Shown: positions 1-38,537 of the stretch, piece by piece
Layout: each line of letters begins with the position of its first letter
How positions within the stretch are numbered: position 1 is the stretch's first letter
Source of the DNA: Sulfuricella sp. T08
GTDB taxonomy: Bacteria > Pseudomonadota > Gammaproteobacteria > Burkholderiales > Sulfuricellaceae
DNA length: 38,537 bases
NCBI RefSeq assembly: GCF_000971475.1
Contig: NZ_DF967526.1
Coordinates: forward strand, 1 to 38,537
Reading direction: 5' to 3'
The notes under the pieces: generated by a model
What the model saw: only the letters and a program-made list of their open reading frames with translations
Told to the model about the DNA's origin: nothing
Database searches by the model: none
Program-made: the position numbers and the translations under genes

Positions 1-30
1 GGTGTAGCTTTGTCTTGGTATCCGATACAT
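1..30 (-). CDS. Possible 5' end of a further gene downstream of nirB (runs off the left edge)
   Basis: On the minus strand an ATG at 28-30 is preceded by a strong ribosome-binding sequence (GGAGGTTGAA directly before the ATG) and followed by ten open codons reading MYRIPRQSYT to the window edge. It lies about 110 bases downstream of the nirB stop in the same direction, so it could be the next gene of the nitrite reduction operon. Ten residues are too few to identify it. It does not look like the usual start of NirD or of an assimilatory nitrate reductase. Confidence 0.35.
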   Translation of the reverse strand, partial: MYRIPRQSYT

Positions 31-97
31 TTCAACCTCCAGTTGCCAGTTTAATAGGCTACTGCTGGTATCCGAAATTCGCAACCAAACTCAAAGT

Positions 98-134
98 CCC
101 TCGCCCATTTATGGGAGAGGGGTTGGGGAGAGGG
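98..134. repeat. Dispersed GC-rich palindromic repeat, copy 1 (after nirB)
   Basis: An imperfect palindrome with arms CCTCGCCCA and TGGGAGAGG around a 4-base loop is followed by a GGGTTGGGGAGAGGG tail, just downstream of the nirB stop codon. The same sequence type recurs at 14718-14755 and, inverted, at 14773-14810 (inside hrpA) and at 38286-38327 (inside the hsdR fragment). There is no T-tract, so it is a poor terminator candidate for nirB. Confidence 0.75.
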
Positions 135-140
135 TGTGGT

Positions 141-2588
141 TTAGTCCAGGATAGCCATCGGCTTGTATTCGTGGGCATCCACACCCTCGCCGCGTGCTTT
201 CCATGGATCGTCCTGGGAATATTTCTGCGATTCGTAAAAACGTTCGGCATAGACCTTGCGCTGCTCGGCATCATCCACCACACGTTCCTTGACATAGGTC
301 AGACCGCGTCGTTCTACCCAGGGTGCGGTGCGCTCCAGGTAATGCGCATCTTCGCGGTAGACCTGCATGAAGGCGGCGCAGTATTCCAGAACCTCTTCCT
401 CGGTCTTTACATGGCACAGGAAATCGGTGGCGCGCACCTTGATTCCGCCGTTGCCACCGATATGCAGTTCCCAGCCCGAATCCACCGCGACTACGCCAAA
501 GTCCTTGATGGTGGCTTCGGCGCAGTTGCGCGGGCAGCCCGAGACGGCCAGCTTGAACTTGTGTGGTGTCCACGAACCCCAGGTGAGTTCTTCCAGCTTG
601 ATCCCCATGGTTGTCGAATCCTGGGTACCGAAGCGGCACCATTGGCTGCCGACACAGGTTTTTACAGTACGCATGGCTTTGCCGTAGGCGTGTCCGGAGA
701 CAAATCCGGCTTCGGAAAGATCTTTCCAGATTCCCGGTAATTGTTCTTTCCTGATCCCCAGAAGATCGAGGCGCTGGCCGCCGGTAAACTTCACCGTGGG
801 TACTTCCCAACGCTCGGCAATCTGAGCAATCGCCATCAGCTGTTTGGGCGAGGTGTCGCCGCCGAAGATACGCGGTATCACGGAGTAGGTGCCATCCTTC
901 TGGATGTTGGCGTGCACGCGTTCGTTGATGTAGCGCGACTGGTTGTCATCCACGTATTCGGATGGCCACGCGCACAGCAGGTAGTAGTTCAGCGCCGTGC
1001 GGCACTTGTTGCAGCCATCGGGGGTTTTCCATTCCATGAAATGCATCAGCGCGGGTATGCTCTTGATGCCTTGGCGGGTGATGGTTTCGCGCACCTCGTC
1101 ATGGGAATGCTCGGTACAGCCGCACATCGGTTTTTTGGATGGTGCAGTGGAATAGTCACCACCAACTGTCACTGCCAGCAGCGACTCCACCAGGCCGGTA
1201 CATGACCCGCAGGAACTGGACGCCTTGGTATGGGCACGCACCTCATCCAGGGTAAAAAGCTTCTTGTCGCGGATGGCTTTGACGATATCGCCCTTGCAAA
1301 CGCCATTGCAGCCGCAAATTTCGGCGCTGTCCGGCATGGCCGCGACGCGGGCATGAGGGTCGCCGTGGCCGGAATCGCCCAGATTGTGCTGGCCGAACAG
1401 CAGGGAAGAGCGAATATCCGAAACATCGGTCCCCTCGCGTAGTAGGTCGAAATACCAGCTGCCCTCCGTGGTGTCGCCATACAGCACCGCGCCCACCACC
1501 TTGTTGTCCTTGAGCACGACTTTCTTGTAATTGCCGCCCGACGGGTCGGAAAGCACGATGGCATCGGTGCCTTCAGCACCCATGTAATCTCCGGCGGAAA
1601 ACAGGTCGATCCCGGTGACCTTGAGCTTGGTCGAGGTGAGCGAGCCTGTATAGCGGCCTATGCCATATTCAGCCAGATGATTGGCGGCTACTTTGGCCTG
1701 TTCGAACAGGGGTGCGACCAGTCCATAAGCCACGCCGCGGTGGCTGACGCACTCGCCTACGGCGTAGATGCGCGGGTCGAAGGTTTGCAGGGTGTCGTTA
1801 ACCACCACGCCGCGATTGCAGTAGAGGCCGGCGCTTTCGGCCAGCTCCGTGTTGGGGCGTATGCCGACCGCCATCACCACCAGATCGGCGGGAATGCTAT
1901 CGCCATCCTTGAAGCTCACCGCGCAGACGCGGCCGGATTCGCCAGGCACCAGCGCGTCGGTCTGCTTCTCCAGCAGGAATTTGAGGCCCTTGGCTTCCAG
2001 GCTTTGTTGCAGCAGGCGGGCCGCCGGTTCGTCGAGCTGGCGATCCATCAGCCAGGGCGCGATATGCACTACGGTCACGTCCATGCCGCGCAACATCAGG
2101 CCGTTAGCGGCTTCCAGGCCGAGCAGCCCGCCGCCGATCACCACTGCATTGCGGTAGCGGCTGGAAGCATCAAGCATAGCCTCAACGTCGCTGATATCGC
2201 GGAAGGAAACGACGCCTGGCAGTTCTGCGCCAGGAATGGGCAGGATGAAGGGGTTGGAGCCGGTGGATAGCAGCAGGCGATCATATTCCGCGCTGGTTCC
2301 GTCTTCGGCAAATACGATGCGATTTTTGCGATCGATCTTAGTGACTTTTTTGTTAATGTGCAGATGGATCTGATTCTGCTCGTACCAGTCCATCTCGTTG
2401 ATGATGATGTCCTGTACCGTCTGCTCGCCAGCCAGGACCGGGGACAGCAGGATGCGGTTATAGTTGGGGTGAGGCTCGGCGCCAAATACGGTAATGTCGT
2501 ATTTGTCAGCCGCGATTTTCAGCAGTTCCTCCAGCGTGCGCACTCCGGCCATGCCGTTACCCACGAGAACGAGTTTCTGTTTTTGCAT
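141..2588 (-). CDS. nirB: Assimilatory nitrite reductase [NAD(P)H] large subunit
   Basis: NirB reduces nitrite to ammonium in the cytoplasm using NAD(P)H, FAD, iron-sulfur clusters and sirohaem. The 815 residues follow family order. An N-terminal pyridine-nucleotide-disulfide oxidoreductase domain (VGNGMAGVRTLEEL at the start, GGGLLGLEAA later) spans roughly residues 1-400. A BFD-like [2Fe-2S] domain has C425-x-C427 and C460-x2-C463. The C-terminal nitrite/sulfite reductase domain carries the sirohaem/[4Fe-4S] ligands C645-x5-C651 and C685-x3-C689. The ATG start has CAGGAG upstream. No nirD small subunit is seen between nirB and the window edge. The gene follows nrtC after a 208-base gap that contains its own sigma-54 promoter, so it can be transcribed separately or as the end of the nrt operon. 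Confidence 0.97.
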   Translation of the reverse strand: MQKQKLVLVGNGMAGVRTLEELLKIAADKYDITVFGAEPHPNYNRILLSPVLAGEQTVQDIIINEMDWYEQNQIHLHINKKVTKIDRKNRIVFAEDGTSAEYDRLLLSTGSNPFILPIPGAELPGVVSFRDISDVEAMLDASSRYRNAVVIGGGLLGLEAANGLMLRGMDVTVVHIAPWLMDRQLDEPAARLLQQSLEAKGLKFLLEKQTDALVPGESGRVCAVSFKDGDSIPADLVVMAVGIRPNTELAESAGLYCNRGVVVNDTLQTFDPRIYAVGECVSHRGVAYGLVAPLFEQAKVAANHLAEYGIGRYTGSLTSTKLKVTGIDLFSAGDYMGAEGTDAIVLSDPSGGNYKKVVLKDNKVVGAVLYGDTTEGSWYFDLLREGTDVSDIRSSLLFGQHNLGDSGHGDPHARVAAMPDSAEICGCNGVCKGDIVKAIRDKKLFTLDEVRAHTKASSSCGSCTGLVESLLAVTVGGDYSTAPSKKPMCGCTEHSHDEVRETITRQGIKSIPALMHFMEWKTPDGCNKCRTALNYYLLCAWPSEYVDDNQSRYINERVHANIQKDGTYSVIPRIFGGDTSPKQLMAIAQIAERWEVPTVKFTGGQRLDLLGIRKEQLPGIWKDLSEAGFVSGHAYGKAMRTVKTCVGSQWCRFGTQDSTTMGIKLEELTWGSWTPHKFKLAVSGCPRNCAEATIKDFGVVAVDSGWELHIGGNGGIKVRATDFLCHVKTEEEVLEYCAAFMQVYREDAHYLERTAPWVERRGLTYVKERVVDDAEQRKVYAERFYESQKYSQDDPWKARGEGVDAHEYKPMAILD

Positions 2589-2610
2589 GTATCAAGACTC
2601 CTGGTCACTT

Positions 2611-2632
2611 TGGCTACATCCAGATGTAGCCA
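2611..2632 (-). promoter_or_regulatory. Perfect hairpin in the nirB leader
   Basis: Two 10-base arms (TGGCTACATC and its exact complement) are separated by two bases. The hairpin lies between the predicted nirB transcription start (about 2638) and the start codon (2588), so it would form in the leader just upstream of the ribosome-binding site. It lacks a six-base loop, so it is not an ANTAR target, and it lacks a U-tract. An operator or mRNA-stability role is inference. Confidence 0.5.
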
Positions 2633-2648
2633 TCTAGGCACTGACAAC

Positions 2649-2664
2649 AGCAACTATCGTGCCA
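2649..2664 (-). promoter_or_regulatory. Sigma-54 promoter of nirB
   Basis: Read on the minus strand the site is TGGCACGATAGTTGCT, matching the sigma-54 consensus TGGCACG-N4-TTGCW with GG and GC exactly 10 bases apart. The predicted start of transcription is near 2638, 50 bases before the nirB ATG. An NtrC-like palindrome lies about 64-95 bases upstream. It closely resembles the nrtA promoter at 6519-6534. Confidence 0.8.
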
Positions 2665-2727
2665 TTGGTATATTTGATTGATTGTTAAGCAGATATTCCA
2701 TAGCAATGACGAAATATTGTTCTCTTC

Positions 2728-2744
2728 TGCCCCATAATGGGGCA
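2728..2744. promoter_or_regulatory. NtrC-like enhancer site upstream of nirB
   Basis: TGCCCCATAATGGGGCA is a perfect 17-base palindrome with the geometry of NtrC sites (TGCACC-N5-GGTGCA), differing by one symmetric base per half. A weaker second match, TGCACAATTACTGGGCA, follows at 2747-2763. Position relative to the sigma-54 promoter fits an enhancer. Binding by NtrC rather than another activator is inference. Confidence 0.6.
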
Positions 2745-2796
2745 TATGCACAATTACTGGGCATGGCAACACGAGAAGGCGCACTACTTCGCTATT

Positions 2797-3588
2797 TCAG
2801 GCTGCGGGTCTAAGCTGGCGTCGATACAGGAAGTCCAGAACCGCACCGCGGTATTCGTGGTATTTCGGATTGTTCGCCAGTGCCAGACGCTCGCGCGGGC
2901 GCGGCAAGCTGACCGTCAGGATCTCGCCGATGGTAGCGGCCGGGCCGTTGGTCATCATCACGATGCGGTCGGACAGCAGGACGGCTTCGTCCACGTCGTG
3001 GGTCACCATGATCACCGTGCTTTTGGTTTCCGCGGCGATCTTCATCAACTCGTCCTGGAGGTGGGCGCGGGTCAAGGCATCCAGTGCGCCGAACGGCTCG
3101 TCCATCAGCAGCACTTTGGGCTGCATGGACAGGGCGCGGGCGATGCCGACCCGCTGCTTCATGCCGCCGGAAATTTCATGCGGATACTTGTGCTCGGCAT
3201 GGCTAAGCCCGACCAGCGCGAGCGCTGCCTGGGTGCGTTTTTTCATGGATGCGCTGCTTTCTGCCCGGGCAAAGACACGCTCGACCGCCAGATGAACGTT
3301 TTCGAAGCAGGTCAGCCATGGCAGCAGGGAATGATTCTGGAACACCACTCCGCGTTCCGGACCAGGTCCGGCGATTTCCCGTCCGGCGCACAGCATTGCG
3401 CCGTTGCTGGGAATGGTCAGCCCGGCAACCAGGTTGAGCAGGGTGGATTTTCCGCAGCCCGAGTGACCGATCAGGGAGATGAACTCGCCTTGCTCGATGT
3501 TGAGGTTGATGTCGCGCAAAGCGACGAAGGGGCCTTTCTTGGTGTCGAAAGTCATTTGCACGTTTTCGATCTGAACATATTTTTCCAT
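2797..3588 (-). CDS. nrtC: Nitrate ABC transporter ATP-binding protein
   Basis: This 263-residue ABC ATPase would power nitrate uptake with NrtA and NrtB at the inner membrane. Visible motifs are Walker [10 protein letters not shown], signature [14 protein letters not shown], Walker [10 protein letters not shown] and the switch histidine in VTHDVDEA. It resembles the NrtD/SsuB/TauB subfamily and has no extra C-terminal solute-binding domain of the cyanobacterial NrtC kind. The start at 3588 ([10 protein letters not shown]) was chosen over an upstream in-frame start at 3690 because GGGAG sits eight bases before it and the upstream extension is encoded by a palindromic repeat. The neighbours nrtB and nirB are on the same strand. 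Confidence 0.93.
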
Positions 3589-3602
3589 CAAATTCTCCCG
3601 AT

Positions 3603-3677
3603 GTAGCCCGGATGGAGCGAAGCGCAATCCGGGGAAAGTTTCCCGGATTACGGCCTTGCGGCCTTCATCCGGGCTAC
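3603..3677. repeat. Palindromic intergenic repeat between nrtB and nrtC
   Basis: A perfect 12-base inverted repeat (GTAGCCCGGATG at 3603-3614, complement at 3666-3677) encloses about 50 bases that themselves contain AATCCGGG/CCCGGATT. This matches the widespread class of proteobacterial dispersed elements beginning GTAGCCCGGATG. It separates nrtB from nrtC within the operon and could affect mRNA processing or stability (inference). Confidence 0.7.
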
Positions 3678-3682
3678 CGATT

Positions 3683-4594
3683 TCACTCATATGAAAACCG
3701 CTTTGCCAGCAGTACCAGCATCTGCTCCAGCAGTAACCCGACGATGCCGACCACGAAGATGGCGATGATGATGTGCTCGACGTTGAGGTTGTTCCATTCG
3801 TCCCACACCCAGAAACCCAGGCCGACGCCGCCGGTCAGCATCTCCGCCGCCACGATCACCAGCCAGGCCACTCCGATGGAGAGACGGATGCCGGTCATCA
3901 TGTAAGGCAGCACGGCGGGGAAGAGGATTTTGGTGAAAATCTTCCACTCCGACAGGTTGAGTACCTTTGCTACGTTCATGTAATCCTGCGGAATGCGGTT
4001 TACGCCGACTGCGGTGTTGATGATCATCGGCCAGATGGCAGAGATGAAAATCACCCAGATCGCTGCCGGATTGGCTGCCTTGAACACCAGCAAGCCAATC
4101 GGCAGCCACGCCAGGGGGGAAACCGGACGCAGCAGGCTGATGATCGGGGCGGTCATGGCGTTGAGAAACTTGAAGCGTCCGATCATGAAGCCGAGGGGAA
4201 TGCCGATTGCCGCTGCCATGCCGAAGCCGATCCCCACCCGTTGCAGCGAGGCCAGGATATTCCAGCCGATGCCCTGATCATTGGGGCCCTTGTTGTAAAA
4301 AGGGTCGCTGAACAGCTGCTGTGCCGATGCCCAGGTCTTGAGCGGGCCGGGTAGTTGCGGGCTGGTCTGTGAGACCAGTGCCCAGATGCCGATGAAAATT
4401 GTCAGACCCAGCACCGGCGGAACCAGCCATTGAAAGAAATTTTTGGCTGCCAGGGAAAAACGTCGCCCGGCTGTGGGCACGGGTTCGCTCACATTGATAG
4501 ATGGCGAAATATTGAAGACTTTGGCTGTGGCGACGGTTCCATCGCCTGCCGTGGTTTCCTTCAAGCTTTCTATGCCTGGATTCGCTGCATTCAT
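3683..4594 (-). CDS. nrtB: Nitrate ABC transporter permease
   Basis: This is a 303-residue integral membrane protein of the NrtB/SsuC/TauC permease family. Hydrophobic segments start near residue 30 ([17 protein letters not shown]) and recur to the C-terminus. The cytoplasmic EAA-like loop is visible in [22 protein letters not shown], where the ATPase docks. The start at 4594 (MNAANPG) has GGAG seven to eight bases upstream and is preferred to 4636. Placed between the globin and nrtC genes, it is expected to form the channel of the nitrate importer. The substrate is inferred from NrtA, the ANTAR leader and nirB. Confidence 0.92.
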
Positions 4595-4620
4595 TTTAAA
4601 CTCCTGTTTGAGGGCTGCAC

Positions 4621-4650
4621 CTCCGGGCTGGCGCAAGTGCCAGTCCGGAG
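4621..4650 (-). promoter_or_regulatory. Intercistronic hairpin between the globin gene and nrtB
   Basis: Arms CTCCGG and CTGGC pair with GCCAG and CCGGAG across one mismatch and a six-base loop, giving an 11-bp stem in the 67-base gap. No U-tract follows, so it is more likely an RNA processing or stabilising element than a terminator. The minus-strand loop is ACUUGC, which has A at position 1 but not G at position 4, so it is not a full ANTAR-type hexaloop. Confidence 0.45.
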
Positions 4651-4661
4651 ACGGGCTCGTA

Positions 4662-5075
4662 TTATGCCGAGCCGTAGGCAGCCTGTTTCATGGTAGAGGC
4701 CAGTACGCCATAAGCCTCGACCCACCCTTCCTTGACCTCGGGCGTAAAGCCTGCGCCTAGCCCTTGGCCCAAAGTCCAGATCAGGGCATTGCCCACGGTG
4801 TCGAAATGCTCTGCCTTGACGCCATATCCGACGTGACGGCGCCCTGATTCTTTCACCATTCCGATGATGGATTCGAGTCGGTCCAGGCTGTTGACGACCA
4901 TGTTGATCATGATCATGAGCTTGCGTCCTTGCTCGACCATATCCCCGTTGAACAGGCTGCGCAGGGAAGGGTCCAGTTCGAACAGGCGGTTATAAAAGAG
5001 TCCGGCTGCAGTATCTTGAATGGGCACTACCTGCTGCCAGCTATTGCGAACCAGTTCTATTTTTTCAGGTGTCAT
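4662..5075 (-). CDS. Single-domain bacterial haemoglobin
   Basis: A 137-residue globin of the Vitreoscilla haemoglobin/flavohaemoglobin-head type. Expected haem-pocket residues are visible: Tyr28 (B10), Gln49 (E7) and proximal His81 in RRHVGYGVKAEHF. The globin fold continues to the C-terminus (WVEAYGVLASTMKQAA) with no room for the FAD/NAD reductase domain of Hmp. Such proteins bind O2 and NO and, with a reductase, can oxidise NO to nitrate. Its position between nrtA and nrtB in a nitrate-assimilation operon suggests a role in NO protection or in returning NO to the nitrate pool; that is inference. Confidence 0.9.
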   Translation of the reverse strand: MTPEKIELVRNSWQQVVPIQDTAAGLFYNRLFELDPSLRSLFNGDMVEQGRKLMIMINMVVNSLDRLESIIGMVKESGRRHVGYGVKAEHFDTVGNALIWTLGQGLGAGFTPEVKEGWVEAYGVLASTMKQAAYGSA

Positions 5076-5105
5076 GATGTACCTTTCAAATTTCTCATGA
5101 GTTGA

Positions 5106-6359
5106 TTACGCTTTGATTTTGAAGCTGGCGGCGTAGGCTTTGGGGTTCTTGCCATCCCATACACTGCCGTCCATGAGCTTGCTGGTGCGCATGACATCCT
5201 TCGGAATGGGTGTCTTGGTCTGGGTTGCAGCCTGCTTGTACAGTTCGATCTGGTTGACCTTCTTGGCCACGGCCAGGTAGTCCGGATCTTCCTTGAGCAG
5301 GCCCCAGCGCTTGTGCTGGGTGAGGAACCACATGCCGTCGGAAAGGTAGGGGAAGTTCACCGCTCCATCTGCATAGAACTTCATGTAATTGGCGTCCTGC
5401 CATTTCTTTCCGTTGCCGTTGTCGTACTGGCCCATCATGCGGTCCTCGATGGAGTCAAAATCGGTGTTGACGTAGGATTTCTCGGCAATGATCTTGGCCA
5501 CCTGCGAACGGTTCTTCATTTCGTCAATGTATTTGGATGCATCCAGCATCGCCATGATCATGGCTCGCGCGGTATTGGGGTATTTCTGCACAAATTCAGC
5601 CGTGGTGCCGAGCACTTTTTCCGGATGGTTTGTCCAGATGTCCTGGCTGGTAACAGCCGTAAAGCCCACGTTGTCGCGAATGGCCCGCGCGTTCCAAGGT
5701 TCGCCGACGCAAAATCCATCCATATTGCCTACCCGCATGTTGGCGATCATTTGCGGTGGCGGCACGGTGATGTTCTTCACGTCGGAGAATGGATTGATGC
5801 CATACGACGCCAGCCAGTAGTAAAGCCACATGGCGTGGGTGCCGGTGGGGAAGGTCTGGGCGAAAATATACTCGCGCGGCTCCTTCTTGATCAGCGCAGC
5901 CAGACTGGTGCCATCCACCGCACCTTTGGTCTTCAGCTGATTGGACAGGGAAATGGCCTGGCCATTGTTGTTGATGCTCATCAGTACCGACATGTCTTTC
6001 TTCGGCCCGCCGATACCCAGCTGAACCCCGTAGATCAGGCCGTACAGCACATGGGAAGCATCCAGTTCGCCGTTCACCAGCTTGTCGCGCACCCCGGCCC
6101 AGGAGGCTTCCTTGCTGGGCACGATTTTTATGCCGTATTTCTTGTCAAAGCCCATCACCGAAGCGATTACCACCGAGGCGCAATCAGTCAGAGGGATGAA
6201 GCCGATTTTGACCTCGGTCTTTTCCGGTGCATCGGAACCTGCTGCCCAGGCCCCGACACGTATTGCTGGATCGACCATGGACATCAATGCCCCGGCCCCC
6301 AGTAAAGTAGCGCCTTTTTTCATAAAATCTCTCCGGCTGTTTTTGGAATCTGTAGTCAT
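5106..6359 (-). CDS. nrtA: Nitrate-binding protein of an ABC transporter (Tat-exported)
   Basis: This 417-residue periplasmic solute-binding protein belongs to the NrtA/CmpA family and delivers nitrate to NrtB. The N-terminus NSRRDFMKKGATLLGAGALM is a Tat signal (RRDFMK plus hydrophobic core). The mature part has family features such as KIGFIPLTDCASVVIA and NMDGFCVGEPWNARA. The start at 6359 (MTTDSKNSRRDF) is chosen because AGGAG precedes it; an upstream start at 6398 would lie inside the leader terminator. It is the first structural gene after the sigma-54 promoter and ANTAR leader. NasS sensors are homologous but lack an export signal, so this one is assigned to transport. Confidence 0.94.
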   Translation of the reverse strand: MTTDSKNSRRDFMKKGATLLGAGALMSMVDPAIRVGAWAAGSDAPEKTEVKIGFIPLTDCASVVIASVMGFDKKYGIKIVPSKEASWAGVRDKLVNGELDASHVLYGLIYGVQLGIGGPKKDMSVLMSINNNGQAISLSNQLKTKGAVDGTSLAALIKKEPREYIFAQTFPTGTHAMWLYYWLASYGINPFSDVKNITVPPPQMIANMRVGNMDGFCVGEPWNARAIRDNVGFTAVTSQDIWTNHPEKVLGTTAEFVQKYPNTARAMIMAMLDASKYIDEMKNRSQVAKIIAEKSYVNTDFDSIEDRMMGQYDNGNGKKWQDANYMKFYADGAVNFPYLSDGMWFLTQHKRWGLLKEDPDYLAVAKKVNQIELYKQAATQTKTPIPKDVMRTSKLMDGSVWDGKNPKAYAASFKIKA

Positions 6360-6373
6360 GGTTTTCTCCTGGA

Positions 6374-6434
6374 TAAAAAAACAAAAAAGGCGTCGCATCC
6401 GCGAAAGTGATTTCTCCCGCGAATGGACGCCTTT
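6374..6434 (-). terminator. Regulated intrinsic terminator in the nrtA leader
   Basis: The minus-strand RNA forms an outer 9-bp stem (AAAGGCGUC/GACGCCUUU, 6386-6394 with 6426-6434). Across a single bulge this continues into an 8-bp stem (6396-6403 with 6418-6425). A run of Us broken by one G follows at 6375-6388. It lies between the promoter and nrtA and would block the operon unless suppressed. The two hexaloop hairpins just upstream make it a typical ANTAR-controlled attenuator. Confidence 0.88.
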
Positions 6435-6446
6435 GTCCTTGATGAA

Positions 6447-6504
6447 GCCAACCGTCGTTGGTCGGCTCAGATTTTATTCACTTGCTGTGGCCCGTCGTTG
6501 GACC
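6447..6504 (-). promoter_or_regulatory. ANTAR two-hairpin antitermination motif (P1 and P2)
   Basis: P1 (6489-6504) has a 5-bp stem and P2 (6447-6466) a 7-bp stem, some pairs being G-U. Both close the identical six-base loop AACGAC, with the A at loop position 1 and G at position 4 that define ANTAR RNA targets. They are separated by 22 bases. P1 begins about four bases after the predicted sigma-54 start site, and P2 ends 12 bases before the terminator stem. The NasT-like protein encoded directly upstream is the obvious binder. Confidence 0.88.
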
Positions 6505-6518
6505 GTTGATTTACCTAA

Positions 6519-6534
6519 AGCAATACACGTGCCA
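6519..6534 (-). promoter_or_regulatory. Sigma-54 promoter of the nrtA operon
   Basis: Minus-strand TGGCACGTGTATTGCT matches the sigma-54 consensus with GG-N10-GC spacing. Predicted start near 6508, giving a leader of roughly 149 nucleotides before nrtA. The promoter lies immediately after the nasT stop codon, so any enhancer sites must lie within or beyond nasT. I did not find a clear NtrC palindrome there. Confidence 0.85.
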
Positions 6535-6541
6535 GAATTAT

Positions 6542-7147
6542 TTAACCCAGCAATTCCGTGATCTCGACCAACTGCCGTGCCACATCCGCCAAGCGAGAGC
6601 CCTTGTCCATGGCCGCTTTGCGCAAAGCTTGATAAGCTTCTTCTTCGGACCAGCCGCGCTGCCTCATCAAAATTCCCTTGGCGCGCTCCACATCCTTGCG
6701 CTCCGAAAGCTGGCCTTCCGCTTTTGCCAGATCCGCCCGCATTGCCTGAAATTCATTGAAGCGTGCAATCGCCACGTCCATGATGGGACGCAAGCGCTCG
6801 CTTTTCAGGCCATTTACAACATAAGCACTGACGCCGGCACGAATGGCAGCGCGGATCTTGTCGCTATCATCATCGTGGGTAAACATCACGATCGGGCGCG
6901 GCTGATCACGTCTGATAACGCATAAATTCTCCAGCGTGTCCCGGTCTGGGGACTCTGTATCCAGAATGATCAGATCCGGTTTCAATTCAGCCACCAGGCC
7001 AGGCAGATCGGCACTGGAGGAGACGTGAGCCACAATCTTGCAGCCCGCATCCTGCAAGGCGTGCTTAAGAAGCGCCGCGCGCTCGAAGGTTTCGTCTACC
7101 AGCAAGACGCGAAGAGGGAATTCAGAGGGTTTGACGGGGGATTTCAT
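6542..7147 (-). CDS. nasT: NasT-like response regulator with ANTAR RNA-binding domain
   Basis: This 201-residue protein has an N-terminal receiver-like domain (about 12-125) and a C-terminal ANTAR domain (about 145-199, with VERAKGILMRQRGWSEEEAYQALRKAAM). ANTAR proteins bind paired hexaloop hairpins and prevent leader termination, and a matching target lies directly downstream. The receiver keeps Asp18, Asp63 and Thr90 but has Asn112 where the conserved lysine is expected, so normal phosphorylation signalling is doubtful. In known systems NasS holds NasT inactive until nitrate binds; no nasS is present here. The ATG at 7147 is preferred, with a weak ribosome-binding site; an in-frame TTG at 7165 is possible. 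Confidence 0.9.
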   Translation of the reverse strand: MKSPVKPSEFPLRVLLVDETFERAALLKHALQDAGCKIVAHVSSSADLPGLVAELKPDLIILDTESPDRDTLENLCVIRRDQPRPIVMFTHDDDSDKIRAAIRAGVSAYVVNGLKSERLRPIMDVAIARFNEFQAMRADLAKAEGQLSERKDVERAKGILMRQRGWSEEEAYQALRKAAMDKGSRLADVARQLVEITELLG

Positions 7148-7344
7148 AACTTGCCAATAATGCAATTCTCATACCATGGCAGGCAACTGATTGATCCTGA
7201 ATAGAATCATTGAAAATAGAAGGTGTGACCAAAAGACAGGGCTATATGGGCGCACCAAAAACGGGCGAGATTTCCACCTGATGCGCCAAACGTGAGCCGA
7301 CTTTAATGGAAAGGGGGAGACGGACTCGCTCGCCCCTTCCTCTA
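7148..7344. other. Intergenic region between nasT and the yaiI-family gene
   Basis: No gene is supported here. An imperfect inverted repeat (GGAAAGGGGGAG against CTCGCCCCTTCC, about 7309-7341) lies just after the downstream gene's stop; it lacks a T-tract. A sigma-54-like match at 7161-7175 would place the start only about three bases before nasT and is not convincing. Confidence 0.4.
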
Positions 7345-7794
7345 TTACTTGCGGTTTTTGACCAGGAAGCGATCAAGTTGGCTGGCAAAGGCTTTGCGGT
7401 CGTTCTGGCTGAGCGATGCAGGGCCGCCAGTTTCCACGCCGCTGCTGCGCAGGATGTCCATGAAGTCGCGCATGTTGAGGCGTTCGCGTATCGTGTCCGG
7501 AGTGTAAAACTCACCCCTGGGGTTGAGTGCGTGGCCGCCTTTTGCGATGACCTCGGCGGCCAGAGGGATGTCGGCGGTGATCACCAGGTCGCCTGGTTCC
7601 AGATGCTGGACGATCTTGCCATCCGCGACATCGAAGCCGGCGGGGACCTGGATGGCCTTGATATAGCGAGATGGCGGGGTGCGCAGGAACTGGTTTGCGA
7701 CCAGCGTCATTGGGATTTGAGCCCGCTCGGCGGCGCGAAACAGGATTTCCTTGATGACGCCGGGGCAGGCATCGGCATCGACCCAGATTTGCAT
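7345..7794 (-). CDS. YaiI/YqxD family protein (DUF188)
   Basis: A 149-residue cytoplasmic protein matching the YaiI/YqxD (DUF188) family along its full length. It has the N-terminal signature [16 protein letters not shown], the acidic [16 protein letters not shown] segment and the terminal region with [14 protein letters not shown]. The family has a PIN-like fold with conserved aspartates, but its function is not established. The ATG start has only a weak ribosome-binding site. The next gene upstream on the same strand is the ParA-like ATPase, about 40 bases away, so the two may be co-transcribed. Confidence 0.9.
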
Positions 7795-7837
7795 GGATTA
7801 TTCTTTCGGTGAAACGCCGGATTGATGGGGGGAGCGG

Positions 7838-8452
7838 TTATGCAGCTTCGTGTGGGTCCAGGCGCTCCAGAACTTGCCGGGCCAGTCCGCGGCAGACGTT
7901 GTTCAGCATCGTCGGCAGGCTGGGCGGAATCTGGCTTTCCAGCAACAGCTTGCTGGCGCTCACCGCGTACACCGGGTCGAGCAGGCGCGGCCGGTAATCC
8001 TGCATCAGCTCGTCCAGCGAACGCTCCGCCGTCATCTGCTGCCACGCATTGGTCGGCCATTGGGACGGAATGCCATAAGCCTCGGGGAAAGCGTCAAGGT
8101 CGTTGCGCACGGTGCGGATGTCCTCGTGGGAATCGCGAAAAGGCAGCAGAATGAGGTCCGATATTTCGTAGAGCTGGCTATCCATTTCCGGCCGATTGCC
8201 ACCGCCGTCGATTACCCCCAGCCACTCCGGCATGAATTCCAGCTTGGCTATGATTTTTTCAAGCTTGTCCGGTGAGCGGCCATCAATGGGCGTATAGCGT
8301 CGGTCTCCTCGCGTCAGGGGCTCCCGAGATATATCTGTGAGTACCGCGATAGAGCGCATGCCGAGCAACCCGAAGCCGTGGCACAACATGTGCGTAATGC
8401 TGGTTTTGCCGGTGCCGCCCTTGTTGCCGATGATGCAAATCAGCTGTTTCAC
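7838..8452 (-). CDS. ParA/MinD-like P-loop ATPase, orphan
   Basis: A 204-residue P-loop protein with the deviant Walker A motif KGGTGKTS (residues 11-18) of ParA/MinD/CobQ-type ATPases. The usual DxDPQ segment after the second strand is replaced by LTDISREPLTRGD. A later VIDGGGNRPEM segment resembles the switch region. No ParB, parS cluster or cell-division partner is nearby, so plasmid partitioning is unlikely and the substrate is unknown. A GTG start is supported by GGAGGGC just upstream. It sits between a membrane protein gene and the YaiI-family gene. Confidence 0.75.
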   Translation of the reverse strand: MKQLICIIGNKGGTGKTSITHMLCHGFGLLGMRSIAVLTDISREPLTRGDRRYTPIDGRSPDKLEKIIAKLEFMPEWLGVIDGGGNRPEMDSQLYEISDLILLPFRDSHEDIRTVRNDLDAFPEAYGIPSQWPTNAWQQMTAERSLDELMQDYRPRLLDPVYAVSASKLLLESQIPPSLPTMLNNVCRGLARQVLERLDPHEAA

Positions 8453-8562
8453 GCGCCCTCCATCAATGCTGCCCAGAGAAAAATCAGATCATGCCCCGGA
8501 TCTAGCGTAGCGAAATTTGGGAATGTTGTCAGCAGCAGGGGTTTTATCCTGGGTGACGCAGA

Positions 8563-8943
8563 TTACTTGCGGCTGGCCTCATTGCGCGCGCGCTGGGCGT
8601 CGGCGTTGCGCTTGAGCCGGCGCCGATCCAGCCACCAGGCCATTACCGGCAGCAAGAACAGCCCGCCAGGTGCCACGAACAGGACGATATAGGGGCTTAT
8701 TTTCGCCAGATTGCGCAAGTGCTCCCGGATATGCTGCCGATCATCATTGGTCCAGTGATAACCGTTGCGCTGCTTCATGAGCAGCGGCATCAGCTCCCGC
8801 ATCTGGGTCATCTCTTCCAATAGCTGCGTCCGCTCCCGATTCTGGAGTGCGAACAGCCCCTTTCCCAAGCGTAATACGGGGGTAAACATGACGGTTGATA
8901 CGGCTCCGATCTGGCGGAACAGTATTGAGAAGGGTTTGGACAC
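8563..8943 (-). CDS. Small membrane protein with LETM1-like segment
   Basis: A 126-residue protein without an assigned function. Charged helices, probably coiled coil, occupy about 28-85 (LLEEMTQMRELMPLLMKQR). A hydrophobic segment follows (about 83-105, ISPYIVLFVAPGGLFLLPVMAWWLD), then a basic tail (DRRRLKRNADAQRARNE). The W-D-R-x2-I-x2-H-L-x2-L...SPY...PG...LP...WLDRR pattern resembles the core of LETM1-like proteins. The start codon is GTG and no clear ribosome-binding site is visible, so the exact start is uncertain. Confidence 0.65.
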   Translation of the reverse strand: MSKPFSILFRQIGAVSTVMFTPVLRLGKGLFALQNRERTQLLEEMTQMRELMPLLMKQRNGYHWTNDDRQHIREHLRNLAKISPYIVLFVAPGGLFLLPVMAWWLDRRRLKRNADAQRARNEASRK

Positions 8944-9053
8944 TGGGGTAAGGTCTGGGAATTAAGTTGCGAGAATACCGCCTGATGGGGTTTTCGCGCA
9001 AGCGGGCGCGCGGGGAGGGGCGTTGCGCGCAGCGGAATACTCAACAACAGGGA

Positions 9054-9590
9054 TTATTTCATTCTGGAGGGCAGTTTGATCGTCTTGCCGGCGACCATGA
9101 ACGCGCCTTTGCCGAGATGATGAATCGTCCGCGGATGTTTCATCGACGGGTCTATCCACGCCTTGAGCACTTCGAGGATAAAGAAGTTGTAGCGGGTCAC
9201 CATCTTCCCGTCGACGACCTTGCATTCAAGGCTGGCATAGCATTCGTCGATGAGGGGCGCCTGGACACACGAGGCGGCTACTGGCGTGAGGCCAAAGTGC
9301 TTGAACTTGTCGATGTTGCGCCCGGAAGTGTTGCCGCAGCCCACCACCTTTTCCGCCAGTTCCACCGTCGGGATGTTGATCACGCATTCTTTGGTGGCCT
9401 TCAGGATGTCGAACGAGTGGTTCCGGTTGCTGATCACACACCCCACCAGCGGCGGCTCGAATTCGATCATGGTGTGCCACGATTGGGTCATGATGTTCGC
9501 GCCATCCTTGCCGGCGGTCGTAACCAGCACGACAGGCCCCGGTTCGAGCAGGCCATAGACCTTGGGCAAGGGAAAGGAATTCTTCGCCAT
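9054..9590 (-). CDS. Flavin reductase-like, FMN-binding split-barrel protein
   Basis: A 178-residue cytoplasmic protein of the flavin reductase-like family. Evidence is the opening VYGLLEPGPVVLVTTAGKDGANIMTQSW and the central PPLVGCVISNRNHSFDILKATKECVINIP. The SGRNIDKF and ASLECKVV segments also fit FMN-binding split barrels. These reduce flavins or donate flavin electrons to partners; the actual substrate cannot be read from sequence. The ATG has GGGGGTG upstream. Confidence 0.85.
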   Translation of the reverse strand: MAKNSFPLPKVYGLLEPGPVVLVTTAGKDGANIMTQSWHTMIEFEPPLVGCVISNRNHSFDILKATKECVINIPTVELAEKVVGCGNTSGRNIDKFKHFGLTPVAASCVQAPLIDECYASLECKVVDGKMVTRYNFFILEVLKAWIDPSMKHPRTIHHLGKGAFMVAGKTIKLPSRMK

Positions 9591-9630
9591 CTCGGCACCC
9601 CCGTTTCGACACTCCGCATAGTGGAATCGT

Positions 9631-9651
9631 AGGGTGCGTGGGACGCACCCT
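9631..9651. repeat. Short palindromic hairpin repeat
   Basis: AGGGTGCGT and its exact complement are separated by GGG in the gap between the hydrolase and flavin reductase genes. The sequence belongs to a common class of dispersed hairpins in proteobacterial genomes. No T-tract follows on either strand. Confidence 0.5.
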
Positions 9652-9683
9652 GCATAATTATCGGCGTTTTGAGAGAATTCGAA

Positions 9684-10568
9684 TTACACCCCGTTCTTCT
9701 TCAGCCATGCCTGCATGCGCTTCCATCCGTCTTCGGCGGCATCCTTGCGATAGCTGGGCCGGTAATCGGCGTGGAAGGCATGGGGCGCGTCGGGATAGAC
9801 ATGAATCTCGGACTTGCCGCCGGCCTTCTTGATGGCAGCACGCATGGCCTCCACATCGTCCAGCGGGATGCCCTGATCCTGGCCGCCGTAAAGCCCCAGT
9901 ACCGGGGCCTTCAGTTGCGCCACAAGGTCGAGCGGGTATTTCGGCGTAAGCTCGGTATTCACCCCGTCAATCCGGCCGTACCAGGCCACGGCAGCCTTGA
10001 GGCGGGGGTTGTGGGCAGTGTAGAGCCAGGTGATGCGCCCACCCCAGCAGAAGCCGGTGATCGCCAGGCGTGACGTATCGCCACCATGGGCCTTGGCCCA
10101 TGCTTCGCAGGCGTCGAGGTCGCTCATGACCTGAGCGTCCGGCACTTTGGCGACGATATTGTCGAGGATCTCCTGGATGCTGCTGATTTTGCGTGGATCG
10201 CCATGGCGCGCAAACAGTTCCGGGGCGATGGCCAGATAGCCGAGTTTGGCTAGCCGCCGGCAGATATCGGCGATATGTTCATGGACACCGAAGATCTCGG
10301 AAACCACCAGGATCACAGGAAAGTTGGCGCCCTTGTCTGGTTGCGCGCGATAAGCGACCATTTCGCCATCCCTGACGGGAACCTTGATTTCACCTGCAAT
10401 CAGGCCATCGGTGCTGGTTTTGATCACGGTTTCGGCCATGACCGGCTGAGTGGCGAGGGCGAAACCCACGCCCAGCATGCTAATGACGAAAGCACGACGG
10501 GTGAAGGGGGTGTTGGGTACCAGGCTATCGAATTCTGGGTTGCTGGATCGGGGTGTCGTCTTGCCCAT
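9684..10568 (-). CDS. Dienelactone hydrolase family protein, exported by Tat
   Basis: A 294-residue alpha/beta hydrolase. The N-terminus [24 protein letters not shown] is a twin-arginine signal with a cleavage-like VMAE. The catalytic triad fits dienelactone hydrolases: nucleophile cysteine in GFCWGG, aspartate in LYGGQDQG and histidine in APHAFH. Most DLH proteins are cytoplasmic; the periplasmic form is a known subgroup of unknown substrate. The start at 10568 (MGKTTPRSS) has GGAG upstream and is chosen over the longer frame starting at 10679, which would overlap the ferredoxin gene. The ferredoxin gene lies upstream on the same strand. Confidence 0.9.
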
Positions 10569-10647
10569 TTTGTTGACTCCAATGTAGAAGAGATATAGGG
10601 AGGTATGTGTCAGATGCCAAGTACTCTGAAGCGCCAGGAGCAATGGG

Positions 10648-10971
10648 TCATTTCTCCAGATATTGCAGCTTGTCCTCAACTCCCTTCCATTTCTCTGCTT
10701 CGGGAAGAGGGTCTTTCTTCGAGTTGATTACCGGCCAGATTTTTGCCAGTTTCGCATTGATTTCGATAAACTTCTCCTGCCCCGGCGGCAGGTCCGCCTC
10801 GGGAAAAATCGCTTCAGCCGGACATTCCGGCACGCATACATCGCAATCGATGCATTCGTCCGGGTCGATCGCCAGGAAATTTGGCCCCTCGTGAAAGCAG
10901 TCCACCGGGCAAACAGCCGCACAGTCGGTGTACTTGCAGAGGATGCAGTTTTCGGTCACGACATAAGTCAT
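10648..10971 (-). CDS. fdxA: Seven-iron ferredoxin (3Fe-4S/4Fe-4S)
   Basis: A 107-residue FdxA-type ferredoxin carrying electrons in the cytoplasm. The first cluster motif is C-x2-C-x4-C-x3-CP ([14 protein letters not shown]), the second [12 protein letters not shown], as in Azotobacter ferredoxin I. The C-terminal extension ([22 protein letters not shown]) is typical of this class. The start at 10971 (MTYVVTENC) has AGGGAG eight bases upstream; the longer frame from 11004 is less likely. It may serve the pyruvate:ferredoxin oxidoreductase encoded about 7 kb away (inference). Confidence 0.95.
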
Positions 10972-11186
10972 TGCAGTACTCCCTATCAGGTATCTTCGTA
11001 TCATGAAGACACAACCATATTAAAAATAGCAGATTGAGTGATAAGTGATATCTGAAAAAATATTGTCCAAATCTTGCCGTTTCAGGAGGCTTGGCGAGCA
11101 TGCTAGTGTGAACTAATCGTAATAAACCCTATTGCTTGTGTGGCATATACTTTATGACATTAATCAATAAAAGAGGGGGGTTTGCC

Positions 11187-13184
11187 ATGAATGCGCGTAC
11201 TTTGCCATTTCCATTTCCATTTCCATTTCTGTTGTTTCTGGCCGCGTTGTTTGCGTCTGTCACCGCATTTGCTTCTGATAGTGGGCTGAAGGTCAGTCCG
11301 TCATCGGTCCTCATGAATGCGGGCGCCACGGCCACGCTGGCTGTGTCGAACGCCTCCGGTTCGGTCTCTGCAACTTCTCACGAAACATCTGTGGTGAGCG
11401 CTTCCTATGCCAGCGGGAAGGTTACGCTGAAAGGGCTCAAGGCGGGCTCGACCACCGTTACCGTAAAAGACAGCCAGACCAGTAAAGAGATACCGGTCTT
11501 CGTGATGGCTACAAGCACGGGCGGCACCACGACAAGCGGAGGCACCACAACCACCACAAGCGCTTATACGCTTTTGGCGTGGAACGATCTGGGCATGCAC
11601 TGTATGGATGGTCTGGATTTTTCGGTTTTCGCCATCTTGCCCCCATATAACTCCCTGCATGCTCAACTGAAGGACAAGTCGGGCAAACTGATTGCCAGCA
11701 ACGTGAAGATTACTTACGAAGCAGTGGCGGACAGTACCGGCTCCATCAATACTTCCAGTGCGAATAAAACCAATTTCTGGTCATGGGTCAATGGCCTGGT
11801 TGGCCTCAACCCGGCACCTAATGTCGGCCTCAATCTGGACGGACTAGCCACGGGTACCCCCGCCCCTGGTAACAAGGCTCCTTCCCTTATCCCTGCACCG
11901 ATGAGCTACAACACCCAGTACGCCTGGTTCGAAGCTGAGGGTATCCCCGTTACGCCGTATGATGACACGTTCAAAAAGAACTTTTATCCTACGGTTAAAG
12001 TGGTCGCCAAGGATCTTAGCGGCAAGGTACTGGCCACTACCACGACAGTGCTGCCAGTGAGCGATGAGATGACCTGTAAGGGTTGTCACTCTTCCATTAC
12101 CACGGGCAATGCCGCGGCGATGGCGGCCAAGCCGACGACTGGCTGGGTTTTCGATGCCAATGCCGACAGGGACTGGAAGAAAAATATTCTGAAACTGCAT
12201 GATCAGAATAAGCTATCCAATACGTTGTACAAGACGGGCCTTAGCCAAAATGGTTACAACGCAAGTGGCTTGTTGGCTACTGCGAATGGCGGGAAACCGG
12301 TTCTATGCGTTGCCTGCCATGCCAGTAATGCTTACTTTGACAAGCTGAACAAAACAACGGTGATGAAAGGTGTAACGGGAATCTCTCCGTTTACCCAAGC
12401 GCTGCACACCAAGCATTCCACGGTAAAAGATCCTGCAACCCTGTTACCACTGGATAACATTAATGATCGTACTTCGTGCTACTTGTGCCACCCGGGCTCG
12501 GCTACTCAATGTCTGCGTGGCGCCATGGGCAAAGCGGTAGATGCCAATGGCAAATTGCTGATGAGTTGCCAAAGCTGTCACGGCAATAATGCGCAGGTTG
12601 GCAATAAAGCTCGTCAAGGGTGGTACAACGAGCCGACTTGCGAGGCTTGTCACAATAGCGCTGCACCTAACAAGCGTGCACTTAGCGGTGTGAATTCCAG
12701 CGGAGTCGCCATCGTGCCAACTGACCATACATTCGCTACCAACGCCAACACCCCTGTGACGGGATTGAATTTATACCGTTTCAGTAAAGGGCATGGAGGT
12801 TTGCAGTGCGAGGCTTGTCACGGTGCAACTCATGCGGTCTACCCATCCAGTCATGCTGATGACAATACGCAGAGTATTGCGGTGCAGGGTCATGCGGGAA
12901 CGGTTGCTGAATGTGTCGCTTGTCATGCGACGACGCTACCGGTCACTGCCAATGGCGGGCCACATGGTTTGCACACTTTCGGCCAAGGCTGGGTTTCTGG
13001 CCATGAGAGCGCAGCGAAGGCAGGCACCACCTCCTGTACATACTGCCATGGTGCTGATTATCGTGGCACCGCGTTGAGCCAGGTCAAGATGGCCAAGACC
13101 TTCACGGTGGAAAATGGCACGAAGAGTTTCGCCGCCGGGCAGAAAGTGGGCTGCTACGACTGCCATAACGGACCGAATCCATAA
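11187..13184 (+). CDS. Exported nonahaem c-type cytochrome with Ig-like domain
   Basis: A 665-residue secreted electron-transfer protein. The signal peptide (MNARTLPFPFPFPFLLFLAALFASVTAFA) contains a PF repeat encoded by four CCATTT units. A bacterial Ig-like (BIG2-type) domain with LKVSPSSVLMNAGATATL and GLKAGSTTVTV follows, then a Thr/Gly-rich linker. Next is a module starting AWNDLGMHCMDG, seen in multihaem cytochromes of metal reducers. The C-terminal half has nine CxxCH haem sites (CKGCH, CVACH, CYLCH, CQSCH, CEACH twice, CVACH, CTYCH, CYDCH). The start at 11187 has GAGGGGGG upstream. A strong terminator follows. The electron partner is unknown; no porin or inner-membrane partner is adjacent. 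Confidence 0.88.
   Translation: MNARTLPFPFPFPFLLFLAALFASVTAFASDSGLKVSPSSVLMNAGATATLAVSNASGSVSATSHETSVVSASYASGKVTLKGLKAGSTTVTVKDSQTSKEIPVFVMATSTGGTTTSGGTTTTTSAYTLLAWNDLGMHCMDGLDFSVFAILPPYNSLHAQLKDKSGKLIASNVKITYEAVADSTGSINTSSANKTNFWSWVNGLVGLNPAPNVGLNLDGLATGTPAPGNKAPSLIPAPMSYNTQYAWFEAEGIPVTPYDDTFKKNFYPTVKVVAKDLSGKVLATTTTVLPVSDEMTCKGCHSSITTGNAAAMAAKPTTGWVFDANADRDWKKNILKLHDQNKLSNTLYKTGLSQNGYNASGLLATANGGKPVLCVACHASNAYFDKLNKTTVMKGVTGISPFTQALHTKHSTVKDPATLLPLDNINDRTSCYLCHPGSATQCLRGAMGKAVDANGKLLMSCQSCHGNNAQVGNKARQGWYNEPTCEACHNSAAPNKRALSGVNSSGVAIVPTDHTFATNANTPVTGLNLYRFSKGHGGLQCEACHGATHAVYPSSHADDNTQSIAVQGHAGTVAECVACHATTLPVTANGGPHGLHTFGQGWVSGHESAAKAGTTSCTYCHGADYRGTALSQVKMAKTFTVENGTKSFAAGQKVGCYDCHNGPNP
11205..11228 (+). 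repeat. Hexanucleotide tandem repeat in the cytochrome signal peptide
   Basis: Four perfect tandem copies of CCATTT lie in the signal-peptide coding region and encode the PF dipeptide repeat. Because the unit is six bases, copy-number change by slippage would lengthen or shorten the hydrophobic core without breaking the frame. Confidence 0.85.
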
Positions 13185-13206
13185 CGATAGAATCTAAACC
13201 CTCTGC

Positions 13207-13236
13207 AAAACCGCCCCATCCGGGGCGGTTTTTTTT
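13207..13236. terminator. Terminator between the cytochrome gene and hrpA
   Basis: CCGCCCC pairs with GGGGCGG over a 4-base loop and is followed by eight Ts. On the other side are four As, so it may act on both converging transcripts. It lies 22 bases after the cytochrome stop codon. Confidence 0.9.
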
Positions 13237-13271
13237 GGTGTGCCCGGCAGGGCGCACTGGCAAGGTGGGTT

Positions 13272-16200
13272 TTACGCCTTCACCCCTTCCCATGCTTTTT
13301 GCAGCCTTTTGACTGATACCGGATAAGGCGTTTTCAACTCCTGCGCAAACATCGACACCCGCAATTCCTCCATCATCCAGCGAAACTTGCCCAGCTCCGG
13401 GTCGATGATCCCTTCCTTGCGGTGCTTCTCCAGCCGCTTCTGGTAGTCCTGCCATAGCGCCCGGATGGCAACAGTGTATTTGGCGTCGCGCTCGACCGCG
13501 CCGGAGAGTTTTTCCAGTCGGCGCACGGTGGCCTTGAGGTAGCGCGGCAGGTGCTGCAACTGTTCCCACGGGGTGGCGCTGAGAAAGCCCTTGTAGACCA
13601 GGTTGGCAAGCTGTTCGCTGATGTCGGCGGCGACGTTGCCGGGCGGTTTGGCGGCAAGCTTGGCCTGTATCGCCTGATAGTCGGCGGCGATGGCGGCAAG
13701 GATGCGGCAGGCGGCATCCGAGACGGCGGCGAGGCGGGTGCGGGCGCGGTCTTTCTGGGTGGTGAAGGCTTTTGTGGTGCGGGGCAATTCGTCGTCGCCG
13801 AGGAAGGCGCGGTCGGTGATGGCGGTGAGCAGGTCTTCTCTCAGGTCGTCGGGGTTGGCGACAGCGCGCAGCAGGAGGGCGGTCTGGGTGAAGCCGGGCA
13901 GGCTCTTGTCCAGTTGCTTCATCTGCGGGTTGAGGACGAGCCGCAACAGTCTTCTGACTCCGGCGCGCATCGCGGCATCTGCGGCTTCGGGGGTGTCGAA
14001 CAATCGGATCGAGACAGAATCGCTGTCGTCCTCCAGCGCCGGATAGCCGGTGAGGGACTGGCCGCTGCGGGTGAATGCGATCTTCTCGGGAAGGTCACCA
14101 AAATCCCAGTTGGTGAGGCCTTCTTTCTCGATATTGAGCTGCGGCGCTTGGGCGAAGGTGAGCCTGGCGGCCTGGCCGAGTTTTTCCCTGAGCGCGGCGA
14201 GGTCGCGGTCGGAGGCCATCTCTGCGCCGGCCTCGTCCACCACCCTGAAGTTCATGCGCAGGTGCAGTGGCAGGTCAGTTTCCTTCCAGGTGTCGGGCGG
14301 AACTTCCTGGCTGGTTTTCTTGTGGATGTAGGCGGCGAGGGATTCGGTGAGCGAGCCTTGGCCGATGGGCATCGCCATCAGCGCTGCCGTAACAAAATCC
14401 GGCACCGGCACGCAGGCCGAGCGCAGCCGCTTGGGCAGCGCCTTGACCAGCACGGTGATCTTCTCGCGGATCATGCCCGGCACCAGCCAGTCGAAGCGCC
14501 TGGCGTCCATCTGATTCAAGAGGTGCAGCGGCACGGTGAGGGTGACACCGTCGAGCGTATGGCCGGGCTCGAAGCGGTAGGCGAGGCGGCAGGCGGTTTC
14601 GCCCACGCTTAAGATTTCTGGAAACAGTTCAACAGTGACAGCATCGGCGCCGTGGCGCATCAGGTCGTCCTTGCTCATGTACAGCAGTCGATCAGAGCCA
14701 GCGTTTTTTACGTTTGCCCCCTCTCCCGCTTGCGGGAGAGGGTTGGGGAGAGGGAGTTTTTTCGGCGGGGCACCCCTCTCCCCAACCCTCTCCCCGGCGG
14801 GGCGAGGGGGCAAAGGTGAAGGACGCTTGTTTTGATCGGCCAGCCATTTGTCGAAATCCGCGCCGTTATGGATGCCCTCCGGTATACGGGCGTCGTAGAA
14901 GGCGTAAATGCGCTCCTCGTCCACCAGTACGTCCTGGCGGCGCGACTTGTGCTCCAGTTCTTCGACTTCGGCAACGAGCTTGCGGTTGTGTTCGAAGAAC
15001 GGCGATCGGGTGTTGAATTCACCCGCCACCAGCGCACCCTTGATGAAGATGTCGCGCGACTCGGTCGGGTTGATGGTGCCGTAATGGACGCGGCGGCGCG
15101 GCACCAGAGTCAGGCCGTACAGGCTGACGCGTTCGAAGGCGGCGACCTGGGCGGTGGCCTTTTCCCAGTGGGGATCGAAGTAGTGGCGGCGCAGCAGGTC
15201 GACGGCGACCTTTTCTATCCATTCCGGTTCGATCCTGGCGGCGCAGCGGGCGTAGAGCTTGGTGGTTTCGGTCAGCTCCGCAGCCATCACCCATTTTGGC
15301 GCTTTCTTGAAAATCACCGAACCGGGGAAGAGGTGGAACTTGATTTCGCGCGCCCCGGCGTACTCCTGGGTTTCGGTCTTGACGCCGAGGTTGCCGAGCA
15401 GCCCGGCGAGCAGGGCGCGGTGGATTTCCTCGTAACTGGCCGGGGTCTGGTTCGGGCGCAGGCCGATCTCGACGACTTGGGCGTGAAGCTGGCCGTGGAT
15501 TTCGCGCCACTCGCGCAAACGCGTGGCGGAGAGGTAATGCTCGCGGCACAGGTCGAGCAGTTTGCGGTTGGATTTCTTGTGTTTCAGCGCTTCGTCGTAG
15601 AACGCCCACAGCTTGATGTAGGCGACGAAGTCGGAATTGTCGTCCTGGAATTGGCGATGTTTGTCGTCCGCCGCCTGCTGGCGGTCCATCGGGCGGTCAC
15701 GCGGGTCCTGCACGGATAATGCGGATGCAATGATCAGCACTTCGGTCAAACAGTTTTCTGCCTTGGCTGCGAGGATCATGCGGGCGATGCGCGGGTCGAT
15801 CGGAAACTTGGCGATCTGCCGACCGGTTTCGGTCAGCGCACGCTGGTCATCCACCGCGCCGAGTTCTTCCAGTAGCTTGAAGCCGTCGGTGATGGCGCGG
15901 GAATCGGGCGGTTCAAGGAACGGGAAGTCCTCGATGTCGGCCAGACCCAGCGCCTTCATCCGCAGGATCACGGCGGCGAGGTTGCTGCGGCGGATTTCCG
16001 GGTCGGTGAAGGCGGGGCGGGTGTTGAAATCCTCCTCCGCATACAGCCGTACGCACACCCCGCTCATCACCCGGCCGCAACGGCCGGCGCGCTGGTTGGC
16101 GGAGGCCTGGGAGATTTTTTCGACCTGCAAACGCTCCACCTTGGAGCGGTAGCTGTAGCGCAGCAGGCGGGCGTAGCCGGGGTCGATGACGTAGCGGATG

Positions 16201-17291
16201 CCGGGCACGGTGAGCGAGGTTTCCGCCACGTTGGTGGCGAGCACGATGCGGCGCGCCCCGCCGGGCTTGAACACGCGCTCCTGCTCGGCGGCGGAAAGGC
16301 GGGCGAACAGGGGCAGGATTTCGCTGCCGGCGGGGTGATGCTTGCGTAAGGCTTCGGCGCAGTCGCGGATCTCGCGTTCGCCGGGGAGGAAGATCAGGAT
16401 GTCGCCGGAGCCGGTGCGCGAGACTTCGTCCACGGCATCGAGAATGGCCTCCTCGATATTTGCATCGCTAACCTCTTCTTCTACTTTTCCGCTCTCATTC
16501 TTGCGCTGGTGCAGTGGCCGGTAGCGGGTTTCCACCGGGTACAGCCGGCCCGAAACCTCGATCACCGGGGCGCCGTCGAAGTGATTTGAAAACCGCTCCG
16601 CATCGATGGTGGCCGAGGTGACGATGACTTTCAGGTCGGGGCGTTTCGGCAGGATCTGCTTCAGGTAACCGAGGAGGAAATCGATGTTGAGGCTGCGCTC
16701 GTGCGCTTCGTCGATGATGATGGTGTCGTAAGCAGAAAGGAAGCGGTCGTTCTGGGTTTCCGCCAGCAGGATGCCGTCGGTCATCAGCTTGATGTAGCTG
16801 TCCGTGCTGGTGTGATCGGAAAAGCGCACCTTGTAGCCTACCACCTGGCCGAGCGGGCTCTTCAGTTCCTGCGAGATACGCGAGGCCACGGTGCGGGCGG
16901 CGATGCGGCGCGGCTGGGTGTGGCCGATCAGGCCGGCGGCGCCGCGCTTGAGTTCCAGGCAGATTTTCGGCAGCTGGGTGGTCTTGCCCGAGCCGGTTTC
17001 GCCGCAGACGATGACCACCTGGTTGGCGGCGATGGCGGCGGCGATGTCCGCACGCTTGCCCGAGACCGGCAGCTCTTCAGGATAGATGGGAACGGGCAGC
17101 CGCTCCAGCCTTTGCTTCAGCCGCCCGGCAGAGCGCTCCACTGCGCCTTGCAGTTGCTGCAGCGCGACGTCCACGGGCTTGTTGGCGGTGGCCAGTGCGC
17201 GCAGCTTGTCCAGTTGCCGCCGGAAAGCGTGGCGGTCTGAGATCATGCAGGCGGGAAGCGCGGCGGCGAGGGTTCGGAGTGTCTGGTGCAC
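13272..17291 (-). CDS. hrpA: ATP-dependent RNA helicase HrpA
   Basis: A 1339-residue DEAH-box helicase implicated in rescuing stalled ribosomes and mRNA processing. The helicase core has GETGSGKTT (97-105), DEAHERS, SAT (VTSATID), and a motif VI-type QRAGRCGR. Helicase-associated and OB-like domains and the long DUF3418 C-terminal region follow. The GTG start at 17291 is used because the N-terminus aligns with E. coli HrpA from there; M16 at 17246 is an alternative. About residues 826-862 are encoded by two inverted copies of a dispersed repeat, inserted in frame between the OB region and the C-terminal domain. No promoter was identified. Confidence 0.93.
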   Translation of the reverse strand: MHQTLRTLAAALPACMISDRHAFRRQLDKLRALATANKPVDVALQQLQGAVERSAGRLKQRLERLPVPIYPEELPVSGKRADIAAAIAANQVVIVCGETGSGKTTQLPKICLELKRGAAGLIGHTQPRRIAARTVASRISQELKSPLGQVVGYKVRFSDHTSTDSYIKLMTDGILLAETQNDRFLSAYDTIIIDEAHERSLNIDFLLGYLKQILPKRPDLKVIVTSATIDAERFSNHFDGAPVIEVSGRLYPVETRYRPLHQRKNESGKVEEEVSDANIEEAILDAVDEVSRTGSGDILIFLPGEREIRDCAEALRKHHPAGSEILPLFARLSAAEQERVFKPGGARRIVLATNVAETSLTVPGIRYVIDPGYARLLRYSYRSKVERLQVEKISQASANQRAGRCGRVMSGVCVRLYAEEDFNTRPAFTDPEIRRSNLAAVILRMKALGLADIEDFPFLEPPDSRAITDGFKLLEELGAVDDQRALTETGRQIAKFPIDPRIARMILAAKAENCLTEVLIIASALSVQDPRDRPMDRQQAADDKHRQFQDDNSDFVAYIKLWAFYDEALKHKKSNRKLLDLCREHYLSATRLREWREIHGQLHAQVVEIGLRPNQTPASYEEIHRALLAGLLGNLGVKTETQEYAGAREIKFHLFPGSVIFKKAPKWVMAAELTETTKLYARCAARIEPEWIEKVAVDLLRRHYFDPHWEKATAQVAAFERVSLYGLTLVPRRRVHYGTINPTESRDIFIKGALVAGEFNTRSPFFEHNRKLVAEVEELEHKSRRQDVLVDEERIYAFYDARIPEGIHNGADFDKWLADQNKRPSPLPPRPAGERVGERGAPPKKLPLPNPLPQAGEGANVKNAGSDRLLYMSKDDLMRHGADAVTVELFPEILSVGETACRLAYRFEPGHTLDGVTLTVPLHLLNQMDARRFDWLVPGMIREKITVLVKALPKRLRSACVPVPDFVTAALMAMPIGQGSLTESLAAYIHKKTSQEVPPDTWKETDLPLHLRMNFRVVDEAGAEMASDRDLAALREKLGQAARLTFAQAPQLNIEKEGLTNWDFGDLPEKIAFTRSGQSLTGYPALEDDSDSVSIRLFDTPEAADAAMRAGVRRLLRLVLNPQMKQLDKSLPGFTQTALLLRAVANPDDLREDLLTAITDRAFLGDDELPRTTKAFTTQKDRARTRLAAVSDAACRILAAIAADYQAIQAKLAAKPPGNVAADISEQLANLVYKGFLSATPWEQLQHLPRYLKATVRRLEKLSGAVERDAKYTVAIRALWQDYQKRLEKHRKEGIIDPELGKFRWMMEELRVSMFAQELKTPYPVSVKRLQKAWEGVKA
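14718..14810. repeat. Paired copies of the dispersed repeat inserted in frame in hrpA
   Basis: One copy (14718-14755) and an inverted copy (14773-14810) form a large palindrome. On the minus strand they are translated as a proline/glycine/arginine-rich stretch including PLPQAGEG. The frame of hrpA is kept on both sides. The sequence matches the intergenic copy at 98-134 and the copy in the hsdR fragment. Confidence 0.85.
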
Positions 17292-17351
17292 GGCTGTTTG
17301 CAGGTAAGCAGGTGTGGCCGGAATTATACACCGGGGGCAAGCGGAAATTAC

Positions 17352-17380
17352 TTGACTAAATTACTTGGTATTTGTATATT
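17352..17380 (+). promoter_or_regulatory. Sigma-70-like promoter upstream of nifJ
   Basis: TTGACT (17352-17357) and TATATT (17375-17380) are separated by exactly 17 bases. The predicted start is near 17387. Because a terminator follows about 30-60 bases later, the promoter may drive a short RNA or an attenuated nifJ transcript. Confidence 0.6.
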
Positions 17381-17411
17381 TAAATCAAATTTAGTACATG
17401 CTTCCCCTGTT

Positions 17412-17446
17412 CCGCCTTGTCGATTCGTCGGCGGGCGGTTTTTTTT
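17412..17446 (+). terminator. Terminator or attenuator in the nifJ upstream region
   Basis: CCGCC (17412-17416) can pair with GGCGG at 17430-17434 or 17434-17438, with an inner CGA-TTCG-TCG hairpin. Eight Ts follow, then GCCC and six more Ts. No plus-strand gene lies before it, so it would end a transcript from the promoter at 17352-17380, about 60 nucleotides long. Confidence 0.6.
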
Positions 17447-17599
17447 GCCCTTTTTTCGTCTAAATAAAACTTGTATAAGATATCTTAGATAGATTATATG
17501 ATGACTGTTGCCTGGCTTCACGAGTCATGGTAGTTTGAACATGTCATCGTCAGTTTTGTCTTAGAATGATTGAACAGATCGTCATTAAGGGGTGTTTCG

Positions 17600-21205
<3,606 letters not shown>

Positions 21206-21515
21206 TTGGTCTTAGTTTGTGTAGTTCCTCCCCTTGGCCGTGCCGGTTTTCTGGCACGGCGTTTTTTTTTGGATGTTACCAATCCACAGCGGAATCAATG
21301 AATCGATAGGATTGTTTCTTTAATACCAATAGTATTCAGCGTCGCGTTGACGCGATAAAAAACATCGATAACCCCATGCGTTATGGCGTGGCCATGCCGG
21401 ATGCAGGTGCCTGGAAACCTACGAAGAACGATAAAAGCGGCGCCTATCCTTGTGACTGTGCGTTCCCGCCCCTACAATACCGCCTTATCCCCCAATAAAA
21501 TCCGGTTTCACTGCA
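21206..21515. other. Intergenic region between nifJ and clcA
   Basis: This 310-base stretch holds the nifJ terminator at its start. Beyond it only short imperfect palindromes are visible (AATAC-N5-GTATT near 21323, CGCGT-TG-ACGCG near 21343). I see no convincing promoter, riboswitch or small gene. Confidence 0.4.
21237..21270 (+). terminator. nifJ terminator
   Basis: GCCGTGCC and its exact complement GGCACGGC are separated by eight bases and followed by G and a run of at least eight Ts. It lies 31 bases after the nifJ stop codon. Confidence 0.93.
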
Positions 21516-22889
21516 TTGTCAAAGCGCTACCTCAACCGCTCCACCCATGTCTGGCTGTCGATCCGCCACTGGAAGCGGCGACTGCTGTTCTGGACCGGAG
21601 CTATCTGCGTCGGCGCAGCCGCAGTCTTCTTCGCCCGGGGAAGTGAAGAATCCAACCAGCTATTCCACCGTATCATCGAGTTTTCCCCCTACCTGCCACT
21701 GATTATCGCGCCTGCCGGACTTGCGCTGGTGGCTTACATCACCCGCCGTTTTTTCCCGGGTTCCCAGGGTAGCGGTATTCCTCAGACCATAGCCGCCCTC
21801 AAAATGCAGGACAGCAAAGACCGTGAATCCGTGCTTTCGCTGCGCATCGCCCTGGGAAAAATCCCCCTGACCCTGATCGCCCTGCTGTCGGGCGCATCCG
21901 TGGGGCGCGAAGGCCCGACGGTTCAGATCGGCGCCGCCATCATGCATTCCCTCGGAAAGCTGGGCCGTTTTCCCCGCCTGGAAATGGAACGAGGACTGAT
22001 CCTTGCCGGCGGGGCTGCCGGCGTGGCGGCTGCCTTTAACACCCCACTTGCCGGCGTGGTATTCGCCATCGAGGAAATGAGCCGGTCCTTCGAGGAAAAA
22101 ACCAACGGCATCGTGCTTACCGCAGTGATCGTTGCCGGCATGACCTCGCTCGCCATGATGGGCAATTACACTTACTTCGGCTACACAGATGCATCGCTCG
22201 ATCTCGACCACGGCTGGATTGCGGTTCTGGTCTGCGGCGTCACGGGCGGCCTGCTCGGCGGCTTGTTCAGCCGCATCCTGATTGCTTTTTCACGCGGCAT
22301 CCCGGGCCGCATCGGTGCTCTGATGAAGGAGCGTCCGATCGTTTTCGCCGCCCTGTGCGGCTTCGTGCTGGCGCTGATCGGCCTGCTTTCCGGCAGCACT
22401 ACCTACGGCACCGGTTATCAGGAAGCACAGCAAATCATCTCTGAAGGCGCTCCCCTGCCTGAAACCTACGGCATCCTCAAAATGCTGGCGACGATCGTTT
22501 CCTATGTGAGCGGCATTCCGGGCGGTATTTTTGCGCCTTCGCTGGCGATTGGCGCCGGCTTCGGCTCCAACCTGGCGGAAATAATGCCCTATGCACCGGC
22601 CGGTGCTGTAGTGATTCTCGGTATGGTGGCCTATTTTGCAGGCGTGGTGCAGGCACCCATTACCGCCTTCGTCATCGTGATGGAAATGACCAATAACCAC
22701 GCCATGCTGCTCCCGCTCATGGCGGCCTCGATCATCGCCTCGGCCACTTCGCGCCTGATCTGCCACAAGCCTTTATACAAGAGCCTGGCTGACAACTTCC
22801 TGCAGCGTTCCACCAGCACGGCAGTTCCTTCCCTGCTGCTTCCCGATCCGCCGCAGCAGGAAGCGAACGGCAAACCACCAGCTCCCTGA
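21516..22889 (+). CDS. clcA: ClC-family H+/Cl- exchange transporter
   Basis: A 457-residue ClC membrane protein. The selectivity motifs GSGIP (85-89), GREGP (130-134, gating Glu132) and GIPGGIFAP are present. Glu187 in AIEEM matches the internal proton glutamate of ClC-ec1, so it is more likely an H+/Cl- antiporter than a channel. The GREGP form also argues against a CLC-F fluoride carrier. The only in-frame start near the N-terminus is TTG at 21516 with no clear ribosome-binding site. It stands alone on the plus strand, with a weak terminator after it. Confidence 0.92.
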   Translation: MSKRYLNRSTHVWLSIRHWKRRLLFWTGAICVGAAAVFFARGSEESNQLFHRIIEFSPYLPLIIAPAGLALVAYITRRFFPGSQGSGIPQTIAALKMQDSKDRESVLSLRIALGKIPLTLIALLSGASVGREGPTVQIGAAIMHSLGKLGRFPRLEMERGLILAGGAAGVAAAFNTPLAGVVFAIEEMSRSFEEKTNGIVLTAVIVAGMTSLAMMGNYTYFGYTDASLDLDHGWIAVLVCGVTGGLLGGLFSRILIAFSRGIPGRIGALMKERPIVFAALCGFVLALIGLLSGSTTYGTGYQEAQQIISEGAPLPETYGILKMLATIVSYVSGIPGGIFAPSLAIGAGFGSNLAEIMPYAPAGAVVILGMVAYFAGVVQAPITAFVIVMEMTNNHAMLLPLMAASIIASATSRLICHKPLYKSLADNFLQRSTSTAVPSLLLPDPPQQEANGKPPAP

Positions 22890-22928
22890 ATACGCCCTTA
22901 ATTATTGATAAGCCGTCACGCTAAACGA

Positions 22929-22960
22929 GAATGTCAACTTCGACATTCCGCATGTTTTTT
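22929..22960 (+). terminator. Weak terminator after clcA
   Basis: GAATGTC and its exact complement GACATTC flank a six-base loop. A short CGCATG spacer and six Ts follow. It overlaps the end of the convergent CbiM-like gene region. Confidence 0.5.
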
Positions 22961-22963
22961 GCA

Positions 22964-23632
22964 CTATTTGTTGCGCTTCAGGTAGCGTACGTCGTCGAAC
23001 GTGCTGACCCAGTGCGGCACGTAAACCACCATCAGGGTGATTGCCATGCCGGTGGTGACTGCCTCGGACCAGGCCATCAGGATGAAGTAGGGCAGGTAGT
23101 CGTGGTAGAGATAAGCCGGCAGGTAGGTGCCGGACAGTTGCAGCAGCAGTGTTCCGCCCAGCCCGGTGACAGCCATCGCCAGTGCGCCACCGAAAAAGGC
23201 GTTGAGAAAGATGTAAACGAAAAGATGGTTGGGCAGTTTTCGATCCACCAGCCAGTAGATACCGTAGCTCACGGCTACCGGCAAGGCGCCCATGATGAGC
23301 GCATTCCAGCCGTATCCCTGCCAGCCGCTCATGCCTGCCAGGGTGACGGCCGTCAGAACAATGGTGAGTCCGAGCAAGGCCAGTTGCGGCCCGAACATCA
23401 GCGTCATGGCGGTAGTACCGAGCAGGTGAAAGTTCAGCCCCGGCTTGATGCCGGTCTTGATGCTCCAGAGTGCCATGAGAAGCACGCAGGTGCCCAGCCA
23501 CACATTCAGCGGGCTGGCATCCTTGAGCTTGCGCCAGGGTGCAGTCAGGACTGCCCAGAACAGGACCAGTGCATAGAGTCCCTGTCCGGTCCAGTACCAG
23601 CCTGAAGGCAGTAGATTGTCAGGTAAATTCAT
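22964..23632 (-). CDS. CbiM-like energy-coupling permease
   Basis: A 222-residue membrane protein with about six or seven hydrophobic segments and the segment KPGLNFHLLGTTAMTLMFGPQLALLGL, which resembles the metal-site region of CbiM/NikM substrate components. CbiM-type proteins import Co2+ or Ni2+ with CbiQ/CbiO partners, none of which is present here. It is divergently placed to a HAD hydrolase and near a BtuC-type transporter, so a cobalt/cobalamin link is possible. The ATG has only CAGG directly in front. Confidence 0.75.
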   Translation of the reverse strand: MNLPDNLLPSGWYWTGQGLYALVLFWAVLTAPWRKLKDASPLNVWLGTCVLLMALWSIKTGIKPGLNFHLLGTTAMTLMFGPQLALLGLTIVLTAVTLAGMSGWQGYGWNALIMGALPVAVSYGIYWLVDRKLPNHLFVYIFLNAFFGGALAMAVTGLGGTLLLQLSGTYLPAYLYHDYLPYFILMAWSEAVTTGMAITLMVVYVPHWVSTFDDVRYLKRNK

Positions 23633-23683
23633 CCTGTTATTTTAGGCTATACTCCGCCTTATTTTACTTTGTGGAGATTGATT

Positions 23684-24349
23684 TTGCGACTGGTGCTATT
23701 TGATCTGGACAACACACTGCTTTCCGGAGACAGCGATTTCGAGTGGGCACAGTTCCTGATCGAGCGCGGCGTGCTCGATCGCGAGGTTTACGAGGCGCGC
23801 AACCAGTCGTTCTACGATCAGTACAAGGCCGGCTCGCTGGATATCCACGAGTTCCTGGACTTTCAGTTGAAACCGCTGTCGCGCCACCCGCGGACCCAGC
23901 TGGATATCTGGCATGGGCAATTCATGCGCGAAAAGATTTTACCGATCATTAACCAGAAGGCGCGCGACCTGGTCGACCGGAGCCTGCGCGAGGCGGACCT
24001 GGTGGCGATCATCACCGCCACCAACAGCTTCGTCACGATGCCGATCGCCAGAGCGTTCGGGGTCGAGCACCTGATCGCGACGGAACCGGAACAGAACGGC
24101 GTCGAATTCACCGGCAAGGTGGCCGGCACGCCCAGCTTCCGCGAGGGAAAAATCACCCGGCTCGAAGCCTGGTTGAAACAGCGCGGGGTGGACTGGGAAG
24201 GTGTGCAGGAGAGCTGGTTCTACAGTGATTCCCTTAACGATCTGCCGCTGCTGGAACAGGTCAGCAACCCGGTGGCGGTGGATCCCGATCCTACTCTGAA
24301 GGTGCATGCCGAGAACAGCGGCTGGCCGATCATTTCCCTGCGGAATTAA
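23684..24349 (+). CDS. HAD-IB family hydrolase (phosphoserine phosphatase-like)
   Basis: A 221-residue HAD phosphatase. Motif I FDLDNTLL has nucleophile Asp7 and Asp9, motif II lies in IITATNS, and the final motif is YSDSLNDLPLL. A helical cap of the SerB/HAD-IB type occupies about residues 15-90. A TTG start at 23684 is chosen because GTGGAG lies seven bases upstream and the resulting N-terminus (MRLVLFDLDNT) fits the family; ORF extension to 23669 is also possible. The substrate is unknown. It precedes the FecCD permease gene by nine bases, suggesting co-transcription. Confidence 0.88.
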   Translation: MRLVLFDLDNTLLSGDSDFEWAQFLIERGVLDREVYEARNQSFYDQYKAGSLDIHEFLDFQLKPLSRHPRTQLDIWHGQFMREKILPIINQKARDLVDRSLREADLVAIITATNSFVTMPIARAFGVEHLIATEPEQNGVEFTGKVAGTPSFREGKITRLEAWLKQRGVDWEGVQESWFYSDSLNDLPLLEQVSNPVAVDPDPTLKVHAENSGWPIISLRN

Positions 24350-24358
24350 GCAGCGCAC

Positions 24359-25320
24359 GTGTCGCGCCCTTTTCTGCTGATCCTGTTTCTGATCCTGACG
24401 CCGCTTAGTCTGCTGGCTGGCGTCGCCTTCGGCAGCGTCGACCTGTCCCTGGGTGAGGTGATGTGCGCGCTTGCCGGCAAGGAAGCCGGGCTGGCGACGG
24501 ATATCGTGTGGCAGCTGCGCCTGCCGCGCGTGGCCAGTGCTTTCGCCTGCGGCGGCTCGCTGGCCTTGGCCGGTGCGCTGTTGCAGGCGTTGCTGCGCAA
24601 TCCCCTGGCCGATCCTTACGTCCTGGGCATTTCCGGCGGATCTGCTGTGGCGGCTCTGGTGGCGATGCTGTTTGGCCTGGCAGCTGCGGCGGTAAACTTT
24701 GCCGCTCTCGGCGGGGCGCTGGCCGCGGTCGGACTGGTATTCGCCCTGGGCTTTGGCCGCGGCGGGAATATGCAGCGCCTGCTGCTGACCGGTGTGGTGC
24801 TGTCGGCCGGATTCGGCGCGCTGATCAGCCTGCTGCTCACCCTGGCGCCGGGGGCACAGGTGCGCGGCATGCTGTTCTGGCTGATGGGTGACCTTTCCCA
24901 GGCGCAGGCTCCGGGCCTGGCCTGGGGCGTACTGGTAGCGGCGCTGGCGCTTGCCTGGTGGCAGGCAAATAGCCTGGACATCCTCGGCCTTGGCGAACTC
25001 AAGGCCAAGTCACTGGGTGTGGCGGTGCGGCCGTTGCAGTTAGGTATATATTTTACCGCCTCCGCCGCCACTGCGGCGGTGGTGGTTGAGGCCGGAGCGA
25101 TCGGCTTCGTCGGCCTGATCGTGCCGCACTTCGTTCGCCTGCTTGGCGTCAGCGGCCATCGCTGGCTGTTGCCGCTGGCCGTGCTGGCCGGCGGCAGCTT
25201 CCTGACCCTGGCCGATACCTTGGCGCGCACGGCCATTGCACCGCAACAGCTGCCGGTGGGGGTGCTCACCGCTCTGCTCGGCGTACCGTTGCTGCTGTTT
25301 CTGCTGACGCGGAGAACCTG

Positions 25321-25321
<1 letters not shown>
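24359..25321 (+). CDS. FecCD/BtuC-family ABC transporter permease
   Basis: A 320-residue inner-membrane permease of the iron-siderophore/vitamin B12 family. Family motifs are QLRLPRVASAFACGGSLALAG, RNPLADPYVLGISGG and GAIGFVGLIVPHFVRLL. About nine or ten transmembrane segments are expected. The start is GTG. Its stop overlaps the ATPase start in a TGATG arrangement, so the pair is translationally coupled. No periplasmic binding protein or TonB receptor is in the window, so the choice between cobalamin, haem and siderophore cannot be settled; the nearby CbiM-like gene favours cobalamin. Confidence 0.9.
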
Positions 25322-26075
<754 letters not shown>

Positions 26076-26079
<4 letters not shown>

Positions 26080-27098
26080 GGTTAGTCGTCTGCAGCCTGT
26101 TTGCTGCATCGTTCGTCGCACATGCCGACCGTTTGCCCCAGCAGGCGGTGGATACCGCTGAAATTCCCGAGATTGTCATTTCCGCTGCGGACGCCGACAG
26201 CAAGCCCCTGCCTTATTACCGCATTGCTCCGGACGTGTATTTCCTCTACGCCAATATTGCCGAGGTCGATGGCAAGAACCGCGGTTTCAACGGCAACGCC
26301 GGCTTCGTCGTGACCGACGAGGGGGTAGTGGTGATCGACAGCCTGGGAACGCCCAAGCTGGGTCGGCGGCTGATTGCCACGGTGCGCAAGGTGACAGACA
26401 AGCCGATCAGGTATTTGATCCTCACCCACAACCATCCCGACCATTCCTACGGTGCGGTGGCTTTCCGGCAACTTCCCGGCATCAAGATCGTCGGCCACGT
26501 GGGCACGCTGGAATATCTTGGTTCAGACAATCTGCCGGCTTCGGTCGCTTTCCGCCGCCGTATCCTTGCCGCGGACATGAAGGGATTCAAGGGCGTGGAG
26601 CCCGACATCCTGGTGGGCGGCGAGATCTATAGCCACTACGATTTCACTTTGGGCGGCAAAACCTTCGCCGTGTATAATGCCGACCACCACCATTCGTTCG
26701 GCGATCTCGTGGTGCACCAGGCAGAAGACCGGATTCTTTGGATTTCCGACCTTGCTTTCAACAATCGTTCCACTTTCATGGGTGATGGACATTCAGGTGC
26801 CGCCCTGGAGGCGATAGACTGGCTGCGGAGGACTTTCCCGGATACCCGGCTGATGATTCCGGGCCATGGCAGCGCCCAGACACCGCCGTTCCCGATGGTG
26901 GAAAAGACTTACAGCTACATCAAGCGACTGCGCGATGAAATGCGTGCCGCCGTGGAGGCGGGGCAGGATCTCGAAAGTGCGGTGCGCCTGTCCGATTTTG
27001 CGGATTGGCACGCAACTCCGCTCTACCATGAGAACCATAAAAAAAATGCCAATTTCATTTACCGCGAGATGGAACAAGAAGTTTATTTCGGCAAATAA
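26076..27098 (+). CDS. Exported metallo-beta-lactamase-fold hydrolase
   Basis: A 340-residue zinc hydrolase. The signal peptide MRLVVCSLFAASFVAHA is followed by the mature domain with metal motif H118-x-H120-x-D122-H123 (THNHPDH). Further metal histidines lie in ADHHHSFGD and IPGHG, and an aspartate in ISDLAF. The start at 26076 overlaps the ATPase stop (ATGA), implying translational coupling; an upstream GTG at 26025 would remove the signal peptide from the N-terminus. Its place in a transporter operon is unexpected. The substrate is unknown; it resembles quinoprotein-relay and lactonase-like periplasmic members. Confidence 0.85.
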
Positions 27099-27199
27099 AT
27101 TAAGGGTGAGGCGTGAGGGGGAAAGTCATTAAGAGTGTCCCTTCACTTTACTTTAAACCCTTGGCGCCCACTCTTAGCCACCCAGAGACTACATAAAGA

Positions 27200-28573
27200 A
27201 TGATCCGTAAACTTATCAACCGCGTTTTCCAGAAAAAATCACCAAAAAACGGTGAGCCACGCATCTTCAAACTGAAATCCCACGGCATCACCGCCGACCA
27301 GCTCACCCCGTGCGCGCTGAAGACGGTGAAGACGCTGCAGCAGGCGGGTTTCAAGGCCTTCGTCGTGGGTGGCGCGGTGCGCGACCTGCTGCTGGGCAGG
27401 GAACCCAAGGATTTCGACGTGGCCACCGATGCCGATCCGGATGAGGTGCGCAATCTGTTCCGGCGTTCCCGCATCATCGGGCGGCGCTTCCGCATCGTCC
27501 ATGTGATGTGCGGCGCCGAAACCATCGAGGTATCCACCTTCCGCACCGTCGCCGTTGCCACCAACAACGATCGTGATGACCGCCAGACCGACCAGGAAAG
27601 CGGCCGTATTCTGCGCGACAACGTATTTGGCTCCCAGGTGGAAGACGCGATGCGTCGCGATTTCACGATCAACGCGCTGTATTACGACCCGGTCAGCCAG
27701 GAAATCTGGGATTACCACAATGGCGTGGCCGACCTCAAGGCCGGGGTGATGCGCATCATCGGTGACCCGGCTCAGCGCTACCGCGAGGACCCGGTGCGGA
27801 TGCTGCGCGCCGTGCGCTTTGCTGCCAAGCTCGGGCTGAAACTGGATCCGGCGGCGATCAAACCGATCCGGGAACTGGCCGATCTGCTGGAGGATGTCCC
27901 CGCGGCGCGGCTGTTCGACGAAATGCTCAAACTGCTTTTTTCCGGCCATGCGGTACAAAGCATCCTGCTGCTGCGCAAGAAGGGCTTGCACCATGGCTTG
28001 CTGCCGATGCTCGACGTGATCCTGGAACAGCCGATGGGCGAGCGTTTCGTCATGTTGGCGCTGGCTAAGACCGACCAGCGCATTCTGGATGGGAAGCCGA
28101 TTTCTCCCGCCTACCTGTTCGCGGCCCTGCTCTGGCACGAAGTACTGGCTGCCTGGCAGCAATCCCAGGCCGAAGGGGAAAAGCCGGTTCCGGCACTGTA
28201 TCTGGCGATGGACGTGGTTTTAGCGGCGCAGAGCGAGAAACTGGCGATTCCCCATCGCTACGATGCGGTGATGAAGGAAATCTGGACGATGCAGCCGCGC
28301 TTCCTCCAGCGTGCAGGCCAGCGTCCGTTCCGCCTGCTCGAGCATCCGCGCTTCCGCGCTGCCTTCGATTTTCTGATGATGCGTTGCGAAAGTGGCGAGG
28401 TCGATGCCGAAGTTGGCCGCTGGTGGGAAGATTTTCAGGATGCCGGCGACCACGAACGTGGTCAGATGCTGATCAAGGACGAAGCCCCCGCTGCCAAGAA
28501 ACGACGGCGCCGCCGCAAGCCCAAGGCTGCCGGGGAGGCGGGAGAAGCATCAATCGCTGAGTCGCAGGACTGA
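27200..28573 (+). CDS. pcnB: Poly(A) polymerase I
   Basis: A 457-residue nucleotidyltransferase that adds poly(A) tails to RNA 3' ends and promotes their decay. Class II nucleotidyltransferase motifs are GGAVRDLLLG and the catalytic DFDVATDA pair. The RNA-binding neck follows (RDFTINALYYDP, GDPAQRYREDPVRMLRAVRFAAKLG). A lysine/arginine-rich C-terminus (KKRRRRRKPKAA) fits the PcnB group rather than CCA transferase. It heads a run of tightly spaced genes: folK begins four bases after its stop. Confidence 0.95.
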   Translation: MIRKLINRVFQKKSPKNGEPRIFKLKSHGITADQLTPCALKTVKTLQQAGFKAFVVGGAVRDLLLGREPKDFDVATDADPDEVRNLFRRSRIIGRRFRIVHVMCGAETIEVSTFRTVAVATNNDRDDRQTDQESGRILRDNVFGSQVEDAMRRDFTINALYYDPVSQEIWDYHNGVADLKAGVMRIIGDPAQRYREDPVRMLRAVRFAAKLGLKLDPAAIKPIRELADLLEDVPAARLFDEMLKLLFSGHAVQSILLLRKKGLHHGLLPMLDVILEQPMGERFVMLALAKTDQRILDGKPISPAYLFAALLWHEVLAAWQQSQAEGEKPVPALYLAMDVVLAAQSEKLAIPHRYDAVMKEIWTMQPRFLQRAGQRPFRLLEHPRFRAAFDFLMMRCESGEVDAEVGRWWEDFQDAGDHERGQMLIKDEAPAAKKRRRRRKPKAAGEAGEASIAESQD

Positions 28574-28577
28574 GTTT

Positions 28578-29075
28578 ATGTTGCCCCCGCTTTTCAAGCG
28601 CGCCTTCATCGGCCTCGGCAGCAACCTGTCCGATCCTGGCGCGCATATCCTCAAGGCTTTCGCTGAGCTCGGTAATCTGCCGCAAACCCGGCTGCTATCG
28701 TGTTCCTCGCTCTATCGCAGCGAGCCGGTGGGCTATGCCGATCAGCCAGACTTCATCAATGCCGTGGCCGAGATAGCAACCGCTCTGGCGCCGCATGCGT
28801 TGCTCGAAGTGCTGCTCGACATGGAGCATCGCCACGGGCGTGTGCGCGAGTTCCGTAATGCACCGCGCATCCTCGACCTGGATATCCTGCTCTACGACGA
28901 CCTTACCTGCCACGAGCACGGTCTGACCTTACCTCATCCGCGTATGCATGAGCGCGCCTTCGTGCTCCAGCCTTTGCATGAAATCGCGCCAAGTCGCATC
29001 ATAGGCGGGCATGGGTCAGTGGGCGAGTGTCTGGAAAAATGCGCCGGCCAGCGGGTGGAACGGATGGAGGAATAA
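28578..29075 (+). CDS. folK: 2-amino-4-hydroxy-6-hydroxymethyldihydropteridine pyrophosphokinase
   Basis: HPPK transfers pyrophosphate from ATP to the pterin in folate synthesis. The 165-residue sequence shows the family pattern: GLGSNLSDP near the N-terminus, SSLYRSEPVGYADQPDFINAVAEI, and the signature RNAPRILDLDILLYDD with its magnesium-binding aspartates. PHPRMHERAFVLQPL follows. The ATG at 28578 follows pcnB by four bases. The pcnB-folK-kinase-panB order is common in betaproteobacteria. Confidence 0.96.
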   Translation: MLPPLFKRAFIGLGSNLSDPGAHILKAFAELGNLPQTRLLSCSSLYRSEPVGYADQPDFINAVAEIATALAPHALLEVLLDMEHRHGRVREFRNAPRILDLDILLYDDLTCHEHGLTLPHPRMHERAFVLQPLHEIAPSRIIGGHGSVGECLEKCAGQRVERMEE

Positions 29076-29081
29076 GCCAGG

Positions 29082-29723
29082 ATGCTGTTCGAAAAATATC
29101 ATTATGTAGTGATTGCCGGGCCGATCGGGGTTGGCAAGACCAGCTTGGCACGGCTCCTTTCAGAGCGTTTCCAATCTGAGTTAATGCTCGAGAATGCGGA
29201 CGCCAATCCTTTTCTGCCTCGCTTCTATAAGGATGCGGAGCGCTATGCTCTGCCTACCCAACTGTCTTTCCTGCTGCAGCGCGCATCCCAGGTTCAGGAG
29301 CTGAAGCGGATGGAGTCGTTTGGCCGTGCTGCCGTGGCCGACTTCATGCTGGATAAGGACTTGTTGTTTGCAAAACTCAATCTGAGCGAAGAAGAATATC
29401 ATCTGTACCGGCAGATTTACGACAACTTGCAGCCGCAGACACCAAGGCCCGATCTGGTGATCTACCTGCAGGTGCCGCCGGAAGTGCTGGCCGAGCGTGT
29501 TCGACGCCGTGGGGTGGAGTACGAAAGCACGGTCACGATTGAGTATCTGACGCGGGTAGCGGATAGCTACAGTGAGCATTTCTATCATTACGAAGCTTCG
29601 CCGCTGCTGATCGTCAACAGCGAGAACCTCAATTACGTCGACCAATCGCAGGATTTAGAGCTATTGATCGAGCGTGTCGGCCAAATGCGCGGCGGCCGCG
29701 AGTTCTTCAACAGAGCGGGGTAG
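29082..29723 (+). CDS. Deoxynucleoside kinase (deoxyguanosine/deoxyadenosine kinase type)
   Basis: A 213-residue kinase of the dNK family that phosphorylates deoxynucleosides for salvage. P-loop GPIGVGKT at 13-20, the ENADANPFLPRFYKD substrate region, and VIYLQVPPEVLAERVRRRG with the LID arginines are visible. It starts six bases after folK and ends three bases before panB, so it is part of the same transcript. Such an insertion between folK and panB is recurrent in this bacterial group; a functional link to folate or pantothenate is not known. Confidence 0.9.
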   Translation: MLFEKYHYVVIAGPIGVGKTSLARLLSERFQSELMLENADANPFLPRFYKDAERYALPTQLSFLLQRASQVQELKRMESFGRAAVADFMLDKDLLFAKLNLSEEEYHLYRQIYDNLQPQTPRPDLVIYLQVPPEVLAERVRRRGVEYESTVTIEYLTRVADSYSEHFYHYEASPLLIVNSENLNYVDQSQDLELLIERVGQMRGGREFFNRAG

Positions 29724-29726
29724 CCG

Positions 29727-30518
29727 ATGAGAGTTACCTTGAGCAATTTGCAGAAGATGGCCGGCAGCGGCGAGAAAATCACTGTGCTTACCTGCTACGA
29801 TGCGAGCTTCGCCACCCTGCTGGAAAATGCGGGCGTGGAAGTGCTGCTGGTCGGCGATTCGCTCGGCATGGTGGTGCAGGGTGAGGAAACCACCCTGCCG
29901 GTGAGCATGGACGACATGGTTTACCATACCCACTGCGTCGCGCACGGCGCGAAGAAAGATTTTATCGTCGCCGATATGCCCTTCGGCAGCTACCAGCAAG
30001 GCCCGGCCCAAGCCATGCGCAATGCCGCGAAACTGATGGCGGCGGGCGCACAGATGGTCAAGCTGGAAGGCGGCGCGGTGATGGCGAAGACGGTGGCTTT
30101 TCTGGTTGAGCGCGGTATTCCGGTTTGCGGCCATGTCGGCCTCACGCCCCAGTCCGTGCACCAGCTCGGCGGCTACAAGGTGCAGGGTAAAGGCGACGCG
30201 GCTGCGCAGAAGCTGATCGAGGACGCGCTGGCATTGCAACAAGCAGGCGCCGGCCTGCTGGTGCTGGAAGCGATTCCGGCGGCGCTGGCACGGCAGGTGA
30301 CGCAGCAACTCGCCATTCCCACCATCGGCATCGGCGCCGGGCCGGATTGCTCCGGCCAGGTGCTGGTGCTGTACGATCTGCTCGGCATTTATCCCGGCAA
30401 GCCACCGAAATTCGTCCGGAATTTTTTGACCGGTGCTCCGAGTATCCCGGTCGCCGTCGCGGACTATGTCAAGGCGGTGAAGGATGGCTCGTTCCCTGCG
30501 CTGGAACATTGTTTTTGA
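29727..30518 (+). CDS. panB: Ketopantoate hydroxymethyltransferase
   Basis: PanB converts alpha-ketoisovalerate and methylenetetrahydrofolate to ketopantoate, the first committed step of pantothenate synthesis. The 263-residue protein has the expected motifs: [26 protein letters not shown] with the Mg-binding aspartate, [23 protein letters not shown] and [21 protein letters not shown]. The methyl donor depends on folate, which fits the nearby folK. A large inverted repeat lies between it and panC. Confidence 0.97.
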
Positions 30519-30528
30519 TTTTTCACTG

Positions 30529-30665
30529 CAGAGGACGCGGAGGACGCAGAGGAAAACCTCAAAGCCAACCACTCGAATAGCCGCTACAGCTTGTTTGAGC
30601 TGGACTCAAGAAGCAGCCCCCATCTTGAAGGTTTTGATTTCCTCTGCGTCCTCCGCGTCCTCTGC
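30529..30665. repeat. Large perfect inverted repeat between panB and panC
   Basis: Two exactly complementary 28-base arms (30529-30556 and 30638-30665), rich in repeated GAGGACGC units, flank 81 bases with no gene. This resembles a miniature palindromic element found dispersed in proteobacterial genomes. Its insertion separates panB from panC and removes a clear ribosome-binding site in front of panC. Confidence 0.85.
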
Positions 30666-30690
30666 GGTTAACGCTTTTTTGTGATCATTC

Positions 30691-31536
30691 ATGCAGATTA
30701 TCTCAACCACCCAGGCATTGCGCGACCGGCTGAAAACCGAGCCGTCCGTCGCTTTCGTTCCTACCATGGGCAACCTGCACCAAGGCCATCTGGCTCTGAT
30801 CCGGCAGGCGCGCGAGCAGGGTCGCTGTGTGGTGGTGAGCATCTTCGTCAATCCTTTGCAGTTCGGCCCGAACGAGGATTTCGCCAATTATCCGCGCACC
30901 TTCGAGCAGGACTGCGCCAAGCTGGCCGGCTTGGCCGATGTGGTATTCGCACCGATGGTCGCGGATCTATATCCCGAGCCGCAGCAGGTGTTCATCGATC
31001 TGCCGCCTGTTGCCGCCGAACTGTGCGGCACATTTCGACCCGGCCATTTTCGCGGCGTGGCGACGGTGGTGCTGAAGCTGTTCAATATCGTCCAGCCGCA
31101 GGCAGCGGTGTTCGGCAAGAAGGATTACCAGCAGTTGCACGTGATTCGCGCCATGGTGCGGCAGCTCAATCTGCCGGTGGAGATCGTGGCGGGGGAAACC
31201 CTGCGTGCCGGGGACAACCTCGCCCTCAGCTCGCGCAACGCCTATCTCACTGCGGAAGATCGCACCGAGGCGGTGCGGCTGTACTGGAACCTTGCATTAA
31301 TCCGGGAGTCTATTATTGCGGGTAACAGCGATTTTTCGGCTCTGGAATGCGCAGCCATTGCCGACCTGGAAGCTCACGGCTGGCGTGTCGACTATGTTTC
31401 GGTGCGGGCCGCCGAATCCCTGGCGCCGGCGAAAATCGGCGAAATGAATCTGGTGGTGCTGGCGGCGGCATGGCTGGGCAAGACCCGATTGATCGATAAC
31501 CTGGAAATTTGTCTCAATGCGGACAAAGGCTTATAA
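30691..31536 (+). CDS. panC: Pantoate-beta-alanine ligase
   Basis: PanC joins pantoate and beta-alanine using ATP to give pantothenate. The 281-residue sequence has PTMGNLHQGHLALI with the HxGH nucleotide motif, FVNPLQFGPNEDF, the KKDYQQLHVI loop and LSSRNAYLT. No ribosome-binding site is evident before the ATG, which lies 25 bases after the inverted repeat. It is followed by panD about 40 bases on. Confidence 0.96.
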   Translation: MQIISTTQALRDRLKTEPSVAFVPTMGNLHQGHLALIRQAREQGRCVVVSIFVNPLQFGPNEDFANYPRTFEQDCAKLAGLADVVFAPMVADLYPEPQQVFIDLPPVAAELCGTFRPGHFRGVATVVLKLFNIVQPQAAVFGKKDYQQLHVIRAMVRQLNLPVEIVAGETLRAGDNLALSSRNAYLTAEDRTEAVRLYWNLALIRESIIAGNSDFSALECAAIADLEAHGWRVDYVSVRAAESLAPAKIGEMNLVVLAAAWLGKTRLIDNLEICLNADKGL

Positions 31537-31575
31537 TACGCGTCCTTTTGTTCCCCACTCGTTGAGTGAGCCACA

Positions 31576-31956
31576 ATGCAAAGATTGATGCTCAAATCCA
31601 AGCTGCACCGTGTCACCGTCACGCATTCCGAACTGCATTACGAAGGTTCGTGCGCGATTGACGAAAATTTGCTGGAAGCCGCGGACATCCGCGAATACCA
31701 GCAGATCGACATCTACAACGTGAGCAATGGCGAGCGTTTCACCACTTATGCCATCAAGGCGCAACGCGGCTCGGGCATTATTTCCGTGAACGGCGCAGCG
31801 GCGCACAAGGCGAATCCCGGCGATCTCATCATTATCGCCACCTATGCCATGTACAACGAGCTGGAACTGCAGAAATTCCAGCCCGAGCTGGTGTATGTGG
31901 ATGCCGACAACCGCATCGTCGACAAGCGGCGGCAGATTCCGGTGCAGGCGGCATAA
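31576..31956 (+). CDS. panD: Aspartate 1-decarboxylase proenzyme
   Basis: PanD makes beta-alanine for PanC. The 126-residue proenzyme contains Lys9, His11 and the self-cleavage site Gly24-Ser25 in HYEGSCAID, which yields the pyruvoyl cofactor. [20 protein letters not shown] is also typical. It completes the panBCD set, and a clear terminator follows. Confidence 0.97.
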
Positions 31957-31980
31957 CCGGTGCCAGACAGAAATACGAAA

Positions 31981-32005
31981 GGGCAGCTGAGGCTGCCCTT
32001 TGTTT
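31981..32005 (+). terminator. panD terminator
   Basis: GGGCAGC and its complement GCTGCCC flank a four-base loop, followed by TTTGTTTG. It lies 24 bases after the panD stop and ends the pan gene run. Confidence 0.85.
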
Positions 32006-32048
32006 GTGTGGAAGTGGCCGTGATCACCGGCCACAAAATCCTGCAAAG

Positions 32049-32069
32049 TATGGTATTATGAACCATAAT
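32049..32069. promoter_or_regulatory. Operator-like nested palindromes at the tumE start
   Basis: Two overlapping inverted repeats, TATGGT-N7-ACCATA (32049-32067) and ATTATG-AAC-CATAAT (32055-32069), run directly into the toxin start codon. No ribosome-binding site is present. This is where autoregulation by the TumA-like antitoxin would act; binding is inference. Confidence 0.5.
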
Positions 32070-32361
32070 GAAAGCGGTTCAACTTTTTCGCCGGATATTA
32101 AAGCAGGGCGACATTCATATTGAGATGGTTGTTTGGGCATTACCCAAAGTTACTTCGGATAGGCCGCATGGCCTCAAATACCGCCTCTACTGCGGCCACT
32201 TGGGTAAGTGTGTTGTTCGCTACGACAATGAGACCGGCAAGGGTGACCACCGGCACTATGGCGAGAAGGAAGATGCTTATCTTTTCGTGAGTCTGCCTGA
32301 ACTGATCGAGGATTTTAAGAACGACTGCGCCCGCCTAGCGGGCTGGAGGTGGGAAGAATGA
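32068..32361 (+). CDS. tumE: TumE-family toxin (DUF6516)
   Basis: A 97-residue small protein matching TumE/DUF6516 toxins. The diagnostic core is VVRYDNETGKGDHRHYGEKEDAYLF followed by SLPELIEDFKNDCARL. The family is paired with HVO_A0114-type DNA-binding antitoxins, and exactly such a gene overlaps its stop codon (ATGA). The toxin's biochemical target cannot be read from sequence. The ATG lacks a ribosome-binding site and lies within a palindrome, suggesting leaderless or repressed translation. Confidence 0.82.
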   Translation: MKAVQLFRRILKQGDIHIEMVVWALPKVTSDRPHGLKYRLYCGHLGKCVVRYDNETGKGDHRHYGEKEDAYLFVSLPELIEDFKNDCARLAGWRWEE

Positions 32362-32711
32362 ATAAGGTAGAAATTGTCATTACTACGCCGGAGCAAGCTG
32401 TTCGAGACTTGGCTGCCATCTGGCAGAAGGCCGAACGGGGCGAGAGCATTACTCCGTCCATCGGTTTCGGTTCCCCTTCTGAGTTGTTTGCTGCCATTAC
32501 CGACAAGCGGCTGGAACTATTGCGCTACGTCGCGCAGCACGAAGGTCTCAACATGCACCGGCTAGCCAAGGAGATTGGACGGGACTACAAGAACGTCCAT
32601 ACCGATGTTAAAGCGCTGGAAGGGCTGGGACTGCTTGAACGCGACAGCGGAAAGCTTATTGCACCGTTCGATGAAATAGATATCAAGGTCGATCTCAAAA
32701 AAGCCGCCTGA
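32358..32711 (+). CDS. tumA: TumA-like antitoxin, HVO_A0114-family DNA-binding protein
   Basis: A 117-residue protein with a winged helix-turn-helix in the C-terminal half (KRLELLRYVAQHEGLNMHRLAKEIGRDYKNVHTDVKALEGLGLLER). This suits an autoregulating antitoxin that neutralises the upstream toxin. The start at 32358 overlaps the toxin stop by four bases; the longer frame from 32349 is less likely. The toxin-first order resembles higBA-type modules. Confidence 0.82.
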   Translation: MNKVEIVITTPEQAVRDLAAIWQKAERGESITPSIGFGSPSELFAAITDKRLELLRYVAQHEGLNMHRLAKEIGRDYKNVHTDVKALEGLGLLERDSGKLIAPFDEIDIKVDLKKAA

Positions 32712-33148
32712 GGGCGCGGGCTTCTGGGCTTCTTTTGGTACTGCTTGGATATGTTAAGTGGGGGAGCCGGAACGAAATAGCAGCCTGACATCGGCCATGG
32801 GCTTAGATATGAAAATATTATCTTGGCAAGATGCCCCCAAATATGCCCCCAGCTTCGTTACCCTATCTCCACTCATTTCACTAGACAGATTTACCTCTAC
32901 CCAACCTCAATGAGGCGTTGGGTCACCTCTCACTCCCACAGCATTACTTGAACTTCCTGCCGCTGCCACAGGGGCAGAGTTTATTGCGGCCTCCTTTGGT
33001 TTATGCCCCACCACCCCGAGGCTCATAGGCTTGTTATTTGCCACCCTGAAGCGATTGTTGCCACAGTTTGAGGGGTAAGGGTTATCTAACACACGCCGCG
33101 CCGTTGGCGTCATACGAGCGATTGTTGCCACAGTTTGAGGGGTAAGGG
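32712..33148. other. Gene-poor region with relics and direct repeats
   Basis: This 437-base stretch has no intact gene. It holds a pair of ATGCCCCC direct repeats (32830-32848), a SEC-C motif relic and most of two 37-base direct repeats. The pattern suggests decayed mobile or horizontally acquired DNA. Confidence 0.5.
32929..32990 (-). pseudogene. Relic of a SEC-C motif protein C-terminus
   Basis: Minus-strand translation gives GGRNKLCPCGSGRKFK, then a TAA stop, then CCGSER. This is the SEC-C zinc-binding motif (CxCGSGxKxKxCC) broken by an in-frame stop just before the last cysteine pair. Another stop lies a few codons upstream, so no protein of useful length remains. The parent could have been SecA-like or one of many small SEC-C proteins. 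Confidence 0.55.
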
Positions 33149-33153
33149 TTATC
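33050..33153. repeat. Two 37-base direct repeats with 30-base spacer
   Basis: Identical 37-base sequences lie at 33050-33086 and 33117-33153 (period 67). The second overlaps the stop codon of the small membrane protein gene. The spacer contains an ACGCC/GGCGT hairpin. A degenerate third similarity (GTTAT-TT-GCCACC) lies just upstream near 33032. Only two units and no cas genes, so not treated as CRISPR. Confidence 0.8.
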
Positions 33154-33370
33154 CGCCACCATTGAGCCTAGACACTGCGTAATACGCCGCAGCACATAGG
33201 CTGCCAAAACTAACAATGCTAAAAATTGTTTGGCGCTTAATTTGAGATTTCCCGCCAAATGAATGGGCCAATATCATGGCGACAAAAGCTCCGGCAACCA
33301 TGATGACAGCGAAGCTTATTACGGCTGATGTTAGATGCTCTACAGTTTTAGTAACTACGGGTGGAAGCAT
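33149..33370 (-). CDS. Small hydrophobic protein, unrecognised
   Basis: A 73-residue protein with two probable transmembrane segments (about 11-36, SAVISFAVIMVAGAFVAMILAHSF, and about 45-65, FSIVSFGSLCAAAYYAVS), separated by a basic loop (GGKSQIKRQ). The topology resembles TrbC/VirB2-like pilins or holin-like proteins, but length and motifs are not decisive. The start at 33370 (MLPPVVTK) has AGGG six bases upstream; a longer start at 33385 has none. Its stop codon lies in the 37-base repeat. Confidence 0.55.
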   Translation of the reverse strand: MLPPVVTKTVEHLTSAVISFAVIMVAGAFVAMILAHSFGGKSQIKRQTIFSIVSFGSLCAAAYYAVSRLNGGG

Positions 33371-33414
33371 ATTATTCCCTGACATTCAAAATAGTCGGCC
33401 CGCTTGGCTTTTCA

Positions 33415-33540
33415 AGCAGGTCCGGTAGCCGGGTTAGATGCTTTTTGCTCACCCAAACGTTCTTTTGACCGCGCAACGGCCTCGGCAGAGAAAGCTGACG
33501 GGTGGCTAACGCTATGTTTGATTTCAGAGTGACCCACTTA
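33415..33540 (-). pseudogene. Possible tyrosine recombinase C-terminal relic
   Basis: The minus strand reads VGHSEIKHSVSHPSAFSAEAVARSKERLGE and onward about 12 residues to a stop. This resembles the GHxxI...YxHPS end of phage-type integrases, with the nucleophile tyrosine absent and a stop codon directly upstream. It overlaps the last codons of the unrecognised gene at 33524-34711. The match is short and unverified. Confidence 0.35.
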
Positions 33541-34711
33541 CGGGTGCCACTTGGGACGAATCGTCAAGTTGGCTATCGTGTAATACGTCCTTGAAAAAGT
33601 TGGTAATACTTTCATTAAAGGCGAAGTAAGGGTTGCGTGCCATTTCAGGGTTTAGCTGTAAAAGTACTGCCGATAGAGAAGCTAAGTCACTAATTGCTTT
33701 GCTTACGCGGGTCTTGTCTGGTGTTCCGTGGACTGCTGCGTTGGTCTCATCAATCACTAGCCCCAACTCCTTTCTCAATTGCTTCCAGCGTTCAGCCTTA
33801 CCGGTTTCTTGGTCAGGGATTGCTTGATCGATATAAGCTAGGAGTCGGTTTTTGAATTCGTTCCTTGTTACGTCCATACCCTTATACATTTCTTTTTGGG
33901 GTGGAAACAGAACGTCAGAAAGTTGCTCTATGTAGCGCCTTGCCGATACGCCTACCTGCGCAAAGTCCTCCTCGTGAGTCGCCATTTCTAATGCCCGAGC
34001 AACTGCGCCTAGCGTACTAAATAAGCGGGGGCTCAAGTCTTCGAGGATTAAAACAAGCTCATCAGCTCCATCATCCCCATCAGGTAAAATTTTGGAAATC
34101 ATCTTGCGAAAGACTTCGACACGAGAAAAATGATCAGGGGTATCGTAGTCATCAAAAATCGTTCCATGCGCTCCTTTGTCTTCCCATTCGACATCAGTAA
34201 GCCCTAGAGCCTTGAGTTCGTCTGGTTCACTTTCATCTTTTCCGTCCTCTTCACCCATCGAATAGAAAATGCGGCAAGACTTTCCCTTAATTCGATATTT
34301 TCCGATAAGCGAGTTTCGGTATAGAACCAAATGGGCTGCGTTAGTTAGATCGACGCCGTGCATTCCTAAATAGCCACCATCCGTTAATAGGGCCGCATGA
34401 AGTTGCCGTGCAGTGGTTTCGTCGATATTTTGGATAACCCATGCAAAGACCGTTGACTTGAGATAAGTCTCTCTTAGCTTTGTACTCAACAGTAGTTGCC
34501 AAGGGTGTGAAAAATAAGTGTGTTCGGCGATTCCTTCGTAATCGGTCTTGGACTTGGCATGTGAATAGATGAGAACATCACCAATCTTGACCTTCACGTG
34601 ACGCCCACTGTTTTGAATAATGGCGGTTGAGAGAATTTTGTCGCGAATCGCCCAGCCATAAGCCACCCCATATTGCGGGTGGTCTGCGTTAAATAAAACG
34701 GCTATCCGCAT
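33524..34711 (-). CDS. Unrecognised protein, possible HEPN/DUF4145-like C-terminal region
   Basis: A 395-residue, probably cytoplasmic protein I do not recognise. The first half is mixed alpha/beta (VKIGDVLIYSHAKSKTDYEGIAEHTYFSHPW; an acidic loop near 175). The second half is helical, with RRYIEQLSDVLFPPQ and ELGLVIDETNAAVHGTPDKTRVSKAI. The NAAVHG segment recalls the N/R-x4-H motifs of HEPN or DUF4145-type domains found in defence and toxin proteins; this is weak. The ATG has a strong GGGGGAG ribosome-binding site. The last residues (VAPVSGSL) run into an integrase-like relic and may be a hybrid end. It lies 49 bases after the gene at 34761-35648, implying one transcript. Confidence 0.75.
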   Translation of the reverse strand: MRIAVLFNADHPQYGVAYGWAIRDKILSTAIIQNSGRHVKVKIGDVLIYSHAKSKTDYEGIAEHTYFSHPWQLLLSTKLRETYLKSTVFAWVIQNIDETTARQLHAALLTDGGYLGMHGVDLTNAAHLVLYRNSLIGKYRIKGKSCRIFYSMGEEDGKDESEPDELKALGLTDVEWEDKGAHGTIFDDYDTPDHFSRVEVFRKMISKILPDGDDGADELVLILEDLSPRLFSTLGAVARALEMATHEEDFAQVGVSARRYIEQLSDVLFPPQKEMYKGMDVTRNEFKNRLLAYIDQAIPDQETGKAERWKQLRKELGLVIDETNAAVHGTPDKTRVSKAISDLASLSAVLLQLNPEMARNPYFAFNESITNFFKDVLHDSQLDDSSQVAPVSGSL

Positions 34712-34760
34712 CTTTTCTGCTCCCCCTTCGGGCGCTCTAATGAGAAGTTAGAAACAGCGA

Positions 34761-35648
34761 TCACAGCATGGTGTCCTGCACTAAACGCAGACCCCGAATT
34801 ACTTCCACGACCTGCACTACTTCGTAATCAGTATGGACGATCTCGTTATCGTAGCCGTAAGAGGCTTCCTCGCGAAGAACCACGCGCAATGAGTCTCCGG
34901 GAAACACCGGATCATGATTGTTCTGGAAACGGTTGAGCCATTCGCCATCAATGACTTTTGCCTCAATCAGGTGGCCTCCGTATTTGAATACCCATTTGGA
35001 GCTGCCAAGATAATCGGGCTTTTTGACTTTCAAAATGCGTTCGCCCTTAGATGCGATAGTTTCGCGGGTAATCAACTCTCGCACTACGTCGTCAGGCACG
35101 GTAAGCTCTGGGTTGAATTCAGAGGATCCAAGGGGTGACTTGAAGGTCGCGACATCATTATTTTCAAGGTACTCCAGAGCGCCTTTGACCGAGTTTATAT
35201 CGGAGAGTAGGGTGGCAGTCTCAAGTGAAGCATACGCAGGAAGCACCTTAATATCAGATTGTTCTGCGAGAGCATGAATATCAGCTTCAAGCTGTTTTAT
35301 TTCCCCGCGATCCTTGATGCTGTTGCGCTCACTGCACCAATCAAGAATCTTATGTTTTGCCTTGAATAGAAAATGCCCGATGACCTTCTTCACGTCTCCA
35401 GCCTTGACGGCTTCGTCGGGTATTTCCTCGATAATCGTCTTTAACTTGGCTTTGAGAGAAGCTGCTTCGACATCCTGTAATACAAGGGCCGTTCTGACGT
35501 TCGCACCAATAATCAACGCGAGATGAGAATCCAAGAGCTGCGTGGACTCAATTAGCCCTGCCATTGCGCGAAACACTCTGGTGGGGTCACCAGCTCCACG
35601 CTCAAACTCAATTCTGATTTCGATAAGATCGGAAGATTCGTCGGCCAT
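34761..35648 (-). CDS. Unrecognised protein in a two-gene accessory cassette
   Basis: A 295-residue, soluble, acidic protein without a family I can name. The N-terminal part (about 8-140) is largely helical (SLKAKLKTIIEEIPDEAVKAGDVKKVIGHFLFKAKHKILDWC). The C-terminal part (about 200-290) looks beta-rich with LKVKKPDYLGSSKWVFKYGG, VIDGEWLNRFQ and FPGDSLRVVLRE. No signal peptide or membrane segment is visible, and the ATG lacks a clear ribosome-binding site. It is upstream of, and probably co-transcribed with, the gene at 33524-34711. Position next to a type I restriction gene suggests a defence or accessory role, unproven. Confidence 0.72.
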   Translation of the reverse strand: MADESSDLIEIRIEFERGAGDPTRVFRAMAGLIESTQLLDSHLALIIGANVRTALVLQDVEAASLKAKLKTIIEEIPDEAVKAGDVKKVIGHFLFKAKHKILDWCSERNSIKDRGEIKQLEADIHALAEQSDIKVLPAYASLETATLLSDINSVKGALEYLENNDVATFKSPLGSSEFNPELTVPDDVVRELITRETIASKGERILKVKKPDYLGSSKWVFKYGGHLIEAKVIDGEWLNRFQNNHDPVFPGDSLRVVLREEASYGYDNEIVHTDYEVVQVVEVIRGLRLVQDTML

Positions 35649-35676
35649 ATGAGAATTAAGTTTCTACAGTTATTGG

Positions 35677-35700
35677 CCGGACACCCCGTCCGGGCTTTTT
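35677..35700 (+). terminator. Terminator-like hairpin upstream of the two-gene cassette
   Basis: CCGGAC and GTCCGG flank a five-base loop, followed by GC and five Ts on the plus strand. No plus-strand gene precedes it, and on the minus strand it has no U-tract. It may be a dispersed palindrome or part of the cassette's promoter region. Confidence 0.4.
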
Positions 35701-35855
35701 GATATGTACTGATACGCATAATGCCATTGTATTTTGCTGATATGCAATGGTTTTATTTGCCAGCTATCTGTATATCTTCACCCAAAGTGCTGACAGGTGA
35801 ATGTCTGTTACGAAGCTGTCAGTGCTTCGCTTCTCCTACAACGTGCTGACACCCA

Positions 35856-38435
35856 TTAAAGCGGCACTCCACCTTCCCCACGCCCACGCAATGCCTCATA
35901 CAGCTGCGCTGGCCCAAGCAGCACATCCTTCAAGCCATCCCGAACACGCTCTGAATCCAGAGCCTGCTTGCTCATCGTGCCGTGTGCTGCCAGCGCGTCC
36001 ATAATCGCGTTCATAATCCCCTTGGCGAGGTCGGGTGAGTCAGCGAATTGCTGCTTGGTGCTGTTGGTAGCTTGCTGCACCAGAATGTCGGATTCCATAA
36101 GCTTGTTCTTCAGCACGTTATTCACGTACACCAGCTTGTCATCGTCGGTCAGCTCCCCCTGGAACAGGTCATTCACCTTGGCGATAATTTCAGCGAGATA
36201 GGCTTTCTGTTTCTGCTGCACCATGCCGCTGCCTGCTTCACCCAATGGGTCGAGCTTGGGATACTCGTCGCCCTCGCCCAGCGGCAAAGTGCGCTTGCCC
36301 AGATTCTTCAGGTGGTGGTGGGTGAGTATCACCTTGGATAAATCAATCTCGTCGCGTTCCCGTCCGAACTCCAGCAAGGGCAGCAGTCGTTTAAAGAACC
36401 AGTAGCGTTTTTCAATATCAGTATTGCCGTAGTCGAATATCTGCGACAGGAAAGCATAGAGACGCTGGTATGCGCCTATATCCGCCTTGAACAGCACCAG
36501 CGCATTAAGCTCGTTCTGCGCCTCTTCCACTGCCTTGGCATCATTACGCGCCTTGGCTGTCTTCAGCACCTCCTTGGCGGTCTTGTAGCGTTGCAGGATG
36601 CGCGATGCCACCGGCTCCAGTGCCGCAGCAAGGTCGCTTTGCTTGGCATGGGGGTTCAGCTCCACTGTCACCACACGCTCCACCTCGAAGTCGTCATAGA
36701 AGCCTGCTGCATCCAGTTTGCTGCGTAAGTCGTACACCAAGTGCGGGTCGGTGACATTGGAAAGCGTGGCCGTGTCGTAATAAGCCTTGAATGCGGTCAA
36801 CACCTCATCGGCATCGTTCACGAAATCCACCACGTAGGTCGTATCCTTGCCGGGGTAGGCACGGTTCAGGCGTGACAGGGTTTGTACCGCCTGTATGCCT
36901 GCCAGCCTTTTGTCCACATACATGCCGCACAGCAGGGGCTGGTCGAAGCCGGTCTGAAATTTGTTGGCGACTAGCAGGATTTGATATTCCTCGGTGGCAA
37001 AGGCTACACGCATGTCGCGGCTTTTGAGATTCGGGTTCATGGCTTGGCTGGTTTCGCTAAACGCATCCGGCCCCGACTCCTTGTCGTTCACCTCACCGGA
37101 GAACGCCACCAGTGTGCCGATCTTGTAGCCTTGGGAGTGGATATAGTTTTCCATCGCCAGCTTCCAGCGCACCGCCTCCAGCCGACTGCTCACCACCACC
37201 ATCGCTTTGGCATGGCCGTTCAGCAGCGGGGCAACAGTTTCGCGGAAATGCTCAATCACCACCTGCACCTTCTGGCTGATATTGTACGGATGCAGCTTTA
37301 CCCAGCGCATGATGCCTTTTAGTGCCGCGCTACGCTCTACTTCAGCGTCATCCATTTCCTTGCCGTTGTGTGCCAGCTTGAAGGCGGTCTTGTAGGGCGT
37401 GTAGTTCTCCAGCACGTCCAGAATGAAGCCTTCCTCAATCGCCTGACGCATTCCATACACATGGAACGGCGCGGGAAGATTATCGGCACTGGCAGGCAGG
37501 TCAGGATTTGGGCGGCGACCAAACAGCTCCAGCGTCTTGGCCTTGGGCGTGGCAGTGAAAGCGACATAGGTAATGCCGCTCTCGGCGGAACGCGCCACCA
37601 TTTGCGCTGCAAGTATGTCCTCGGTGGAGACTTCGCCGCCGTCGTTCAATTCCTGCAACTCTTCCGGGCTCAACACCTGCTTGAGCTTGGCTGCTGCTTC
37701 GCCGGTCTGGGAGGAGTGAGCTTCATCGGCAATCACTGCAAAGCGTTTGCCCTGTGCAGCTGCCAAGTCCTGCACCGCTTTCAGTGCAAAGGGGAAGGTC
37801 TGGATGGTACACACCACGATCTTCTTGCCGCCGGAGAGGGCCTTTGCCAGATCAGCACTTTTGCTTGCCCCCTCGCCGGTGATTGTCGCCACCACGCCGG
37901 AGGTGCGTTCAAAGTCGAATATCGCTTCCTGCAACTGAGCGTCCAGCACGTTCCGGTCAGACACCACCAGTACGGTATCGAACATCTTCTTGTGCTCGAC
38001 ATCGTGCAGGTCGGCGAGGAAGTGTGCCGACCACGCAATCGAGTTGGTCTTGCCTGAGCCTGCCGAATGTTGAATCAGGTATTTGCCGCCAGCCCCTTCC
38101 GCCAGTACCGTGCTCAGCAGCTTGCGGGTTGCGTCCAGTTGGTGAAAGCGGGGGAAGATGATTTTCTGAATCTGTTTTTTAGTGTCGCGCTTGGCAACCA
38201 GATAGCGCCCCAGAATTTCCAGCCAGCTATCCCGCGCCCAAACGGTTTTCCACAGGTAGGCGGTGCGGTGTCCGCCACCACCGCTCCCCTCGCCCGCTTG
38301 CGGGAGAGGGGCTGGGGGAGAGGGAGGGTTCCCCGCAGCACCATTATCGCCACGATTGAAGGGCAGGAAGGTGGTATGTGCACCCTCCAGCTTGGTGGTC
38401 ATGCGTACTTCTCTATTACTCACGGCGAAATGCAC
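35856..38435 (-). pseudogene. hsdR: Type I restriction enzyme R subunit, N-terminally truncated
   Basis: An 859-codon remnant of the ATP-dependent restriction/translocation subunit. It begins at the conserved LVHFAV...MTTKLEG...FLPFNRG region and keeps the helicase motifs: HSAGSGKT, ADEAHSSQTG, VAFTATPKAK, FQTGFDQP and QAVQTLSRLNR. The helical C-terminal domain is also present. The N-terminal PD-(D/E)XK nuclease domain is missing: upstream the same frame reads GFPNGA and then meets TGA at 38466-38468. An IS-like end (GGGAAGCCCTGAACAAGTC) abuts the break. Residues about 39-55 are encoded by the dispersed repeat. No hsdM or hsdS is in the window. DNA cleavage activity is therefore unlikely. Confidence 0.85.
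38286..38327. repeat. Dispersed repeat inserted in frame in hsdR
   Basis: Same repeat family as 98-134 and 14718-14810. On the minus strand it encodes APLPQAGEGSGGGG between the conserved GNPP and TAYLW segments of HsdR. The PLPQAGEG peptide is identical to that in HrpA, so orientation and frame are the same. Confidence 0.85.
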
Positions 38436-38448
38436 CAGTGCGCCGTTA

Positions 38449-38537
38449 GGGAAGCCCTGAACAAGTCATCATTCAGGACCTCGAATTAAACATATTGCGG
38501 CATCAGGCTTTTTTCCACCGGAATTAGCCTGAAACAG
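38449..38537 (-). mobile_element. Possible end of an insertion sequence (runs off the right edge)
   Basis: HsdR similarity stops at about 38440-38448. GGGAAGCCCTGAACAAGTC (starting 38449) has the look of a terminal inverted repeat of an IS5-like element. A minus-strand frame ending MPQYV and TAA (38486-38537) stops 37 bases before the putative end, as transposase genes often do; a second open frame ends at a TGA nearby. The other end and a target duplication cannot be seen, so family and extent are uncertain. Confidence 0.4.

Follow-up and report, generated by a model that had tools for sequence, protein, structure and literature searches.

Leaders of the ANTAR dual-hexaloop type, as described for eut, nasF and amiE, carry hairpins with A1/G4 hexaloops, the second of which follows a short linker and overlaps the terminator (PMC3369931, PMC7496416, PMC8934654). 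The linker between the two hairpins measures 5-12 nt in eut leaders, and EutV antitermination at eutP was impaired when this linker was extended to 14 nt, or by 20 nt (PMC3369931, PMC8934654); a curated actinobacterial set accepts linkers of 2-25 nt (PMC8164766). The ANTAR dimer seems to engage a single hexaloop at a time, and structural work that raises the question of why two hairpins are needed for antitermination proposes a hand-off from a recruitment hairpin to an antitermination hairpin (PMC8934654).

Among nitrate genes, those of Klebsiella oxytoca are under the double control of the Ntr system and nitrate-responsive ANTAR antitermination at nasF (PMC5424462), the antiterminator NasR carrying a NIT domain as nitrate sensor (PMC7496416, PMC3369931). 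The nas operons of Paracoccus, Azotobacter and Pseudomonas are preceded by a leader attenuator and rely on NasT, a receiver-ANTAR protein, which is held by NasS, an NrtA-like protein lacking a signal peptide, as long as nitrate and nitrite are absent (PMC3795266, PMC5424462). Sigma-54 promoters have been predicted for nitrate transport genes in a survey (PMC12316311).

The window examined here is a stretch of 38,537 nucleotides from Sulfuricella sp. T08, on which a gene for a receiver-ANTAR protein (nasT) adjoins nitrate genes, with the elements of the leader between nasT and nrtA all lying on the minus strand (Table 1). This locus would, judged from its sequence, belong to a kind of system already known, a NasT/ANTAR attenuator behind a sigma-54 promoter, of which its three-hexaloop form is a variant. 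Azotobacter vinelandii and Pseudomonas aeruginosa have likewise been described as combining sigma-54/Ntr control with ANTAR antitermination at nitrate genes. The window protein resembles NasT of the NasS-NasT systems and differs from NasR in possessing a receiver domain instead of the NIT domain. It is probable that the leader is a NasT-controlled transcription attenuator of the nitrate-uptake operon, with three ANTAR hexaloops instead of two.

Table 1. Features of the nitrate locus in the window, with positions counted from the first nucleotide of the stretch.
Feature	Position	Strand	Description
nasT, receiver and ANTAR protein	6542..7147	-	PF03861 and PF00072; ATG start at 7147, upstream TTG at 7165 possible
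Sigma-54 box TGGCACG-TGTA-TTGC (TGGCACGTGTATTGC), -24/-12	6534..6520	-	0 mismatches to TGGCACGN4TTGC
H1, first A1/G4 hexaloop hairpin GGTCC[AACGAC]GGGCC	6504..6489	-	extra, 5'-terminal loop; P1 of the sequence-only reading
H2, second hexaloop hairpin GAGCCGACC[AACGAC]GGTTGGCTT	6468..6445	-	canonical P1 position
H3, third hexaloop hairpin GGAC[AAAGGC]GTCC	6438..6425	-	overlaps 5' arm of terminator; canonical P2, antiterminator
Intrinsic terminator stem and U tract	6440..6375	-	minimum-energy fold
nrtA, nitrate-binding protein	5106..6359	-	PF13379; Tat-type RR motif, RRDFM read from translation
Globin gene within operon	4662..5075	-	PF00042
nrtB, permease	3683..4636	-	PF00528
nrtC, ATPase	2797..3690	-	PF00005
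nirB-like nitrite reductase	141..2588	-	own perfect sigma-54 box upstream at 2664-2650

From the nrtA start at 6359 the genes run in the order nrtA, globin gene, nrtB, nrtC and nirB. The placement of the globin gene between nrtA and nrtB was also found at two other loci (L009, L012), with globin genes located near nasT at a further two (L030, L041), and is reminiscent of the Bradyrhizobium nitrate operon, which includes an NO-detoxifying globin (PMC4724949). The second perfect sigma-54 box (minus strand) lies approximately 60 bases upstream of the nirB-like gene; between the two, a small palindrome (GGCTACATCTGGATGTAGCC) was observed and inspection by eye revealed no hexaloop leader. A plasmid search using positions 6374-6540 as the query gave no match.

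A scan of positions 6600-6301 for A1/G4 hexaloop hairpins identified H1, H2 and H3, and no further one. An attenuator of the ANTAR type before nrtA had already been recognised in the sequence-only reading, and is borne out by these hexaloops, by the terminator and by the fold of the leader (6374-6512), which was more stable than that of 200 of 200 dinucleotide shuffles (z -5.76). That reading had counted two hexaloops, overlooking H3, and had given the terminator a stem of 17 bp; the stem was found to comprise 19 pairs (6432-6414 with 6388-6407), interrupted by a single bulged base, and eight outer pairs, mostly A/U and G/U, followed by a U tract at 6388-6375. When the transcript was folded step by step, H1, H2 and H3 coexisted with its end at 6425 and H3 was still standing at 6395, with the terminator replacing it at 6389. 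The terminator pairs (6440-6414) and H3 are therefore mutually exclusive, while the minimum-energy fold contains both H2 and the terminator, and only H3 overlaps the 5' arm.

The earlier interpretation took H1 and H2 to be the canonical P1 and P2, with the terminator simply located downstream. Both hairpins do carry A1/G4 hexaloops, and the 20 nt that separate them fall inside the range accepted for the actinobacterial set (PMC8164766), so the linker alone does not exclude them as a pair. It is the overlap with the terminator that decides: holding H2 would not prevent termination, H3 lies only 6 nt after H2, and it is H3 that is the most constant hairpin among relatives. Together with the impairment of EutV by lengthened eutP linkers (PMC3369931, PMC8934654), these observations render this assignment highly improbable. 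H2 and H3 therefore correspond to the canonical P1 and P2 and, in their A1/G4 hexaloops, short linker and last hairpin overlapping the terminator, share the features of the described leaders, to which the window leader adds a third hexaloop, located at the 5' end and separated from the pair by 20 nt. The earlier observation was correct, and its interpretation was in part supported and in part mislabelled.

The sigma-54 box, which begins 7 nt after the nasT stop codon (TAA, 6544-6542), is one of only two sites without a mismatch identified on either strand of the window, confirming the consensus promoter first read there. Counting from the -12 base, transcription is predicted to start near 6508, which places H1 at +5, in agreement with the approximately four bases previously proposed. 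Among the leaders collected from relatives (described below), 57 of 95 had, in the 180 nt upstream of H3, a sigma-54 box departing from the consensus by no more than one mismatch, compared with 0.07 predicted by base-composition shuffles, and such a box was present in 13/13 leaders of the family set. Downstream of the box a hexaloop was detected in 54 of these 57 leaders, its start always lying at least at +4 from the predicted start, and in 28/57 (counted from scan rows) the first hexaloop stem was located at +4 to +8. A tight join of promoter and first hexaloop, as remarked on in the sequence-only reading, is therefore common among these leaders.

The window genome was found to encode sigma-54 (Sigma54_DBD, 223.3 bits) and NtrC (721.8 bits against a cut-off of 558.6). 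NtrC is the presumed activator of this promoter; a scan for NtrC sites gave no match near it that stands out. The locus had been described as double-gated, and both a promoter and an attenuator are indeed present. However, a terminator does not fit into the 7 nt that separate the nasT stop codon from the promoter, and transcripts from the nasT promoter must therefore enter the leader. The sigma-54 gate is thus leaky rather than strict, with nasT transcripts also meeting the attenuator. The double gating was overstated also in that the combination of Ntr control and antitermination is in print for K. oxytoca (PMC5424462).

Conservation was investigated using NasT relatives from 36 loci on named genome contigs and from a search of 61 genomes. 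In an alignment of 13 family leaders, A1 and G4 were invariant in H1, H2 and H3 of all 13. The identity of the two AACGAC loops, emphasised in the sequence-only reading and correct for H1 and H2 of the window, was not conserved among relatives, which show for example AACGGC, AATGGC, AATGTA or AAAGAC, with A1 and G4 kept. Stem cells were paired in 97.2% of cases in the family leaders compared to 89.5% in shuffles, and two-sided changes were found at three of the five pairs of H1 and seven of the eight pairs of H2; of five pair measures, one ('further pair types') was not above shuffles in these 13 leaders (181/500). H3 is invariant inside the family and varies outside it with compensation (GGAC/GTCC, AAGAC/GTCTT, CGAC/GTCG). 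The six Competibacteraceae leaders, aligned whole, have H1 loops ACCGCT, ACTGGC (twice), AATGGT, ATTGGC and AAAGGC, such that A1/G4 is fixed in 6/6 while positions 2, 3, 5 and 6 vary; A1 and G4 were likewise invariant in H2 and H3 of all six. In this small set (n=6), the number of pairs with two-sided changes was not above shuffles (195/500).

To collect leaders, sequences were searched for NGAC-AANG[AG]C-GTCN, its outer letters paired, followed by a T run, a pattern which misses leaders with other last loops. It yielded a leader at 25 of the 36 named NasT loci. A looser scan of the other 11 found at least two A1/G4 hexaloops at five (L015, L023, L024, L034, L038), one at three (L025, L030, L036) and none at three (L033, L040 and L018, the last of which ends 38 bases past the end used). 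Among the loci of the later set (L073-L193), 43/121 lacked the pattern and were excluded from the count. The presence of an extra loop, meaning an additional hexaloop located upstream of the nearest, was judged by one fixed criterion (an A1/G4 hexaloop closed by C:G, with four paired bases, or five of six), and the expectation was derived from dinucleotide shuffles. Upstream stretches containing N (L028) were excluded from these counts and from those of the sigma-54 boxes.

By this criterion 32 of 61 leaders have an extra loop (0.89 expected), comprising 14/16 Sulfuricellaceae-like leaders (0.21 expected), 4/5 Competibacteraceae leaders (0.02 expected) and 14/40 other leaders (0.66 expected). 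The fifth Competibacteraceae leader (L029) has a T:G pair closing its H2 stem, and H1 was therefore counted as the nearest loop there; the nearest loop of L020 (AGCGCT) sits in a palindrome and is doubtful. Among leaders fetched later, from hits of the covariance model described below, the extra loop was found in 6/34 (0.57 expected), with 0/12 in those from a heavily sampled family (f200), whose narK RNA matches suggest that it is Pseudomonas-like. A spacing rule by which the extra loop goes with a nearest loop close to H3 was apparent in the first 61 leaders (Fisher p 2.4e-7) and not in the 34 later ones (p 0.65), and was dropped.

A covariance model of the H2-H3 part, built partly from the window leader, matched in 28/61 relatives (E <= 0.01), 53/369 genomes of the class and 48/398 genomes of the phylum (both E <= 0.001), these search sets overlapping and including the window genome; matches without an assigned locus and four weak matches among the relatives stand outside the leader counts. 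In the window genome the model gave one match at E <= 0.01 (E 1e-12, to a leader from which it was partly built), which suggests a single target for NasT. Among 22 family genomes, NasT of at least 66% identity and a leader at E <= 1e-4 were found in the same 13, a co-occurrence to be expected because gene and leader are neighbours.

These distributions bear on whether H1 takes part in the attenuator. The leader could be an ordinary two-hexaloop attenuator of H2 and H3, with H1 being a mere 5'-end hairpin, for example one protecting the transcript, whose loop resembles an ANTAR site. H2 and H3 alone satisfy the two-hairpin definition published in PMC3369931, the extra loop is absent from 26/40 of the other leaders and 28/34 of the later ones, and one leader (L019) lacks H1 and, with a single hairpin before H3, presumably works. 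However, a plain H1 stem would not need A1/G4, which are fixed in the 13/13 family and 6/6 Competibacteraceae leaders while other loop positions vary, and extra loops occur far above the shuffle expectation. We therefore regard this reading as unlikely. The third loop is a real variant limited to certain lineages. Three loops are not generally required, since the later leaders mostly lack the extra one and exceptions exist in L019 and in L055, which is without an A1/G4 loop at H2.

The product of 6542-7147, predicted to be an ANTAR protein in the sequence-only reading, was confirmed as such and is of the NasT type. Its receiver retains aspartate at the acceptor position and has asparagine in place of the receiver lysine, a position occupied by aspartate in the four NasT proteins that have NasS as a neighbour (positions judged by eye). 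Two tandem nasT-like genes were observed at L021 (5327-6576; 42% and 61% identical to the window nasT) and on contig 15 of genome G043. The window genome also encodes a second receiver-ANTAR protein (contig 41, L002 1480-2055, minus strand; 191 aa, 24% identical to NasT), which has lysine at the receiver position where NasT proteins carry D or N.

Four NasS proteins encoded next to nasT were combined into a profile, with which 14 genomes were searched. Three of the genomes, which have NasS beside nasT, showed both NasS (681-776 bits) and NrtA (360-372 bits), and are partly circular controls as they are the sources of three profile rows. In eight Sulfuricellaceae genomes (the window genome and seven others, all among the 13 family genomes with a close NasT) the profile matched only the exported NrtA of the operon (242-292 bits; as two fragments at contig ends in G018) and no other protein scored above 25 bits; a separate NasS was thus not found in them. 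The next match after NrtA in the window genome scored 23.4 bits. Three further genomes, Competibacteraceae or gammaproteobacterial (G064-G066), gave no second protein of NasS strength. In a separate search, four NMT1_2 genes were identified in the window genome, of which the three other than nrtA scored 34-78 bits, one of these (L005) having a signal-like N-terminus. At six Competibacteraceae loci (L026, L027, L028, L029, L031, L042) the NrtA-like protein encoded after nasT carries a Tat-like RR motif, and that of the L026 genome nevertheless scored 525 bits with the NasS profile; a double role in transport and sensing is possible for it.

The window genome differs in this respect from the NasS-NasT systems of Paracoccus, Azotobacter and Pseudomonas, with which it shares NasT and the leader attenuator. 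Because NasS was not found by the profile search, nitrate control through the described NasS-NasT route is not supported here, and the nitrate step is less certain than had been stated. Without NasS, NasT might be always active, leaving expression to be set by the sigma-54 step alone, together with the level of nasT. The profile result for the eight genomes, set against the controls in which both proteins appear, agrees with such a loss of the nitrate gate, as does a Paracoccus nasS mutant, which is described as expressing the operon on every tested nitrogen source except ammonium (PMC5424462). A constantly active NasT would, however, render the conserved terminator and hexaloops useless, and the nitrate sensor may be NrtA, NasT itself or a different protein; we consider the loss distinctly unlikely.

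At gathering score, a search of Rfam gave no match in the window. Below it, the leader scored 32.9 bits with narK RNA (RF03032; gathering score 43.2) and 20.6 bits with P11 (RF00625; gathering score 70), and the consensus sequences of both hold an H3-like GACAAAG[AG]CGUC. The narK RNA model pairs the first hairpin only, leaving CGAC-AAAGAC-GUCG of its consensus unpaired. When 20 loci with leaders were scanned, four (L175, L184, L187, L188) were narK RNA above threshold and overlapped matches of the H2-H3 model. From this overlap and the unpaired hairpin sequence, it is very probable that narK RNA represents an ANTAR leader with two hexaloops; a printed link between the two was not found in a limited literature search that did not extend to the original description of narK RNA. 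Nor did a literature search, outside of which most subscription papers lay, find a publication on three-hexaloop ANTAR leaders, which is no proof of absence, and a term search within PMC8164766 found no mention of them.

The preferred reading, a NasT-controlled attenuator with three hexaloops, builds on the promoter, the three hexaloops, the exclusion between H3 and the terminator, their conservation and the genes nasT, rpoN and ntrC, all read from the DNA, to which binding, hand-off and a nitrate response are added by inference. Under nitrogen limitation, sigma-54 RNA polymerase, presumably activated by NtrC, would start near 6508, with H1 emerging almost at once, followed by H2 and then H3. 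Active NasT would be recruited by H1 and/or H2 and would hold H3 folded, keeping 6432-6425 out of the terminator and thereby allowing transcription of nrtA onward; with NasT inactive, the terminator would consume H3 and transcription would stop. We infer from the loop bases that NasT may bind all three loops, with H1 a putative auxiliary recruitment site. A further step, which we put forward tentatively and hold to be somewhat doubtful, would make this a distinct class of ANTAR leader, in which all three hexaloops are bound, NasT being loaded on the 5'-terminal one as soon as it is transcribed and then either transferred to H2 and subsequently H3 or joined there by further NasT, and in which a NasT without NasS reads nitrate by another route.

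Natural leaders with three loops, along with relatives that lack the H1 or H2 loop, are ready-made RNAs for testing hand-off against bridging. A NasT that operates without NasS would, furthermore, offer a bacterial family in which the origin of the nitrate signal can be tested.
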